Assembly (NCBI GenBank): GCA_017303455.1
Contig: JAFLBM010000004.1
Span: 124,001 to 188,000, forward strand
Reading direction: 5' to 3'
Length of the DNA: 64,000 nucleotides
Origin: Chitinophagales bacterium
GTDB taxonomy: Bacteria; Bacteroidota; Bacteroidia; Chitinophagales; Chitinophagaceae
The notes below the pieces were generated by a model. That model had not been told where the DNA came from, ran no database searches, and saw nothing but the letters and a program-made list of their open reading frames with translations. The position numbers and the translations under genes were made by a program. Shown piece by piece: positions 1 to 64,000 of the stretch (position 1 is the stretch's first letter; every line of letters begins with the position of its first letter).

Positions 1-1
1 C

Positions 2-1936
2 AATCAAATACAAAGAGAAGATGCCAAGAGAAGAATTATTGTAGGCTTCAATACAAGGGGTAGAGATATATCTTCTGTAGTGAAAGAAATGCAGGAGAAA
101 ATAGAAAAGCAGGTGAAAATGCCACCCGGTTATTTTATCACTTATGGTGGACAGTTTAAAAACCTGGAAGAAGCAAACAAAAGGTTATTAGTAGCGGTGC
201 CTGTAGCCTTAGCATTAATTCTATTATTACTGTTTTTCACTTTCGGTTCTATAAAATATTCCCTGCTCATTTTTACAGCTATTCCCATGAGTGCTATCGG
301 CGGTGTATTCGCCTTATGGTTCAGGGGTATGCCCTTCAGCATTTCTGCAGGTGTTGGTTTTATTGCCTTATTTGGTGTGGCGGTATTAAATGGCATCGTA
401 CTTATCAGTGAATTCAATCGTTTGAAAAAGGAAGGTATGACAGATATAAATGCAATTATTTTTAAAGGAACGTCAGTGAGGTTAAGACCTGTGTTAATGA
501 CCGCAACAGTTGCATCATTAGGGTTTTTACCAATGGCATTGTCAACAGGTTCGGGAGCAGAAGTGCAGAAGCCATTAGCAACGGTAGTAATCGGAGGATT
601 ACTTACGGCAACATTTCTTACCCTCGTCGTGTTGCCTGTGCTCTATACGTGGTTTGAAAAAATAAAACCGAAAACAAAACATTTTCCTGCCACCAAAGGG
701 CTGGCTTCTTTGCTAATCCTTTTTGCCGTTTCATCATCAGTTGCAAATGCTCAAACAAAACCAGCAATTAATTTAAATGAAGCAGTAGCATCATCCATTA
801 AAAATAACCCTTTGGTAAAAGTAGGCATACTGGATATTGGCTATCAGCAACAATTAAAAAAGACGGTGAAAGATTATGGTAAAACTAATGTTGGTCTCAC
901 ATTTGGCCAATATAACAGTCGTATAGCTTATGATAACAATTTCACTGTTAATCAAAGCATACCCAACCCTGCTTACTTCAGAAGCCTGATTAAACTTTCT
1001 GAATCCAATATCAAAAGCAGCGAGCTCCAATTGAAAGTTTATCAAGGCGAACTGGCAGCCAATACAAAAACATCTTATTATCAGTTGCTGTTTTGGACCG
1101 AAGAAATAAGGCTGCTAAAAGAATTATTGGCTATCTATGAAAATGTATTGAAAGCCTCTGCCTTGCGTTATAAAACAGGCGAAACAAATGCCCTGGAAAA
1201 TTATAATGCCGAAAGCAGGGTGAATGAAATAAGGGCACAATTAAAAAGTGCTGAGGAGGATTACAAAATTGAACTGAACCGTTTAAAGGTCTTCACCGCC
1301 GACTCTTCTGTTACTGCGATTGCAGATACTGCATTGATTGAAAAAGTAATTGCCATCAATTCTGATAGCAGCGCCATTGCAGCTAATCCCACCCTGGTTT
1401 TTATCCAGCAGCAAATTGATATTGCCCAAAAAGAAAAAGCGGTGGAGCAATCAAGGTTAAAGCCTGATTTCAGTTTTGGTTATTTTAACCAGTCATTAAT
1501 AGGTTATCAAACGGTAAATGGCGTTGATAAATACTATGGCGCAGGCCGCCGGTTCCAGGGAGTAAACCTCGGCATCAGCATTCCCATATTTGCCAAAGCA
1601 CAAAAGGAAAAAGTAAAAGCTGCCGAAATAAACAGTACCAAACGGCAAGCTGAACTGACCAATTACCAATACAATTTAAAGGCAGAACTGGCAAGATTAT
1701 TTGGAGAACTGCAAAAGCAAAGGGTTCAAATCAACTATTACCGCAACACAGCATTGCCGCAAGCCAACCTCATTATCAGCCAGTCGCAAAAAGCATTTAC
1801 TGCCGGGGAAATTGGTTATTATGAACTTACCCAATCTTTAAATAATGCGGTAACAGTAAAGCAGGAGTTTACCAAAGTATTAAATCAATATAATCAAACA
1901 ATCATTGCCATCGAATTTATTGCTGGCATCAATTAA
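2..1936 (+). CDS. czcA: CzcA-family RND metal pump fused to TolC-like outer-membrane channel (5' end outside window)
   Basis: The frame is open from base 2, so the start lies upstream; 644 codons are visible. The first ~220 residues are the C-terminal part of a heavy-metal RND pump: the GFNTRGRD segment of the second periplasmic half, then transmembrane helices with AVLNGIVLISEFNRL and the SVRLRPVLMTATVASLGFLPMA motif. After the last helix (LPVLYTWFEK) the chain continues without a stop into a signal-like hydrophobic stretch ending VANAQ, then ~390 residues of TolC/CzcC repeats (INLNEAVASSIKNNP, ETNALENYNAESRVNEI). Pump-channel fusions of this kind occur in Bacteroidota. The adaptor gene follows after 30 bases. 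The efflux role is well supported; the metal cannot be read because the substrate-binding half is missing. Confidence 0.93.
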   Translation, partial: NQIQREDAKRRIIVGFNTRGRDISSVVKEMQEKIEKQVKMPPGYFITYGGQFKNLEEANKRLLVAVPVALALILLLLFFTFGSIKYSLLIFTAIPMSAIGGVFALWFRGMPFSISAGVGFIALFGVAVLNGIVLISEFNRLKKEGMTDINAIIFKGTSVRLRPVLMTATVASLGFLPMALSTGSGAEVQKPLATVVIGGLLTATFLTLVVLPVLYTWFEKIKPKTKHFPATKGLASLLILFAVSSSVANAQTKPAINLNEAVASSIKNNPLVKVGILDIGYQQQLKKTVKDYGKTNVGLTFGQYNSRIAYDNNFTVNQSIPNPAYFRSLIKLSESNIKSSELQLKVYQGELAANTKTSYYQLLFWTEEIRLLKELLAIYENVLKASALRYKTGETNALENYNAESRVNEIRAQLKSAEEDYKIELNRLKVFTADSSVTAIADTALIEKVIAINSDSSAIAANPTLVFIQQQIDIAQKEKAVEQSRLKPDFSFGYFNQSLIGYQTVNGVDKYYGAGRRFQGVNLGISIPIFAKAQKEKVKAAEINSTKRQAELTNYQYNLKAELARLFGELQKQRVQINYYRNTALPQANLIISQSQKAFTAGEIGYYELTQSLNNAVTVKQEFTKVLNQYNQTIIAIEFIAGIN

Positions 1937-1966
1937 TAAATAAAACAGGAAAAAAATATCAGTATT

Positions 1967-3181
1967 ATGAAACAAAAAATATTTAGCTCATTAGCCATAC
2001 TTTTTCTTGCTGCTGTACTGTTCTCTGCCTGCTCTTCCAAAGGAAATGCAGAGGCTGCAGCAACAGAAGAACCCAAAAAAGAAGAAGCCGATATGGTGGA
2101 TTTATCGGAAGACCAGTTTAAAACAGTAAATATCCAATACGGAGCTGTTGAAGATAAGAACCTCAGCAGTGTTATCCGGGCATCAGGTGCGCTGGATGTA
2201 CCGCCGCAGCAATTGCTAACTGTTTCTTCCCCTTACGGTGGCACATTAAAAAGTACAGAGCTGTTGCAAGGCAAACCTGTTACTAAAGGGGAAGTGATTG
2301 CTGTATTAGAGAATCCTGAATTCATTCAGCTACAACAGGATTATCTTGATTATAAAAGCCAGTTGGTTTATCTAAAAGAAGAATTGAACAGGCAAGAAGA
2401 GTTGTCAAAAGAAAATGTGAATGCAAAAAAGACTTTGCAAAAAGCCAGCAGCGATTATAACAGTATGATGGCACGGGTACAGGGCCTACGGTCAAAGCTC
2501 CTGCTCATTAATATTAATCCCGATAAGATTAATCCTGCAGGTATTTCCGGCAAAGCAAATATTTATGCTCCTATTTCAGGATATGTTACTAAGGTAATGG
2601 TGAACATAGGAAAGTTTGTAAATGCAAACCAGGAACTGTTTGAAATTGTAGATACCCGGCACCTTCATGCCGAACTCACCATTTTTGAGAAAGATGTCCC
2701 CAAACTAAAAATTGGTCAAAAAATCAGGTTCGTTCTTAATAATGAAACAGCGGAACGTTTTGCAGAAGTGCATTTGATAGGCCGTGAAATAAGTGCTGAA
2801 AGAACAGTGAGGGTTCACGGACACTTATCGCAGGAAGATAAAAACCTGTTGCCAGGTATGTACCTGAAAGCAATGGTAGAAACAGGACTTGCCACAACTA
2901 CCGCCTTGCCTGATAAAGCAATTGTTCAATCAGCCGGTAAATCGTACATATTTATTGCCGCTGAAGAAATGAACGAAGAAAAAATACCAGAGGCCGCTGA
3001 TAAAAACAAAACTCCAGAAAAGCATATCCCGTTTAAAAGAATTGAAGTTACTACCGGTGTTTCAGAAAATGGATATACAGAAGTGATTTTGCCGGAAGGT
3101 TTTGACAGAAGCAGCAAAGTGGTGATAAATGGAGCTTATGATTTGTTATCTAAGATGAATAATGTGGAGGAGGAAGAATAG
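1967..3181 (+). CDS. czcB: RND efflux periplasmic adaptor (CzcB-like lipoprotein)
   Basis: 404 residues. A hydrophobic leader ends in a lipobox (LFSACSS), so the mature protein should be a lipoprotein. It has the membrane-fusion layout: first lipoyl half (PYGGTLKSTELLQGKPVTKGEVIAVLENPEF, residues ~85-120), an alpha-helical hairpin (~120-180), second lipoyl half (IYAPISGYVTKVMVNIGKFV), a beta-barrel and a membrane-proximal domain ending near residue 400. It should link the inner-membrane pump to the outer-membrane channel domain encoded just upstream. No HMBD or His-rich tail is present, unlike the CusB-type adaptors further on. The ATG lies 30 bases after the pump stop, so the two are probably one operon. 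Confidence 0.93.
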   Translation: MKQKIFSSLAILFLAAVLFSACSSKGNAEAAATEEPKKEEADMVDLSEDQFKTVNIQYGAVEDKNLSSVIRASGALDVPPQQLLTVSSPYGGTLKSTELLQGKPVTKGEVIAVLENPEFIQLQQDYLDYKSQLVYLKEELNRQEELSKENVNAKKTLQKASSDYNSMMARVQGLRSKLLLININPDKINPAGISGKANIYAPISGYVTKVMVNIGKFVNANQELFEIVDTRHLHAELTIFEKDVPKLKIGQKIRFVLNNETAERFAEVHLIGREISAERTVRVHGHLSQEDKNLLPGMYLKAMVETGLATTTALPDKAIVQSAGKSYIFIAAEEMNEEKIPEAADKNKTPEKHIPFKRIEVTTGVSENGYTEVILPEGFDRSSKVVINGAYDLLSKMNNVEEEE

Positions 3182-3189
3182 AAATAGAT

Positions 3190-3258
3190 GGGTCGGAGCC
3201 CTGCCTTGTTTGTCCCGTTTTAAAATGGAAAACCGTTAGTAGCAGGGTTTCCGAACCC
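3190..3258. repeat. REP-like palindromic element, copy A
   Basis: A 69-base imperfect inverted repeat opens GGGTCGGAGCCCTGC and closes GCAGGGTTTCCGAACCC, so the arms pair over about 15 bp. Inside it a GTTTT/AAAAC pair can extend the stem. It begins 9 bases after the adaptor stop. A second copy lies at 43251-43318 with the same arms and a diverged middle. Both copies follow metal-efflux genes. It has no U-tract, so it is not a simple terminator; a REP-like element or mRNA 3' structure is likelier. Confidence 0.7.
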
Positions 3259-3300
3259 AACTAAATTTGATGTAATACTTAACAAACAAAAACAATTATC

Positions 3301-3497
3301 ATGAAAAAAACAATCTATGTGCTTATTGCCGCTGCCGGATTTTCAATTACAGCTTGCACAGATTCGGCACAAAGCAAAAAAAACCGCAAATGGAAAAACA
3401 TGATTCCACCCATAAAGAAAAAAAAGGGACAGATACCCTGGGCATGAAAATGGGCGGTAATGAACTGGACTCAAAGAAAAATAATCCATCATTTTAA
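3301..3497 (+). pseudogene. Small lipoprotein gene with a -1 frame disruption in an A8 run
   Basis: The ATG at 3301 begins a leader with a lipobox (SITACTDS). The frame stops at 3447 after 48 residues, but the -1 frame continues smoothly to 3497 with a hydrophilic tail (KHDSTHKEKKGTDTLGMKMG). The switch falls in A8 (3376-3383), where the codons read aaa-aaa-aac; this forms A-AAA-AAC, a classic -1 slippery heptamer. The intended product is ~65 residues. It could be a homopolymer sequencing error, real decay or programmed frameshifting. Function is unknown; its neighbours suggest a small periplasmic metal-related lipoprotein. Confidence 0.6.
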
Positions 3498-3508
3498 AAC
3501 TTACAATT

Positions 3509-3905
3509 ATGAAACAGTTATTTGCATTTGTTGTGATGCTGTTATCAGCATCCATTCTCTACGCACAGGATATTATAACCCTGCGTAGCGGTGAAACCAT
3601 CAATGGAAAAAATTCCCGAAGTCGGCACAACAGAAATCCGTTATTACAAAGCGGATAATGCTGATGGTCCTGTGTATGTAACCAATAAGTCTGATGTGGT
3701 GCAAATTGTTTATGCAAACGGCGCTAAGGATGTTTTCAACACTCAACCTTCACAGCCCGTTGCACAATCAAGAGTTTATAGCAGGCGTTCCGGCAGAAAC
3801 ATTTACCGGCCCTATCTGTACACGGTAATTGTTCCACATATTGACTTAGGCCACCATGGATTTTTTGGCGGACATCATGGGAGACATTACAGCGGCCATC
3901 ACTAA
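3509..3905 (+). pseudogene. Small exported protein gene, frameshifted in an A6 run, His/Gly-rich C-terminus
   Basis: The ATG at 3509 encodes a signal peptide (ending ILYAQD) and the start of a short beta domain (IITLRSGETING). The frame then runs to a stop at 3658, while the homologous continuation (PEVGTTEIRYYKADN, VYVTNKSDVVQIVYANGAKDVF) is in the +1 frame up to 3905. Removing one A from A6 (3607-3612) restores a single ~131-residue protein. Its tail is rich in Arg/Tyr and then His/Gly (HHGFFGGHHGRHYSGHH), suggesting metal binding. It lies 11 bases after another frameshifted gene, so sequencing error should be excluded first. Confidence 0.65.
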
Positions 3906-3961
3906 TCTGAAATGAATCCGGCAACATCTTGTCTTAGTTGATTTCAGGAAAAATTTAATTT

Positions 3962-4375
3962 ATGTTACAGGTTTTATCCTTTACACAGAAAAATATTATT
4001 GCCACAAAAGCAAATGACTTATTGGGCATTAATGACTATGAAAAAATTCATCCGTTAATCCATAATATTATCAATACAGGTAAAAAGGTAAGATGGTATT
4101 TTGAAATGGATGATTGCCTTATTTCAAATGCCGCAGGTTTTTGGGAAGATGGTATCATTGAGGTGAATTATGTGAATTTAAAATTCACCCATTCGGATGA
4201 TATAGAAAAAATTGCCATCGTTGGCGTTAAAAAATGGGAAGAGTGGATGCGTTCAGTTATGAAACCCTTTGCAAAAGCAAGGGTTAAGTATTTTGATTTG
4301 GCTGATAAAGAACAGGCAAAAGAATGGATTCTGAGTGCTACAGAAGATACTGTTCCATTAAACCAGGATGAGTAA
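3962..4375 (+). CDS. SpoIIAA-like (STAS-type) cytoplasmic protein
   Basis: 137 residues without signal peptide or membrane segment. The pattern fits the SpoIIAA-like family (STAS fold): a short N-terminal strand, GKKVRWYFEMDD, a central GFWEDGIIEVNYVNLKFTHSDDIEKIAIVGVKKWEEWM and a tail FAKARVKYFDLADKEQAKEWI. The KKWEEWM and KYFD...AKEWI segments are what I rely on. Exact function is not established; relatives often sit beside transporters and stress genes. It lies 52 bases before mgtC in the same direction and is probably cotranscribed. Confidence 0.7.
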   Translation: MLQVLSFTQKNIIATKANDLLGINDYEKIHPLIHNIINTGKKVRWYFEMDDCLISNAAGFWEDGIIEVNYVNLKFTHSDDIEKIAIVGVKKWEEWMRSVMKPFAKARVKYFDLADKEQAKEWILSATEDTVPLNQDE

Positions 4376-4426
4376 TCCCGGAAGAATATTGGCTGTTGCA
4401 TAGCATCAACTTAAAAGAATATTTCG

Positions 4427-4885
4427 ATGGACATAAACGTAGTATTAATTATTGTTGCTAAACTTATTGTTTCGTTTCTGTTAGGTGCATTCATTGGCTT
4501 CGACAGGGAGAGGCATGGCAGGGATGCAGGCACCCGTACATACGCCGCTGTTTGTATTGGTGCTACTTTATTTACGGCTATTGCAAATCATTTGGTTAGA
4601 GATGTAGCTGCAGTTTCAAGGGTAATTGCCAACATTGTTACGGGTGTGGGTTTTCTTGGGGCCGGTATTATCTATCGCAATAGCAGTGCCGGAACATCAC
4701 ATGGATTAACCACTGCTGCTACTGTGTGGTGTACTGCGGCTGTAGGTGTTGCTGTTGGTTTAAATATGTTCATCATAGCGACAGTTGGCGCTGTGGCACT
4801 GTATTTCCTGCTGTCACTTCACCATCAGCATTGGTATGTAAAGTGGAAACAAAAAATGCTGCATAAGCATGGAGAGAGTAATTAG
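4427..4885 (+). CDS. mgtC: MgtC/SapB family membrane protein
   Basis: 152 residues with four predicted membrane segments. The family signature is clear: LLGAFIGFDRERHGRDAGTRTYAAVCIGATLFT and then IVTGVGFLGAGIIYRN, SHGLTTAATVWCTAAVGVAVG. MgtC/SapB proteins are inner-membrane modulators linked to Mg2+ limitation and acid stress. This copy has only the membrane domain and a short C-terminal tail (~30 residues), without the ACT-like domain of longer members. It fits the ion-homeostasis character of the island. Confidence 0.88.
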   Translation: MDINVVLIIVAKLIVSFLLGAFIGFDRERHGRDAGTRTYAAVCIGATLFTAIANHLVRDVAAVSRVIANIVTGVGFLGAGIIYRNSSAGTSHGLTTAATVWCTAAVGVAVGLNMFIIATVGAVALYFLLSLHHQHWYVKWKQKMLHKHGESN

Positions 4886-5175
4886 ACGACTGTAAATAGC
4901 TTATTTAAATCTGATTGATTGCTGAAAATGTAAATCTTTCTTTTTTGATTATTAACAAAGTAAAAACGATATAACATGTATTTTTACGTTCATAAAATAA
5001 ACAAGTATGAAAATGAACAGGCTCAATTGCTGAAAGTGTGTAGTAATGCTTGCTTCCATTATGGGAATGGCAAAGGCATTTTTGGCATAGACTCATATAA
5101 TCTACCTACTTTAAAAGTTGCAGGGCATTATGCTTTTGCAACTTTTTTCTTTTATCACCCTGTCATTACTTTATA
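4886..5175. other. Intergenic stretch with hairpins, no supported gene
   Basis: 290 bases without a convincing gene. A 66-codon open frame from 4976 exists, but its sequence is low in structure and runs through the terminator hairpin, so I do not call it. There is a small hairpin (GTAAAAA ... TTTTTAC) near 4961-4987 and a strong terminator at 5113-5150. A promoter for the NicO-like gene could lie between the terminator and 5176; I see no clear match. Confidence 0.6.
5113..5150 (+). terminator. Rho-independent terminator
   Basis: Perfect 10-bp stem AAAAGTTGCA (5113-5122) / TGCAACTTTT (5137-5146), a 14-base loop and a following T-rich tract. It should end transcripts from the mgtC side. It lies only 25 bases before the next ATG, so attenuation of the downstream transporter/ATPase pair is also possible. 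Confidence 0.75.
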
Positions 5176-5790
5176 ATGTACAATATCATTATTGGTAGTC
5201 TCTTTATCAGTTTACTTCATGCAGTGATACCCAACCACTGGCTGCCGGTGCTTGCTATTGGAAAAAAGCAAGGTTGGAGCCTTGCTGAAACAACCCGTAT
5301 CACTTTCATTGCAGGCATTGCCCATGTTATCAGTACCATAATCATTGGTATTTTATTGGGCCTTATTGGCGGCGAACTTACAGAACATATCGAAGATTTT
5401 ACCCGTATCATCGGCTCTTCCATTCTTATATTGATAGGTCTTTATTTTGTGCGGCAGCATTATACTCATCACCACTTTCATTTACAAAAGGAAAAGCTTG
5501 AAAAGAAAAATAAAACTTCTGTCATACTGGCTTTGGTTATAGCCATGTTTCTTTCGCCCTGTATGGAAATTGAGGCTTATTTTTTATTAGCAGGAAGCAA
5601 AGGCTGGTATCTTATGGCCGCCATTGCAGCGATGTATTCAATTGTTACCATTGCCGGTATGCTGATTTGGATACGGATAGTATATAAGGGCTTGCTAAAG
5701 TTGAACTGGCATAAATGGGAACATAATGCCGGTATTATAACCGGCCTTATATTAATTATAACAGGTATTATTTCATTTTTTATAAACTAA
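5176..5790 (+). CDS. NicO/UreH-like metal transporter, probable
   Basis: 204 residues with about six membrane segments. The first helix carries LLHAVIPNHWLPVLAIGKKQGWSLAET, resembling the His/Asp-containing helix of NicO and UreH-like nickel/cobalt transporters, and a later helix has AMFLSPCMEIEAYFLLAG. A cytoplasmic His cluster (RQHYTHHHFHLQ, ~96-107) is what a metal transporter loop would carry. It is followed after 6 bases by the P1B ATPase, suggesting a joint role in divalent metal export. Substrate and direction are inference; the alternative is a TauE- or DsbD-like membrane protein. Confidence 0.65.
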   Translation: MYNIIIGSLFISLLHAVIPNHWLPVLAIGKKQGWSLAETTRITFIAGIAHVISTIIIGILLGLIGGELTEHIEDFTRIIGSSILILIGLYFVRQHYTHHHFHLQKEKLEKKNKTSVILALVIAMFLSPCMEIEAYFLLAGSKGWYLMAAIAAMYSIVTIAGMLIWIRIVYKGLLKLNWHKWEHNAGIITGLILIITGIISFFIN

Positions 5791-5796
5791 GATACT

Positions 5797-7767
5797 ATGG
5801 AACACAATCATGATGAAAAAAACATCGCCGAAGAAAAAATCAGTAAGGCCAGGGTTATACCAATTCATTCATCTGACGACGGGCATGACCACGGAGGCAA
5901 TGATGAAGATAAACCAGGCTGGAAAACACACTGGGATTTATTACTCGCCTTGTTTATTTTAATGGTACTGCTTGTACTGGAATATGGTTTCAAAATCGAA
6001 ATCCCGAAAATACCTTCCCTGGTTATAAATGGAATTGCATATTTACTGGCAGGACGAAAGGTATTAGACCTTGCTTTCAGGAAGTCAAAACGGGGTGACA
6101 TCTTTAATGAATTTGTATTGATGAGTGTAGCTACAATCGGTGCATTCGTAATTGGTGAATATGAGGAGGGTGTGGCTGTAATGGTGTTTTACCAGATTGG
6201 CGAATGGTTCCAAGATGCTGCTGTTAACAATGCCAAAAAAAGCATAAAGGCATTGCTTGATGTACGGCCAGATGAAGTAACTGTGATACGAAACAATAAG
6301 TTACTTGTTGCTGACCCTTCTATAGTTGAGTTGGGCGAAACGATTCAAATAAAGCCAGGAGAAAAAGTGGCACTCGATGGCGAACTGCTCTCCGAAAATG
6401 CTTCTTTTAATACTGCTGCCTTAACAGGCGAAAGCAAACCCGATACAAAATATAAAGGAGAAACTATCCTTGCCGGGATGATTAATCTTAACACCGTAGC
6501 AGAGATAAAAGTAAAAGCCCTGTTTAAAGACAGTAAACTTAGTAAGATATTAGAAATGGTGCAGGATGCTACTGCAAGAAAATCACAGACACAATTATTC
6601 ATCAGCCGCTTTGCAAAAGTATATACACCTATTGTATTTTTTCTGGCAGTTGCTTTGTGTTTTGTTCCATACTTCTTTGTTAATGATTATAATTTTCAAA
6701 CATGGTTTTACCGGGCCCTGGTATTTCTTGTTATCAGTTGTCCCTGTGCATTGGTTGTGTCTATTCCATTAGGGTATTTTGGTGGAATTGGCCTTGCCTC
6801 AAGGAACGGCATATTGTTTAAAGGCGGGAACTTTTTAGATGTAATGACCAACGTGAATACGATTGTAATGGATAAAACCGGTACGCTTACTAAGGGGGTC
6901 TTTAAAGTTCAGCAAGTTGTTACCAATGGTATTGATGAAAACGAATTGGTGAAATTAACTGCCGCTCTTGAAAAGAACTCCACCCACCCCATTGCAAAAG
7001 CGGTTACTGAATTTGCCGGCGACAAAACGAATGGTGTGAATGTTGTAGGTGTGGAAGAAATTTCGGGGCATGGATTAAAAGGAAATGTTGATGGAAAAGA
7101 AATGCTGGCAGGAAATGTAAAGCTGCTAAAGAAATACAATATCAATTATCCAACTGAGATTGAAAAAATTGTTGACACAATAGTGGTTGTCGCCATCAAT
7201 AGCCAATATGCCGGTTACATAACTATTGCAGATGAAATTAAGGAGGATGCCGTACAGGCAGTTAAAGACATGCACAGTCTGAATATTAAAACTGTCATGC
7301 TTTCCGGCGACAAACAATCTGTAGTGAATGAAGTTGCAAAGAAAGTTGGTATTGATGAAGCGTATGGTGATTTACTGCCTGAAGGAAAAGTAGAGAAAGT
7401 ACAACAATTAAAGAATGAAGGGAAACATATTGCCTTCGTTGGTGATGGTGTGAATGATGCTCCCGTTGTTGCTTTGGCTGATGCTGGTATTGCAATGGGT
7501 GGACTGGGAAGCGATGCCACTATTGAAACAGCAGATGTGGTTATTCAAAACGACCAGCCACATAAAATTGTATCTGCCATCAGAATTGGTAAAATAACAA
7601 GAAGTATAGTTTGGCAAAATATTATTCTGGCAATGGCAGTAAAGGTTTTTGTACTGGTTTTAGGCGCTGGTGGTGTTGCAACATTATGGGAAGCAGTTAT
7701 TGCAGATGTGGGAGTTGCTTTGCTGGCTATATTGAATGCGGTGAGAATACAAAGAATGAAAGTTTGA
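5797..7767 (+). CDS. P1B-2-type heavy-metal ATPase (Zn/Cd/Pb exporter, ZntA/CadA-like)
   Basis: 656 residues. A His/Asp-rich cytoplasmic head (HSSDDGHDHGGNDED, ~25-40) replaces the usual HMA domain. Core motifs: TGES in the actuator domain (~209), SCPCAL in the channel helix (~314), DKTGTLT with the phosphorylated Asp (~355), HP locus (THPIAKAV) and GDGVNDAPV (~547). The late helices contain MAVKVFVL and WEAVIADVGVALL, the Lys and Asp-x-Gly expected of Zn2+/Cd2+/Pb2+ pumps. The gene follows the NicO-like gene by 6 bases, and an ArsR-type repressor gene follows with its own promoter. Metal class is well supported; which metal dominates in vivo is not. Confidence 0.93.
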   Translation: MEHNHDEKNIAEEKISKARVIPIHSSDDGHDHGGNDEDKPGWKTHWDLLLALFILMVLLVLEYGFKIEIPKIPSLVINGIAYLLAGRKVLDLAFRKSKRGDIFNEFVLMSVATIGAFVIGEYEEGVAVMVFYQIGEWFQDAAVNNAKKSIKALLDVRPDEVTVIRNNKLLVADPSIVELGETIQIKPGEKVALDGELLSENASFNTAALTGESKPDTKYKGETILAGMINLNTVAEIKVKALFKDSKLSKILEMVQDATARKSQTQLFISRFAKVYTPIVFFLAVALCFVPYFFVNDYNFQTWFYRALVFLVISCPCALVVSIPLGYFGGIGLASRNGILFKGGNFLDVMTNVNTIVMDKTGTLTKGVFKVQQVVTNGIDENELVKLTAALEKNSTHPIAKAVTEFAGDKTNGVNVVGVEEISGHGLKGNVDGKEMLAGNVKLLKKYNINYPTEIEKIVDTIVVVAINSQYAGYITIADEIKEDAVQAVKDMHSLNIKTVMLSGDKQSVVNEVAKKVGIDEAYGDLLPEGKVEKVQQLKNEGKHIAFVGDGVNDAPVVALADAGIAMGGLGSDATIETADVVIQNDQPHKIVSAIRIGKITRSIVWQNIILAMAVKVFVLVLGAGGVATLWEAVIADVGVALLAILNAVRIQRMKV

Positions 7768-7787
7768 TGCAGCTTGCTTACGGTTTG

Positions 7788-7809
7788 TATTTAAGCATTT
7801 GCTTAATTA
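7788..7809. promoter_or_regulatory. Palindromic operator of the ArsR-type repressor
   Basis: A perfect 7-2-7 palindrome TTAAGCA-TT-TGCTTAA at 7791-7806; after one mismatch two further pairs match, giving an imperfect ~10-2-10 site. ArsR/SmtB proteins typically bind AT-rich inverted repeats of this size. It overlaps the -33 TTTG of the promoter for the gene at 7833, as expected for autorepression. Confidence 0.65.
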
Positions 7810-7828
7810 ATTAAAACTCCTATCTTTG
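7798..7828 (+). promoter_or_regulatory. Bacteroidota-type promoter of the arsR-merTP operon
   Basis: TTTG at 7798-7801, 19 bases, then TATCTTTG at 7821-7828, an exact match to TTTG-N19-TAnnTTTG. The ATG at 7833 lies only 4 bases after the -7 box, so the transcript would be leaderless or nearly so. Confidence 0.75.
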
Positions 7829-7832
7829 TTTC

Positions 7833-8210
7833 ATGATTAAACAAACCTGTATCCGGCAGTTTGCCGACCATCAGCAAATTAAGAAATGCAAAGAAAGAAT
7901 AAAAACTGCCAATAAATCCTTTGCCCAGCTTTCAAATATCCTTGCTCTTACCGGTAACGAAGTGAGGTTAACAATTTTGTACTTACTGGAAGAAGAAAAG
8001 GAATTGTGCCCATGCGACCTTGCAGATATTTTAGGCATGAGTATTCCCGCTATATCGCAGCATTTAAGAAAATTAAAAGATGGAAATGTTGTGGAAACAA
8101 GAAAGGAAGGCCAAACTATTTACTACTCACTTACACAGGACAACTTAAAAATATTGCGACCATTTTTTAAACACATCAATCAACAAACACAAAAACTGGA
8201 AACAGCATGA
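7833..8210 (+). CDS. ArsR/SmtB-family metal-sensing repressor, CadC-like cysteine set
   Basis: 125 residues with a winged helix: NEVRLTILYLLEEE, ELCPCDLADILGMSIPAISQHLRKLKDGNVVETRKEGQTIYYSL. Cysteines at 6, 19, 59 and 61 resemble the CadC arrangement, in which N-terminal Cys join the ELC-x-CDL pair of helix alpha-4 to bind Cd/Pb/Zn or Hg; here the central box is ELCPCDL. It probably represses its own operon (arsR-merTP-GDCCVxC) through the palindrome just upstream and is released by thiophilic metal. It overlaps the next gene by 4 bases (ATGA). The metal is inferred, with Hg favoured by the neighbouring merTP. Confidence 0.9.
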   Translation: MIKQTCIRQFADHQQIKKCKERIKTANKSFAQLSNILALTGNEVRLTILYLLEEEKELCPCDLADILGMSIPAISQHLRKLKDGNVVETRKEGQTIYYSLTQDNLKILRPFFKHINQQTQKLETA

Positions 8211-8836
8211 TTAGTTTAAAATCTCCGGGTACATTTTCTGGTGCAGGTGTATTATCAGCTATTGCAGCTTCGCTTTGCTGCATCACACCTGTTATTGCAT
8301 TGCTTGCAGGAAGCAGCAGTGTTGCGGCCAACTTTTCATGGATAGAACCAGCAAGGCCTTATTTAATAGTTGTATCCATTGCAGTACTTGCATTTGCATG
8401 GTATTTAAGATTAAACCAAAAGAAAATATCTGCAGCAGAATGTAATTGTGATACAGAACAGAAACCCTCCTTTTTTCAGTCAAAAGCCTTTTTAATAATT
8501 GTTACAGTTTTTGCAATACTGATGATGACATTCCCGCTTTATGCAAAAATATTCTTTCCTAAACCTAAAGCTGCAATAATGGTACCTGCTGCGACCGATA
8601 GCACAGTTCAGGCAAAGTTTTCAATACAGGGAATGACCTGTGCAGGTTGCGAAGAACATGTAAACAATCAACTATCAAAATTGCATGGAGTATTAACGTA
8701 TCAAACTTCTTATGCCAATGGTTACAGTATTGTCACTTTTGACAAACTAAAGACTGATGTGAAGGTTATTGAAACAGCGATAAACAAGACTGGTTATAAA
8801 GTAAAAGAATATAAATTATTGAATGAAGAGAAATAG
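8207..8836 (+). CDS. merTP: MerTP: mercuric ion transporter fused to MerP-like domain
   Basis: 209 residues. The N-terminal MerT part has a vicinal Cys pair in the first helix (AASLCCITPVIALLAG), further membrane segments and a loop with a second Cys pair (AAECNCDTEQ). After the third helix comes a MerP/HMA domain with the metal-binding GMTCAGCEEHV (~143-153). In other phyla MerT and MerP are separate and feed Hg(II) to MerA; the fused form is common in Bacteroidota. It overlaps arsR by 4 bases and is followed after 2 bases by the GDCCVxC gene. No MerA is encoded in this window, so the fate of imported Hg(II) is open. Confidence 0.9.
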   Translation: MISLKSPGTFSGAGVLSAIAASLCCITPVIALLAGSSSVAANFSWIEPARPYLIVVSIAVLAFAWYLRLNQKKISAAECNCDTEQKPSFFQSKAFLIIVTVFAILMMTFPLYAKIFFPKPKAAIMVPAATDSTVQAKFSIQGMTCAGCEEHVNNQLSKLHGVLTYQTSYANGYSIVTFDKLKTDVKVIETAINKTGYKVKEYKLLNEEK

Positions 8837-8838
8837 CT

Positions 8839-9054
8839 ATGAAAAACTCCCCAATATTATATTCAACTATTACCTGCCCGAAATGCGGCCATAAAAAAAC
8901 GGAAGAAATGCCAACGGATGCCTGCCAGTATTTTTATGAATGTGAAAACTGTAAAGCAAGACTTAAACCAAAGCAAGGAGACTGCTGTGTTTATTGCAGT
9001 TATGGCACGGTAAAATGCCCTCCTGTGCAATTGAATGAATCCTGTTGTTCATAA
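8839..9054 (+). CDS. GDCCVxC domain protein (mer-associated small Cys-rich protein)
   Basis: 71 residues with 11 cysteines: an N-terminal zinc-ribbon-like part (TCPKCGHKKTEEMP, YECENCKARLKPK), then the signature GDCCVYCSYGTVKCPP and a terminal CC. Proteins with this domain regularly accompany merTP in Bacteroidota. A small cytoplasmic thiol carrier or chaperone for Hg(II) or another soft metal is the reasonable reading, but no biochemical role is proven from sequence. It starts 2 bases after merTP and is clearly in the same operon. Confidence 0.85.
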   Translation: MKNSPILYSTITCPKCGHKKTEEMPTDACQYFYECENCKARLKPKQGDCCVYCSYGTVKCPPVQLNESCCS

Positions 9055-9069
9055 ATTCCATATAAAACA

Positions 9070-9639
9070 ATGAAACTCTACATTAAAAATATGGTGTGCA
9101 ACCGCTGCATTCTGGTGGTGCGGCAGGAATTGGAAAAGCTAAATCTTCTGCCGGAGAAGATAAGCATGGGCGAAGTAGAATTATCCAAACCGGCAACAGA
9201 TAAACAATTACTAAGCCTGAATGAAAGATTAAAAGATTTGGGCTTTGAAATTTTAGGCAACCAAAAGCAAAAACAAATAGAAAAGATAAAGAACCTGCTA
9301 ATAAAAAAAGTACAGTCTGGGGAGGTAGAAGAACATTTTACTATTACCGGCTTTTTAAGCAAAGCAATGAATACGGATTATAGTTATCTCTCCCGGCTGT
9401 TTTCTGAAGTGGAAGGAATAACGGTTGAACAATTTTTTATTCTGCAAAAAGTGGAAAAAGTAAAAGAATGGCTGGTATATGCCGAACTGAACTTGAGTGA
9501 AATTTCGTATCGCTTAGGCTATAGCAGTGTTGCCCATTTGTCTACCCAGTTCAAAAAAATAACCGGGTTAACCCCCAGCCATTTTAAAAAAATAGGTAAT
9601 AGCCACCGGCATTCCCTGGATAGCGTTAACCGCAAATAG
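9070..9639 (+). CDS. AraC-family regulator with N-terminal HMA-like metal-binding head
   Basis: 189 residues. Residues 1-~75 look like a small HMA-type ferredoxin fold: KNMVCNRCILVVRQELEKL carries a Cys-x-x-Cys in the usual loop position. A helical linker (KQIEKIKNLLIKK) leads to two AraC HTH motifs: FLSKAMNTDYSYLSRLFSEVEGITVEQFF and LSEISYRLGYSSVAHLSTQFKKITGLTPSHFKK. This suggests a one-component sensor in which metal on the head controls DNA binding. It sits 15 bases after the GDCCVxC gene and before the HMA-MauE protein, so those are likely targets. The sensing role is inference. Confidence 0.85.
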   Translation: MKLYIKNMVCNRCILVVRQELEKLNLLPEKISMGEVELSKPATDKQLLSLNERLKDLGFEILGNQKQKQIEKIKNLLIKKVQSGEVEEHFTITGFLSKAMNTDYSYLSRLFSEVEGITVEQFFILQKVEKVKEWLVYAELNLSEISYRLGYSSVAHLSTQFKKITGLTPSHFKKIGNSHRHSLDSVNRK

Positions 9640-9713
9640 GTATAACTATTTTCCATAATTCTGTAACTGTAACCTTTTTTAATTACAGAAATTTGTATCA
9701 TTAAAATATCAGT

Positions 9714-10454
9714 ATGACGCATACCTATAATGTAACCGGAATGACATGCAGCGGTTGCCAGGCAAAAGTTCAAAGTCTTTTATCCAAAGTAACAGGGGTA
9801 AGTAAAGTATCTATTGACTTATCTACAGGTGATACAACTATTGACATGGATAAACATATTTCAACACCTGTACTAAAAGAGGCGCTGAATGAATATCCCA
9901 AGTATCAACTTTCGGAAAAAATCATCCAGCCACCCACACCTGCAGTTTCGCAGCCGGTAGAGGAATCTAAATCATGGCTACAAACGTACAAACCCATCCT
10001 GTTAATTTTTGGTTACATTACCGCCATTTCCTTGTTGACAGAGTGGGTGCAAGGCGGCTTTATCTGGATGCGTTGGATGAATCATTTCATGGCAGGGTTC
10101 TTTTTCTTTTTTTCCTTTTTTAAATTACTTAATCTGAAGGGCTTTGCTGAGAGCTACAGCATGTATGATATAGTGGCAAAGCGATGGAATGGCTGGGGCT
10201 ATGTATATGCATTTACAGAACTGGCATTGGGTGTCGCCTTTCTTACAGGCTTTAACCCTATCCTTACCAATTTGGTTACCTTTGTGGTGATGGCGGTTAG
10301 TATCATTGGCGTATTGCAAAGTGTGCTGAATAAACGGAAAATAAAATGTGCCTGTCTTGGAGATGTGTTTAATTTACCAATGAGTACCATTACCATTATA
10401 GAAGATGCCCTGATGATTGGTATGAGCGGAATAATGCTATTAACAATGTTATAA
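9714..10454 (+). CDS. HMA domain fused to MauE/DoxX-like membrane domain
   Basis: 246 residues. Residues 1-~68 are an HMA domain (GMTCSGCQAKVQSLLSKV); a Pro-rich linker follows, then four membrane helices resembling the MauE/DoxX superfamily, with HFMAGFFFFFSFFKLLNLKGFAESYSMYDIVAKR and a conserved-looking Cys pair CACLG near residue 216. MauE-type proteins are linked to disulfide or thiol chemistry, so delivery of a metal from the HMA head to a membrane dithiol is a plausible idea. It has its own ~74-base upstream gap and is followed after one base by a 27-codon frame ending in Cys-Cys-Lys. Confidence 0.85.
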   Translation: MTHTYNVTGMTCSGCQAKVQSLLSKVTGVSKVSIDLSTGDTTIDMDKHISTPVLKEALNEYPKYQLSEKIIQPPTPAVSQPVEESKSWLQTYKPILLIFGYITAISLLTEWVQGGFIWMRWMNHFMAGFFFFFSFFKLLNLKGFAESYSMYDIVAKRWNGWGYVYAFTELALGVAFLTGFNPILTNLVTFVVMAVSIIGVLQSVLNKRKIKCACLGDVFNLPMSTITIIEDALMIGMSGIMLLTML

Positions 10455-10455
10455 A

Positions 10456-10539
10456 ATGACAGTAGTAAAATCAATAGGCCAGGTATTGTGGAGAATCTTC
10501 AAAGCCATCTTTGTAAGAAAAAAAGATTGCTGTAAGTAA
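10456..10539 (+). CDS. 27-residue peptide with C-terminal Cys-Cys-Lys
   Basis: An ATG one base after the HMA-MauE stop opens 27 codons ending taa at 10539. The peptide is an amphipathic or membrane-interacting helix (VLWRIFKAIFV) followed by RKKDCCK. The tight spacing, the basic stretch after the hydrophobic helix and the vicinal Cys pair argue for a real mini-gene, possibly a single-pass partner of the HMA-MauE protein with thiols on the cytoplasmic side. Similarity to known small proteins could not be tested, so confidence is limited. Confidence 0.45.
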   Translation: MTVVKSIGQVLWRIFKAIFVRKKDCCK

Positions 10540-10548
10540 GGAAAGTTT

Positions 10549-10650
10549 ATGGGCATAGCTAATAAGGCTCATGCCTATGGCTGACATTCGTCATAGTTCT
10601 TTTAGCGACAGTTTTGTCTATTTGTATGCTGCCAAAAGCTTTGTGGCAGA
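10549..10650. other. Hairpin-rich leader before HYC_CC_PP gene
   Basis: Between 10540 and 10683 several short inverted repeats follow one another: GGGCAT...ATGCCT (~10551-10576), TGAC-attc-GTCA, GACA-gttt-TGTC and CTGCCA...TGGCAG (~10628-10649). The last two resemble the hairpins at 11102-11144 upstream of the HMA gene. It could be a terminator region, a structured leader or a regulator site; I cannot decide between these. Confidence 0.4.
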
Positions 10651-10683
10651 CTATTTTAGAAATATTTTATACCTTTATACGGA

Positions 10684-11082
10684 ATGAAAAAATTTGCAGC
10701 AGTAATATTAGCCCTTTTGTACCTCAGTTCCTCAACAGGAGCTATGGTACATATGCATTACTGCATGGGCAAACTTGCTGACTGGGGTTTGGGACAAAAC
10801 AAATCAGAAACCTGCGGTAGCTGCGGTATGAAAACCGGTGAGGCTAAAGATAAAGGCTGCTGTACAGATGAACATAAGTTTGTAAAAAACGATACCGACC
10901 AAAAAGCTGCTGAAGCAGGAATTCAGTTAATCCAGTTAATAGCAGTTGATTTACCTGTCGCTTTTTTTGAAATTACTATTCAGGATATTTCTACAGTAAC
11001 AGAAGAATATCCTATCAGCCATGCTCCTCCCCGAAATGGCGGTGTTGCGGTATACATCCGCAATTGTGTTTTCCTGATATAA
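10684..11082 (+). CDS. HYC_CC_PP family protein
   Basis: 132 residues with an N-terminal signal-like helix. The three family hallmarks are in order: HYCMGKL (~25-29), Cys clusters SETCGSCGMK and KGCCTDEH (~43-61), and a proline pair in the last third (HAPPRNGG). Such proteins are found in Bacteroidota beside copper/heavy-metal efflux genes; the Cys/Met/His content (MVHMHYCMGK) points to exported soft-metal binding. It opens a + strand block that continues with the HMA protein, the HMBD protein and Cus genes. Exact function is unknown. Confidence 0.8.
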   Translation: MKKFAAVILALLYLSSSTGAMVHMHYCMGKLADWGLGQNKSETCGSCGMKTGEAKDKGCCTDEHKFVKNDTDQKAAEAGIQLIQLIAVDLPVAFFEITIQDISTVTEEYPISHAPPRNGGVAVYIRNCVFLI

Positions 11083-11101
11083 ATTTTACTCCTTGTTCAA
11101 G

Positions 11102-11144
11102 GCCGGACAATCATTTTGTCGGGCTATAGGCATTTGTATGTGCC
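11102..11144. other. Tandem hairpins upstream of HMA gene
   Basis: GCCGGACAA (11102-11110) pairs with TTGTCGGGC (11116-11124) with one mismatch and a 5-base loop; GGCA...TGCC follows at 11129-11144. The order GACA-hairpin, ATTTGTATG, TGCC-hairpin parallels 10614-10649, suggesting a shared control element. No T-tract follows on the + strand, so a normal terminator is unlikely. Confidence 0.4.
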
Positions 11145-11180
11145 GAAAAAAAGATTTCCTAAAATTTAAAAATTAAACAA

Positions 11181-11552
11181 ATGAAAAAGCTTAAAGTGTT
11201 TTATGCTGTAGCTATTTTATTAGTTACCGTATCATTTGCGCATGCACAAAGCGATAAAACAGAAAGAACCATTGGCATCAAAACAGAAAAAATAAAAGTA
11301 TCAGGTACTTGCGGCATGGATAAAAGGCGAATTGAAACTGCGGCATATTCAGTGGATGGAATAAAATCTGCCGTATGGAATGAGTACTCACAACTACTTG
11401 TTTTGAAATACAGCGTATTTAAAAAAGAGGCTGGAGATAAAGCTCAAAGAAACATAGCATCTGCTGGTAATGATACCGAAAAGTATAAAGCCGAAGATTC
11501 AGTTTACAACCAACTGCCTGATTGCTGTCATTATAGAACCATGCATTTGTAA
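11181..11552 (+). CDS. Exported HMA-like domain protein with degenerate metal site
   Basis: 123 residues: signal peptide to AHAQ, then one HMA-type ferredoxin fold (KIKVSGTCGMDKRRIETAAYSVDGIKSAVWNEYSQLLVLKY) and a C-terminal LPDCCHYR. It is paralogous to the protein at 38012-38383, with the same layout and the same Asp/Gly-Cys-Cys-His-Tyr end. In that paralogue the loop is NCGMCKK; here the second Cys is Asp (TCGMDKR), so the usual Cys-x-x-Cys site is lost and metal would need Cys/Met/Asp or the terminal CCH. It should be periplasmic, perhaps a chaperone for the Cus pump encoded downstream. Confidence 0.85.
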   Translation: MKKLKVFYAVAILLVTVSFAHAQSDKTERTIGIKTEKIKVSGTCGMDKRRIETAAYSVDGIKSAVWNEYSQLLVLKYSVFKKEAGDKAQRNIASAGNDTEKYKAEDSVYNQLPDCCHYRTMHL

Positions 11553-11626
11553 CATTCAAAAAATACGGTTCAACGTTACTTTTTGACAACTAACAATAAT
11601 TAGAAAAAACAAAATCATAAAATAAA

Positions 11627-12286
11627 ATGAAAACAATTAAGATACTGATGATGGCAGTTTTAACCATCCTGTCTGTTTCTGTTTTTGCACAAGACAGTGT
11701 AAAGCATAAAACAAAAAACCAGAAACAAAAAGTAGAGAAGGTAAAGTATAGTTGCCCGATGCACCCGGAAGTAACGAGTGATAAGCCTGGTACCTGTACC
11801 CAATGCGGTATGTCACTTACCCTTTCTCCCAAAGAAAAGATGAAAATGGAAGTGATGAAAAAATATTCCTGCCCAACACATCCGGAAGAAACAAGCGATA
11901 AAGCCGGTAAATGTCCTCAATGCGGCAGCCTAATGAATCGTTCTCCCAAAGAAAAGATGAAAATGGAGGTAATGAAAACATATACCTGCCCTATGCACCC
12001 TGATGAGGTAAGTGATAAATCAGGCAAATGCCCCAAATGCGGAATGGATTTACAAAAAAAGGAGACAGTTAGCAAAGCGTATTCATGCCCGATGCATCCC
12101 GACATATCCGGTGATATGGGTGGCAAGTGTACTAAATGCGGAATGGATTTGACACTATCACCAAAAGAGAAAATGAAAAGAGAAGTGATGAAAATGTATT
12201 CATGCCCCATGCACTCCGATGTTACAAGCAATAAGCCTGGTAAATGTTCTAAATGTGGTATGGATTTAAAAGAAAAATCAAATTAA
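11627..12286 (+). CDS. Exported protein with five tandem HMBD (heavy-metal-binding) repeats
   Basis: 219 residues: signal peptide (VSVFAQD), then five ~24-residue repeats of the form Y-(S/T)-CP-x-HP-x5-D-K-x-G-x-C-x-x-CGM-x-L, at about residues 41-64, 81-104, 120-143, 153-176 and 193-216. Repeats 1-2, 2-3 and 4-5 are joined by the near-identical linker SPKEKMKMEVMK. HMBD repeats usually occur once or twice at the head of CusB adaptors or P-type ATPases; a free five-repeat protein looks like a periplasmic metal sponge. Repeat 2 deviates (CPTHPEE, CGSLM). It sits 37 bases before cusA, so a Cu(I)/Ag(I) buffer feeding the pump is the likely role. Confidence 0.88.
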   Translation: MKTIKILMMAVLTILSVSVFAQDSVKHKTKNQKQKVEKVKYSCPMHPEVTSDKPGTCTQCGMSLTLSPKEKMKMEVMKKYSCPTHPEETSDKAGKCPQCGSLMNRSPKEKMKMEVMKTYTCPMHPDEVSDKSGKCPKCGMDLQKKETVSKAYSCPMHPDISGDMGGKCTKCGMDLTLSPKEKMKREVMKMYSCPMHSDVTSNKPGKCSKCGMDLKEKSN

Positions 12287-12323
12287 TTAATGCTACGGTT
12301 AACTGAATACCTAAAATCAAGTT

Positions 12324-13613
12324 ATGGTTCAAAAATTAATTGAACTGGCTTTACGCAACAGGCTTATCGTTCTGCTCTTTGCAGGCGGCCTGTTTGCGTA
12401 TGGCCTGTACTCCGTAAAACAAAACCCTATTGATGCCATTCCTGATTTGAGCGAGAACCAGGTAATTGTTTTTACGGAATGGATGGGTCGCAGTCCGCAG
12501 GTAATGGAAGACCAGGTTACTTATCCTTTAGTAAGTAACCTGCAGGGCATTCCTAAGATTAAAAATATCCGTGGCACTTCTATGTTCGGGATGAGTTTTG
12601 TGTATGTGATTTTTGAAGATAATGTTGACATCTATTGGGCAAGAACAAGGGTATTGGAGCGATTAAATTATGCTCAGCGTTTGTTGCCACAGGGAATAAC
12701 CCCATCATTGGGCCCCGACGGTACAGGAGTTGGTCATATCTTCTGGTACCATCTTGATGCTCCTAAAATGGATTTGGGTGAGCAAAGGGTATTGCAGGAT
12801 TGGTACATCAAGTTTGCCCTGCAAACAGTACCCGGTGTGGCTGAGGTTGCATCATTTGGCGGATTTGAAAAACAGTACCAGTTAGTAGTTGACCCGGTAA
12901 AACTACAGTTCTACAACATCTCACTGATGGATGTAATGAACAAAGTAAAAGCAAACAACAATGATGTGGGCGGAAGAAAATTTGAAATGGCGAATATGGC
13001 CTATATCATCCGTGGTCTGGGTTACATCAAAAGCAAAGAGGATGTGGAAAATATTGCCTTGGGTAACTATAATGGTATTCCGGTAAGAGTAAAAGATATT
13101 GGGTCTGTACAAATGGGTGGCGATTTAAGGCTCGGCATTTTTGATATGGATGGAAAAGGTGAAGTGGTAGGCGGCATTGTGGTAATGCGCTATAATGAAA
13201 ATGCCAATAAAGTAATTGAAGCAGTGAAAACGAAGATGAAAGAAGTGGAAAAAGGATTACCGGATGGTGTAACATTTAAAACCTCATACGACCGCAGCAC
13301 TTTAATACAAGAGGCCGTTGATTCAGTAAAAGGTACATTGATTGAAGAAATGATTGCCGTATCACTCATTGTACTCATCTTTCTTTTTCACTGGCGCAGT
13401 GCAGTTATTATTCTTATTCAATTACCTATTTCAGTTGCTGCTGGTTTTATATTCCTTGAAATGTTTGGCATATCATCCAATATAATGTCATTAACCGGAA
13501 TTGCACTGGCTATTGGTGTGGTGGTAGATGATGGTATAGTAATGGTGGAAAATGCTTACCGGCATATCAGTGAGGCGCAATCAGCAAAAATTAATTCATC
13601 CGACAAATCATAA
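12324..13613 (+). CDS. cusA: CusA-type RND pump, N-terminal part (gene split by a frameshift)
   Basis: 429 residues covering TM1, the first periplasmic half and TM2-TM4 of a heavy-metal RND pump: NPIDAIPDLSENQVIVFTEW, the porter region, and the proton-relay helix ALAIGVVVDDGIVMVENAYRH. The frame then ends (AKINSSDKS, taa at 13611-13613) in the cytoplasmic loop before TM5. The rest is encoded from 13616 in a different frame. Adding one A to the AAA at 13605-13607 would give a single ~1073-residue CusA. Either a real split or an indel error; the split would fall in a cytoplasmic loop, where two half-pumps could in principle assemble. Confidence 0.88.
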   Translation: MVQKLIELALRNRLIVLLFAGGLFAYGLYSVKQNPIDAIPDLSENQVIVFTEWMGRSPQVMEDQVTYPLVSNLQGIPKIKNIRGTSMFGMSFVYVIFEDNVDIYWARTRVLERLNYAQRLLPQGITPSLGPDGTGVGHIFWYHLDAPKMDLGEQRVLQDWYIKFALQTVPGVAEVASFGGFEKQYQLVVDPVKLQFYNISLMDVMNKVKANNNDVGGRKFEMANMAYIIRGLGYIKSKEDVENIALGNYNGIPVRVKDIGSVQMGGDLRLGIFDMDGKGEVVGGIVVMRYNENANKVIEAVKTKMKEVEKGLPDGVTFKTSYDRSTLIQEAVDSVKGTLIEEMIAVSLIVLIFLFHWRSAVIILIQLPISVAAGFIFLEMFGISSNIMSLTGIALAIGVVVDDGIVMVENAYRHISEAQSAKINSSDKS

Positions 13614-13615
13614 AC

Positions 13616-15541
13616 ATGGCAAACTGGTTTAAACGAAATAAAGACCCGCTAACTCCGGATGAAAAGATGGGCATCATTGAAAAATCATCTAAACAGGTGG
13701 GGCCGGGTGTATTCTATTCAACCATCATTGTGGTTACCTCTTTTCTGCCTGTTTTTTTGTTAACAGGTATGGAAGGAAAATTGTTTCATCCGCTGGCATG
13801 GACAAAAACTTTTATCCTGCTGATAGATGCTTTTTTAGCCATCACCTTAACCCCGGTGTTGATTTCATTTTTACTGAAAGGAAGATTAAAACCGGAAACT
13901 GCAAACCCTGTTACAAGAACGCTGGAAAAAATTTATACTCCCGTACTGAAATGGTGTTTGAAATGGCGAAAGACAACAATCGGCATCAACATAGCAGCAT
14001 TAGCCGTCGGTATAATAATGATGACAAGATTAGGTTCTGAATTTATGCCGCCTTTAGATGAAGGCTCCCTGTTGTTCATGCCTGTTACATTACCGGATGT
14101 TTCTAATTCAGAAGCAAAAAGGCTTCTCCAGGTACAGGATAAAATCATTCGCACTGTTCCTGAAGTATCGCATGTTTTGGGCAAAGCCGGCAGGGCTAAT
14201 ACAGCAACGGATAATTCACCCATCAGCATGATTGAAACAATTATCCTGCTGAAGCCAAAAAGTGAATGGCGTAAAGGGATGACGAAAGATGGAATCATCA
14301 ACGAACTGAATTCCAAAGTGCAGATACCCGGCGTAACCAATGGATGGACACAACCAATCATTAACCGAATCAACATGCTTTCAACAGGTATTCGTACAGA
14401 TGTGGGATTGAAAGTATATGGACAAAACCTTGACAGTATCTATGCCTTTGCACAAACCATCAAAAAACAATTGGAAGGGATTGATGGTATAAAGGATTTG
14501 TATGTAGAACCCATTACAGGTGGTAAATACATTGACATTGCAGTAAAACGGGAAGAAATAGGAAGGTATGGATTAAGTGTGGATGATGTAAATACCGTTA
14601 TTGAAAGTGCATTGGGTGGAATGAAACTAACCACCACCATTGAAGGCCGTCAGCGTTTTTCTGTAAACGCAAGATATGGGCAGGACTTTAGAAACAACCT
14701 GGAAGCATTAAAACGGTTGCAGGTGCAAACAATGGATTTTGGCCCCGTTCCATTAGAAGCAGTGGCGGATATAAAACTAAGTGATGGACCGCCGATGATT
14801 AATTCAGAAAATGCGATGCTGAGAGGTACCGTTTTATTTAATGTACGAGAAAGGGATTTAGGCAGCACAGTAAAAGAAGCACAGGAACGGCTGAACCAGA
14901 TGGTGACAAAACTTCCGAGAGGATATTTCCTTGAATGGAGCGGCCAGTGGGAAAACCAAATTAGGGCTAACCGAACATTGAAGATGATACTGCCGATTGT
15001 TCTTATCATCATTTTTATGGTGCTGTATTTTACTTATCATTCATTAAAAGAAGCCTTCACAACTATGATAACCGTTCCGTTCGCATTGATTGGCGGTGTA
15101 TTTATGGTGTACTTCTATGGTATAAATCTTTCTGTAGCTGTTGCAGTGGGTTTCATTGCATTATTCGGAATGGCTATAGAAACAGCAATGCTTATGACCA
15201 TTTACCTGAATGAAGCTATGCAGAACATGGTGGCCAAACATGGTAATTCAAAAGCATCATTAACACCGGCAATTATAAGAGAGTTTGTGATACAGGGTTC
15301 TGCAAAAAGACTTAGGCCAAAATTAATGACGGTATCAGTTGGTTTATTTGGCCTGATTCCAATTTTATGGGCAACTGGTGTTGGCAGCGATATTATGCGG
15401 CCTATCACCATTCCTTTAATCGGCGGAACTATTACTTCCACGATTTATGTATTACTCATTACACCGGTAATATTTGAAATGATAAAGGAAAGAGAATTAA
15501 AACGTAAAGGCAAAATTGAATTAATAGATGTTAAAGAATAA
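13616..15541 (+). CDS. cusA: CusA-type RND pump, C-terminal part (Cu(I)/Ag(I) methionine triad kept)
   Basis: 641 residues covering the TM4-TM5 loop, TM5 onward and the second periplasmic half: GPGVFYSTIIVVTSFLPVFLLTG, LGSEFMPPLDEGSLLFMPVTLP, SAKRLRPKLMTVSVGLFGL. Aligning to E. coli CusA from memory, the three metal-binding methionines (M573, M623, M672) correspond to LLFMP, PISMIET and RINMLSTG; the 50- and 49-residue spacings also fit. That supports Cu(I)/Ag(I) as substrate. The ATG is two bases after the stop of the upstream half. The gene overlaps cusC by 14 bases. Confidence 0.9.
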   Translation: MANWFKRNKDPLTPDEKMGIIEKSSKQVGPGVFYSTIIVVTSFLPVFLLTGMEGKLFHPLAWTKTFILLIDAFLAITLTPVLISFLLKGRLKPETANPVTRTLEKIYTPVLKWCLKWRKTTIGINIAALAVGIIMMTRLGSEFMPPLDEGSLLFMPVTLPDVSNSEAKRLLQVQDKIIRTVPEVSHVLGKAGRANTATDNSPISMIETIILLKPKSEWRKGMTKDGIINELNSKVQIPGVTNGWTQPIINRINMLSTGIRTDVGLKVYGQNLDSIYAFAQTIKKQLEGIDGIKDLYVEPITGGKYIDIAVKREEIGRYGLSVDDVNTVIESALGGMKLTTTIEGRQRFSVNARYGQDFRNNLEALKRLQVQTMDFGPVPLEAVADIKLSDGPPMINSENAMLRGTVLFNVRERDLGSTVKEAQERLNQMVTKLPRGYFLEWSGQWENQIRANRTLKMILPIVLIIIFMVLYFTYHSLKEAFTTMITVPFALIGGVFMVYFYGINLSVAVAVGFIALFGMAIETAMLMTIYLNEAMQNMVAKHGNSKASLTPAIIREFVIQGSAKRLRPKLMTVSVGLFGLIPILWATGVGSDIMRPITIPLIGGTITSTIYVLLITPVIFEMIKERELKRKGKIELIDVKE

Positions 15542-16784
15542 ACTACTCCCCACATTGTTTGCGTTGGCTGTTTCACTCAGCAGTAATTCGCAAATACTAA
15601 AGCTTGATGCTGTTATTGACAGCATCAAAACCTCACACCCTGTTGTGAAGATGTATGAGAATGAAATCCGCTCAATGGATGAAGCCGCTAAGGGTGCTAA
15701 AAGCTGGATGCCACCTGAATTTAGTTCAGGTTTCTGGATGGTTCCCTACAATACCAATCTCTGGAAAAAAGGCGATATGGGTGCAACCGGTATGGGGCAG
15801 TATATGCTTGGCGGACAACAAATGTTTCCAAACAAAAAGAAACAAAATGCTGATGCTGCTTACATGAATGCGATGTCGTCTGTAGAGAAAGAAAAAAAGA
15901 ATGCTTCACTCAACGAATTGATTTATGATGCAAAGCAATCTTACTACGAATGGATAATAATTAAAAAGAAACTGGCCATTCTTGACCAGAATGAAAAGCT
16001 GCTTGACTTTATGATTAAGAATGCTGAGATACGCTACAAAAACGGCTTGGAAAAGATTAGTGCCTATTATAAAGCAAAAGCAGCATTAGGCAATGTGCAG
16101 AATATGCGGCTGATGTATGAAAACGATATTAAAGAAAAAAGAATCCGCATCAATACAGTAATGGGCAGAAATGCGATGACAGCATATGATATTGATACAA
16201 CTTATCAATTACAGGATTATTCAACGATAGTTTTTGACAGCACTCTTTTTTATACAAACCGGAGTGATTTAAAGGCCATTGACAAGGATATTAACCTTAC
16301 ATGGCTAAAGCAGGAAACAGAACGTCAAAGCCTGAAGCCACAGTTTGGTGTCAGGTATGAGCACATGTTTGGCTTTGGCGGCTTCCCTATGCAATACACT
16401 TTAATGGGTATGATGAAGCTGCCACTTACCAAATGGTCATCAAAAATGAATAAGGCAAATATTGAAAGCCTGAAATGGAAAGCCAGTGCATTGCAATCGC
16501 AAAAAGAAATGATGGTAAACGAATACAGCGGTATGGCCTACGGTATGAGAAATGAATTGGAATTAAAGAAAAAGCAGTTGAAACTATATGACGAAAATAT
16601 CATTCCTGCATTGAGAAATAATTACAAAACCATGCAGTTGGGTTATGAGCAAAACACCGAAGAACTGTTTATGCTTTATGATGCGTGGGAAACTTTATAC
16701 ATGACACAATTGGAATACACAGAACTGCTTAACAAGCTACTCCAATTACAGGTAACACTTGAACGCTTAATGGAAAAGAAATGA
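15528..16784 (+). CDS. cusC: TolC-family outer-membrane channel of the Cus system
   Basis: 418 residues: signal peptide (SLSSNSQ), then outer-membrane efflux protein repeats with long coiled-coil helices (AIDSIKTSHPVVKMYENEIRS, KKKLAILDQNEKLLDFMIKNAEIRYKNGLEKISAYYKAKA, and again near 300-410). It is unusually Met-rich (MPPEFSSGFWMVPY, MGATGMGQYMLGGQQMFPNKK, HMFGFGGFPMQYTLMGMMKLP), fitting a path for Cu(I). It overlaps both the pump gene (14 bases) and the adaptor gene (4 bases), so translation is coupled. Confidence 0.9.
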   Translation: MLKNKLLPTLFALAVSLSSNSQILKLDAVIDSIKTSHPVVKMYENEIRSMDEAAKGAKSWMPPEFSSGFWMVPYNTNLWKKGDMGATGMGQYMLGGQQMFPNKKKQNADAAYMNAMSSVEKEKKNASLNELIYDAKQSYYEWIIIKKKLAILDQNEKLLDFMIKNAEIRYKNGLEKISAYYKAKAALGNVQNMRLMYENDIKEKRIRINTVMGRNAMTAYDIDTTYQLQDYSTIVFDSTLFYTNRSDLKAIDKDINLTWLKQETERQSLKPQFGVRYEHMFGFGGFPMQYTLMGMMKLPLTKWSSKMNKANIESLKWKASALQSQKEMMVNEYSGMAYGMRNELELKKKQLKLYDENIIPALRNNYKTMQLGYEQNTEELFMLYDAWETLYMTQLEYTELLNKLLQLQVTLERLMEKK

Positions 16785-18145
16785 AACAATTCATACCAAT
16801 AATAACAATCCTGCTTCTAATTGCTGTAGCATCCTGCAATAACAAAAGTGACTCTCACTCGTCACACAATACGGAAACGGCAAAGGATATGTACACTTGC
16901 CCTATGCCTGAAGATTCTGTTTTTAGTGGTAAGCCAGGTAAATGCCCGAAATGCGGAATGGACTTAATAAAAATGGAACAGGGCGACCATGAACATGAAA
17001 AAGGAAAATATACCTGCCCTATGCACCCGGAAGTAATTAAAGATAAACCCGGCACCTGCCCCATCTGCGGAATGGACTTGGTAAAAAAAGAAACAGGCAA
17101 TCAAAAAGTTGGTGATGTTGAACTCACATCATTATTGAAACCGACCAATGAGTTTGTCGTATCATCCATTCCTGTTACCAGCATTGAGCAGAGAGATGAG
17201 CAGATAGAAATTGAGGCATTAGGGAATATTGCTTATGATACAAGACAGGTCGGAAGCATCTCTGCAAGAGTATCAGGAAGAATTGAAAAACTGTATATCC
17301 GGTACCGGTATCAGAAAATTAAAAAAGGACAAAGGATACTTGATATTTACAGTCCGGAGTTACTAACGGCACAACAGAATCTACTGTTTCTTATAAAGAA
17401 TGATGCACAAAATTCAACATTCATTGAGGCAGCGAAAGAGAAATTACAATTGCTGGGAATGAGTAATGAACAGTTACAGCAGGTTGTTAAATCAGGTCAG
17501 CCCTCATTAACGATTGCAGTGTACAGCAACTATAGCGGACATATACACGAAGCAGCTAATGGCGGCAATATGACTACTTCAACCAAAAGCATGAAGGATA
17601 TTTCATTGATAACAGAAGAACTTTCGTTAAAAGAGGGAATGTATTTGCAAAAAGGGCAAACGGTATTTACTGTTTTCAACCCTGAGAGAGCATGGGCCAT
17701 TCTGAATATTTATGGGGAGAACCAATCGCTGGTAAAAGTGGGTAATACAGTACGCATAATACCGGAAACGGTACCGGGCAAAGATTTCCGTGCAAGTATT
17801 GATTTTATTGAGCCTTTTTATAAAAAAGAAAATAAAACCCTTACGGCAAGAGTGTACTTCAACAATAGCGTTATGAAAATACCCATCGGCAGCCAGCTAA
17901 AAGCTACTGTTTTTGGTAGTTCAAAAGAAGCATACTGGCTGCCAAAGGAAGCCGTGCTGTCATTAGGAATGGATAAACTTGTATTCAGTAAAACAGACGG
18001 AGGTTTTAAAGCTATTAAAGTTAGCACTGGTATAGTACATGAAAATTTTATACAGGTACTAACCGGATTAACAACTACTGATTCAGTAGCGGCTAATGCC
18101 CAATATTTAATGGACAGTGAAAGTTTCATCAAAGTAAAAAACTGA
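16781..18145 (+). CDS. cusB: CusB-like adaptor lipoprotein with two HMBD repeats
   Basis: 454 residues. Lipobox (VASCNN) near residue 20, then two HMBD repeats, YTCPMPEDSVFSGKPGKCPKCGMDL (the longer variant) and YTCPMHPEVIKDKPGTCPICGMDL, separated by a His/Glu linker. The adaptor core follows: NIAYDTRQVGSISARVSGRIEKLYIRYRYQKIKKGQRIL (lipoyl), a helical hairpin, and barrel/MP domains to the end. CusB proteins pass Cu(I)/Ag(I) from chaperones into CusA; the HMBDs probably take the place of a separate chaperone or extend capture. It overlaps cusC by 4 bases, and a second adaptor gene follows after 2 bases. Confidence 0.92.
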   Translation: MKQFIPIITILLLIAVASCNNKSDSHSSHNTETAKDMYTCPMPEDSVFSGKPGKCPKCGMDLIKMEQGDHEHEKGKYTCPMHPEVIKDKPGTCPICGMDLVKKETGNQKVGDVELTSLLKPTNEFVVSSIPVTSIEQRDEQIEIEALGNIAYDTRQVGSISARVSGRIEKLYIRYRYQKIKKGQRILDIYSPELLTAQQNLLFLIKNDAQNSTFIEAAKEKLQLLGMSNEQLQQVVKSGQPSLTIAVYSNYSGHIHEAANGGNMTTSTKSMKDISLITEELSLKEGMYLQKGQTVFTVFNPERAWAILNIYGENQSLVKVGNTVRIIPETVPGKDFRASIDFIEPFYKKENKTLTARVYFNNSVMKIPIGSQLKATVFGSSKEAYWLPKEAVLSLGMDKLVFSKTDGGFKAIKVSTGIVHENFIQVLTGLTTTDSVAANAQYLMDSESFIKVKN

Positions 18146-18147
18146 TT

Positions 18148-19344
18148 ATGCGCTATATTCTTTTTTCAATTATTGCTTTATTCATTTTTGCAGCTTGTAA
18201 AAATAAAAATGCAGCACATCCGGATTCCGATACATACTATACTTGTTCAATGGACCCACAAGTAGTTGAACATAAGCCAGGGAAATGCCCTATTTGTAAA
18301 ATGGAACTAACCCCCGTTAAAAAAAGCAATGGTGAAAAGAAAGATGAATTGCAATTGAGCGACCAGCAAATTCAGTTAGGTAACATTCAAACAGATACCA
18401 TCCGAAACGGCACTATTGGCGACCAGTTGATATTAACTGCCACGTTGAATTTTGACCAGACAAAGACATCCTCTGTAAGTTCCAGGGTAATGGGCCGGGT
18501 TGAAAAGTTGTATTATAAAAACCTTGGTGATTTTATAAAGAAAGGCTCTCCGCTTTATGAACTATACAGTGAAGAATTGAACAATGCCAAACAGGAGTTC
18601 CTGCTGGCCCTTAATAAGAAAAAAGCATTCTCCGGCGAAACCGTTATTGATTTTGACCAATTGATTCAAAGTGCAAAAAATAAACTGCTGCTTTGGGGAA
18701 TGAACGATGCACAGATTGAAGAACTATCTGCAAATAAAAAAACATCAGCTAATACATTATTCTACAGTTCAGCCGCAGGATATATTACCCAGCTTGATGT
18801 ACGGGAAGGTGATTATGTAATGGAAGGCGGCACCATTGTAAAATTGGCTGACCTTTCTTCTCTATGGGCAGAAGCACAGGTTTACACTTCACAAATGGCT
18901 GACATAAACAACAGCAGCATTGCAACTGTGCGACTTCCTGATTTTGAGAATAAAGAAATTAAAGGAAAAATTGAATTTATAAACCCCGAAATAAATCCCG
19001 ACACAAGAATCAATCTTATACGGGTATCTGTTCCTAATCCCGGTAATCAATTGAAACCCGGTATGCCTGCATACGTATTGTTGAAAAGTCCACAACGTAA
19101 AACACTCACCTTACCTGCTGATGCTGTTCTCCGTGATGGGAAGGGAGCAACGGTATGGATACAAACATCTGAAAAAAACTACAAAAGCATTATGGTGGAA
19201 ATTGGTTTGGAATCTGACGACCGCATTGAAATAAAATCAGGGCTACGGGAGGGTGATATAGTTGTAATTACCGGTGCTTACCTGTTGCAAAGTGAATATA
19301 TTTTCAAAAAAGGCGCCAATCCAATGGAAGGAATGAAGATGTAA
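18148..19344 (+). CDS. Second CusB-like adaptor lipoprotein with one HMBD repeat
   Basis: 398 residues: lipobox (FAACKN), one HMBD repeat with changed ends (YTCSMDPQVVEHKPGKCPICKMEL), then the same adaptor fold as the upstream gene (SSRVMGRVEKLYYKNLGDFIKKGSPLYELYSEEL, YITQLDVREGDYVMEGGTIVKLADLSSLWAEAQVY). Two adaptors in tandem for one pump suggest a heteromeric ring, as suggested for some RND systems with adaptor pairs, or serial metal handover. The HMBD's CSMD and CKME changes remove a His and a Gly seen in the consensus. Last gene of this Cus block. Confidence 0.9.
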   Translation: MRYILFSIIALFIFAACKNKNAAHPDSDTYYTCSMDPQVVEHKPGKCPICKMELTPVKKSNGEKKDELQLSDQQIQLGNIQTDTIRNGTIGDQLILTATLNFDQTKTSSVSSRVMGRVEKLYYKNLGDFIKKGSPLYELYSEELNNAKQEFLLALNKKKAFSGETVIDFDQLIQSAKNKLLLWGMNDAQIEELSANKKTSANTLFYSSAAGYITQLDVREGDYVMEGGTIVKLADLSSLWAEAQVYTSQMADINNSSIATVRLPDFENKEIKGKIEFINPEINPDTRINLIRVSVPNPGNQLKPGMPAYVLLKSPQRKTLTLPADAVLRDGKGATVWIQTSEKNYKSIMVEIGLESDDRIEIKSGLREGDIVVITGAYLLQSEYIFKKGANPMEGMKM

Positions 19345-19382
19345 CTCCTGTATTATTTAGTTGCCATAATATTTTGAAACAG

Positions 19383-19411
19383 GGCAACCCTTTTTTACCA
19401 ATCCTTGTACC
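19383..19411 (+). promoter_or_regulatory. ECF-like promoter motif, copy 1 (sigma gene)
   Basis: GGCAACC at 19383-19389, 16 bases, then TGTACC at 19406-19411. The same two blocks at exactly the same spacing occur at 21422 and 33254. The AAC core followed by a T-tract resembles -35 elements of ECF sigma factors. It lies ~37 bases before the sigma gene start, implying autoregulation. Confidence 0.6.
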
Positions 19412-19447
19412 ATAGTTAAAGCCGCTTTAAAACGAAAATATCTGTAG

Positions 19448-20032
19448 TTGACATATTGTAATCAGGAACTGAAAGATTTGCTTACCGGATGCCGGAAAAA
19501 CAGCCGTGTCCATGAAAGACTTTTTTTTGACTGGTTAAAAGAATTTGCCGCCAATGTATGTTTTCGTTATGCTTCCAATAAAATTGAAGTGCAGGATTTG
19601 GTTTGCGATGGCTTTGTAAAAGTATTTAAAAACCTGCACCTGTACAATGAAGATATATATGGTTACAGTGAAGCGGCTTTTAAAGGTTGGTTAAAAAAAG
19701 TGTTGATAAATAATTGCATTAATTATCGCAATAAATTTCACCCTAAGCTGCTATTCAGTGATGAAAACATATTGCTGATGGCAGAAATTGAAGATGAGTC
19801 GGAATCAGTTTTAGATACTATCGGTTATAATGAATTGATAAGCCTTGTAATGGAACTTCCGCCCGGATACAGAACAGTATTTAACCTATTTGTTATTGAT
19901 GGATACACCCACGAAGAGATAGCGGATATTTTAGGAATAAGTGAAGGCACTTCCAAGTCAAATTTATTTAAGGCGAGGCACTGGCTGCGAAATGCCCTTC
20001 AAAAAAAAACGACACATAAAAAGTATGTTTAA
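19448..20032 (+). CDS. ECF-type RNA polymerase sigma-70 factor
   Basis: 194 residues from a TTG start; a stop codon directly precedes it (19445-19447) and no better ATG is in frame, so TTG is preferred. Region 2 is visible (LFFDWLKEFAANVCFRYASNKIEVQDLVCDGFVKVFKNL, ~25-65) and region 4 is textbook (MELPPGYRTVFNLFVIDGYTHEEIADILGISEGTSKSNLFKARHWLR, ~137-183). It overlaps the next gene by 8 bases, the usual coupling with a cognate regulator. The putative ECF promoter motif upstream suggests it transcribes itself, the propeller gene at 21478 and the T9SS gene at ~33305. Confidence 0.92.
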   Translation: MTYCNQELKDLLTGCRKNSRVHERLFFDWLKEFAANVCFRYASNKIEVQDLVCDGFVKVFKNLHLYNEDIYGYSEAAFKGWLKKVLINNCINYRNKFHPKLLFSDENILLMAEIEDESESVLDTIGYNELISLVMELPPGYRTVFNLFVIDGYTHEEIADILGISEGTSKSNLFKARHWLRNALQKKTTHKKYV

Positions 20033-21416
20033 CGCAAGTGATTATATTTTAGATGAAAAATGCCGCAAAGCAGCAACGCATTTCCCTGCTTTGTACTTAA
20101 TTCCTGAGTGGAAACAACTTGAGGTAAAGCTGGATATAGAACTGCCGGTAAAGAAAAAGCGGAGAAGATTGATTGTTTTCTGGCTGTTGTTTGCAGGTTT
20201 GATAACCGGCGCATCCTACATTGTTTACAATGGCAATGCGCCACAATCTGGAGCCAAAGAAACGGCTGATGCAATTTCAACTCATTTAACTAATAATACT
20301 AAACCCGTTTCAGAGCAAATAAGTAATTCTATACAAGGCCAGCACATCTATCAAGATAGTTCAACAAAACAATTAACGCAAACTGATAACTCAGCGAATA
20401 TCAATACAGGCAAATCTTTAACGGATAAATTAACTGATAATAGAAATGCAGTTGAGTTATTACCAACTACTGCTAATAAAAAAAGCTTGCCCGGATATGA
20501 AGATATTATAATAAAGCAGAAGCAAAATCAGCACAACAGGCATACATTCTTGAAGGAAAAGAAGTCAAATACAATTGAAGAAAGCAATAAGGCTGAAACT
20601 AATCTGAATACAATCACAGTAGGTAGGTTTCCAATGGAAGATAAAGTTTCGGTTTATAACGCAGTTGACACTAATACTGTTGTTAGCACCAGGAAAAAAG
20701 ATTCTATTGCTATCGCTTCTATCCTTACCGACAGCAACACTGTTTCAAGTAACAAGGTTGAAAAAAGCAAACAGATTAAAAAGAATAGCAGCCACTTTTC
20801 AATTTCCGTACTTAGCGGCACTAATTTGAACAGTGTACAATACAGTAACCCATCAAAGGCGGGGCTTGATTATGGCATATTAGTTGGCTACCGTATTTCT
20901 CCTAAACTGGAAGTAAGAACAGGATTAATATTTTCTAAGAAATATTTTACTACTACCGGAAAAAATATTTCATTTGATTCTGCCAAACTTAATCTGCCGT
21001 CTTATAATACAATTAACCTGCAAGATGCAACCGGCTACTGCCGGTTTATGGAAGTTCCCGTGATGTTGTATTATCAATTCTCCTCCAAGAGGAAAATAAA
21101 CTTCTATGCGGCAGGTGGTTTCTCCATAAATAAAATGCGGATGGAAAGTGTTCATTATACTTTCCTGGCGGATGGTAATACGATTGTGGAACGAAGCCAT
21201 ACCAGTGCAAGGCATAACAAAAGTGATTTCTCCACGTCTGTTACTTCCAATTTTTCAATTGGGTTAAAATATAATTTTAATACAAGGTGGAATATTTCTG
21301 CAGAGCCGTATCTCAGATTACCCTTAACCCGTTTCAATAATAATAATTTAAGGTTCAGCACTTTTGGCACAATGCTGTCAGTTACCTATAATTTACCTGG
21401 GTCAAAAAAGAAATAG
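20025..21416 (+). CDS. Inner-membrane-anchored protein with C-terminal outer-membrane beta-barrel (candidate sigma regulator)
   Basis: 463 residues. I chose ATG 20025, overlapping the sigma gene by 8 bases, over an earlier in-frame ATG inside it. Residues 1-48 are cytoplasmic by the positive-inside rule (KKKRRR at 43-48); 49-67 is one membrane helix (LIVFWLLFAGLITGASYIV); ~70-265 is a long polar Thr/Asn/Lys/Ser linker; ~268-463 looks like an outer-membrane barrel (GILVGYRISPKLEVRTGLIFSKKYF, FMEVPVMLYYQFSSKRKINFYAAGGFSI, terminal MLSVTYNLPGSKKK). One chain would thus run from cytoplasm to outer membrane. The position suggests it restrains the sigma factor; that role is inference. Confidence 0.82.
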   Translation: MFNASDYILDEKCRKAATHFPALYLIPEWKQLEVKLDIELPVKKKRRRLIVFWLLFAGLITGASYIVYNGNAPQSGAKETADAISTHLTNNTKPVSEQISNSIQGQHIYQDSSTKQLTQTDNSANINTGKSLTDKLTDNRNAVELLPTTANKKSLPGYEDIIIKQKQNQHNRHTFLKEKKSNTIEESNKAETNLNTITVGRFPMEDKVSVYNAVDTNTVVSTRKKDSIAIASILTDSNTVSSNKVEKSKQIKKNSSHFSISVLSGTNLNSVQYSNPSKAGLDYGILVGYRISPKLEVRTGLIFSKKYFTTTGKNISFDSAKLNLPSYNTINLQDATGYCRFMEVPVMLYYQFSSKRKINFYAAGGFSINKMRMESVHYTFLADGNTIVERSHTSARHNKSDFSTSVTSNFSIGLKYNFNTRWNISAEPYLRLPLTRFNNNNLRFSTFGTMLSVTYNLPGSKKK

Positions 21417-21421
21417 CATCA

Positions 21422-21450
21422 GGCAACCTTTATTTATTTTCAACTGTATC
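21422..21450 (+). promoter_or_regulatory. ECF-like promoter motif, copy 2 (propeller gene)
   Basis: GGCAACC at 21422-21428, 16 bases, TGTATC at 21445-21450. It lies in the short gap after the barrel gene, 28 bases before the propeller lipoprotein ATG, in the same arrangement as copies at 19383 and 33254. Confidence 0.6.
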
Positions 21451-21477
21451 ATCATTTACAAAACAAATCCTAAAAAA

Positions 21478-22542
21478 ATGAAACAATTAAAATCCAATGC
21501 TGCCATACTGTTTACAATGGTAGTAATTTTTGCAATGCCGTCCTGCAAAAAAAACGATAGTATGTCAATGGAAGAAAAGAACATTGATTATCCGGCAGCT
21601 TACGTAGTAAATGGTGAAAGCAGTACCATTTCCGTAATTAAACTTAGCACAAATACTGTTACAGACAGCATCGATTTAATGAACAGTGCAGGCAGTATGA
21701 TAATGTGGCCGCATCATATTTATCATCACCAGTCTGGCGGCAATCATCATTTGGCAATTGGAGTTCCCGGCATGGATTTAAGTGCTGGTCACACAGGCGG
21801 TATGCCCGGCATGAAAGGCATGGTTGTAGTAATGGATGCTGTTACCGGCGTATTAAAAAAGAATTTTGAAGTGCCGGTGATGAACCACAACGCAGTTTTC
21901 TCGCCCGATGGTACGGAGATATGGACTTCGCAAATGGATATGGCAGGTAAAGTGCTGATATATGATGCGGTTACCTATTCACTCAAAAACACAATTACTG
22001 TTGGCGACGAACCTGCTGAGGTTACATTTAGTGCAGATGGTACAAAAGCCTATGTATGTAACGGAATGAGCAATACGGTAAGTGTTATTAATCCGTCAAC
22101 CAAAGCAGTGATGGCAACAGTAAATGTTGATATGAACCCCGTGGGTGCATGGCCTGCAGCAGGTGGAAAAATGTTTGTGGATTGTGAAGACGGACAAAGT
22201 ATTTCAGTTATTGATGTAGCCTCTAACGCCAATCTTGGAACTATTCTGCTGGGTTTTAAACCAGGCTATGCGGCATTTAATTCAACTACCAATGAATTGT
22301 GGGTAAGTGATGCTACCAATGGGAAGGTGGCTTACTACCTTGATATGGGTGCCAACACCTGGATGAAACACGGCGAGTTCGCAACAGCAGCAGATGCACA
22401 TGCCATAGCCTTTTATGGCAACTATGGATATGTAACCAACCAGGGTGCCAATACAGTGTCTGTAATTAATGTTGCCACTCATGCAAAGGTTAAAGACATT
22501 CCTGTTGGTAAAAAACCCAATGGAATAGTTTTTAAATTATAA
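21478..22542 (+). CDS. YVTN-type beta-propeller lipoprotein
   Basis: 354 residues from ATG 21478; a longer frame upstream is ignored because it crosses the promoter motif. Lipobox (AMPSCKK). The body is a set of ~40-residue propeller blades: AAYVVNGESSTISVIKLSTNTVTDSIDL, GTKAYVCNGMSNTVSVINPSTKAVMATVNV, YGNYGYVTNQGANTVSVINVATHAKVKDIPVGKKPNGIVF. One blade carries a Met/His/Gly insert (MIMWPHHIYHHQSGGNHH, GMDLSAGHTGGMPGMKGM) suited to copper. Probably a surface or periplasmic metal-binding or sensing protein; no catalytic residues recognised. The DUF305 gene follows after 43 bases. Confidence 0.85.
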   Translation: MKQLKSNAAILFTMVVIFAMPSCKKNDSMSMEEKNIDYPAAYVVNGESSTISVIKLSTNTVTDSIDLMNSAGSMIMWPHHIYHHQSGGNHHLAIGVPGMDLSAGHTGGMPGMKGMVVVMDAVTGVLKKNFEVPVMNHNAVFSPDGTEIWTSQMDMAGKVLIYDAVTYSLKNTITVGDEPAEVTFSADGTKAYVCNGMSNTVSVINPSTKAVMATVNVDMNPVGAWPAAGGKMFVDCEDGQSISVIDVASNANLGTILLGFKPGYAAFNSTTNELWVSDATNGKVAYYLDMGANTWMKHGEFATAADAHAIAFYGNYGYVTNQGANTVSVINVATHAKVKDIPVGKKPNGIVFKL

Positions 22543-22585
22543 TTCAAAATTCAATACCCTTTATAAAATTTAAATACAACTTAAA

Positions 22586-23200
22586 ATGAAAAGAACAATT
22601 TTAGCTATTGCAATAATTTCGATGACTTTAGGTTTTGCGTCTTGTAAAAAAGAAACCAATGGTATTATCCTGCAGGCACATGATGATAACAGGATGATGG
22701 ATAGTATGCACACCATGATGAGCCGTATGGAAGCTATGACCATGACAATGGACCCGGAAGTAGATTTTAGTGAAATGATGATTATGCACCATGAAGGGGC
22801 ACTGAATATGTCGCAGGCACTTGTATCTGCTGGTAAAAATGACAGCCTGAGGCGATTTGCACAAAAAGTTATTGCAGACCAAACATCTGAAATTACAGTA
22901 CTTAAATCTATACTTGCTTCTTTGACTGTTAACAACATGGATATGGATTTTATGCAGGAGCAAATGGACAATATGGAAAAAACCAATAAGCAATCAGATG
23001 TGCAAATTATTACCGGCGATATTGATAACGATTATGCCACTTTAATGATTCTGCATCATCAGGCCGCTATTCAGGATGCTTCAGCTTATTTGCATCACGG
23101 CAATAATGCTCAGTTAAAAACAATTGCAAACAATATCATTACAGCACAGAATAAGGAAATAATAGAGCTTAGTAATTGGCTAAAGGCTAATAAGCGTTAA
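22586..23200 (+). CDS. DUF305 (CopM-like) lipoprotein
   Basis: 204 residues with lipobox (GFASCKK). Two DUF305 half-repeats are visible: DFSEMMIMHHEGALNMSQALVSAGKNDSLRRFAQKVIADQTSEITVLKSIL and DYATLMILHHQAAIQDASAYLHHGNNAQLKTIANNIITAQNKEIIELSNWL, each with a Met/His-rich first helix (MMIMHH, LMILHH). DUF305 proteins such as CopM bind copper in the periplasm. A Met-rich stretch (RMMDSMHTMMSRMEAMTMTMD) precedes repeat 1. It is likely cotranscribed with the propeller gene and ends at the strong terminator at 23238. Confidence 0.9.
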   Translation: MKRTILAIAIISMTLGFASCKKETNGIILQAHDDNRMMDSMHTMMSRMEAMTMTMDPEVDFSEMMIMHHEGALNMSQALVSAGKNDSLRRFAQKVIADQTSEITVLKSILASLTVNNMDMDFMQEQMDNMEKTNKQSDVQIITGDIDNDYATLMILHHQAAIQDASAYLHHGNNAQLKTIANNIITAQNKEIIELSNWLKANKR

Positions 23201-23237
23201 ATAATTTATACTGTTCAATCGTGGTTAATTCACTCAG

Positions 23238-23287
23238 GTGTTATTGGATTTCTGGTTTATGTTGAAATTCAATAACACTTTTTGTTT
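23238..23287 (+). terminator. Strong Rho-independent terminator
   Basis: 15-bp stem GTGTTATTGGATTTC (23238-23252) / GAAATTCAATAACAC (23264-23278), 14 Watson-Crick pairs plus one G-U, 11-base loop, then TTTTTGTTT. It ends the sigma-barrel-propeller-DUF305 unit and insulates the AraC gene. Confidence 0.88.
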
Positions 23288-23376
23288 AAAGAATAGTATT
23301 TTGCATTTCCTGAATTGTTTCCGGCAATAAAAGAACTTACCGTATTTTACACAGCAAATACCTACATGAATTTGTA

Positions 23377-24131
23377 ATGGCCTCAACTTTTAAACTGCAT
23401 ATTGATAACGGAATAGCAGTGTATGTGGGTAAAAATATTCAAACCAAACTTCACACCCATCATGCAGTTGAAATTGTTATTGCTTTTAATAAGCCATTTC
23501 TGATTTCCCGTAACGGTTCAGATTTTGAAAGAGTGTGTGCAGTATAATAACTGCTGACCTGGCTCATCAGTTTGCAGGACAGGATGACTTTTATATTTTC
23601 CTGTATTTTGATGCCGAATTACCATTTGCCCAGCAACTGGAGCACAAGTTAAGCCTTAACAAAAATGGTATCATTCATTTTTTAGGTAAAGAAATAGAAA
23701 AAGCACGGAAGGATTTTATAGAATGGTTTCAGTCAGATTCATTTGATGAGAACAGTGCTAAAACAATAATTCAAAACCTATTTCAGGATGTAACAAGTGA
23801 AGCTCCGGCAGCCAGCATGACCGAAAATCGGATAGCCAACGCAATACAACTTATCCATTCCTCACTTCATAATGAAATTAGTTTAGAAAATATCGCATCA
23901 GGTGTTTTTCTATCCGAAAGCCGTTTCGCCCATTTATTTAAAGAACAAATTGGCATACCGTTTCGGAGATATGTACTTTGGTGCCGGATGCAGGCAGCCT
24001 TAAAAGCGGTAATGCAGAGCCAATCATTTACACAGGCTGCTTACGAAGGCGGCTTTGCTGATGTGGCTCATTTAAGCCGGACATTTACTGAAATGTTTGG
24101 TGTTTCTCCTTCAGATGTACTCAAACAATAG
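23377..24131 (+). pseudogene. AraC-family regulator, frame broken at a GT repeat
   Basis: ATG 23377 opens a cupin-like N-terminal domain (KLHIDNGIAVYVGKNIQTKLHTHHAVEIVIAFNKPF) that stops after ~56 codons. The continuation (CSIITADLAHQF, DDFYIFLYFDAELP) and the two AraC HTH motifs (ISLENIASGVFLSESRFAHLFKEQIGIPFRRYV and FTQAAYEGGFADVAHLSRTFTEMFGVSPSDVL) are in another frame from ~23535. Removing one GT from GTGTGTG at 23533-23539 joins them as FERVCSIITADLA, giving ~251 residues. It could be an assembly error, a recent mutation or slippage switching. If expressed it would read a small ligand with the cupin and regulate nearby metal genes. Confidence 0.75.
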
Positions 24132-24271
24132 CAGGTAATCAAAGATTTACTTTTAAAATGGTATTATAGTTATAGTAAGTTCAGATATGCAAAGAAGATA
24201 ATGAAAGAAAACGCAGAGTTTAGGACAAATGTTATCGTCAATGTAAGGCAACTTCGCACTTACGTTAAGTT

Positions 24272-24595
24272 TCACTTCAAAGTCATTTGCTTTTCTCCCC
24301 AAATCCGCATTTGTTTAATAAAAGGGATTAATTCTTTACCGGTAGTAGTAAGCGTATATTCAACTCTTGGAGGAACTTCCAAATAAACTTTTCTTGTAAT
24401 AAGTTTGTCAACTTCCAATTCTTTTAGCGTTTGGGTAAGCATTTTTGGTGTAATACCTACCACGGCTCGATTTAATTCTCCGTATCTCAAAAAACCATCT
24501 CTCAATACCCATAAAATTCGACCCTTATACTTTCCACCTATTCGTTGGAAAGCATAATCAACTGCACAATGTGCCTTTTTAATTTTATTCTTCAT
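24272..24595 (-). CDS. HxlR-family transcriptional regulator
   Basis: 107 residues, winged helix of the HxlR type: CAVDYAFQRIGGKYKGRILWVLRDGFLRYGELNRAVVGITPKMLTQTLKELEVDKLITRKVYLEVPPRVEYTLT. Cys10 sits where HxlR/YodB-type redox sensors carry their reactive N-terminal Cys. It is divergent from the CPBP-cupin pair (24737-25950), and a palindrome of the TACT...AGTA kind lies in the shared upstream region, so those are its probable targets. Signal is unknown; quinone or electrophile stress is typical of the family. Confidence 0.9.
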   Translation of the reverse strand: MKNKIKKAHCAVDYAFQRIGGKYKGRILWVLRDGFLRYGELNRAVVGITPKMLTQTLKELEVDKLITRKVYLEVPPRVEYTLTTTGKELIPFIKQMRIWGEKQMTLK

Positions 24596-24629
24596 TTATT
24601 TTAAAATTTAAAATATTGATAATCAACAA

Positions 24630-24645
24630 TACTATATTTTTAGTA
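24630..24645. promoter_or_regulatory. Probable HxlR operator
   Basis: TACTA-N6-TAGTA, equal to TACT-N8-AGTA, 35 bases from the HxlR start and ~90 from the CPBP start. YodB-type HxlR regulators bind TACT-N7-AGTA; the spacing here is one base longer. Confidence 0.5.
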
Positions 24646-24736
24646 TGTAGGCTACTTTATTGTATGTACTTGCTGTAAAGGTAATAAGGAGTTTTCTTTG
24701 TATAAAATTTTTAAATACAATAAATCTAAAGAAACA

Positions 24737-25594
24737 ATGAATGTATTAATTAAAAGAGTGCTGCATTTTCCAATAACAAAAATTATCATCGGAATTGTCG
24801 TTCCTTTTTCTCTATTTGTCGTAATTCAAAATTTTGTATTAAAACCAATTTTTTATAGTATTATTCAGAATAAAAGTATTGCCAACCCAATTATTCATTT
24901 TATTTCCTTTCTAGTTTTACTAGCTGCGTATTACTTTTTATTTCGTTTTTATGATAAAAGAAAAATAACAGAGTTATCCATAAAATATTTACCTAAAGAA
25001 ATGTTTGGAGGATTTTTCTTTGGTTTTTTCACCATTTCATTATCTATTTTCATTTTATACTTATTAGGGTATTATCAAGCTATTAGTATTTCAACAGCTC
25101 ACTACTCAATAAAGTTTTTCACGGTATTAATGTTTGCGGCCTTAGTTGAAGACCTATTTCATAGAGGGTTAATAGTTCGTGTCTGTGAAAATTGGTTAGG
25201 TACTAATTTAACCCTTGTCATTGCAATGTTAGTAGAAATGCAACTACACATTTATAATCCCAATACCAACTTATTTAGTCATTTTGTATCTTTGATTTGG
25301 GGGTTTACTATGGGAATGATGTTTATCTATACTAAAAGAATTTGGCTACCATTTTTCTTCCATTTAGGTTGGAACTTTTCTCAGCCTTTTTATGGCTCAA
25401 ATCTTACAGGGCTAAATGATATGGGCAGTATCATTCAATCAAAATTTAATGGTCCTGAACTATTAACAGGGGGTGCAGTTGGAATTGAAGATTCAATTAT
25501 CACTCTATCTTTTTTATTATTTATCGGAATAGCACTTTATTATCTTGCAAAAAAAGAAGGCAAAATTATCAAAAGTAAACTGTTTAAAAGATGA
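24737..25594 (+). CDS. CPBP-family intramembrane protease-like protein
   Basis: 285 residues from ATG 24737 (a TTG 39 bases earlier is possible but less likely). About eight membrane segments. Motif 1 reads ALVEDLFHRGL, where most members have EE-x-x-x-R; the second Glu is Asp and the Arg is kept. A His-x-x-x-Asn-type motif follows (FFHLGWNFSQPF), and LVEMQLHIYNP probably holds the middle His. Members cleave prenylated or other membrane peptides, or serve bacteriocin self-immunity. It overlaps the cupin gene by 4 bases. The region is more AT-rich than its surroundings, which hints at separate acquisition. Confidence 0.82.
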   Translation: MNVLIKRVLHFPITKIIIGIVVPFSLFVVIQNFVLKPIFYSIIQNKSIANPIIHFISFLVLLAAYYFLFRFYDKRKITELSIKYLPKEMFGGFFFGFFTISLSIFILYLLGYYQAISISTAHYSIKFFTVLMFAALVEDLFHRGLIVRVCENWLGTNLTLVIAMLVEMQLHIYNPNTNLFSHFVSLIWGFTMGMMFIYTKRIWLPFFFHLGWNFSQPFYGSNLTGLNDMGSIIQSKFNGPELLTGGAVGIEDSIITLSFLLFIGIALYYLAKKEGKIIKSKLFKR

Positions 25595-25950
25595 ATTTAA
25601 AAAATGCGTTTTTAGGTCTTGAAAAATATTACTCACCAAAGATTATAGGCGAAGTAAATGACCAATATATTAAAGTTGTGAAAATAAAAGGGCAAGAAGT
25701 GCCTTGGCATATTCACGAAAATGAAGATGAATTATTCTACATTGCAAAAGGGACACTTTTAATGGAAATTGAAAATCAGCCAGACCTGGTATTGAAAAAA
25801 GGCGACCTGCTTGTTGTGAAAAAAGGAAAAAATCACAGAGTTTCCTCAAAAAAAGAATGTTTAATTATGCTTATTGAATCTAAAACCACGGTACACACAG
25901 GTAAAATAAAGTCGGTAATAACAAAATCAATAGAAGAACAATTTTATTAG
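25591..25950 (+). CDS. Small cupin-domain protein
   Basis: 119 residues forming a single cupin barrel: motif 1 VPWHIHENEDELFYIAKGTLLME with the His-x-His...Glu metal ligands, and motif 2 around KKGDLLVVKKGKNHRVSSKKEC. Such small cupins are metal- or small-molecule-binding, with varied enzymatic or sensing roles; none can be assigned. Translationally coupled (ATGA overlap) to the CPBP gene and probably under HxlR control. Confidence 0.85.
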   Translation: MNLKNAFLGLEKYYSPKIIGEVNDQYIKVVKIKGQEVPWHIHENEDELFYIAKGTLLMEIENQPDLVLKKGDLLVVKKGKNHRVSSKKECLIMLIESKTTVHTGKIKSVITKSIEEQFY

Positions 25951-26129
25951 AATCATAACCTATTCAGTACCTTTCAATATTCGGAATGCCTGATTTTGCA
26001 ACTAAGGACAACAAAAAAGTATTTCTTTCTTTTTGTGGTCAATATCTTGTTTAAATAAAAAATTAGCAGGTTTATTCAAGGCTTCCTTTTTAATGCAAGA
26101 CATCTTTGTATCAATAAAACAATATTGGT

Positions 26130-27371
26130 ATGAAGAAAGTTTTTCAATACTGTATTTACCCGGTTATTATGCTTTCTGCTTCTTTCATTCTTATTTTTGG
26201 AATGAAGAATGGGTATAATATGTATCTCGTTTCGCTGCCTGTTATTACACTATCCGGGGTATTAATATTATTCCTGGAAAGATGGATGCCTTATGAAAAG
26301 GATTGGATTAAAGGAAAAGGTGACTGGAATTTAGACCTTACTTATTATATCATTAATTATTGCATTAAGCTAACTGCTCAATATCTGCTAATTTTACTGG
26401 CACAAAGTATCAGTTTTTTTAACTGGTTTCCAAAAGAACAACCATTTTGGCTTCAGGTAATTTTAGCTTTAACTATCATTGACTTTTTCTTGTTCTTTGT
26501 ACACTTGCAAAGCCATAAATATAAATTTTTATGGAATCTTCATGCCATCCATCATAGTTCTGAGCGGTTATATTTCCTAAATGGTGATAAACGGCATGCT
26601 CTGCACCAATTAATTGAAGGTGGCCCCGGTATTATTGTTTGCATGGTAATAGGAACGCCACCGGTTGTTATTATTACAGCCCTTGCATTGCTGGCAGTTA
26701 ATATGTTTATGCAGCATACCAACCTGGATTACAAAGCGGGCATTTTAAAGAAATTCTTTTGCGTAGCTGAATTACATCGCTGGCATCACAGAGCAGATTT
26801 TAAAGATGCACAGGTGAATTATGGTGCATGGCTCACCGTGTGGGATTACATTTTTAAAACAGCTTACGACAAACCAAAAATGCTGACAAAGTTGGGCGAA
26901 ATTGGTATTGCAGAAGAAAGAAACTTTCCTAAGAATTACTGGAAACAGTTTTTATACCCGTTCAGCAAGAAAGTACAGCAACAATCTAAAACCACATTGC
27001 TGATGCTGGCTTTTGTTTTAGCAGGCACGTTATCCTTTGCACAAACAACAGCCGATGATATTACAGGAAACTGGCAATTGCAGGACGGCAGTAAACGAAT
27101 CCATGTTTTTAAAGAAAACGGTAAATATCATGGTAAAATATATTGGGTAAAGGAGCCTGCAAAGCAATCAGAAATCGGCAAAAAGGTGTTGTGGAATTTG
27201 GTGTTTGACATGGATGACAAAGAATGGAATGGTGGAGAAATCCAGCTTCCGGATATGAGCCATTCAGCAAGCTGTTATATCAAATTAAAAAATGCAAATA
27301 CTGCATCAGTAACCGGGTATCATGGAATGAAATTGTTTGGGAAAACCAAGACCCTGCTGAGAATAAATTAA
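26130..27371 (+). CDS. Sterol desaturase/fatty acid hydroxylase-type domain fused to a DUF2147 domain
   Basis: 413 residues. Residues 1-~285: membrane di-iron hydroxylase of the sterol desaturase superfamily with His clusters FVHLQSHKYKFLWNLHAIHHS, RHALHQL and ELHRWHHRADF. Residues ~287-305 look like a signal peptide (TTLLMLAFVLAGTLSFAQT), and ~308-413 is a DUF2147 domain (ITGNWQLQDGSKRIHVFKENGKYHGKIYWV, GYHGMKLFGKTKTLLRI). No stop or start separates the parts. The chain would place the hydroxylase centre in the cytoplasm and the calycin-like DUF2147 domain in the periplasm. Enzyme substrate unknown. A lost stop codon between two former genes is the alternative. Confidence 0.85.
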   Translation: MKKVFQYCIYPVIMLSASFILIFGMKNGYNMYLVSLPVITLSGVLILFLERWMPYEKDWIKGKGDWNLDLTYYIINYCIKLTAQYLLILLAQSISFFNWFPKEQPFWLQVILALTIIDFFLFFVHLQSHKYKFLWNLHAIHHSSERLYFLNGDKRHALHQLIEGGPGIIVCMVIGTPPVVIITALALLAVNMFMQHTNLDYKAGILKKFFCVAELHRWHHRADFKDAQVNYGAWLTVWDYIFKTAYDKPKMLTKLGEIGIAEERNFPKNYWKQFLYPFSKKVQQQSKTTLLMLAFVLAGTLSFAQTTADDITGNWQLQDGSKRIHVFKENGKYHGKIYWVKEPAKQSEIGKKVLWNLVFDMDDKEWNGGEIQLPDMSHSASCYIKLKNANTASVTGYHGMKLFGKTKTLLRIN

Positions 27372-27432
27372 ATTGCTGTAAATAGTGTATTTAAACTTTC
27401 CGCCGCCAGTATCTACTACTAAAATATACTAC

Positions 27433-27463
27433 TTTGTGGTATTGACATCGTCCTATATATATG
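27433..27463 (+). promoter_or_regulatory. Probable promoter of the tyrosinase gene
   Basis: TTTG at 27433-27436, 19 bases, TATATATG at 27456-27463 (one mismatch to TAnnTTTG). It would give a ~115-base leader to the gene at 27583. Confidence 0.5.
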
Positions 27464-27536
27464 GTACTTTTAGATTTTAAAATAATTCAATATCGTTTGA
27501 TGCCCCTTCTTCGCTATAGGTAATACGAGGCACTTA

Positions 27537-27562
27537 TACTTTTTCAGTGTTAAGAAAAAGTA
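27537..27562 (+). promoter_or_regulatory. 5' leader hairpin before the tyrosinase gene
   Basis: Perfect 9-bp stem TACTTTTTC (27537-27545) / GAAAAAGTA (27554-27562) with an 8-base loop, ending 20 bases before the ATG. No T-tract follows, so it is a leader structure rather than a terminator. Confidence 0.5.
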
Positions 27563-27582
27563 AACCTTAAACCTTTCATATC

Positions 27583-28503
27583 ATGGCACACGGTAAATTA
27601 TTCCCCCGCAAAACAAAAAGTGTAAAGGAATGGACGATTAGCTCTTTACAAATGAAGCAGCTTTCAAAGGAAGCCCCAAAAGAAATTACTAAACAAAAAA
27701 TTAAATCCCCTGAACTAAAAATCAACACAGAGGAATTACGATTTATTCCGGAGAAGTTTGTGCATAAAGATTTACTTGACCCACATTGGTTTTGGCACAA
27801 ATATTTTTGCAAGCCATTGTACCGCCGCAGAAAAAATCAAAAGAATCTTACTCCATTGGAATGGAACCGTTTTATTTATGCCATAGAAGCGTTAGCAGAT
27901 ACTGATACACCTGCACCAACTTACCAGGAATTTGTACAAATACATGTACAGGCAATGACGACACCTGCCGGACACATGTGGGGTGCACATGGCGGTATAA
28001 ATTTTTTAACATGGCACAGAGAATACCTTGCAAAATTAGAAGCAAGATTAATTGCTATTAATCCTTTGGTAACAATTCCTTATTGGAACTGGATTGAAGA
28101 CAGATATATACCACCTCAGCTAAATAACAATACCGATTTTACCCGTTGGGGAATTACAAGAGGTGGCTCTTTCAATGATACTTTATTGCCAACAGCTGCA
28201 CAACACGCCACGTTAATGGCAAATACAAATTTCACTACTTTTTCTTCTCAATTAGAAGCATCACCTTTCCACAACAGGTTACATGGTTTAGTAGGCGGCA
28301 CAATGGGAACGGCTTCATCACCTGCCGACCCCATCTTCTGGTTACATCATGGTTTTATAGATAAGTTATTTGCAGACTGGCAAATTTTAAACCCTGCCGC
28401 TATACATCCCAATTCTTCAGAAATATTAAAACCATCGCCTATTATGACAAGGACAAATGCACAGGTGTGGAGTACATTGGGTTTAGGATATATTTATGCT
28501 TAG
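27583..28503 (+). CDS. Tyrosinase-family binuclear copper enzyme
   Basis: 306 residues with no signal peptide. The copper-A region includes GAHGGINFLTWHREYLAKLEARL (~135-155) and the preceding HMWGAH; copper-B is HNRLHGLVGG ... SPADPIFWLHHGFIDKLFADWQ (~228-268), with the His-x-x-x-His and the HH-x-x-x-D pattern of type-3 copper proteins. The Lys/Glu-rich N-terminus (~1-60) is unique. Members oxidise phenols to o-quinones. A secreted or metal-chaperoned form is uncertain as no export signal is present. The next gene, 34 bases on, encodes an odd zincin-like protein and may be its partner. Confidence 0.9.
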   Translation: MAHGKLFPRKTKSVKEWTISSLQMKQLSKEAPKEITKQKIKSPELKINTEELRFIPEKFVHKDLLDPHWFWHKYFCKPLYRRRKNQKNLTPLEWNRFIYAIEALADTDTPAPTYQEFVQIHVQAMTTPAGHMWGAHGGINFLTWHREYLAKLEARLIAINPLVTIPYWNWIEDRYIPPQLNNNTDFTRWGITRGGSFNDTLLPTAAQHATLMANTNFTTFSSQLEASPFHNRLHGLVGGTMGTASSPADPIFWLHHGFIDKLFADWQILNPAAIHPNSSEILKPSPIMTRTNAQVWSTLGLGYIYA

Positions 28504-28537
28504 GGAAGGGTATTGATAATTTGTAAAACTTTAAAAT

Positions 28538-29476
28538 ATGTGCAGGCTTATTTTAGAACCAGTAATTCTTATTATAAAAACATTCATTCAGGTAGCCAGG
28601 GATATAGCAAGAACAGTTTGCGAATGGGTTACCAGAACAATACGTACAGTTAGGGAAGTAGTGGAAAAAATTTGCAAGTCGCTTCCCTGGCCACTTAGCC
28701 TTTTATGCAACTTTGTAACCAAGGTGATTGAAGTAATTGAAAACATAACAGAATGGGTATGCCGTGAAGTAATTGATAGGATTTTTGAATGGGTTCAGGT
28801 TGTAATGGAATATATCTACTACATTGCCCGGTGGGTTTGCTGGCTCATTACATGGATAACAGTCAGGTGGATTGAATATTTACTTTGCAGGGCTGGTATT
28901 GAAGTAAGCAAAAATATACGGATATGTGTAAAAGTATTGAGCGAAAACATTAGCAATAAAAAAACTGGTGCTGTAACAATTCAACCGGCTGCTACTAATG
29001 CAGAATTGAATGCTATGCTCAACCAGGTATCTGCAGTTTTCAGGCAATGTAATATCAATATTATTGTAGATAGTATTGATATAATTGGGCATCCGGAATT
29101 TTTACGGACTACAACTTGTGATTTTGGTAATACATTTTCCAGTTTCTGGGTCACATTCAGCAGAGAGGCTTGTTCATCAAAAAATTTATTTCCTGTAATA
29201 ACCGTTTATGTAGTTGAAAAAATGACCAACGCAGGTGGTTGTGCTTTCCCGGGCACTGATTGGATAATTACTAATAATCCTGCCAACAGTAGAAGTGGTT
29301 TGCCACTAAGTGCTGGTAACACCATCGTTCAGGAAATAGGACATTTATGCGATTTATTTGCACACTCATCTGACCCAAATAATGTAATGACCGACCAGCC
29401 CGGTGGCACATCAGACCAGTTAGATGAGCATCAGTGTTGTATTATCAGAAGTTCAAGATTTGTAACATTCGGTTGA
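28538..29476 (+). CDS. Zincin-like protein with degenerate HExxH and amphipathic helical N-terminus
   Basis: 312 residues. The first ~120 are strongly amphipathic/aromatic helices rich in Trp, Ile, Val, Arg and Cys (AWVTRTIRTVREVVEKIC-like spacing, WVCWLITWITVRWIEYLLC), not a normal signal peptide. The C-terminal ~170 residues resemble a matrixin-like metalloprotease: the helix NTIVQEIGHLCDLFAH is followed by SSDPNNVM, the Met-turn. The first zinc His is Gln (codon CAG, one base from His), so it may be inactive or a pseudoprotease. No signal peptide. It pairs with the tyrosinase gene; a link between the two is inference. Confidence 0.65.
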   Translation: MCRLILEPVILIIKTFIQVARDIARTVCEWVTRTIRTVREVVEKICKSLPWPLSLLCNFVTKVIEVIENITEWVCREVIDRIFEWVQVVMEYIYYIARWVCWLITWITVRWIEYLLCRAGIEVSKNIRICVKVLSENISNKKTGAVTIQPAATNAELNAMLNQVSAVFRQCNINIIVDSIDIIGHPEFLRTTTCDFGNTFSSFWVTFSREACSSKNLFPVITVYVVEKMTNAGGCAFPGTDWIITNNPANSRSGLPLSAGNTIVQEIGHLCDLFAHSSDPNNVMTDQPGGTSDQLDEHQCCIIRSSRFVTFG

Positions 29477-29514
29477 GTTGATATTTACAACTGATACAAA
29501 AGATTTACTTAAAT

Positions 29515-29544
29515 TACCGTTGTTTAAAGCAGCGGTATTTTTTT
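29515..29544 (+). terminator. Rho-independent terminator
   Basis: TACCGTTG (29515-29522) pairs with CAGCGGTA (29530-29537) including one G-U, 7-base loop, then T7 (29538-29544). Ends the tyrosinase-zincin unit. Confidence 0.75.
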
Positions 29545-29569
29545 GATTGTTAACTTACTAAGTAACCAA

Positions 29570-30817
29570 ATGTCTGAAAACCTTTTCCAAATCATCCAGC
29601 AATACAAAACAGATAAGCAATCCGTTTACAATACTTGGTTCATCAACAATGAAGAACGGTTGAAAGCATTCCGCTCTATCCGCAGAGGAGTAATGCAGGT
29701 AATTGATGATATTAAGAACAAAAAATTCCCCAACGACTTTAAAGGTTCTTCTTTAGAGTTTGTACTTACTTGTATCACTGAACAAAAACAGGTATTTGAA
29801 GGAGCATCACATCCGTTTTACTGGAAGCCAAAACTAAGGATACCCGACATTTATGAAAACGAAACTAATAAACAGGCTTTCGGGCAATTTTTAGAAAATT
29901 GTTTGAACGCAAAATCAGAAGAACAAATTATCAAAGAAATCATCCGGCTTGATAGCTTAAAAATCAAGGGACTTGGGCCTGCTGTAGCCAGCATTCTTTA
30001 TTTTTTACACCCAACTATTATTCCGCCATTTAATACGGCCATCATTAATGGGTTTAATTTTTTATTCAAAGACAAGAAGAAACTCGGAAGTTGGAGTGAA
30101 TATCTAAAGTTAAGAGAAGTGATGATTGATACCAATAACCAGCACCGCTCAGAATTATCATCTGACATGGGAGCAATTGCCGGTTTGTTATTTGAAATTG
30201 GAACACAAAAATTAATACTGGGTTCTGATGAATATTTATCTGAGCTGGAACGAAAAAAATTAGAAAAACTGATTGAAAAAAGACACAAGGATGTGCAGGA
30301 AGAAAAAGAGGAAGAAGATTTGCATACAGAAATGCAATATCATCTTTTAAAAATTGGAAACGCTTTGGGTTATGATGTCATTGCTGCATCCAACGACCGT
30401 TCAAGGTCATACGGTGGAAATAGTTTTTCGTTTATGAGTTTGCAACAGTTCCCTGAAATTAATTTGGACAAAGAAACTTTAAATACAGTAAAGTTGATTG
30501 ATGTGTTATGGTTTCAAAAAGGCACTAACAATGTAATTGCTGCTTTTGAGGTAGAAAAAAGCACCAGTATCTATTCAGGCATTCTCAGGTTAACAGATTT
30601 AAGTTTTACCATAGCCGATGGTGATGAAGTCTTTTATTTAATTGTACCAGATAAAAGAGAAAAAGATGTTTGTATGCAACTAAGCCGCCCGGCAATAAAA
30701 CAAAACAATGTCGTTATCAAGTACATCCTTTTTTCCGAACTACGCAGCCATTGTGATGCTTTGTGCAAGTTTGGCGAAAGCCATCATATCATGGAAAAGA
30801 TTGCTAAAACTGTATAA
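29570..30817 (+). CDS. PD-(D/E)XK-like nuclease protein, possible standalone restriction endonuclease
   Basis: 415 residues from ATG 29570. The N-terminal half is helical and contains an HhH-like segment (KIKGLGPAVASILYFLHP, FNTAIINGFNFLF). A charged coiled coil (~225-265: KKLEKLIEKRHKDVQEEKEEEDLH) leads to a C-terminal nuclease-like core: KLIDVLWFQKGTNNVIAAFEVEKSTSIYSGILRLTDLSF, with Asp then Glu-Val-Glu-Lys in the positions of the PD-(D/E)XK active site. No methylase gene is adjacent. It may be a defence nuclease that spares self DNA another way, or a repair nuclease. Flanked by terminators on both sides, it is a monocistronic insert among metal genes. Confidence 0.65.
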   Translation: MSENLFQIIQQYKTDKQSVYNTWFINNEERLKAFRSIRRGVMQVIDDIKNKKFPNDFKGSSLEFVLTCITEQKQVFEGASHPFYWKPKLRIPDIYENETNKQAFGQFLENCLNAKSEEQIIKEIIRLDSLKIKGLGPAVASILYFLHPTIIPPFNTAIINGFNFLFKDKKKLGSWSEYLKLREVMIDTNNQHRSELSSDMGAIAGLLFEIGTQKLILGSDEYLSELERKKLEKLIEKRHKDVQEEKEEEDLHTEMQYHLLKIGNALGYDVIAASNDRSRSYGGNSFSFMSLQQFPEINLDKETLNTVKLIDVLWFQKGTNNVIAAFEVEKSTSIYSGILRLTDLSFTIADGDEVFYLIVPDKREKDVCMQLSRPAIKQNNVVIKYILFSELRSHCDALCKFGESHHIMEKIAKTV

Positions 30818-30821
30818 AATT

Positions 30822-30856
30822 AAAAAGCGGCAGAAGAATCTTTGCCGCTTTTCCTT
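30822..30856. terminator. Bidirectional terminator between convergent genes
   Basis: Perfect 10-bp stem AAAAGCGGCA (30823-30832) / TGCCGCTTTT (30843-30852) with a 10-base loop, A-run on the left and T-rich on the right, between the stops of the nuclease-like gene (+) and the TonB receptor (-). Confidence 0.88.
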
Positions 30857-33058
30857 TTAGAGTTTTGCCCCGACTGATATAAAGAATGTTCTCCCGTCGG
30901 CTGGTAATGCACCAGGCCCGGGATAACCACCAGCACGACGGGTGAAATATCTTTCGTCGAATAGATTATTTATTCCGGCTTTCAGATTAATTCCTTTTGT
31001 AAACTTATAAGTAGCTGTTAAATCAGTTACCGTATAAGATGGTATCAATCCTGTGTTTCCATTAGCAGAAGCAGCAACAGTATTATTTGCATCACTGAAT
31101 GTTTCTCCTACGGAGCTTATTTGTGCTGTTAATAAAAAGCCTTTATAGCCTGCTGTAATACCACCACGAAAAATATTTGCAGGTGCATTTTCTACTTTCT
31201 TTCCCTTTGTATTGGCATCTTTATGGTCGCCACTGTATTTGGCATCTGTGTATCCGTAAGACCCAAAAATAATTAAATCTGCATGTTTACTTTTTCCAAA
31301 TGCCCTGATGGGATTAAATTCTACATATCCCTCAAACCCTTTGCTGGTGCTGCTGCCAACATTAGTTATAAGCCGATATGACGGTGTTCCGCTAACAGTA
31401 ACTGTACCTACACGGTTATGATACTGCAAGTAAAATCCGCTTATGTCAAACTGAAGAAAATTTTTCACCTTGCCACGGTAACCTAAATCAATATTATATC
31501 CTTTAGCATCTTTTAAATCCGGGTCAACAACATCCGTTGTTGGCGGTGCCTGCAGGTTGGCAAATTGTATAGGGCGATAAGCCTGCGAAATATTTCCATA
31601 AACTTCTGTAGCTTTTGTAACATGGTATTCTGTACCAATACCTGCAAGTATAAAACTTCTGCTCCTGGTAATGTTTTGTAAAATTATTTCTGCCCCGCCT
31701 GAAGTATATCCATTTCTTCCGGAAGATGAACCTTCCAGCCACTCATACCGGATTCCGGGAATAATTAAAAATTTATCAGTTATCCGAAAAATATTCTCTG
31801 TAAATACAGCTATGTTTTTTGAAGCAAAAGTTATATCACGGGGATAGTTTCCGGTTATAGATACGTCATATCCTGTGCCGGTTGTTCCTTTACCATCTGC
31901 CTGCCTGGTGGTAGTACCGGTATATAAACGGATGCCGCCAGATAGTGTATTTTTCATTTTACCTAAATGATAGTCGGTAATAATCCGGCTTTCCAAACCA
32001 TAGTTGCGGTATTGGTCAAGATTAACTACCCTGTTGTTATAAGCAAGTGTCGTGGCATTGATGCTGTCCTTTGTGGTAATGGATTGTAAAAAGCCTACAC
32101 TGTTCCTGTTACCAATCGTTCCAAATAATTTTGTATTCCATCGGGTCTTATCATTGATTTTAAAATTGGCAATCAGTGCCGGAGTAGTCCAGGTAATGTC
32201 AAACCAGTTGCGGCTGCGAAAACTTTGTTGGGCATCCTGCTTTATTTGTGCGTCAGTTAATCCACCTGGTTGCTGGCTTCTGATATGCGAACGCATTACT
32301 TCTGCAGTTAGCGAAAACCTGTCGGTAAAATTATAGGTTACCGTCCCATAACCTGCGTTGGTATAATACCGGCTGTTCTGTCTCCAGCCATCACCATTAC
32401 GATGGTCAAAGAAAGTATAGTAATGAACTTTTCCTTTTTTTCCACCAATGGCATTATAACTATTAAACAATCCATTACTGCCAACAGTTTGCTGTGTTTC
32501 AAATTCAAAGGGCTTGTTTATTTCACTGCCATTGCGAAGAATATAATTTACTAATCCACCAAATTGAGGGCCGTACTGCAATGAACCCTGTCCTCTTACA
32601 ATCTCAATTCTTTGAACTGCCTGCAACTGTGGATTGTAATATGCTTCAGGATAACCGAATGGGTCGGCAGCAATATCATAACCATTTTGCCGCACATTAA
32701 ATTCCCAACTGCGGTTGGGGCTTAAGCCTCTTGCTGCAATACCAATCTGAATGCCGCTGGGGTCGCTTTCCCATATATGAATGCCTGGTACTTTTGCCAG
32801 TACCTGCCGCATATTATTTGTTACTACATTTCCCTGCACATTATCGAGCACAATTAATGCATTTTTTTTTCCGGCATAAATATTTGTTCCAACAATCTCC
32901 GGCATTTGCTGATAATCGCTTTTGCTATTCCTTCCTACCACAGTTACGTCAGGCAGGTTTTTTGCCTGTATGGTGTCTGTTTCTTTTTTACTATTCTGTG
33001 CTTGTGCAATGTTTACTATCAGTACAACTAAACTTAAAATAATCCAACCTTTACGCAT
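30857..33058 (-). CDS. TonB-dependent outer-membrane receptor (FecA-like)
   Basis: 733 residues: signal peptide (NIAQAQN), a TonB-box-like stretch LPDVTVVGR, a plug domain (MPEIVGTNIYAGKKNALIVLDNVQGNV, QVLAKVPGIHIWESDPSGIQIGIAARGLSP, RIEIVRGQGSLQYGPQFGGLVNYILRNG) and a 22-strand-type barrel ending with the consensus GINNLFDERYFTRRAGGYPGPGALPADGRTFFISVGAKL pattern. The plug resembles ferric-citrate-type receptors. The only long - strand gene in the first 52 kb. It may import a siderophore or other metal chelate; no partner ABC or energy genes are adjacent. Confidence 0.93.
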   Translation of the reverse strand: MRKGWIILSLVVLIVNIAQAQNSKKETDTIQAKNLPDVTVVGRNSKSDYQQMPEIVGTNIYAGKKNALIVLDNVQGNVVTNNMRQVLAKVPGIHIWESDPSGIQIGIAARGLSPNRSWEFNVRQNGYDIAADPFGYPEAYYNPQLQAVQRIEIVRGQGSLQYGPQFGGLVNYILRNGSEINKPFEFETQQTVGSNGLFNSYNAIGGKKGKVHYYTFFDHRNGDGWRQNSRYYTNAGYGTVTYNFTDRFSLTAEVMRSHIRSQQPGGLTDAQIKQDAQQSFRSRNWFDITWTTPALIANFKINDKTRWNTKLFGTIGNRNSVGFLQSITTKDSINATTLAYNNRVVNLDQYRNYGLESRIITDYHLGKMKNTLSGGIRLYTGTTTRQADGKGTTGTGYDVSITGNYPRDITFASKNIAVFTENIFRITDKFLIIPGIRYEWLEGSSSGRNGYTSGGAEIILQNITRSRSFILAGIGTEYHVTKATEVYGNISQAYRPIQFANLQAPPTTDVVDPDLKDAKGYNIDLGYRGKVKNFLQFDISGFYLQYHNRVGTVTVSGTPSYRLITNVGSSTSKGFEGYVEFNPIRAFGKSKHADLIIFGSYGYTDAKYSGDHKDANTKGKKVENAPANIFRGGITAGYKGFLLTAQISSVGETFSDANNTVAASANGNTGLIPSYTVTDLTATYKFTKGINLKAGINNLFDERYFTRRAGGYPGPGALPADGRTFFISVGAKL

Positions 33059-33253
33059 ATAATTCTGGTTTTGAGCGGCAAAAGTGCTGATAATGCTTAG
33101 TTTAACTATTACTCGTTCGGGAATTAGATTTATATAATCGGGAAAATTGAGGCTGTTTTGAGGATTTTTCTGGCTATTGGCAGAAAAGTCTCAACAAGTC
33201 TTGCAATCTGCCATACACCTGGATATATTTACTGTATCAATTTTTTAAAGCAA

Positions 33254-33282
33254 GGCAACCTTTTGGTGATTTGTATTGTATC
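33254..33282 (+). promoter_or_regulatory. ECF-like promoter motif, copy 3 (T9SS-protein gene)
   Basis: GGCAACC at 33254-33260, 16 bases, TGTATC at 33277-33282, identical spacing to the copies at 19383 and 21422. It lies ~23-53 bases before the presumed start of the T9SS-sorted protein. The remaining ~190 bases back to the TonB receptor show no other feature. Confidence 0.55.
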
Positions 33283-33304
33283 TTATTTTAAAATCTGAAT
33301 CTTT

Positions 33305-33930
33305 ATCAAATTATTTCTACTACTCTTATCTTTTTTGATTGGTGGATTGGTAGTGCAGGCACAGGTTTCGGGAGTAGATTCTGTACCTGTAAGATTAAGC
33401 ACACTGGATGCAAGAAGCGACGGAAATGATGCAAGGCTTGATTGGAAAGTGGTTTGTTTTCTCGATTATGCAAAATTTGAAATTCAACGGTCTGCTGATG
33501 GCAGTAATTATACAACCATCAATATTTTTGAGGCCGACTATTTAAGATGCCGGCAACCTTTTGACTATACCGATGCCAATATTAACGGCAAAGCTTTTTA
33601 CCGGATAAAAGTTGGAGACATTGACGGACGAATTTATCATTCAAAAATTGTTGCTGTAACTGGTAAAGAAAGAGGCTTTGAAATTAATAGCCTTACACCC
33701 ACCGCCGTTACAGCAAATGCAATATTGAGCATGTCATCCGCTAATACAGGTGATGCTCAAATTGAAATAGTTAATTTCTTCGGCGTAATCGTAAAACGAG
33801 TATCTGTAAAACTCAATAAGGAAGTACGGATTTGACACTCAATATGGGTAACCTGGCCGCAGGAAACTACATTTTATCTCTAACTAACGGATTTTCAGAC
33901 AGAAAAACAGTAAGGTTTACAAAATTATAA
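33305..33930 (+). pseudogene. T9SS-sorted exported protein, frameshifted before the sorting tail
   Basis: From 33305 the frame reads a fine signal peptide (IKLFLLLLSFLIGGLVVQAQ) but lacks a standard start; the nearest is TTG at 33335, inside the leader. The body has the beta-sandwich often found before T9SS tails (KFEIQRSADGSNYTTI, FDYTDANINGKAFYRIKVGDIDG). The frame stops at 33835. In the next frame the type A sorting tail continues (LTLNMGNLAAGNYILSLTNG, VRFTKL) to 33930; adding one G at the GG before ATTTG rejoins them as KEVRDLTLNMGN. Likely intact in life or recently broken. Substrate or role unknown; it carries the ECF-like motif. Confidence 0.65.
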
Positions 33931-33988
33931 TAGCGGAATTTTATAAAAACATTCTATAATTATATAAATCAAATTCAGGTTTGCTGTC

Positions 33989-33996
33989 TATCTTTG
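33989..33996 (+). promoter_or_regulatory. Bacteroidota -7 promoter box
   Basis: TATCTTTG, 53 bases before the ATG at 34050. I find no clear TTTG at the expected -33 distance, so the call rests on the -7 box alone. It would drive the second copper block. Confidence 0.45.
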
Positions 33997-34049
33997 AGCA
34001 TTCAAAATGCTATTTTTCAATAAAATAGCCCTATTTTTACTACTATTAA

Positions 34050-34574
34050 ATGACACGGAATTTATCCATAAAACTAAAAGCACTATTCCTGCTGATTGTA
34101 TTTGCTTCAAATACGGCAGTAGGTTTTGCCTGCGCTTTAGGTGTGGATATGGGTTTTAATACGCCTCATAACAGCGAAATTGCAGAAGCTGTGGAAGTGC
34201 ATGTACATGATGACGGTAAAAAGCATGTGCATGAAAAAGAAGTTCCAGAATCAAATAATCATGTTCATGAAGATGGTACTAAACATCAACATGATAATGA
34301 GCCAGCGAAACAAATTTCGGCAGATGATGGACAGTCGTTTACTAAAAGCCCGGGCGGATGTTGCAGCAACGAAGTACAAAAATTTCAGAACTTAGATAAG
34401 AATGTTACTGTAAATGCCGGTATAGATATTCCGGTGTTTGTAGCAATCATCAGTATTTTTTCAGGTATCGATTTATTGAACGGAATTAAAGACTTACCTA
34501 CTAAGTATAAGGCCCGTTTTTATTATCCTCCCCCGCCTGATATACGCATAGCGATGCAGCGTTTCCAGATTTGA
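34050..34574 (+). CDS. His-rich HYC_CC_PP-like exported protein
   Basis: 174 residues: signal-like helix, then FACALGVDMGFN in place of HYCMG, a His-rich middle with near-repeats (VEVHVHDDGKKHVHEKE, NHVHEDGTKHQHDNE), GGCCSNEV, a hydrophobic segment (DIPVFVAIISIFSGIDLL) and a proline-rich end (YYPPPPDIRIAMQRFQI). The Cys-Cys and Pro elements are in the same order as in the HYC_CC_PP protein at 10684, so it is probably a divergent member with added His repeats for metal binding. First gene of the TolC-adaptor-RND block. Confidence 0.75.
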   Translation: MTRNLSIKLKALFLLIVFASNTAVGFACALGVDMGFNTPHNSEIAEAVEVHVHDDGKKHVHEKEVPESNNHVHEDGTKHQHDNEPAKQISADDGQSFTKSPGGCCSNEVQKFQNLDKNVTVNAGIDIPVFVAIISIFSGIDLLNGIKDLPTKYKARFYYPPPPDIRIAMQRFQI

Positions 34575-34579
34575 TTATT

Positions 34580-34651
34580 GTAAAACAGGTGAAGCTTTTG
34601 GCTTCATCCAACTTCATTTTGCCATTTGCAATTTGAGGCTATTTGTTTTAC
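34580..34651 (+). other. Possible structured leader before the TolC gene
   Basis: GTAAAACA (34580-34587) can pair with TGTTTTAC (34644-34651), enclosing a hairpin TGAAGC-ttttg-GCTTCA (34590-34606). The outer strand ends 14 bases before the ATG at 34666. The structure is modest and could be chance. Confidence 0.3.
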
Positions 34652-34665
34652 CGTAATCATTTTTT

Positions 34666-35856
34666 ATGTTCAGATATAGTATCATAGTTTTTCTTACAGG
34701 ATTTTTTAGCTTACATGCAGCCGCACAGCAGGTGCTTACAGAAAACGAAGCTGTGGCCAAAGCATTAGCCAATAATAAAAATATTCAGGCAGCTTCGCTG
34801 CAAGTAAAACAGCAGCAGCAGTTACTGAAATCAGCCATTAATCTGCCTAATCCTGATTTCTTCCTGGAAAGCCCCACGGGAAAGTTTTATACTGGAAGTA
34901 TCACTCAGTCATTTGAATTTCCGACGGTTTATAGTAACCAATACCGCTTGCAAAAACAGCAAATTGGGGTGGCGCAAAAAGAAAAACAGTTAACAGAAGC
35001 AGAGTTAAAATACAGGGTTAGAATTTTATATCTTGAAGTACAATATGCTGATTCGCTTACCAAACAATTATACGTTCAGGATACGTTGTATGAAAAGATA
35101 AAGCTGTCTGCCATCCGCCAGTTTAACGCAGGGCAGATAGATTATCTGCAACAAACTTTCGCTGAAACACAGTATGGAGAAATTCATAATCAATATCAGC
35201 AATCGCTTACAAGAGCTGCATCTTTAAAGGCGCAGTTGCAATGGTTCACCGGTGTCAAGGATTCTATTTCATTAGAACCGCTGACTGTCTCATTATCTCA
35301 AACACAGTTCTCTTTTGTACCGGATTCAACAGCTTTACTTTCAAACCCCACGATTCAACTCTTACAGCAACAGGAAAATGTAGCCAAACAAAACATTGTA
35401 TTGCAAAAAAGCAAAGCATTACCGGGTTTGGCATTTGGCTATTTTAATCAGGGTGAAAGAGATACTAAATGGAACAACCGTTTTCGTTTTGGAATTACTA
35501 TTCCCTTATGGTTTGGACAATATAGAGGCAATATAAATGCAGCTAAAACAGAGCAACAGGTTGTTCAAAGCAAACAACAGGGCTTACAACAGGAGTTATC
35601 AGCACAGATAATAAGTACCAACAGCGAAATGCAGACCAACTGGCAGTCTGTACAGTATTATCAGCAAACCGGGTTAAGAAAGGCGCAGGAAGTTATCACT
35701 ACTTCAAAACGGTTTTTTGTAAGTGGCGAAATTGACTATATCAGCTTATTAAGAAACAGCAATGACGCATACACCGTTTACCAGAAATACCTGGAAGCTG
35801 TAAGAAATTATAATCTCAGTGTTATCAATCACAAATATTTAATGGGTCAGTTATGA
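34666..35856 (+). CDS. TolC-family outer-membrane channel protein
   Basis: 396 residues: signal peptide (LHAAAQQ), then two outer-membrane efflux repeats (TENEAVAKALANNKNIQAASLQVKQQQQLLKSAINLPNPDFFLESP; NPTIQLLQQQENVAKQNIVLQKSKALPGLAFGYFNQ) and the closing helix GEIDYISLLRNSNDAYTVYQKYLEAVRNYN. It resembles the channel half of the fused pump at the window start more than the Met-rich CusC at 15528. It overlaps the adaptor gene by 4 bases. Outer-membrane component of the pump at 40021. Confidence 0.92.
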   Translation: MFRYSIIVFLTGFFSLHAAAQQVLTENEAVAKALANNKNIQAASLQVKQQQQLLKSAINLPNPDFFLESPTGKFYTGSITQSFEFPTVYSNQYRLQKQQIGVAQKEKQLTEAELKYRVRILYLEVQYADSLTKQLYVQDTLYEKIKLSAIRQFNAGQIDYLQQTFAETQYGEIHNQYQQSLTRAASLKAQLQWFTGVKDSISLEPLTVSLSQTQFSFVPDSTALLSNPTIQLLQQQENVAKQNIVLQKSKALPGLAFGYFNQGERDTKWNNRFRFGITIPLWFGQYRGNINAAKTEQQVVQSKQQGLQQELSAQIISTNSEMQTNWQSVQYYQQTGLRKAQEVITTSKRFFVSGEIDYISLLRNSNDAYTVYQKYLEAVRNYNLSVINHKYLMGQL

Positions 35857-37523
35857 AACGATTAATCATTCAACTTTTATTAGGGCTATTACCGGTAATA
35901 GCATTTGCACACGGCGGCGAAGACCACGGCGATGCTAAAAAGACGGCGGTATCACCCGCCAGTTACTTTGCTTCTGAAGCAGTTTCTGAAATTTATGAAG
36001 TGCTTTTGAAATACAGCCCGATTGTACCGGGCAAAGAATCATCACTCAGGTTGTACTTAAGTGAGTACAATAATAACAAACCCATTGACAGTGCAAAACT
36101 GGAAATATCTGTTGCTGGCAATCCCAATATAAAAATTGCTGTAGTAAGAATTGATAAAGGTGTGTTTGAACTGAAAGCCACATTCCCGGAAAAAAAGGCA
36201 TACAATCTTGTAGTCAATATCAATAGTTATGCAGGTATTGATTTAATACAGTTAAATAACATTGAAGCAGGAAAAGAATTGACCGTTGCAACAACTGAAA
36301 GCATTTCTCATCCTCATTGGTACAGCAGCAATTGGTTTTTTGGAGTAATTGGTCTGTTGATTGGCTTAGTCATTATGTTCCTTGTAAATAAAAGCCGCAG
36401 CAGAAAAATGATTGCAGGTGCTATCATTCTTTTCTGCCTTTTACCAACAGCTACCTATAATCCCGTGTCTGCACATGACGGTCATGATGAAGCAGGTGCA
36501 AAGAACAGCGGTGGCTCTTCTACCACCTTCTTAGTAGAAAAAGAAACACAGTTTCTTTTCAGTATTCAAACACAAAAAATTGGAACAGGAGATTTTACTG
36601 AGTCATCTGTTTTGTTGGGAACGGTTACTGCTGCTCCGCAGGGAAGAGCCGTAATACAATCGCCACAGGCAGGCAAAATTGTTTCGCTGAGGGTAACACC
36701 CGGGCAAAGAGTTGGTAAAGGACAGGTGGTGGCCGTTATAGAGCAACAGGTAGATGCCGGAACACAAATCAGCATCATCTCACAAAGCAATACCGTGAAT
36801 GCAGAATTTGAAGCTGCAAAAGCGCAGTATGAAAGATTAAAAGCTATTGAAGATATCGCTGCAAAAAAAGATATAACCGAAGCAAAGGCCCGTTACGAAA
36901 GTGCGAAAAAAAATAAAGCTCTCTTTGATGCTAATACTGGCAGAAATACAGGTAGTACCAAAGCGATTACCCTTACATCGCCTGTAAGTGGTGTTGTCGG
37001 CACATTTAATTATGCAATTGGCGCTGTAGTGGGCGGCGGTGAAACGCTTTTTGAAATAACCAATCTTGACCAGGTATTTGTAGAAGCCCAGGTGTTTACA
37101 GCCGATGTATCAAAATTGAAATCAGCTACTATGTTTACCACCACTTCTGCTACTGACACATCAGTATTTAAATTAAAAATGGTTAGTGCTGCACAATCTG
37201 TAAACACAGGTAATCAATCTCAGAAAGTGGTGTTTGAACTTGTTAATCCCAAAGGGCAGTTTAAAATTGGCGAAAACATAAATGTAAGGATGACCGGAAA
37301 TAATATAGTGAGACAGGTGGTGATACCCAATGAAGCCATTACAGAAGTGAATGGCAAGCCTGCCATTTTTATAAAAGATAAAGCAGAGCAATACAGTATC
37401 AGCTTTATTGTAAAAGGAGAGACCAACGACAAATCTACCGTTATTATCAAAGGAACGGAAGATGGAGAACGGGTGGTGACAGCAAATGTGTACCAGATGA
37501 AAATGATGTATTTAAACCAATAA
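35853..37523 (+). CDS. RND efflux adaptor with an extra N-terminal exported domain and membrane segments
   Basis: 556 residues, longer than usual adaptors. Signal peptide then HGGEDHGD; residues ~35-145 form an extra beta-domain (ASEAVSEIYEVLLKYSPIVPGKESSLRLYLSEY); ~157-176 and ~188-205 are membrane helices (NWFFGVIGLLIGLVIMFLV; IAGAIILFCLLPTA) followed by a second His/Asp-rich start (SAHDGHDEAG). The adaptor proper follows (QSPQAGKIVSLRVTPGQRVGKGQVVAVIEQQ, helical hairpin, LTSPVSGVVGTFNYAIGAVV). Membrane helices rather than a lipid anchor it. The N-terminal domain may capture metal or contact the pump. Overlaps the TolC gene by 4 bases. Confidence 0.9.
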   Translation: MKRLIIQLLLGLLPVIAFAHGGEDHGDAKKTAVSPASYFASEAVSEIYEVLLKYSPIVPGKESSLRLYLSEYNNNKPIDSAKLEISVAGNPNIKIAVVRIDKGVFELKATFPEKKAYNLVVNINSYAGIDLIQLNNIEAGKELTVATTESISHPHWYSSNWFFGVIGLLIGLVIMFLVNKSRSRKMIAGAIILFCLLPTATYNPVSAHDGHDEAGAKNSGGSSTTFLVEKETQFLFSIQTQKIGTGDFTESSVLLGTVTAAPQGRAVIQSPQAGKIVSLRVTPGQRVGKGQVVAVIEQQVDAGTQISIISQSNTVNAEFEAAKAQYERLKAIEDIAAKKDITEAKARYESAKKNKALFDANTGRNTGSTKAITLTSPVSGVVGTFNYAIGAVVGGGETLFEITNLDQVFVEAQVFTADVSKLKSATMFTTTSATDTSVFKLKMVSAAQSVNTGNQSQKVVFELVNPKGQFKIGENINVRMTGNNIVRQVVIPNEAITEVNGKPAIFIKDKAEQYSISFIVKGETNDKSTVIIKGTEDGERVVTANVYQMKMMYLNQ

Positions 37524-37538
37524 TTTAAAATAAAAAAC

Positions 37539-37988
37539 ATGCGAAAACTACTAATGATGCTTCTGCTGCTTATGCCTGCTATAGCGGTCTTTTCCCAAAC
37601 TGGTGACAAAGAAGCTGTAAAAAAAGTGCTGGACAATTACAAAAAGTCTATTGAAAAACTGGACACGACCGGCGTAGTAAATCTATTTGTAAAAGATTCA
37701 AAAGTATTTGAACAGGCAAAAGATGAAGGTACAATCGGTCATTACCTTGAACATCACTTAGGGCCTGAGTTAAAAGATTTCAAGTCTTTTACATTTAGTG
37801 ATTATAAAGTAGATGTAACCGTAACAGGTGAATATGCTTTCTCAACAGAAACTTACATCTATACAATCATTCTTGCAAAAGATGCTAAAGAAATTAAAAG
37901 CCAGGGTGTAGCCACTTCTGTATTAAAGAAAACTAAAGAAGGCTGGAAGATTGTTCAAACACATTCATCATTCAGAAAAGCAAAATAA
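37539..37988 (+). CDS. Exported NTF2-like (DUF4440-type) protein
   Basis: 149 residues: signal peptide (AVFSQT), then a cone-shaped NTF2-like domain (VKKVLDNYKKSIEKLDTTGVVNLFVKDSKVFEQAKDEGTIGHYLEHHLGPELKDFKSFTFSDYKVDV, SVLKKTKEGWKIVQTHSSFRK). It is a paralogue of 44629-45153, with the HYLEHHLGPELK / HYMQEHLRPELK segment shared. NTF2-like folds bind small ligands or act as hydrolase/isomerase-like enzymes; the role in metal resistance is unknown. It sits 15 bases after the adaptor gene. Confidence 0.82.
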   Translation: MRKLLMMLLLLMPAIAVFSQTGDKEAVKKVLDNYKKSIEKLDTTGVVNLFVKDSKVFEQAKDEGTIGHYLEHHLGPELKDFKSFTFSDYKVDVTVTGEYAFSTETYIYTIILAKDAKEIKSQGVATSVLKKTKEGWKIVQTHSSFRKAK

Positions 37989-38011
37989 TTACTTAAAATA
38001 AAAACAAGACA

Positions 38012-38383
38012 ATGAAACAAATCAAAACAATTATGCTGTTGCTGATTGCAACTATTGCTTTTACAGCAGCAAAAGCACAGGACACAAAAACAGACACATT
38101 TAAAGTATTGGGCAATTGCGGAATGTGTAAAAAAACAATTGAAAAAGCAGCTAAAACTGAAGGAGTCGAAAAAGCAGAATGGAACAGGGAAACTAAAGTG
38201 TTTACCCTTGTTTATAACCCGGCAGTAGTCAGCAATGAAAAGGTACAAAAAAGTATTGCTGCTGCTGGTTATGATACTGAAAAATTTACCGGGGACGATA
38301 AAGCGTATGAAAAACTACCCGGTTGCTGCCATTATGAAAGAAAAAAGAAAGACGACACGAATCATACTAATCATCAACACTAA
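38012..38383 (+). CDS. Exported HMA-domain metallochaperone-like protein
   Basis: 123 residues: signal peptide (AAKAQD), one HMA domain (FKVLGNCGMCKKTIEKAAKTEGVEKAEWNRETKVFTLVYNPAVVSNEKVQKSIAAAGYDTEKF) with Cys-Gly-Met-Cys in the metal loop, then LPGCCHYERKKKDDTNHTNHQH with a Cys-Cys and a His-rich tail. Paralogue of 11181, which has lost the second loop Cys. Probably a periplasmic Cu(I) carrier feeding the pump at 40021 or its adaptor. In operon with the DUF4440 gene (23 bases) and the HMBD lipoprotein (20 bases). Confidence 0.9.
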   Translation: MKQIKTIMLLLIATIAFTAAKAQDTKTDTFKVLGNCGMCKKTIEKAAKTEGVEKAEWNRETKVFTLVYNPAVVSNEKVQKSIAAAGYDTEKFTGDDKAYEKLPGCCHYERKKKDDTNHTNHQH

Positions 38384-38403
38384 TCTTAAAAACAAATAGA
38401 CAA

Positions 38404-39447
38404 ATGAAAAAGTTATTTTTTGTATTTACTGCTGTTATCACTGCCGGAATCATTGCCGTAAGTTGTAACAACAATGCCTCTACATCAAAAGAAACAGCGG
38501 CTGCTGGAACAGATACTACTGCACATGCACACAAATATCGCTGTCCAATGAATTGTGAAAAAGGAAAAACATACGACAAGGAAGGCAACTGTCCTGTATG
38601 TGGAATGAAACTGGAACATTTTGACGGAACAGATAATGGGCTTACCTATAAGATGCAATACGCTTCCACTCCTGCACAATTAGAAGCAGGCAAAGAAGCC
38701 ACACTTTTATTTACCCCTAAAGTTGTAGGTAAAGAATCCGAAGCAGTGCCATTGGATGTTCAGCATGAAAAGAAAATTCACCTGATTGTAGTAAGTAATG
38801 ACCTGAGTTATTTTGAACACATCCATCCAGACTATCAGGCTGATGGTTCTTACAAAATTGGCGTATTACCCACTGGCAAAACTTATACAAACGGGCCTGG
38901 CAAAAATGAAACCCGTTTTGAAACTGGTGGCGATTATACATTATTTGCAGATTACCTGCCGAGTGGTGGAAGCCACCAGGTAGAAAAAGTTTCTGTGAAT
39001 GTAAAGGGTACACCAAAGCCAGCTGTTACTTACACAGCCGATAAACTCACTGGCAAATCAGACAATTTTACTGTAATGCTGAATGCTACTGGTGGCAAAC
39101 TAATAACCGGTGCACAAATGCATATTTCCGGAATGTTAATGAAGGATGGTAAAGAGATTGATGTAAATACACTTGAAAATTATCTGGGAGCTAAAGCTCA
39201 CATGGTAGTTGTTAGTCTTAGTGATAAAGAGTATTTGCATGTGCATCCTGATGTAAGCGGCGGTAAGTTTGATTTGCACACTACGTTCAAGATGCCGGGC
39301 ATTTATCGTGGCTGGATACAGTTTCAGAGCGGTGGAAAAGTACACACAGTTGATTTTACAATGAATGTAAAAGAAGGCACAGCAGATGAAATTAAAAAAT
39401 CAACAGAAGGACATGACAGCAAAGAAGGCGGCCATGAGAATCATTGA
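38404..39447 (+). CDS. HMBD lipoprotein with two His-Pro-Asp beta domains
   Basis: 347 residues: lipobox (AVSCNN), a variant HMBD (YRCPMNCEKGKTYDKEGNCPVCGMKL, ~47-72), then two similar beta-sandwich domains, each containing a His-x-His-Pro-Asp loop (YFEHIHPDYQADGSY at ~138-152 and YLHVHPDVSGGKF at ~277-289). The C-terminus is His/Glu-rich (EGHDSKEGGHENH). The repeated HxHPD loops look like metal sites. Likely a periplasmic metal-binding partner of the RND system; no catalytic function can be assigned. Confidence 0.8.
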   Translation: MKKLFFVFTAVITAGIIAVSCNNNASTSKETAAAGTDTTAHAHKYRCPMNCEKGKTYDKEGNCPVCGMKLEHFDGTDNGLTYKMQYASTPAQLEAGKEATLLFTPKVVGKESEAVPLDVQHEKKIHLIVVSNDLSYFEHIHPDYQADGSYKIGVLPTGKTYTNGPGKNETRFETGGDYTLFADYLPSGGSHQVEKVSVNVKGTPKPAVTYTADKLTGKSDNFTVMLNATGGKLITGAQMHISGMLMKDGKEIDVNTLENYLGAKAHMVVVSLSDKEYLHVHPDVSGGKFDLHTTFKMPGIYRGWIQFQSGGKVHTVDFTMNVKEGTADEIKKSTEGHDSKEGGHENH

Positions 39448-39497
39448 TTGTAATTGAAACATAAAAAACTTATTTGTTCACCATAAAAATTAAAACG

Positions 39498-39926
39498 ATG
39501 AAAAAAATAATGATAGCAATGTCTGTGATGCTTTTAACATCAGCGGTAACATTTGCACAGCATAGTGACGGCGACCATAAGCATGGTTCACCACATGGTG
39601 GAGCCGTGAAATCTGCCGGAGATTTTCATATTGAAGTAAATATAAAAGACGGTATGGTAATGGCTTACTTACTTGATGCAAAAGAAAAAGCATTAGCTAA
39701 TACCGGCGTAACTGCAACTGCTGTAATTCAAATGGCTGACGGACAAACTTCTTCCGTTACATTAATCCCAAACGGTAAGGAAGGTTTTATGTACACATTA
39801 GATAAATCAAAGAAATACAATAAGGCAATTGTAACGTTTACAACGGCTGGTAAAACGGCATCCGCATCTTTTGACCTGGCTGCAAAGCCTAAGCCTGCTG
39901 CAGACGGACACAATCACCAACATTAA
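39498..39926 (+). CDS. Small His-rich exported protein
   Basis: 142 residues from ATG 39498 (an upstream in-frame ATG at 39474 would add 8 residues before the signal peptide). Signal peptide to TFAQ, His-rich segment (HSDGDHKHGSPHGGAVKSAGDFHIEV), a small beta domain (DGMVMAYLLDAKEKALANTGVTATAVIQMADGQTSSVTL) and a His tail (DGHNHQH). The PHGGxV...H.E pattern recurs near RND adaptors in this phylum. Probably a periplasmic metal binder that works with the pump encoded next. Confidence 0.78.
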   Translation: MKKIMIAMSVMLLTSAVTFAQHSDGDHKHGSPHGGAVKSAGDFHIEVNIKDGMVMAYLLDAKEKALANTGVTATAVIQMADGQTSSVTLIPNGKEGFMYTLDKSKKYNKAIVTFTTAGKTASASFDLAAKPKPAADGHNHQH

Positions 39927-39936
39927 AACTATACAT

Positions 39937-39967
39937 ACTTATAGCAGGTTTACCACCTGCTATAAGT
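39937..39967. other. Long perfect hairpin before the RND pump gene
   Basis: 13-bp perfect arms ACTTATAGCAGGT (39937-39949) and ACCTGCTATAAGT (39955-39967) with a 5-base loop, and no T-tract. It sits between the His-rich gene and the pump gene (54 bases before its ATG). It could limit readthrough, protect the upstream mRNA end, or act as a binding site. Confidence 0.6.
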
Positions 39968-40020
39968 TAAACAATCCTGCCTGCTTTAATAGTGGTAATG
40001 GTAATTAAAGATTTTATTTT

Positions 40021-43000
40021 ATGCTGAACAGACTCATTCTCTTTTCCCTTAAAAACCGTATGTTGGTAGTGTCAATGGCTGCCCTGCTGATGGTATATGG
40101 CGTATTTACATTGGTTAATCTTCCTGTAGATGTACTGCCCGATTTAAACAGGCCAAGAGTAACCATTTTTTTAGAAGCCAATGGTATGGCTCCTGAAGAA
40201 ATTGAAGCCCAGGTAAACCTGCCTGTGGAAACGCAACTCAATGGTGCGCCGGGTGTGGAAGTGGTGCGTTCAGTAGCAAGCCCCGGATTGGGGATGGTGT
40301 TTGTAGAGTTTGACTGGAATACAGATGTGTACCGTGCAAGGCAATTAACTGCCGAAAAACTACAGAACATTCAATTACCGAAAGGCATAACGCCGGTGAT
40401 GGGGCCTATCAGTTCCATTATGGGACAGATTATGATGGTGGCGGTAACAAGTGATACAACTTCACCTGCTGATTTAAGAACACTTGCTGATTTTACCATT
40501 CGCAGACGACTGATGAGTGTAAAAGGTGTAAGCCAGGTGATACCGATTGGTGGAGAAAGAATGCAATACCAGGTTTTGATTTCAAGTGAAAAACTGAGGC
40601 AGTATAATCTGGCAATTGATGATGTTGATAACGCTTTGCAGCTTACTAATCAAAACACTACAGGTGGTTTTGTGGATAATAAAGGTTCGGAAACGCTTAT
40701 AAGAAACATTGGTCGTGCAAATACTCTGGAAGATTTAGCTAATACAGTTGTAAGCAACAGAAATGCGGCCCCTGTTTTATTAAAGCAAGTGGCAGAAGTA
40801 AAATTTGGCGGCCCAATAAAAAGAGGCGACGGTTCATTTAATGGTAAACCTGCCGTAATCCTGAGTATCGAAAAACAACCGGGTTCCAGTACACTTACGG
40901 TAACGGACGAAGCATTAAAGGCAATTGATGAAATAAAAGCATCACTCCCTGCCAATATTCATATCAATACTGATGTTTTCCAGCAAAAGAATTTTATTAT
41001 CAATTCAATTACCAATGTGGAAGAAGCGTTGAGAGATGGATTTATACTGGTAATCATCATCCTGTTTTTATTCCTGTTGAATTTCCGTACTACAATTATT
41101 ACGCTTACAGCTATTCCGCTATCTCTTATCATTACTGCTATCGTTTTTAAACTGTTTGGTATTTCAATTAATACGCTTACGCTCGGGGGCCTTGCTATCG
41201 CCATTGGCGAATTGGTGGACGATGCGATTGTGGATGTTGAAAATGTTTACCGTAGGTTAAAGGAAAACTGGGTCAGCGATAATCCTAAGCCTTTGCTGAA
41301 AGTAATTTATGAAGCCAGCAGTGAGGTAAGAAACTCGATAGTGTATGCCACTATTATTGTGGTGCTTGTTTTTATTCCGCTGTTTTATTTACAGGGAATT
41401 GAAGGAAGAATATTTGCACCTTTGGGTATTGCATATATTACTTCCATTGTTGCATCGCTGGTAGTATCATTAACAGTTACACCAGCCTTGTGCAGTTATT
41501 TATTAGGAAAGAAAAATCATTTACATCATATAAACCTTGCATTCTGGAAAAAGAAAAAAAAGGATATTTCTGTTGATGCAGCACATGAGCCGGATAGTGC
41601 TCTCGTTAGATGGCTGAAAAAACAAGACCTTAAGTTATTAAAATGGGGATTGAAGCGAACAAAACTGGTAGCCGGTACTGCAGTAGCCCTCATTATAGCT
41701 TCAGTAAGTATTGTACCTTTTTTTGGCACAGAATTTTTACCGCCTTTTAATGAAGGAACTTTCACTGTAAATATGGTTGCCCCGGCGGGTACATCGCTGG
41801 AAGAAAGTAATAAACTGGGAACGGTTGTTGAGCAGCAAATTCTTAAAGTGCCAGAGGTAGCCCTTACAGCCCGCCGTACCGGCAGGGCTGAACTGGATGA
41901 ACATGCAGAACCGCCAAGTTCATCCGAAATTGAAGTTGCATTGAAGCCCGGTGGCAGAAGCAGGGAAAAAGTGCTGGAAGAAATCCGGAATAATCTATCA
42001 GTGGTAAAAGGAGTATCAATAAATATTGGTCAGCCCATTTCTCACCGCCTCGACCATTTACTTTCAGGTGTTCGGGCACAGGTTGCCGTAAAAATATTTG
42101 GCAATGATTTATTAACGCTGCGTTCCAATGCAGAACAGTTGAAATCCATCATCAGTAATGTACCCGGCGTAGTGGATGTGCAGATTGAAAACCAGGTAAT
42201 GGTTCCGCAGCTTATGATTAAGCTTGACCGTATGGCTGTGCAGCGGTATGGTTTGCAGGTGGGCAATGTAGCAGATGAACTGGAAATATTTTATAATGGA
42301 AAAGTAGTAAGCCAGATACTGGATGGGCAAAAGAGTTTTGATATTGTACTCAGAACCGACGACAGCACAAGAAAAAATATTGATGCCATCCGCAATACGC
42401 AAATTGCAGCATCGGATGGTTCGTTAATCCCATTGAGCCAGATTGCAAAAATAGAATTAGAGAACAGCATCAATGCGGTTAATCATGAAAATACCCAACG
42501 CCGCATTGTTGTTTCTGCCAATGTGCAGGGCCGTGACCTTGGCAGTACTGTAAAAGAAATGCAGGAAACTGTAAAGAAAGAACTGCCCTTACAGGAAGGA
42601 TATTATCTGCAATGGGGTGGCCAGTTTGAAAGTCAGCAATCAGCTTCAAAATTAATTACTATACTCAGCATCTTTTCGATAGCTGGTATTTTCCTTGTAT
42701 TGTACAGCCATTTTAAAAGCAGCCGTATTGCATTACAGATAATGCTGAACATACCATTGGCATTAATAGGCAGCGTAATTGCGGTAATGCTTACAGGCGG
42801 GGTATTCTCTATTGCCACAATGGTTGGTTTTATTACTCTTACTGGTATTGCATCCAGAAACGGGATTATGATGATAAGCCATTATATCCATTTGGTACAA
42901 CACGAGGGAGAAATATTTAACGATAAAATGATAATCCGTGGCTCATTGGAAAGATTAGTGCCGGTACTAATGACAGCGCTGGTTGCAGCTTTTGCGCTGA

Positions 43001-43188
43001 TACCGTTAACAATGGATGCTACGGCTCCCGGTAAAGAAATTCTGTACCCTGTCGCTACAGTTATTTTGGGTGGCTTGGTTAGTTCAACATTATTAGACAT
43101 GATTGTAACTCCCGTTGTTTTTAAACTGTTTGGGGAAAAGGCCCTGAAGAAATATTTGGCTGAGCAGGAAAAAAAAGAGTTGAATTAA
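40021..43188 (+). CDS. CzcA/CusA-family RND heavy-metal pump
   Basis: 1055 residues, complete. TM1 and [32 protein letters not shown], the proton-relay helix [29 protein letters not shown], second half [28 protein letters not shown] and [23 protein letters not shown]. At the places of the three CusA methionines I read Asn, Ile and His ([24 protein letters not shown]), so the Cu(I)/Ag(I) triad is absent and a different site or metal is likely. Works with the TolC and adaptor genes at 34666-37523, from which four small periplasmic-protein genes separate it. Confidence 0.93.
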   Translation: [1055 protein letters not shown]

Positions 43189-43250
43189 AGAATGGTAACA
43201 AAAAACATGCTGATATTAAAATAATGAATATCAGGAAGAATAAATAATAC

Positions 43251-43318
43251 GGGTCGGGGCCCTGCTTTGGTTTCCTTATTTATAATGAAACAGTTTCTGG
43301 AGCAGGGTTTCCGCACCC
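43251..43318. repeat. REP-like palindromic element, copy B
   Basis: 68 bases, GGGTCGGGGCCCTGC ... GCAGGGTTTCCGCACCC, matching copy A (3190-3258) at both arms. The inner helix is GTTTC/GAAAC here against GTTTT/AAAAC in copy A, a compensated change. It lies 62 bases after the pump stop. Confidence 0.7.
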
Positions 43319-43384
43319 ACCAATTAATAAATCTGTTTAAAACCGGATTCACTTTCTGTATCGTTTTATAAAAAAATTATTGTA

Positions 43385-44035
43385 ATGGAGCAAAAAAAAT
43401 ATATACCGGCACTTCGATTTAAATGGTTAACTCCATTGTATGATTTTTTGATAAATATTACAATGCCTGAGAAGAAGATAAAAGAAGTACTAATTGAATC
43501 AGCACACATTTCACCGGGTGCAAAGGTGCTGGATTTTGGATGTGGCACAGCTACATTAACGATTATGGTGAAAGAAATATGCCCCGAGGCAAAAGTAACA
43601 GGCATTGATGTGGATGCAAAGATTTTAGACAAGGCTATTGAAAAAGTAAAAGAAAAAAAAGTTGATATTTTTTTACTGGATTATGATGGAAAGCAACTTC
43701 CCTTTCAACACAATGCATTTAACAGAACTGTATCCTGCTTAGTATTTCATCATCTTGATACAGCAACAAAGCAAAAGGCTCTTGCAGAAATATTCAGGGT
43801 TTTAAATGAAGACGGGCAATTACATATTGCTGATTTTGGCCGTTCTAAGTCATGGGTTCAAAGAACACTTTTTAATTTGATAAGAGGGCTTGATGGGTTT
43901 AAGCCAACTGATGCCAATGCAAAAGGTTTATTACCTGAGTTGATTTCGGGTGCAGGGTTTGAAAATGTAGAAATTAAAAAGCGTTTCAAAACCATGTTTG
44001 GAGAAGTACAAATAATCAGTGCAGAGAAAAAATAA
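43385..44035 (+). CDS. Class I SAM-dependent methyltransferase
   Basis: 216 residues, Rossmann methyltransferase: motif I AKVLDFGCGTATLTIMV, acidic motif II VTGIDVDAKIL, DYDGKQLPFQHNAFNRTVSCLVFHHL (motif IV region) and REVLNEDGQLHIADFGR-like post-motif (FRVLNEDGQLHIADFG). It resembles the UbiE/arsenite-methyltransferase-like group, but lacks an obvious Cys set for As(III), so arsenic methylation is not supported. Target unknown. No signal peptide. Confidence 0.88.
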   Translation: MEQKKYIPALRFKWLTPLYDFLINITMPEKKIKEVLIESAHISPGAKVLDFGCGTATLTIMVKEICPEAKVTGIDVDAKILDKAIEKVKEKKVDIFLLDYDGKQLPFQHNAFNRTVSCLVFHHLDTATKQKALAEIFRVLNEDGQLHIADFGRSKSWVQRTLFNLIRGLDGFKPTDANAKGLLPELISGAGFENVEIKKRFKTMFGEVQIISAEKK

Positions 44036-44053
44036 ATACAAATAAATAGTATC

Positions 44054-44623
44054 ATGAAAAAGAAATTTTATTTACTGCTTTTACTAACTGCGACAGCATT
44101 TTCAGTAACAGCACAACAGCAAAAGAAAGAAGAGGTTTGCTACAATCCCAACTTAGTAAAAGACACCAGTAAGAAAAGTATCAAATCAATGGCTTTCGCA
44201 ATAGTGAATGGAGATAGTGTTAAGATAAACTATCACTCTCCCGGAGTTCGTAAAAGAATTATTTGGGGTGGCCTTGTTCCTTATGATGAAGTATGGGTAA
44301 CTGGCGCACATGATGCTACTACACTCGAAATGCCAAAAGCGTTTGTTGTTAATGGCAAAGAAATACCTGCCGGTAAATATGCCATTTTTACTATTCCGGG
44401 CAAATCGGAATGGATATTGATTATTAATAAAATTTGGAAACAGCATCTTGCCACAGAGTATGATGAAAAAGAAGATGTGGTAAGAATAAAAGTAAAACCA
44501 AAGAAAAATATGCATACAGAAAGGCTGCAATATTTTATAGAAGCGACTGAAGGCAATAATGAAAAAATCACAGTGGCATGGGAAAAATTAAAAATAGAAT
44601 TTGAACTAAAAATTATAAAATAA
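44054..44623 (+). CDS. DUF2911 exported protein
   Basis: 189 residues: signal peptide (SVTAQQ), then the DUF2911 pattern: VKINYHSPGVRKRIIWGGLVPYDEVWVTGAHDATTLEMPKAFVVNGKEIPAGKYAIFTIPGKSEWILIINK. Function is not established for the family; it is widespread in Bacteroidota as periplasmic or surface beta-rich proteins. It sits 18 bases after the methyltransferase gene and 5 before the next DUF4440-type gene. Confidence 0.87.
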   Translation: MKKKFYLLLLLTATAFSVTAQQQKKEEVCYNPNLVKDTSKKSIKSMAFAIVNGDSVKINYHSPGVRKRIIWGGLVPYDEVWVTGAHDATTLEMPKAFVVNGKEIPAGKYAIFTIPGKSEWILIINKIWKQHLATEYDEKEDVVRIKVKPKKNMHTERLQYFIEATEGNNEKITVAWEKLKIEFELKIIK

Positions 44624-44628
44624 GCGCT

Positions 44629-45153
44629 ATGAAAAAAATATTATTCTTTATTGTATTTGCTTTGATTGTCTCTTTTCCATCAATTTCTCAAAGTAAAGAA
44701 GAAGGTACCGACCGAGCAGCAATCAAACAATTTTTTAAGGATAGGGATACAAATACAGTTTCGCCTAAAAGTAAATATATTAATGCAGTCAAAGCTGTCC
44801 TGAAACAATATAACAGTGCATTAGAAAAACTGGATATATCAGGCACAGAGAATCTTTTTACCTACGATTCTGAAATTTATGAATCTGGCACAAGTGAAGG
44901 AACTTATACCCATTATATGCAAGAACATTTGAGGCCTGAGTTAAAGGGATTCAAGTCACTAAAATTTAATGATTACAAAGTGGATGTTACAATTGTTGGC
45001 AATTATGCTTTTGCAACAGAAACATATAACTATGTAAAAGTAGCGACAAAAGACAATACAGAGGTGAAACAGAAAGGGGTTACTACCTCCGTATTAAAGA
45101 AAGTAAAAGGCGAATGGAAGATTACGGTAAGTCATAATTCATCAAGAAATTAA
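44629..45153 (+). CDS. Exported NTF2-like (DUF4440-type) protein, paralogue
   Basis: 174 residues: signal peptide (PSISQS), a ~30-residue charged insert, then the same NTF2-like domain as 37539 (VKAVLKQYNSALEKLDISGTENLFTYDSEIYESGTSEGTYTHYMQEHLRPELKGFKSLKFNDYKVDVTIVGNYAFATETYNYV, SVLKKVKGEWKITVSHNSSR). The two copies flank the RND pump gene by some kilobases on each side, pointing to duplication within the island. Role unknown. Confidence 0.82.
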   Translation: MKKILFFIVFALIVSFPSISQSKEEGTDRAAIKQFFKDRDTNTVSPKSKYINAVKAVLKQYNSALEKLDISGTENLFTYDSEIYESGTSEGTYTHYMQEHLRPELKGFKSLKFNDYKVDVTIVGNYAFATETYNYVKVATKDNTEVKQKGVTTSVLKKVKGEWKITVSHNSSRN

Positions 45154-45159
45154 AAGCCA

Positions 45160-46077
45160 ATGTTCAAAGACTTTCCTTCCCTGCATCCTTTAGTAGTACA
45201 CTTTCCGATAGTGCTTATACTGCTGGCGGCAGCTTTCCAGGGCGTTGTGTTCTGGAAACCTCAATGGCATCAAATCAGGTGGGCTACATTAATTATAATG
45301 GGATTAGCTTTCATTTCTGCTTTGGCGGCAAGCACATTGTTTCATGCAATGATTACTCCCAATGCACCTAAAGAAGCCTTAGCCATATTTGAGGAACATG
45401 AAAAGTATGCACAATATACTTTGTGGATGTCGGGCTTTACTTTCCTGATAAAAGGTATTGGTGATTTTTATAAGTTATTCCGCCGCTCTTATCAGTTCAT
45501 CGTGTTATTATTTGCAATTGTTACCGCTGTGTTTCTGTCCATTGCCGGCCATCATGGGGCAAAACTTACACATGTTGCCGGAGTAGGGCCTATGGGAAAA
45601 TACCTGATGAAGGAGCATGGCGAAAAAGGTATGGAAGGAATGGACATGCAGGGTGACAGTACGATGCAGATGAATGATTCAATGCCAGGCATGAAAAATA
45701 TGCCGGGAATGGATACCATGAAGAGTATGGACATGAAGAATATGCCAGAAATGGATACGATAAAAAACATGAAAGGTATGAAAGGAATGGACGAGATGAA
45801 AAATATGAAGGGCATGAACAACATGAAAGATATGAAGAATATGCCCGGTATGGATACCATGAAGAATATGAAAGGTATGGACAATATGAAAGACATGAAG
45901 GATATGCCCGGCATGGATAAAATGAAAGATATGAAGGATATGCCCGGCATGGACAGCAGCATGAAGATGGGCGATATGAAAAATATGAATATGCCGGTAA
46001 AAAATGCAATGGACACCTTTCGTTTTCCTGATAACAACCCTGCCAGAAGTAAATCAGGGAAAAAAAGTAAACAATAA
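45160..46077 (+). CDS. DUF2231-like membrane protein with a long Met-repeat tail
   Basis: 305 residues. Residues 1-~145: four membrane helices with the DUF2231 start LHPLVVHFPIVLILLAAAFQ and a later GHHGAKLTHVAGVG. From ~150 to ~288 is a low-complexity tail in which Met recurs about every third residue (KNMPGMDTMKNMKGMDNMKDMKDMPGMD type): I count 42 Met in ~139 residues. Met-x-x-Met arrays bind Cu(I). The tail presumably faces the periplasm. It starts 6 bases after the DUF4440 gene and is followed after 11 bases by the multicopper oxidase, whose own Met insert is similar. A copper reservoir or donor for the oxidase is a good working idea. Confidence 0.85.
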   Translation: MFKDFPSLHPLVVHFPIVLILLAAAFQGVVFWKPQWHQIRWATLIIMGLAFISALAASTLFHAMITPNAPKEALAIFEEHEKYAQYTLWMSGFTFLIKGIGDFYKLFRRSYQFIVLLFAIVTAVFLSIAGHHGAKLTHVAGVGPMGKYLMKEHGEKGMEGMDMQGDSTMQMNDSMPGMKNMPGMDTMKSMDMKNMPEMDTIKNMKGMKGMDEMKNMKGMNNMKDMKNMPGMDTMKNMKGMDNMKDMKDMPGMDKMKDMKDMPGMDSSMKMGDMKNMNMPVKNAMDTFRFPDNNPARSKSGKKSKQ

Positions 46078-46088
46078 ATTAGTGTGCA

Positions 46089-48356
46089 ATGAAACAGTTT
46101 CAATTCCTTTTATTGTTAATTCCTTTTTGCAGTATGGCTCAAGAAAATAAATCCATGCAAATGCCGATGGGTAAAGAATCCGGAATGCGAAAATCTACAA
46201 CTTACGATTACCCTCTGCAACCCGTGCAAACCAAACCGGGAATGGCCTACATGGGAAAAAGAGTGGAATACGATTTATATATAACTGACACGATGGTGAA
46301 TTTTACAGGCAAGCATCGCCATGCCATTGCCATCAATGGACAAATACCTGCTCCTATTCTTGAATTTACAGAAGGCGATACCGCTATCATCCATGTTCAC
46401 AACATGATGAAGATGGAAACATCTATTCACTGGCATGGAATATTATTACCCAATAAAGAAGATGGCGTTCCCTATTTAACTACTTCGCCTGTTGAACCTG
46501 GAGAGACTTACACATTCACTTTCCCACTTATTCAAAGCGGCACATACTGGTATCATTCACATACCATGTTGCAGGAGCAAAGCGGCTTGTATGGTTCTAT
46601 TGTAATACATCCTGCACAACCTGAACCAAACTTGAAAGAATATCTTTTGTTACTGTCTGACTGGACAGATGAAAACCCTCACCAGGTATTGCGATACCTG
46701 AAACGTGGCGGCGAATGGTATGCCATTAAAAAAGGCGCACTGCAAAGTTATGGAGAAGCAATTGCTGCCGGTTCTTTTAAAGATAAACTAAAGCAGGAAT
46801 GGCAGCGTATGCCAGCAATGGATGTATCTGATGTTTACTACAATAAATTCCTGATGAACGGACAGGAAAAAAATTATTTTAAAGATGCAAAGCCCGGCGA
46901 AATAATAAGGCTTCGTATTATTAATGGCTCAGCCTCCTCTTATTTTACACTTCAGTATGGAATGAGTTACATGCGGCTGATAGCAGCAGATGGAATAAAC
47001 GTTACTCCTGTTTCTGTAAGCAAATTAGAAATTGCCACTGCAGAAACGTATGATGTTTTAATTACTGTTCCCGAAACCGGTGCAGAAGAATTAAGAGCTA
47101 CATCATGGGATGTCGTAGGCTTTTCATCCGGTTATTTTGGAAACGGCCCTATAATGAATGCACCTGATATTCCCAGACTTGACTATTTTAAAATGATGAG
47201 GGAAATGGGCAGCATGAATATGAATGGTATGAAAATGGACGACATGGACATGAAGAACATGGATATGAGGGAAATGAAAATGCCATCAGATACCATTCCC
47301 ACAAAAAAGGATATGGACATGAGTAATATGGATGGCATGAGCATGGGAAATATGCAGGGAATGGATATGGCAATGCCCGGTGAATTTAATTATAACATGC
47401 TCCGGGCACTGCACCCGACAACATTGGATTCAACTTTGAAACCAAGAGAAATTAAATTAACACTTACAGGGAATATGCTGCGCTATGTATGGTCATTTGA
47501 TTTTAAGACTTTATCAACAGCCGATAAAATTCTCATCCGCAAAGGTGAAAGGGTAAGGTTTGTTTTAACCAATAATACCATGATGCGCCACCCCCTGCAC
47601 CTGCACGGCCACTTCTTCCGCTTCATCAATGCACAAGGCGAATATTCACCACTGAAACATACATTCGATATTAAACCAATGGAGACAGTTACCATTGAGT
47701 TTGAAGCAAACGAAGAGAAGGATTGGTTTTTTCATTGCCATATTCTTTACCACATGATGGCGGGTATGGCTCGTATTGTAAGCTATGAAGGAAGTGAGCA
47801 AAATGAATTCGCTAAAACCGGTTATCGCAAATTAAAGAAAGAAGACAATATACTTTATCCCTGGTATGACTTATCTGTTCATTCACAAGGGGCATGGCTG
47901 AGTGGAAATATCTCAAACAATAAAATGGCATTGGAATTTGAAGGACGAGCAAGTTGGAAAGGTGATTATGAAACTGAAACGCATCTACTTCGTTACCTCG
48001 ACAAAAAACAATACCTCGCTTTTTATATAGGCTATGATTACCGAAAAAATAAAACACTTCCATTAGCTAATAAGCCCAACTCAAAGGATAACCGAAGGGT
48101 TTTTGATGCTGGCTTTTACTATTTGCTGCCTATGCTAATTCGCTCCGAATGGAGGATTGACCATACAGGCCGTTTAAGGCTGCAATTGGAAAGACGGGAT
48201 TTACCCCTGAGCAATAATTTCTTTTTCGATTTCCGTGTAAATACCGATAAGGAATATAATGTAGCAGCAAGATATATGATTGCGAAATCATTTTCCATCA
48301 GCACAAATTATGACAGCGATTACAAATGGGGAATAGGATTAACATGGCACTATTAA
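46089..48356 (+). CDS. CopA/PcoA-type multicopper oxidase with a CopB-like C-terminal domain
   Basis: 755 residues: signal peptide (CSMAQE) and a Met-rich start. Copper sites in order: SIHWHGILLP (~114), YWYHSHTMLQEQ (~155), HPLHLHGHFFRF (~500) and WFFHCHILYHMMAGMARI (~545) with the type-1 Cys, His and axial Met. A Met-rich insert lies at ~372-440 (MNMNGMKMDDMDMKNMDMRE-like). After ~570 the chain resembles CopB/PcoB-type outer-membrane barrel sequence (DLSVHSQGAWLSGNISNNKMALEFEGRAS, GIGLTWHY end). It would oxidise Cu(I) and bind copper in the periplasm, possibly tethered to the outer membrane. The fusion end is less certain. Confidence 0.9.
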   Translation: MKQFQFLLLLIPFCSMAQENKSMQMPMGKESGMRKSTTYDYPLQPVQTKPGMAYMGKRVEYDLYITDTMVNFTGKHRHAIAINGQIPAPILEFTEGDTAIIHVHNMMKMETSIHWHGILLPNKEDGVPYLTTSPVEPGETYTFTFPLIQSGTYWYHSHTMLQEQSGLYGSIVIHPAQPEPNLKEYLLLLSDWTDENPHQVLRYLKRGGEWYAIKKGALQSYGEAIAAGSFKDKLKQEWQRMPAMDVSDVYYNKFLMNGQEKNYFKDAKPGEIIRLRIINGSASSYFTLQYGMSYMRLIAADGINVTPVSVSKLEIATAETYDVLITVPETGAEELRATSWDVVGFSSGYFGNGPIMNAPDIPRLDYFKMMREMGSMNMNGMKMDDMDMKNMDMREMKMPSDTIPTKKDMDMSNMDGMSMGNMQGMDMAMPGEFNYNMLRALHPTTLDSTLKPREIKLTLTGNMLRYVWSFDFKTLSTADKILIRKGERVRFVLTNNTMMRHPLHLHGHFFRFINAQGEYSPLKHTFDIKPMETVTIEFEANEEKDWFFHCHILYHMMAGMARIVSYEGSEQNEFAKTGYRKLKKEDNILYPWYDLSVHSQGAWLSGNISNNKMALEFEGRASWKGDYETETHLLRYLDKKQYLAFYIGYDYRKNKTLPLANKPNSKDNRRVFDAGFYYLLPMLIRSEWRIDHTGRLRLQLERRDLPLSNNFFFDFRVNTDKEYNVAARYMIAKSFSISTNYDSDYKWGIGLTWHY

Positions 48357-48383
48357 TTCATCGTACAAAACATCAATATTTTT

Positions 48384-50663
48384 ATGGACCAGAATCATCA
48401 AACCCCACAACAATACACCTGCCCCATGCATCCTGAAATAATTCAGGACAAACCAGGCAATTGCCCTAAATGTGGAATGAACTTAATTCCGCTAAATAGC
48501 AAGCAAAGCGAAAGTCACTCAAATCATCATGGGCATACTAAAGTTGAAAAACATACTGGGCAAGAAGAACAACCTGCTCCTGTAGTAAACATTAGTAAAG
48601 CAAAAGGATTTCAGAAATATACCTGCCCCATGCATCCGCAGATTGTACAGGATGAACCGGGGAAATGCCCTTTATGTGGAATGACGTTGGTGCCGCTTTC
48701 AAAAGCCGCATCTCATGAGGGGCATGGGTCGCATTCGTCAGGAATTGCTGATTTCAAAAAAAGGTTTTATGTTGTTTTGGTACTTACCATACCCATTATG
48801 CTGTTATCTGAAATGATACAGCACTGGTTAAATTTCCATATCAGCTTTATAGGTTCAAAGTATGTGCTGCTTGTTTTATCATCCATTGTGTTTTTTTATG
48901 GTGGCTGGCCATTCCTGAAAGGGCTTGTTGGAGAAATGCGGGCCAAAAACCCTGGTATGATGACATTGGTGGCATTTGCCATTTCAGTTGCTTACATCTA
49001 CAGCGTAGCCACTGTGTTTGGGTTAAAAGGCATGGATTTTTTTTGGGAGTTGGCAACACTTATTTTAATAATGCTCCTGGGCCATTGGATAGAAATGAAA
49101 TCAGTAGCAGGTGCGTCCAGAGAGTTGGAGTTATTGGTTCAGTTGATGCCGGACGATGCACATTTGGTAACCGGGGATAAAATTACCGATGTAAAAACGG
49201 AATCACTTAAAGAGAAAGATATTATACTTATCAAACCCGGCGAAAAAGTTGCCGCTGATGGTATAATAGTGGATGGTGTAAGCTACCTCAACGAATCTAT
49301 GCTTACCGGCGAATCGAAACCCGTGGAAAAAACAAAAAGCGATAAAGTGATTGCAGGTTCCATCAATGGCAACGGAGCCATAAGGATTTCTGTATCTCAT
49401 GGTGCTGCTGATTCTTATCTATCGCAAGTAATAAAGCTGGTGCAGGACGCACAAAAGTCAAAATCAAAAACACAATTAATTGCAGACCGGGCCGCAAAAT
49501 GGTTGACCTTGATAGCAATTGTAGCTGGTATCACTACTTTTCTTGTATGGTATTTGTCGGGGAAAGACCTTGCCTTTTCTATTGAACGGATGGTAACGGT
49601 AATTGTAATTTGTTGCCCTCATGCTTTAGGTTTGGCTGTGCCGTTGGTTGTTGCAAAATCAACAGCTTTATCTGCAAAACATGGACTGCTGATTAAAAAC
49701 AGAACCGCTTTTGAAAATGCAAGAAAAATAACCACACTGGTATTTGATAAAACAGGAACGTTAACAGTGGGTAAATTCCAGGTAGTGCGGTTTGTAACGC
49801 ATAGTGATAAATACACCAAAGAGCAGATACTCCAATACGCAGCAGCCCTTGAACAAAACTCCGAGCATCCCATTGCTACAGGCATAACATCCAAAGCCAA
49901 AGAAATGAAAATGGAGCTGCCTTCTGTAATGGGCTTTGAAGCCATCACGGGTAAAGGAATATTTGGCATAATTGACAGAAAGAATATGATGGTAGTAAGC
50001 CCAGGCTATCTGCAGGGAAAATTTACTTTCTTAACAAAAGAAGAAGTAGTAAAAGCTGAGGAGACACTTGTATTTGTATTAATTGATGATGATATTGCCG
50101 GTTCAATTGCCCTGGCTGATGAAATAAGACCAGAATCAGCAGAAGCTATAAAGACCTTACATGAAAACAATATTAAGACCATATTGCTCACAGGCGATAA
50201 TGCAACTGTGGCAAAAGGTGTATGTGAGCGGCTGGGCATGGACAGTTTTATTGCTGAAGTATTACCGCATCAGAAGTTAGAAAAAATTAAAGAACTGCAA
50301 AGCCAGGGTGAATTTGTTGCTATGACAGGTGATGGTGTAAATGATGCACCTGCATTGGCACAGGCCAATGTAGGTATTGCAGTTGGTTCAGGTTCTGATA
50401 TCGCCGCCGAAACAGCAGGGATAGTACTGGTAAACAGTAACCCGAAAGATGTTGTTTCACTCATTCAGTTTGGTAAAGCCACTTACAGAAAGATGATTCA
50501 GAATTTGATTTGGGCAACCGGGTATAATGTAGTGGCTTTACCATTGGCGGCAGGTGTATTGTATAAAATGGGAATCTTGCTAAGTCCTGCTGCAGGAGCT
50601 GTACTCATGAGTGTAAGCACAGTTGTTGTAGCCATTAATGCAAGTTTGTTGAAAGTAAAATAA
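48384..50663 (+). CDS. CopB-type copper P1B ATPase (CPH motif) with two N-terminal HMBDs
   Basis: 759 residues. Two HMBD repeats (YTCPMHPEIIQDKPGNCPKCGMNL, ~12-35; YTCPMHPQIVQDEPGKCPLCGMTL, ~75-98) with His-rich spacers in place of HMA domains. Core: TGES (~309), CCPHALGLAVPLVVAKSTALSAKHG (CPH, ~410), DKTGTL (~455), HPIATGI, GDGVNDAPALAQANVGIAVGSG (~649). The CPH motif defines the P1B-3/CopB group (Cu2+/Cu+/Ag+). It should export copper from the cytoplasm, complementing the RND pumps that act on the periplasm. Follows the oxidase gene by 27 bases. Confidence 0.95.
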   Translation: MDQNHQTPQQYTCPMHPEIIQDKPGNCPKCGMNLIPLNSKQSESHSNHHGHTKVEKHTGQEEQPAPVVNISKAKGFQKYTCPMHPQIVQDEPGKCPLCGMTLVPLSKAASHEGHGSHSSGIADFKKRFYVVLVLTIPIMLLSEMIQHWLNFHISFIGSKYVLLVLSSIVFFYGGWPFLKGLVGEMRAKNPGMMTLVAFAISVAYIYSVATVFGLKGMDFFWELATLILIMLLGHWIEMKSVAGASRELELLVQLMPDDAHLVTGDKITDVKTESLKEKDIILIKPGEKVAADGIIVDGVSYLNESMLTGESKPVEKTKSDKVIAGSINGNGAIRISVSHGAADSYLSQVIKLVQDAQKSKSKTQLIADRAAKWLTLIAIVAGITTFLVWYLSGKDLAFSIERMVTVIVICCPHALGLAVPLVVAKSTALSAKHGLLIKNRTAFENARKITTLVFDKTGTLTVGKFQVVRFVTHSDKYTKEQILQYAAALEQNSEHPIATGITSKAKEMKMELPSVMGFEAITGKGIFGIIDRKNMMVVSPGYLQGKFTFLTKEEVVKAEETLVFVLIDDDIAGSIALADEIRPESAEAIKTLHENNIKTILLTGDNATVAKGVCERLGMDSFIAEVLPHQKLEKIKELQSQGEFVAMTGDGVNDAPALAQANVGIAVGSGSDIAAETAGIVLVNSNPKDVVSLIQFGKATYRKMIQNLIWATGYNVVALPLAAGVLYKMGILLSPAAGAVLMSVSTVVVAINASLLKVK

Positions 50664-50726
50664 AAAATTTTACCGTAACATATAATGCTATTGTATCAAA
50701 AATAAACCAATCTTAAAACTAACAAC

Positions 50727-51206
50727 ATGAAAACAACATGCTTTTTACTTCTGACTATTATTTTGTTTAGTAGCTGTGGCAAAAATAGTTCATCAAAAGA
50801 AACCATCGGGCAAGATGATGTTTCCGCTACCACCGGCATGACAAATGAGCAATTATCAATGCGTCAGGCAGTAACCAATCTTGCAGTGGCACAGAATTCA
50901 GGTCAGCGGCATCATTGGGACAGCATATACCACCATCATGATTCTTTATTCTGGCATCACCATAATAATTACCATCACAATACTTATACGCATGATGACC
51001 ATAGCCATCAGTGGGTGCCTTATGACCCTGCCATAAATCATTCGCACCACTACCACCATCCCTACCCCGGTCATCTCAATGATTCATTGATTACTGTATT
51101 GAATAATCATCATCATACTAATTGCGAGCATCACCCTGGCCACCATATTTGTCATCACCACACAATGGATTCATTACATCATGTACATAACCTGCACCAT
51201 CCATAA
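50727..51206 (+). CDS. Extremely His-rich lipoprotein
   Basis: 159 residues: lipobox (FSSCGKN), a short linker with TNEQLSMRQAVTNLAVAQ, then ~100 residues holding about 34 His, many in runs (YHHHDSLFWHHHNNYHHN, HTNCEHHPGHHICHHH). Two Cys in the His region could help metal binding. No known catalytic domain. Most likely a periplasmic or surface copper/nickel/zinc sink made alongside the CopB ATPase; it might also store metal or protect the membrane. The composition could mislead searches. Confidence 0.82.
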   Translation: MKTTCFLLLTIILFSSCGKNSSSKETIGQDDVSATTGMTNEQLSMRQAVTNLAVAQNSGQRHHWDSIYHHHDSLFWHHHNNYHHNTYTHDDHSHQWVPYDPAINHSHHYHHPYPGHLNDSLITVLNNHHHTNCEHHPGHHICHHHTMDSLHHVHNLHHP

Positions 51207-51233
51207 TTATCTATAACGAACAAGGATAAAACA

Positions 51234-51743
51234 ATGACCAGCATACAAAATATCGCCTGCATTATTTTACTTGGACTTATGAGCTGTAACAGTGTAAGTA
51301 AAACTAAACCTGTTGTTATTGCCAAACCTGCCCCGGAATTATTTAAAATAAAATTAACTGATTTAAAAGATGAAGCACTTGATTTAAACCAGTATGCAGG
51401 AAAGGTAATCTTTATTAACTTTTGGGCTACCTGGTGCAAACCTTGTCTTCAGGAAATGGCGTCAATTGAAAAAGCCCAAAATATATTGCGAAATGAAAAC
51501 ATAGTATTCTTATTGGCTTCCGCCGAAACGGTTGACGAAATTGATGCATTCCGAAAACTACATTCTTACCCATTTAGTTATGTTCAAATACAAAACAGTG
51601 AAGAACTAAATATTGACGGCCTTCCAACAACATTTATCTTTAACAGGAATGGCAAGTTGGTCTTTTCCGAATCAGGCTACCGCAAGTGGGACGATAAGAG
51701 CAACATTGATACCATCCTTAAAATCATAAATACAAATGAATAA
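51234..51743 (+). CDS. TlpA/ResA-like thioredoxin lipoprotein
   Basis: 169 residues: lipobox (LMSCNS), then thioredoxin fold: VIFINFWATWCKPCLQEMASIEKAQ (active-site WCKPC), cis-Pro region DGLPTTFIFNRNGKLV. TlpA/ResA proteins reduce periplasmic disulfides, including those of copper-binding or cytochrome-maturation proteins. Here it may keep the Cys-rich HMBD/HMA proteins reduced. It overlaps the following gene by 8 bases. Confidence 0.92.
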   Translation: MTSIQNIACIILLGLMSCNSVSKTKPVVIAKPAPELFKIKLTDLKDEALDLNQYAGKVIFINFWATWCKPCLQEMASIEKAQNILRNENIVFLLASAETVDEIDAFRKLHSYPFSYVQIQNSEELNIDGLPTTFIFNRNGKLVFSESGYRKWDDKSNIDTILKIINTNE

Positions 51744-52962
51744 GTTATTAACTGCTTTATTATTTGCCCTGGCTATATCTTCCTGTAACAATGCTTCAAA
51801 AGATTCTGCAAAAGAAAAAGCTGAACCAATCCAAACTACGAATTTAAAAGAACTACAATCACCTGCTGATACAGCCAGCGCCGAACCTTACCTTTTTACC
51901 GATAAGAATGGATTGGTGTATTTATCATGGATTGAGAAAAAAATGGGAACGAGTTTTTTGAAAGTTTCTACGTTCACTAATGAGCAATGGTCACAGCCAA
52001 TGATAATCAGTTCAGGAGATAACTGGTTTGTTAATTGGGCAGACTATCCGCTTGTGGCTGCGGACGGGGCAAACAATTTAATAGCGCATTATTTGGAAAA
52101 AAGTGAACAGGGTAAATATACATACGATGTAAAAATTACCACCTCAGGTGACGCAGGTAAGACCTGGGGTATTGCTAAAGTTTTGCATAATGATGGCAAA
52201 AAAGCGGAGCATGGTTTTGTTTCGATGATACCATACGGAGATAACTATTTTGTTTCATGGCTGGATGGACGTAATTCAGTAATGGAAGAAGATGGAGGCC
52301 ACAGCGAAGGCCATCATGGTCAAATGACAATTAGAGGTGCAGTAATAGATAAGCAAGGAAATAAATCAAACGAATGGGAACTTGATAACCGGGTATGCGA
52401 TTGTTGCCAGACCGCCGCAGCTATTACCGAAAATGGGCCAGTGGTAGTTTACAGGGACAGGTCGGAACAGGAGATAAGAGATATGTCAATTGTAAGGCTT
52501 ATTGATGGCAAATGGACAACCCCTAAACCAATCTTTGCCGATAACTGGAAAATTGAGGGATGCCCGGTAAACGGCCCCAGGATTGATGCCATTGGTAATA
52601 GTATGGCAGTGGCATGGTTCACATCACCCGATAAGAATGCACAGGTAAATATTGTTTTTTCCAAAGATGGCGGTGCCACATTCAATAGCCCGTTACGCAT
52701 AGATGAAGGAAAAGGAATTGGCCGTGTAGATGTAGTGATGCTGGATGAAAATACTGCCGTTGTAAGCTGGATGGAGGGGTCTGTAATAAAAGCTGTAAAG
52801 GCATATAACAATGGCAAAAAAGAACCTTCATTTATAGTGGCCGCTTCAGCAGAATCGAGGTCAAGCGGTTTTCCGCAGATGACAAAATCGGGGACTAATT
52901 TAATTTTTTCATGGACGGATGACAAAAGTAAATCAATTAAAGTAGCAAGCTTTTCACTATAA
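51736..52962 (+). CDS. BNR/sialidase-like beta-propeller lipoprotein
   Basis: 408 residues: lipobox (AISSCNN). Repeated BNR-type Asp boxes (S-x-D-x-G-x-T-W) are visible: TSGDAGKTWGIAKV and SKDGGATFNSPLRI, each following blade strands (NGLVYLSWIEKK, NSMAVAWFTSPDKNAQVNIVF). A loop HSEGHHGQMT and a Cys cluster VCDCCQT are unusual for sialidases and suggest metal contact. The Arg triad of true sialidases is not evident, so an enzyme role is doubtful. Last gene of the copper block, overlapping the TlpA gene. Confidence 0.8.
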   Translation: MNKLLTALLFALAISSCNNASKDSAKEKAEPIQTTNLKELQSPADTASAEPYLFTDKNGLVYLSWIEKKMGTSFLKVSTFTNEQWSQPMIISSGDNWFVNWADYPLVAADGANNLIAHYLEKSEQGKYTYDVKITTSGDAGKTWGIAKVLHNDGKKAEHGFVSMIPYGDNYFVSWLDGRNSVMEEDGGHSEGHHGQMTIRGAVIDKQGNKSNEWELDNRVCDCCQTAAAITENGPVVVYRDRSEQEIRDMSIVRLIDGKWTTPKPIFADNWKIEGCPVNGPRIDAIGNSMAVAWFTSPDKNAQVNIVFSKDGGATFNSPLRIDEGKGIGRVDVVMLDENTAVVSWMEGSVIKAVKAYNNGKKEPSFIVAASAESRSSGFPQMTKSGTNLIFSWTDDKSKSIKVASFSL

Positions 52963-53031
52963 TTGGGTTTGCCTTTACTACATACTAAGGGTGCAATAAC
53001 AACAATGGGTTTGAGAAACCTGGCGAGAGAT

Positions 53032-56000
53032 TTATATCCTCATCCCTTTACTTTTTTTCTCAACTGATTCTTTTTTTGGTAGAAGCGTTTTTTCAATTTT
53101 TATAACAGGGGTTTCTTTAACCCCTTCTTTAGGAGAGCTATGTTCCTCACCCGCTAATTGTTTTTTCTGAATTTTTATGGTGATTTCTCTTTCAAGGTTG
53201 GCTACTTCTTTTTTAAGCTGTGCCAATTCAGATTCTTTCTCAAAAGGCTTTGCCACTAATAGTTCAAGCATTGGAATATTATGTTCCAGTTCTTTACAAT
53301 TCTTTTCATACTTTTCTTTTAGCGCATCCACCCTGTCTATACAATTTAAAAAATGCCGGGCAGCCAATTTAGGATTATCAGTATTAAGATGTCCCTGGTT
53401 CCAGGTGTATTTTATACCGGTTGCCTGGCTTTCGGCGTAGAACGTATTTTGGTAGCGATATTCAAACATGCTGTTGTTTTCATAAGTTTCTTTCTGGCGA
53501 CGTATCATGCAATCAAAACCATACAGGCTGCCGACTTTAAGGCTATCATCTTCACCGGGCTTAGGTTTCCAGTTAAGTGATAGTTGAATAAGATGGATGC
53601 CGATGGCTTCTGCTGTTGTGGCAGGGCAATCTTTTATTTGCACCGGATTTGATTTAGTGCCGTCTTTTTCAAAGGCTAATACTTTATTATAAGCCGATTC
53701 GTCTGTGGCTAATTTTGTGAGAGTTTGCATTGTTGTTTCTTTATCCCTTTGCATATTCTCCAACTGAAACCGTGACCGGATTACTTCTTTATGATGGGCA
53801 TTGCGGAGACTTTCCAACACAGCTATCTTCTTTTCCATTTTTGATTTTTCCAGCAGTGTTGTATCACCGGATAAAATGGCGATGTATTCTGAAAAGTTCA
53901 TCCCACTCTTTTCATCAATGCTGCCCTCGTCAATCGTCCGCACATTCAGTTCGCAGTTTTTCATCTGGCTGATAAAAGTTTGTTTATTCTTCAGCAAATT
54001 GAATTTGTAATTATCTAATGATTGCTCAACTGCATAAATGAAGTTCTGCACTTTGTTATCGTAGTTTTCTTTTGCCAGCTTGTTTCCCTGCCTGGCACCA
54101 CGGCCGTTACGTTGTTCCAGCTCTGATGGCTTCCAGGGAATATCAAGGTGGTGCATTGCTACAACTTTTGCCTGTACATTTAAACCAGTACCTGCTTTCT
54201 CTGTACTGCCCAGCAAAATCCGTATTTCACCATTATTCATTTTCCGGAACAGTTCTGGCTTTTGCCTGTCTGTCCAGTCATGAATGAAAGTAATTTTGTT
54301 AGCAGGAATATCAAAATCTGTAACCAGTTTTTCTTTTAACGCATCATAAATATTAAACTCATTGGGCTTAGGTGTACCAATATCGCTAAACACAATTTGT
54401 GTTCCCCTGCTTTCAATACTTTCATTATAGACTTCAGCAATCTTTCTTGCACAAACATTTACTTTATGATTAGGATGGTCTTCATATAAAGAAGAATCTA
54501 TCAGCCGCATATCAGCCGCCATTTTCTTTGCATAATTTGTAGCTATGAGCATTCGGCCTCTGTCTTCTTCATCTGTTAAAGGTGGCCTTCCAATTAAAGA
54601 GCCATCACCAGTTTTAGCAAACTGCATCAGTTTCTTAATAAATTCTCGCTGGTCTGGTGTGGGTGGAATATTGACTAATTGTTCAGCCAATTCAGGTTTA
54701 TCCAAATTGATATGTTTGGCAGTTTTATAATCGGTGATTTCATTATAAAACAAAGCCAGTTCCGGCACTTTTATAAAATGACGGAAACGTTCCTTCGCAA
54801 TGATTTCATTGGTAACAGAAAATTCAAAGTCAACAGTCTTCTTTGCGAATACTGCTGCCCAGCCATCAAAATTTTCAATACGTTGCCGTTCCATTTCATT
54901 TGGCCGCAGGTATTTAAACAACAAATACATTTCTGTAAGGCTGTTGCTAATGGGTGTGCCGGATAAAAACGTTACACATAAATCACTCCTGAATTTTTCC
55001 TGCAAGGTTCTCACAGCAAAGAGCATATTCAAAGCCTTTTGGCTTCCCTGCTGGTTGCCCAATCCTGCTACACGGTCATGCCTTGTGGTAAAAGTGAGGT
55101 TCTTAAATTTATGTGCCTCATCAACAAACAAATGGTCAATACCTAATTCCTTGAAGTTGATACCGGCATCTTTCTTTTCGTCAATGGCTTTTCTTAACTC
55201 TTGCAATTTTACTCCCAGGTTTGTTTTGCGTATCTCCAAACCTTTCAACATTCGCCGGGAAATTTCGCCACCCATATCTTTAATGGTGTACAAATCTCTT
55301 TCGATGTTATCTAATTCTGCCTGAAATATCTGCCGTTGTATTTCCGGGCTTTGAGGAATTTTTCCAAACTGGTCATGCGTAAGTAAAATACAATCCCAGT
55401 TGTTGTTTTTTATTTCATGAAAGAGCCGCAACCGTTTGGTTGGAGTAAAATCATTTTCACCCGGAGCCAGTATCCTTGCATTGGGATAAGCTTTGCGATA
55501 GGTTTCTGCAATCTGGTTAACATTTGCCTTTAAAGCAAGTATCATCGGTTTATTGGCAACACCCAGCCGTTTCATTTCATAAGAAGCCACAACCATCGTC
55601 AATGTTTTTCCCAAACCAACTTCATGGTCAATCAATGCTCCACGATTTTGTATGATACGCCAAACCGAATTTTTCTGCGAACTGTATAAATCATCTATAC
55701 CCAATCTTCTTTTATCCAAATTGGGAAACTGCAAATGGCTTCCATCATATTCTCTCAGTACATAACAATTAAAAGTATCATTGTACAGATTAACCAATTC
55801 AGTCTTGTCTGCTTCGGGCAATTCCTTCAGCCATTCTACAAAATTGCTTCTGATGGTTTCTACTTTTTGATGCCCCAATTGAATGGCATCATTGTCAGGC
55901 ACCCGGATAGTTTTATCGCCTACATCAACCTCATAAGAAAAGAAGGGAGTGGTATTTTCCAACGCATGTTCTAATAATTTATCGCCAAACATCCGTCTGC

Positions 56001-58521
56001 CATCTTTCGGCTGCACGGCATATTCCTGGTCAATCTTTGCATTGCTGGATGATACCTTTACTTTAAATGTATCGACAGAAGCGAAATAGGTTACCTCAGT
56101 ATTTAACTCAAAAATGTGCGATGCAAAACGGTTGTAATAATCAAGCGGTATCCATCTTTCACCCAAGTTAAAATCCAGCAATTCAAAAGGTATTTTCTCT
56201 GGCTGTACTTTTTCTAATGCCTGCAGGCTTCTTAGTAATTGTGCATTCTCCGAATTTTTATTTACTACTTCAGTAGCTATACGCCATTTGCTTACCACAT
56301 TACCACTTAATAACTGGTCGGCTGTTTCCCACTCATTGTTTAAAGGGTTTAAGTAGATATGATTGCCCAATGCTGTAATAGCTTCCTCTTCTGTAGAGTC
56401 AGTGGCGGCAGCAATAAATTCCATATCTACCTTGCCTTTATCATTCAGGCTTTTTGCCAATGCTTCCAGCGGATTAGCCGTGTGAAATGCTTCTTGCTTT
56501 TGTACTAATGACTGTGTGAGTATATCTGCTTTTACAAATTGTTCGCCTTCCTTTCTTTCTAAAGATGCCAGCATTGTCAAACCAAATGCCTCATCCTTTA
56601 ATATGCGTTGCTTATTTGTGTTTGAATTTAACAACCCATGGCCCCTGGTTAAAGCATCATACGACTCATTCAATTCCTTTCTTAGCTTGGGGAACTCAAT
56701 CTTTTCAGTTAGTTCTTTATCTGCCAATAACAAATACCTGTCTCTTACCAATGTGTATTGCTGATAAAATGCTAAATCTTTTTTATCGTAAATGCTGGGG
56801 AGAAAAACAGGTTTATCTTTTTCACCAGTAAGAAATGAAACAAAACCAACCCGGTTTTTGTGTACAATTAAAGTGGCCTCTTTATGATAAGGGTTGACAT
56901 CTTTTATAATGTCATCTTCTTCAGTCCCCAATGAGATATGAAAAACCGACTCACCTTCATTATAAAATTCGTGGCCATATTGTTTTAGTAAATTGGAAAG
57001 TGCTTTTAATTCATTTTGAAAAGCTGCCGCATTCATCCAGTTGGCTCCAAATTGTAGCTCATCGAAATTTGAATAAAGTTTGTAAGCATACTGCTTAAAG
57101 GCGATAGATTTGGCCGTGAGCATTACAATACCTTCATGCTCCGGGTTGTCTTTTGTTTTGATGATATTAAGGAGTCTTGCAGTTTTCTTATCTACCACAG
57201 TAGCATCAAGAGGATTGATATAAGCCATTGCCCGATTTATGTTTGCTGCCGGAGCAATATCAAACAATCCTAACTGTACAGAATTGTTATCGGCAATATT
57301 TTCAGGAATGGGCAAATAAGTTAACTGTTTGCCTGTAAGCTTTGGCTTTATGGTTAATTCCTGTTCAAACGATTTTTTATTGAACCGTTTTCTTAAACCA
57401 TCCACAATAGTTGCAGACAACTTACCCTCAATTCCATTGATATTACCTTTTTGCCAGATAGCTTCAGTAGCTCTGCCGTATTGATTTTTTCCTGGCTTAA
57501 TTTCATTGGCGGCAATGATTTCGGGGTGCAGGACGATGTACTGGTTTACATGATATTCGCCAAATTCATTTTGCTGTTCAGTTGTCTGAATCAAGTTTTG
57601 TTCATGGGTTGTTATATCTTTTTTACCCGTTTGTTTTTGCACAATTAGCAGATGTGATGGTGCTTCTGTGTTACCAGTATCTTTCATCAGGTTATCCGGT
57701 AATACAGAAAGGCTGATAAAATTTGAATTGTGAAAAAGATATTCTCTGGCTGGTTTATTGGATGGACTGTTTAGGAACGCATCGGTCGTTACATAGGCAA
57801 GCAAGCCGCCTTCTTTAATTTTATCAAGTCCTTTTGCAAAAAAATAGTTATGTATTTTGCCAGAAATATTTTCATCCGGATATTTTTCATCAAGTACTTT
57901 GAAATTACCAAACGGGATATTGCTTACAATTAAATCACTGCTGCCATTTTCATCATTGCTGGTGTTTTCAAACCCTGTCACCTGCACGGTAACAGGAACG
58001 GGTATCGAACTACTAAGTGCAGTCAATACCCGTCCCGTCAGTATATCTTTTTCTATGGCTGTAATATTTTGTAAGGATGGAAAAGTATTTACAGCCTGAG
58101 CACTAAAAACCCCGGCGCCGCTGCTGGGTTCATACAGGTTTTTGGGTTCAATACCCTGTTTCTTTAATTCAGTAAACAGAACTTTGGGAATAATCTCCGG
58201 AGTGTAAAATGCTGTAAGGATACTGTTACGTAACGAATCAATTGTATCCTTGTATTCCTTTTCGCTTAGATGCTGTTGCAACAAATGGTGCAACTCAATA
58301 ATATCAGCATACAATGCCAGGTCTGCTTTGGTTGCATTGAGTTTAACCCATTCATCTTTTGGCGCATTAGGAAACAGTATGGCTTTCAATCCGCCAAAAC
58401 CAGAATACTGCCGCAGAGATTGCACCTGTTCATCAGAAAGTTTTTGTCGCTGATTGTATTCAAGTGCAACCCTGATTGCAGCAATATTATCCTTCAGCTT
58501 TTGTTGGCTGTTGTAACTCAT
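53032..58521 (-). CDS. Giant N6-adenine methylase-like plus SNF2-type helicase protein of a mobile element
   Basis: 1829 residues. Near residue 139 a SAM-binding motif ([15 protein letters not shown]) and near 203 a motif IV variant (SNIPFG instead of NPPF/Y). Helicase core: Walker [18 protein letters not shown] (~970), Walker [10 protein letters not shown] (~1137), motif [18 protein letters not shown], and C-terminal motifs [17 protein letters not shown] and [12 protein letters not shown] (~1472). The C-terminal 100 residues are coiled coil and Lys-rich. Such proteins accompany Bacteroidota conjugative elements and resemble phage/plasmid antirestriction (DarB-like) proteins. The role here, defence evasion or DNA processing, is inference. 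It overlaps the upstream gene by 35 bases. Confidence 0.82.
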
Positions 58522-58975
58522 TGCTCACATTTTCATTCTCGCTGTTACTCTTCAGGTACTCACTAATCATCCCCGTAATTGCATATTGTATAAACCGGTT
58601 ATCCTCATTTTCTATAGAGAATTTTAAATCCTCAAATACAGGTTCACAATAACCAATCATATTTATGATTTCATGCTGAAGCAGCCCGGATTCGGTAAGA
58701 GAGTTATAGTTTGCTTCAAATTCCTGTTCCAGCAGGTTAAGAATATAATTATAGCGGGAAGGCCGGAACTCAACTGTTGCCTCCGTTAAGCATCTTTCAA
58801 TAATTATATATTCGGGTTGCTTGCCTTTTTTTAATTGCTCAGATAATAGTTGAACACTTTCTGCTTTTTCATACAACCAAGCCCGTAGCTTATCTTCTGC
58901 TTCTAAAGCAAAAAGTAAATCAGGGTTATTGTCCCGTATATATTCCAATAATTTGCTTACCAAAACCTCTTGCAT
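58487..58975 (-). CDS. DUF1896-like mobile-element protein
   Basis: 162 residues from ATG at 58975; a longer frame upstream overlaps traE and is rejected. All-helical, acidic: [80 protein letters not shown]. The Y-I-R-D-x-x-P start and the (F/Y)xxLxxLLEQEFE centre match DUF1896, a protein of unknown function found in Bacteroidota conjugative transposons, usually beside the methylase-helicase, as here. Confidence 0.65.
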
Positions 58976-58986
58976 AAAAAATGATT

Positions 58987-59319
58987 TTATACGCCGAAGA
59001 ATGAACGGATAACTGTAGCAACAATCACCAGGAACACACAACTGCCAAACCATGCAGCAGCTACTTTGCCAGTATCATGGTCGCCGCTATTCCATTTTTG
59101 ATAAACTTTCACTGCACCTATTAAGCCAACTATGGCACCGACAGCATACATCAGGTTGGTGCCCGCAGCAAAATAACTTCTCACTTTAGTATTGGCCTCA
59201 TTAATACCTGCGTTACCATCTTGTGCTGCGGCTATCAACGATACCGTCAGGGATAAAGAAATGGCGACCAGTTTGTGCCACTGTTTTTTGCATTGGTGAA
59301 ATACTCTTACACTTTTCAT
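58987..59319 (-). CDS. traE: TraE-like conjugation protein (DUF4134)
   Basis: 110 residues from ATG at 59319 (a GTG two codons earlier is possible). Leader ending IAAAQ, then DGNAGINEANTKVRSYFAAGTNLMYAVGAIVGLIGAVKVYQKWNSGDHDTGKVAAAWFGSCVFLVIVATVIRSFF: two membrane helices in the CTnDOT TraE pattern. It is thought to be a small VirB2/VirB3-like inner-membrane part of the mating channel. No other classical tra gene is seen, so the transfer operon must lie elsewhere or have been lost. A long hairpin with a T7 tract precedes it. Confidence 0.9.
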   Translation of the reverse strand: MKSVRVFHQCKKQWHKLVAISLSLTVSLIAAAQDGNAGINEANTKVRSYFAAGTNLMYAVGAIVGLIGAVKVYQKWNSGDHDTGKVAAAWFGSCVFLVIVATVIRSFFGV

Positions 59320-59348
59320 ACACACTATGTTTTTAATAATTGATTTTG

Positions 59349-59411
59349 AAAAAAAGCTTCATTGTACCCTTCCCTATAATTACTAACCCATCCATCACTG
59401 TACAATGAAGC
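59349..59411 (-). terminator. Terminator or attenuator just upstream of traE
   Basis: On the - strand, GCTTCATTGTAC (59411-59400) and GTACAATGAAGC (59367-59356) form a perfect 12-bp stem with a 32-base loop, followed by T7 (59355-59349). It ends the gene at 59423 but lies only 30 bases before the traE start, so it could attenuate conjugation genes. Confidence 0.75.
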
Positions 59412-59422
59412 ATAAGTTTATG

Positions 59423-59887
59423 TTAAGTCCATATTGACAATAAATCAGCTTCCTTAATTAAACCGGGAAACTTCTCATTGACTTGAGTAAACACTATCGT
59501 TGAAATCTCACTTCTGCAATCAGCATTTTTCAGGGCCGGGTATTTGGAAACGATTAATTGCATTGAAAATAGCAGCTCCGGCTTTGGCATATTAGGCTCA
59601 GCACTGCTGGTAAATGCCTGAACTTCGTCGGCAAAAGCCTGCACCAAAGGAGAGATATCGGCTTCCAGTGTTGTTTTTGGAAGATAGTTTTCAGGCTTTT
59701 CAATAGGCTTGAAATGCTGAAGTCCCTCATCAGCTGGTATAAATATTTTTTCATTCTCAACCTTCCTGATTCCTATTAGACCTAATATTTCCCAGCGATA
59801 ATATTTAAAGCCAACAAAGCAATAATATAACAGCAGCAAAGTGATTAATCCGGCTATGTACTGATTCCATGAAATTGAACTAAGCAT
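59423..59887 (-). CDS. Single-pass membrane protein of the mobile element
   Basis: 154 residues from ATG at 59887. One N-terminal membrane helix (YIAGLITLLLLYYCFVGFKYY), then an acidic soluble part (IPADEGLQHFKPIEKPENYLPKTTLEADISPLVQAFADEVQAFTSSAEPN) and a helical end (MQLIVSKYPALKNADCRSEISTIVFTQVNEKFPGLIKEADLLSIW). I do not recognise a family. The position next to traE suggests a conjugation or entry-exclusion role. Confidence 0.7.
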   Translation of the reverse strand: MLSSISWNQYIAGLITLLLLYYCFVGFKYYRWEILGLIGIRKVENEKIFIPADEGLQHFKPIEKPENYLPKTTLEADISPLVQAFADEVQAFTSSAEPNMPKPELLFSMQLIVSKYPALKNADCRSEISTIVFTQVNEKFPGLIKEADLLSIWT

Positions 59888-59984
59888 AAACAATATTTTA
59901 TTCTGCTTAGGTAATTATCAAATACATGACCATAAATACCGGTAAAGTAGTAAGAGAGGTAGGACAAACGGATAATGACTTACC

Positions 59985-60016
59985 AAAAAGAAAGCCGAAG
60001 TAAAACTCCGGCTTTC
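59985..60016 (-). terminator. Rho-independent terminator
   Basis: On the - strand GAAAGCCG (60016-60009) pairs with CGGCTTTC (59997-59990), 11-base loop, then T5 (59989-59985). It lies 6 bases after the stop of the 49-residue gene. Confidence 0.88.
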
Positions 60017-60021
60017 AAGAA

Positions 60022-60171
60022 TCACTTTCCTTTCTTAGCTCCGTGGTTGGGGTTCATTTGCTTTCCCCGGTTACCCTGATTCTGGGCATGTTGTTTATTT
60101 TGCCCTTGTGTTCCTTTGTTCGCATTCTGCTGATTGGAACTGTTATCAGCAGGTTTGATGTTGTTTGCCAT
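60022..60171 (-). CDS. 49-residue Asn/Gln/Lys-rich hydrophilic protein
   Basis: ATG at 60171, stop tga at 60022. The protein is almost all Asn, Gln, Gly and Lys (SSNQQNANKGTQGQNKQH, NQGNRGKQMNPNHGAKKGK). Small proteins of this composition, with a NQGNRGKQ(M/L)NPN motif, are common in Bacteroidota genomes. It is probably disordered; function unknown. It shares a transcript with the LytTR-like gene (12-base gap) and ends at a strong terminator. Confidence 0.75.
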   Translation of the reverse strand: MANNIKPADNSSNQQNANKGTQGQNKQHAQNQGNRGKQMNPNHGAKKGK

Positions 60172-60183
60172 TTTGAGATTATT

Positions 60184-60837
60184 TTATTTCTCAAAGCTGG
60201 TAATACTTTTTTTAATTTTAGCAAGGATGTCACGAAGTTGATTATTTTGTAACGAATTGATATTATCAAAAGCCTTCTTCTTTTCAATAAATTCATTCGC
60301 AGCCTTTTTGCTAATCTTAATATTACTGTAATCAACGGACGGAGTAATATCAATGCTGTTAGCAAATAGGAAATTGCTTTCTAAACCATAATGCTTTACG
60401 TTGATTAATACGCCTCTTTTAACAAGACAAAATAAAAATTTGCTTTGGTTAATTACCTTTTGTAATTCCCCGAAATTTGTTTCTGTGTATAAAATATTGG
60501 TTTGGGTTGCTGAACCGCCAATGCCAGATATCGCTCTATCAAGCAATATTTGCTTTGTCCGGCCTTTTGAAAAAACACCAATAATATTGGCTGGTTTTAC
60601 TTCATAGAACGCTGCCTCATTTTTGAAAGAAGCTTTGATTTTAACCGGTAGTGGGTTAGTAAAAAGAGTGTACTGCTGAAGTAAAACTTCTAAATCAGAA
60701 AACAGTTTTAAGTGCCAGTTCGTTTCGTATTCATCAATCGTTACTTTTTGGTGGCGAATAACTGTTTGAAGTTGCCTGACTTTTGTTTTAAGCCTGCTAT
60801 TTTCTTTCTTTAGTCCCGATAGTATTTTATCTTTCAT
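60184..60837 (-). CDS. Coiled-coil protein with LytTR-like DNA-binding domain
   Basis: 217 residues from ATG at 60837. An N-terminal coiled coil (MKDKILSGLKKENSRLKTKVRQLQTVIRHQKVTIDEYE, ~1-40) is followed by a LytTR-like beta domain: PANIIGVFSKGRTKQILL, NILYTETNFGELQKVINQSKFLFCLVKRGVLINVKHY. The end is Lys-rich helical. LytTR proteins bind direct repeats with about two-turn spacing; such repeats occur at 62149-62181, upstream of the neighbouring gene. Assignment by pattern only; the usual receiver domain is absent. Confidence 0.6.
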   Translation of the reverse strand: MKDKILSGLKKENSRLKTKVRQLQTVIRHQKVTIDEYETNWHLKLFSDLEVLLQQYTLFTNPLPVKIKASFKNEAAFYEVKPANIIGVFSKGRTKQILLDRAISGIGGSATQTNILYTETNFGELQKVINQSKFLFCLVKRGVLINVKHYGLESNFLFANSIDITPSVDYSNIKISKKAANEFIEKKKAFDNINSLQNNQLRDILAKIKKSITSFEK

Positions 60838-60883
60838 ACTCAAATTTAATGAAGATAATTAGCTGAAACAACAGCCTCTAAAG

Positions 60884-62092
60884 TCATAATCGCCCAATAA
60901 TTGTCACCCACTTCTGCATTATTTCTTTCATCATGTTTAATGTGGCTTTATCAGGAGCATGATATTTAGTTTCTAAGCTTCCGAAAGAAATATCATCTTT
61001 TTGAAGTGTAGTAAATAATTTTGAAACAGTTTTCAGCATTGGTGCAATGGTACGATTGATAATGATTTTGTCAACCACCAGTAACCTGATAAGTACCGCC
61101 AGCTTAGCAACAGATAAAGATGTTTGTATTTTTAACTCCGGGTCTATCATTACGTCTTTATCGGAAGCCCTCTTGCTTTTTTGTTGGATGTGTTTTATTT
61201 CCTCTGTTATATAATCTGTTATTTGTTTTTTCAGGTGTAGTTTTTTACTATCAAAGCCGGTAGTTGCTTTGGTTTTTACCTGAGAAATTAAACTAAAGTG
61301 CTGTTGCAGGAATGAAATATTTGCCGCATCTGTTTCAAAATGTTCTGCCTGCGCTTTTATCAAGTCAATTTCATACTCAATAAAACAATTTGAATTGAAA
61401 TTATTGTAATAAAGTAAATTTCTGACAGCATTTTCTGTTATAGATGCGGAAGCTGCTTCAATTTCCTGAACGAGGTTTTGCAGATAAACTAATTGTCTGT
61501 AGCTAAGACCATATTCCGGTAAACTACATTGCTCTGTTACTGCCTGTTGAAATACCTTAAGAAGTTGGCTGTTATCCAGCTTTAACAGCAAATAGTCAAT
61601 TTTTATCTTTAAGCATTCTGATATTTCCCGGAATTGAAATTTTGCAATCCTGCTTTCAAAATCATAATATTCGTAAAAGAAATTTTGTATAAACCCGAGT
61701 GTTGTTTCAATCTGTGTACAAACTCCACTATGGCATTCTATATTTTCAAATACTTCATCACTGATATTTCTTAGCAATGCCTGAACTAATTTTATGTACT
61801 GCCCCTTATCAAAGGCGAAGGCATTATCAATAAGCTCTTCCATCAGCAGCATGGGTATATATTCCACATCCGTCTGAAGGCTTTTAAGTAAATCGCTTTC
61901 TAACAATTCAGGAAAAACCTGTTTATTTCTGGTGGCGTTATCCATGCCATTACTAAGTATAAAATACCATTTACCAAGTGCCTGTTGAACCGACAATTTC
62001 GGGCCTGAAAATGAGGAGTCATCCTGAAGAAGCAGAGATTGGGTAATGTCAAAACTCTTTGCAATTCCGTTTGCTTTTACTACACTTTTCAT
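60884..62092 (-). CDS. Large helical protein of unknown function, mobile-element associated
   Basis: 402 residues, no signal peptide or membrane segment, almost entirely helical by composition. Segments: GKWYFILSNGMDNATRNKQVFPELLESDLLKSLQTDVEYIPMLLMEELIDNAFAFD; a Cys pair ECHSGVC; KKLHLKKQITDYITEEIKHIQQKSKRASDKDV; and the end SVAKLAVLIRLLVVDKIIINRTIAPMLKTVSKLFTTLQ. The SVAKLAVLIRLL segment followed by a Lys-rich stretch recalls plasmid-borne regulatory proteins, but I cannot assign a family. Preceded by the 11-bp direct repeats. Confidence 0.7.
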   Translation of the reverse strand: MKSVVKANGIAKSFDITQSLLLQDDSSFSGPKLSVQQALGKWYFILSNGMDNATRNKQVFPELLESDLLKSLQTDVEYIPMLLMEELIDNAFAFDKGQYIKLVQALLRNISDEVFENIECHSGVCTQIETTLGFIQNFFYEYYDFESRIAKFQFREISECLKIKIDYLLLKLDNSQLLKVFQQAVTEQCSLPEYGLSYRQLVYLQNLVQEIEAASASITENAVRNLLYYNNFNSNCFIEYEIDLIKAQAEHFETDAANISFLQQHFSLISQVKTKATTGFDSKKLHLKKQITDYITEEIKHIQQKSKRASDKDVMIDPELKIQTSLSVAKLAVLIRLLVVDKIIINRTIAPMLKTVSKLFTTLQKDDISFGSLETKYHAPDKATLNMMKEIMQKWVTIIGRL

Positions 62093-62148
62093 AACACACT
62101 TTTGAGTAGTAAGATTGCAAACAGCAAACCAATAACATTACGTTAAGT

Positions 62149-62181
62149 AGCGTATTTTAGTAAGTAATTCAGCGTATTTTA
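62149..62181. repeat. 11-bp direct repeat with 22-base period
   Basis: AGCGTATTTTA at 62149-62159 and 62171-62181, same face of the helix, 57 bases upstream of the gene starting at 62092. A nearby TACGTTAAG (62139-62147) fits the LytTR site consensus. Likely regulator-binding repeats. Confidence 0.45.
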
Positions 62182-62203
62182 AGGCTAAAACCAGCCAGAT
62201 TTG

Positions 62204-63193
62204 TTAATTTGTAGGCACCACACCCAATTTATTGAGCAGTTCCAACTTATTGGAAACTTTCACTTTGTCAAATATATTCTGTACATGCTTTGTTACCGTT
62301 CTTTCGGCTATAAACAGGCTGTCGGCAATTTGTTTATAGGAACTGCCCCTGCAAATTAAACTGGCTATCTCTCTTTCCCTGGCTGTTAGTTGATATTGTT
62401 TACAGCTTTCAAATATTCTTTCTTCAGCACTAAGCCGTTCTATTTCACGGGTTCTTTTATCCACTTCTTCCTGTAGTTTTTCGTTCCAGCGGGATAATTT
62501 TTCTTCTGAGTCAATAAGGCGTTGATGTTCCGATTTTACCATTCTTATATGTTGCTTTAACTGTAGTGCAAGCAATAATAAAAATCCAGTGTTTGTAGTG
62601 GTTGCTTCAACAGCCTGTCCTAAATTATAAAAATCAATTACCGGCAAACTAACCCACGGCGTGAGGCTAATAAATGATACTGCCATTTCTTCTTTTGCCC
62701 CTTTTGTTTCAAAACTGTTTTTATATTTATGGCGTACTGCCTTTATTAATGTAATGATTACCCATAAGGCGTATGCGGTTGGAATGATTAGAAGATTTTT
62801 TGCAGCTTCAAGATTTCCTGATGATACAAACAAAATTACAAAGATGACATACGGAGCTATCAAAAAAATAAATACCCCTTTATAGGCATGAAACTTCATT
62901 TTCTCTAAACGGAAGGCATGATAAACATAGTAAGGAAAATAACAGGGAGTTACAAACCCCGTGGCGTATGCAATACTTGTTTGAAGATAATAGGAACCCG
63001 GCAGGTTTTCATCAGGCAATAAGCCGCCGGTTACATTGTAAACTATAAGGAGAAAAATTAAAATGATATTAAGGTAAGCCGATTTATCATCTGGCCGGGC
63101 CAGGCGGTAAATAAGCAAGTAGGAAAGAATGACTATTTCTATACAGACGAATAGAAAAGTAACAAGGTGCATTTGGGTACCCGGTAACAGCAT
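62204..63193 (-). CDS. 7TM-type sensor with LuxR-family HTH
   Basis: 329 residues. About seven membrane helices (~10-220), a coiled coil (HQRLIDSEEKLSRWNEKLQEEVDKRTREIERLSAEERIF, ~220-260) and a C-terminal LuxR/GerE HTH (YQLTAREREIASLICRGSSYKQIADSLFIAERTVTKHVQNIFDKVKVSNKLELLNKLG, ~268-325). A membrane-bound one-component regulator: the membrane part senses and the HTH binds DNA. Ligand and targets unknown; it is 19 bases after the GNAT gene and probably cotranscribed. Confidence 0.88.
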   Translation of the reverse strand: MLLPGTQMHLVTFLFVCIEIVILSYLLIYRLARPDDKSAYLNIILIFLLIVYNVTGGLLPDENLPGSYYLQTSIAYATGFVTPCYFPYYVYHAFRLEKMKFHAYKGVFIFLIAPYVIFVILFVSSGNLEAAKNLLIIPTAYALWVIITLIKAVRHKYKNSFETKGAKEEMAVSFISLTPWVSLPVIDFYNLGQAVEATTTNTGFLLLLALQLKQHIRMVKSEHQRLIDSEEKLSRWNEKLQEEVDKRTREIERLSAEERIFESCKQYQLTAREREIASLICRGSSYKQIADSLFIAERTVTKHVQNIFDKVKVSNKLELLNKLGVVPTN

Positions 63194-63212
63194 ATCGTTT
63201 TGCTTACGTTTT

Positions 63213-63782
63213 CTAAAGGCTTTTCATACAAAAAAGCTTGTATCCAAAATCAAGTTCCTTATATATCTTAAAACCATGTTTCAGGTACCACGGTAAATTT
63301 CTTTCTGTTGAAGTTTCCAGAATTACAGGGCGGCCTTCAGTTTTGCTTTTCTCCAATATTTGTTTTAGCAAAACCGTTCCTGCTCCTTTGTTTTGTTCGG
63401 ATGGGATTACGCCTATAAACCACAAGTATGTAAAAGGCTGATGTGGATGAATCTTTTTTATAGTAGCCTCCCGCTGTATGGCTTTTTTTGCATTGCTTAA
63501 ACCGGTGCAACTTGTTATCAATTTAATATCGGCACCAATAGACCTGAAAGTTGTTTTTTTCTTATCAGGGTAAATAATCAGGGCGCAGGCCTTTTTGTCA
63601 TCCGAAAGTAATACTTCACCAAACCAGTAGCAGTAATCAAATGAATACTCCATTAGTTTGCTTATCCGGTGCTTCCTTTTCTTATCCTGCTTTATAATAT
63701 AGTTTACGCTTTTGTTGTCAGCAAAAGACGCTGTCAGAATAGAAACGACAGTTTTTCTATCAGAATAGGAAGCCTTGGTCAT
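63213..63782 (-). CDS. GNAT-family N-acetyltransferase
   Basis: 189 residues. GNAT core with motif A: FTYLWFIGVIPSEQNKGAGTVLLKQILEKSKTEGRPVILETSTERNLPWYLKHGFKIYKELDFG, where EQNKGAGT is the acetyl-CoA pyrophosphate loop (Q/R-x-x-G-x-G/A variant). N-terminal part KASYSDRKTVVSILTASFADNKSVNYIIKQDKKRKHRISKLMEYSFDY is typical of the substrate side. Substrate unknown. Probably in one transcript with the 7TM-LuxR gene. Confidence 0.87.
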   Translation of the reverse strand: MTKASYSDRKTVVSILTASFADNKSVNYIIKQDKKRKHRISKLMEYSFDYCYWFGEVLLSDDKKACALIIYPDKKKTTFRSIGADIKLITSCTGLSNAKKAIQREATIKKIHPHQPFTYLWFIGVIPSEQNKGAGTVLLKQILEKSKTEGRPVILETSTERNLPWYLKHGFKIYKELDFGYKLFCMKSL

Positions 63783-64000
63783 GGTTATTTTAATCGCTTA
63801 AGATATAACTATCAATTTCTATACCGATTAAAACTTAAATTTTTATTATTGCTATTATCCGGCTGATTTTGTTTTATTTACAGTTGTTCAAGACAGCTTT
63901 TTATTCAACAATTATGTAGATTTCACGGCAGTCTATAACAGGAATCAATCAGTGATTTACTAAGTGTTTATACTGATGTCCTTAATTAAAAGACCCGGCG
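63783..64000. other. Intergenic, no gene seen
   Basis: 218 bases upstream of the GNAT gene, AT-rich, with several T/A runs. I find no RNA gene, clear promoter or attachment site. Confidence 0.5.

Follow-up and report, generated by a model that had tools for sequence, protein, structure and literature searches.

Gene order and the methionine-rich membrane protein

The window (the whole 64,000-nucleotide stretch of DNA that was analysed) carries on its forward strand an open frame with an ATG start for a DUF2231 membrane protein whose C-terminal part is an array of methionines. The start codon of a multicopper oxidase gene lies 11 bp beyond its stop codon (Table 1), in agreement with a preliminary description of this DNA, which had placed the gene directly before such an oxidase with a Met insert of its own. 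We counted 22 Met in residues 366–435 of the oxidase. The order RND pump, DUF2911/SnoaL-like pair, DUF2231 gene, oxidase and Cu-ATPase was repeated in most of the Chitinophagaceae loci, while Hymenobacter plasmids and a few others retained parts of this gene order, always including the DUF2231–oxidase pair where the contig allowed.

Table 1. Features of the copper locus, with positions in the window and the basis of each assignment.
Feature	Position	Strand	Basis
RND (CusA/CzcA-like) efflux pump, conserved upstream neighbour	40021..43188	+	ORF, synteny; assigned by reading the sequence
DUF2911 protein, conserved upstream neighbour	44054..44623	+	Pfam, synteny
SnoaL/NTF2-like secreted protein, upstream, in some relatives only	44629..45153	+	Pfam, synteny
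DUF2231 membrane protein with C-terminal Met array, 305 aa	45160..46077	+	ORF and translation; PF09990 37.4 bits
DUF2231 core, four predicted TM helices (residues 8–32, 37–59, 71–103, 109–138)	45181..45573	+	AlphaFold blocks, residues 11–140 pLDDT 82–98
Met array, residues 145–288, 43 Met, mostly MxxM register, predicted disordered and periplasmic	45592..46023	+	AlphaFold, sequence counts
End motif RFPDNNPAR (residues 288–296), then Lys-rich end	46021..46047	+	Alignment of 21 sequences
CopA/PcoA-type multicopper oxidase, 755 aa	46089..48356	+	Pfam Cu-oxidase domains; TIGR01480 437 bits; copper-ligand motifs; laccase fold Z 27
Oxidase Met-rich insert, about residues 366–436, 22 Met	47184..47396	+	Sequence count
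Oxidase C-terminal 12-stranded antiparallel domain, residues 588–755, probable CopB-like outer-membrane barrel	47850..48353	+	AlphaFold, CopB profile match
Cu-translocating P-type ATPase, two HMBD domains, gene after the oxidase	48384..50663	+	TIGR01511 583 bits; PF19335

Our profile searches assigned residues 8–143 of the protein to PF09990 (DUF2231; 37.4 bits against a gathering cut-off of 26.4) and AlphaFold modelled a four-helix bundle, which bears out the earlier reading of the gene as encoding a DUF2231-like membrane protein; 30 of the 31 members of alignment A5 likewise matched PF09990 at E≤0.1. Across 35 relatives, H62 and H80 were invariant and H9, H14 and H131 nearly so (the alignment gaps at H9 and H14 come from the start codons chosen for the relatives). 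Loops 1 and 3 were basic and loop 2 acidic in 21 homologues, a distribution that, by the positive-inside rule, would place the N-terminus, loop 2 and the tail in the periplasm. A PDB fold search with the core returned generic helical bundles only, among them a designed bundle with two haems, and we drew no conclusion on function from these matches. The literature search found no paper tying DUF2231 to copper.

The whole protein contains 47 Met, 43 of them in residues 145–288 (30% of that stretch) and 42 in residues 149–288, the count of about 42 given previously. The reported recurrence of Met about every third residue, with Lys, Asp, Gly and Pro between, was also recovered: 30 of the 42 Met-to-Met steps are exactly three residues, the MxxMxxM pattern occurs 25 times with overlaps, and the spacers are chiefly Lys, Asp, Gly, Asn and Pro. 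With the Met background of the neighbouring proteins (2.7%), the binomial probability of at least 43 Met in 144 residues is 2e-32. His occurs once in the 162 residues of the arm. The low pLDDT over most of the tail (about 46–56, AlphaFold) predicts disorder. At the end of the tail, sequences resembling RFPDNNPAR were kept from Chitinophagaceae to Hymenobacter (21 aligned sequences), and the motif was missing in the tailless relatives, including locus L110. Two antisense ORFs across the tail (45552–46103 and 45590–46009, both on the reverse strand) were rejected as genes, being mirror images of the repeat.

The tail had further been held to lie far beyond the Met content of known copper proteins, which stood as to rank but not as to scale. 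The densest 144-residue window held 43 Met in the DUF2231 tail compared with 27 in the adjoining oxidase, 27, 20 and 21 in three proteobacterial CopA/PcoA proteins and 25 in a Sphingomonas CopB, so that the tail is the densest of those compared, but only by a factor of 1.6–2. Nor is it without precedent, since SilE, PcoE and the N-terminal region of CopB/PcoB are known Met-rich disordered copper binders, although SilE and PcoE have far fewer Met than the DUF2231 tail.

The adjoining oxidase and its genomic setting

In the alignment, the copper-ligand motifs HWHG, HSH, HPLHLHGH and HCHxxxHxxxGM of the oxidase were intact, and a PDB fold search with its model found resemblance to laccases (Z up to 26.8) and CueO (24); the model is weak in the catalytic part (mean pLDDT 61), but the domain identity is clear. 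As the TIGR01480 score of 437 bits falls under the curated cut-off of 479, the oxidase is to be regarded as a CopA/PcoA relative rather than as a strict member of that family.

The C-terminal strands of the oxidase were modelled in blocks mostly of pLDDT 78–90 (AlphaFold). Its last residues are WHY, and an aromatic last residue was present in all 26 of the oxidases aligned. A profile of this domain compared with five CopB proteins gave E values of 3–6e-5 (probability 66–75%), against E≥0.04 for column shuffles and reversed controls. The Pfam CopB family (PF05275) did not match the predicted barrel domain in the window and matched one of 19 relatives at E 0.004, and no other Pfam family matched the window's copy of the domain. 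Run against PDB sequences, the profile of the predicted barrel yielded a single, spurious match, and the matches given by PDB fold searches of the oxidase were taken up by the oxidase domain, so that the absence of PcoB among them tells nothing. The predicted barrel domain recurs in Bacteroidota copper-cluster oxidases generally, including those at loci with a tailless DUF2231 gene.

The 12 predicted strands and the CopB profile match, taken with the 12-stranded barrel of the PcoB crystal structure (PMC9210255) and the fused PcoA–PcoB noted in Legionella (PMC3548706), point to a probable CopA–CopB fusion anchored in the outer membrane. The N-terminus of the fused oxidase carries a Sec-like signal in which no twin Arg was seen, and on this basis the protein would be expected to cross unfolded and copper-free.

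The host genome gave no match for CopB (PF05275), CopC or CusF, all of which were searched with control genomes that did give matches, so that some other Cu(I) carrier could be taking their place; a search for the MopE family matched nowhere and was thus uninformative. The Met-tail DUF2231 gene was missing from three sampled congeners of the host, the sequence collections searched being samples, and the cluster is therefore accessory in the host genus. Directly after the Cu-ATPase gene, 50727–51206 (+) encodes a small protein, probably a lipoprotein, in which 34 of the 159 residues are His. L032, L033 and L036 have such a gene in the corresponding position, and its product may be to Cu(II) what the Met arm would be to Cu(I).

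Relatives of the tailed protein and selection on the tail

A DUF2231 core with a Met-rich tail of 150–240 residues was found at 22 further Bacteroidota loci (several near-identical, and one a second copy of the same contig) in Chitinophagaceae, Cyclobacteriaceae and Hymenobacter plasmids, with 22–58 Met in the tail among relatives; no viral relatives were found. Every tailed locus with a readable downstream gene had an oxidase 6–81 bp on, always of one subtype (at least 1077 bits); the 81-bp spacing and the missing motif at L041 reflect a run of N in the tail, and the L040 contig breaks off within the oxidase gene. Elsewhere in the survey, DUF2231 genes ended differently, and an oxidase was either missing from the vicinity or of a more divergent subtype (at most 855 bits) and usually non-adjacent; at L137 an oxidase lies 30 bp downstream of a DUF2231 gene without a tail. 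The association between Met tails and CopA-type oxidases suggested in the preliminary description thus held across the homologues as adjacency at all tailed loci readable downstream, together with one coupled loss at L110.

On the tree built from the core only, the presence and absence of the tail takes two changes. L110 is nested among tailed sequences (99/97 support, inside a 100/100 clade) and has lost both tail and motif; its sole cluster oxidase lies 5 kb off, is of the other subtype with a longer Met insert, and there is no adjacent partner. A tail hidden at L110 by a frameshift was considered and rejected, as none of the three frames on that strand continued with Met-rich sequence. A single origin of the tail is probable, so that its link with the oxidase amounts to one gain and one loss rather than to many independent events. 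A tailless close relative with intact copper resistance had been named beforehand as evidence against the copper reading, and L110, with about 64% identity in the part that aligns, corresponds to this in being tailless while keeping an oxidase and a Cu-ATPase, but departs from it in that the oxidase is of another subtype. Copper clusters without a Met tail do exist, as L110 and the tailless relatives demonstrate.

The Met insert of the oxidase had a median length of 70 residues at tailed loci versus 147 elsewhere (P 0.0002, uncorrected for relatedness); shorter inserts beside tails would be consistent with Met ligands being divided between oxidase and DUF2231 protein, but the two groups are also clades. 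Among DUF2231 relatives in copper clusters, those at L121 and L139 have a soluble-looking extension of about 110 residues, and the relatives at L086 and L114 have an apparent second DUF2231 copy.

The tail is under purifying selection and is conserved between families. Its DNA is a diverged tandem array (units of 27–99 bp) and its length differs among relatives, but synonymous codons are mixed (AAA 14/AAG 9; GAT 10/GAC 8; three Gly codons) and tail dN/dS was 0.05–0.18 (pairwise, only where estimable), which together rule out simple slippage of a DNA repeat. Identity was 88–98% at Met positions versus 59–98% at spacers, with Met ahead in seven of the eight pairs compared (46/47 versus 85/106 in one of them), while in the closest pair, the window and L032, 40/42 Met positions and 91/93 spacers were identical. 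The low dN/dS and the usually better retention of Met positions indicate that the protein sequence is under selection.

When 395 Bacteroidota genomes were searched for six ATG codons in the M..M register, no comparable array in a likely gene turned up among the matches fetched and translated; these included simple-repeat DNA, an oxidase insert and Ffh-like C-termini, the last with 19 Met in 140 residues. At the DNA level the DNNPA motif is too short for an informative search. At L041:8001-9005 the run of N lies within the Met tail and the reading frame is shifted after it. Because the repeats in the tail invite gaps during assembly, tail lengths taken from draft genomes call for caution.

Comparison with known copper systems and proposed role

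Met-motif Cu(I) carriers such as hCtr1 ligate Cu(I) through Met thioethers in a disordered region, but there is no homology with the DUF2231 protein, and hCtr1 has few sites compared with the long array here. It is among the comparisons drawn in a study of Caulobacter, where the disordered N-terminus of CopB/PcoB was required for Cu efflux and PcoA stability (PMC12509749). CopB/PcoB resembles the present system in having a Met-rich arm, disordered and periplasmic there and predicted to be so here, on a membrane protein that is genetically tied to a CopA/PcoA oxidase, and in its twelve-strand barrel, which is also predicted at the C-terminus of the oxidase here. However, the arm of CopB/PcoB (PF05275) is N-terminal, Met/His-rich and carried by the barrel protein, whereas the DUF2231 arm is C-terminal, nearly His-free and carried by a predicted inner-membrane four-helix protein, with the predicted barrel fused to the oxidase. 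The periplasmic proteins SilE and PcoE also contain Met, and each chain takes up several Cu(I)/Ag(I), as the DUF2231 arm would (up to 8 Ag(I) for SilE, which is disordered, and up to nine Cu(I) for PcoE; PMC5008109), but they are soluble, lack a membrane anchor and use both His and Met ligands; in view of its four predicted membrane helices, the DUF2231 protein may work like such a sponge by analogy, but is not a member of that group. The partner oxidase shares domains, copper-ligand motifs and a Met insert with PcoA/CopA (TIGR01480) and differs in its extra, predicted C-terminal barrel and in the twin-Arg signal, which was not seen. The fused PcoA–PcoB of Legionella differs from the arrangement here, which is from Bacteroidota, shows a divergent predicted barrel and keeps the Met arm apart on the DUF2231 protein.

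The conservation of the tail only where one oxidase subtype is encoded next to it makes it probable that the tail holds Cu(I), on a tether, for that oxidase, and we regard as fairly likely the fuller proposal that an inner-membrane-anchored periplasmic Met array buffers Cu(I)/Ag(I) and hands Cu(I) to the adjacent barrel-fused oxidase. The four-helix DUF2231 protein in the inner membrane would anchor a disordered, Met-dense arm of about 160 residues in the periplasm, acting as a high-capacity, low-complexity ligand of a soft monovalent metal (Cu(I), and probably Ag(I) too). Periplasmic Cu(I), coming from the Cu-ATPase or awaiting RND efflux, would be buffered by the arm, which, anchored and spanning much of the periplasm, could offer it to the Met insert of the oxidase. 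The oxidase would then turn Cu(I) into Cu(II) at the outer membrane, with exit through or near the barrel, and the RFPDNNPAR end may dock to the oxidase partner. Metal binding, hand-off to the oxidase and docking are steps that we infer from the arrangement described above. The preliminary description had pictured a membrane-bound array feeding an oxidase; as the oxidase is itself predicted to carry a fused outer-membrane barrel, that picture shifts to one leading from the inner membrane to the outer membrane. A more specific version, which we put forward only tentatively, is a two-membrane Cu(I) relay in which the arm crosses the periplasm and docks through RFPDNNPAR to the CopA–CopB fusion with no soluble chaperone, the conserved His cluster of DUF2231 perhaps binding haem or a metal where the inner membrane faces the periplasm.

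The arm could instead merely sequester periplasmic Cu(I)/Ag(I), in the manner of a SilE/PcoE fixed to the membrane, and pass none of it specifically to the oxidase. The composition of the tail and the SilE/PcoE precedent agree with this, and its wide variation in length and Met number (22–58) is what bulk capacity would lead one to expect, but the confinement of the tail to one oxidase subtype, the joint loss in L110 and the conserved RFPDNNPAR end are left unexplained, and we consider pure sequestration rather unlikely. Unlikelier again is an arm serving mainly as a chaperone or stabiliser of the oxidase–barrel fusion, through metal loading or protection from degradation. The stabilisation of PcoA by the disordered PcoB region in Caulobacter (PMC12509749) is a parallel, and the expected crossing of the oxidase in an unfolded, copper-free state speaks for it as well; however, 43 Met are far more than the loading of four coppers requires, and such a function overlaps with the tethered array and could be part of it.

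Two further explanations seem improbable. Surface Met in the periplasm might absorb reactive species generated by copper and be repaired by Msr enzymes, and the oxidation and repair of periplasmic Met in copper-stressed E. coli is the topic of PMC9302797, but the regular MxxM register and a partner oxidase with a Met insert point to metal coordination, and an oxidant sink requires no such spacing; we give this role little credence. Least credible is a functionless, neutral expansion of low-complexity sequence, for although the tail DNA does consist of diverged tandem units, the low dN/dS, the mostly better retention of Met positions than of spacers, the conservation between families and the conserved end motif all argue against it.

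Both the DUF2231 anchor and its pairing with the oxidase appear to be undescribed in the literature searched, Met-rich disordered copper binders as such being already known. The tethered-array reading would give a proposed role to part of DUF2231, a widespread uncharacterised membrane family, and suggests that Bacteroidota have rearranged the PcoA/PcoB device, with the barrel fused to the oxidase and the Met-rich arm shifted to an inner-membrane partner. The tailed loci, L110 and the tailless relatives form natural presence/absence pairs in which the function of disordered Met-rich arms in copper resistance is testable, and dense Met arrays may serve as useful Cu(I)/Ag(I) binders.

Elsewhere in the window, 11627–12286 (+) encodes a 219-residue secreted protein made up almost entirely of repeated YxCPMHPxxxxxxxGKCxxCGM heavy-metal-binding units, and 27583–28503 (+) is tyrosinase-like by eye (motifs WHREYL and HNRLHG/HHGFID). 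A Met-rich protein that is DUF305-like by eye (22586–23200, +) lies beside a YncE-like repeat protein, and an Adhaeribacter plasmid (L104) also has annotated DUF305 and YncE genes near its DUF2231 gene. On the reverse strand, 53032–58521 encodes a methyltransferase/helicase-like protein of 1829 residues, by eye of the kind found on Bacteroidota mobile elements, which, together with the copies on Hymenobacter plasmids, suggests a copper island moving between hosts.
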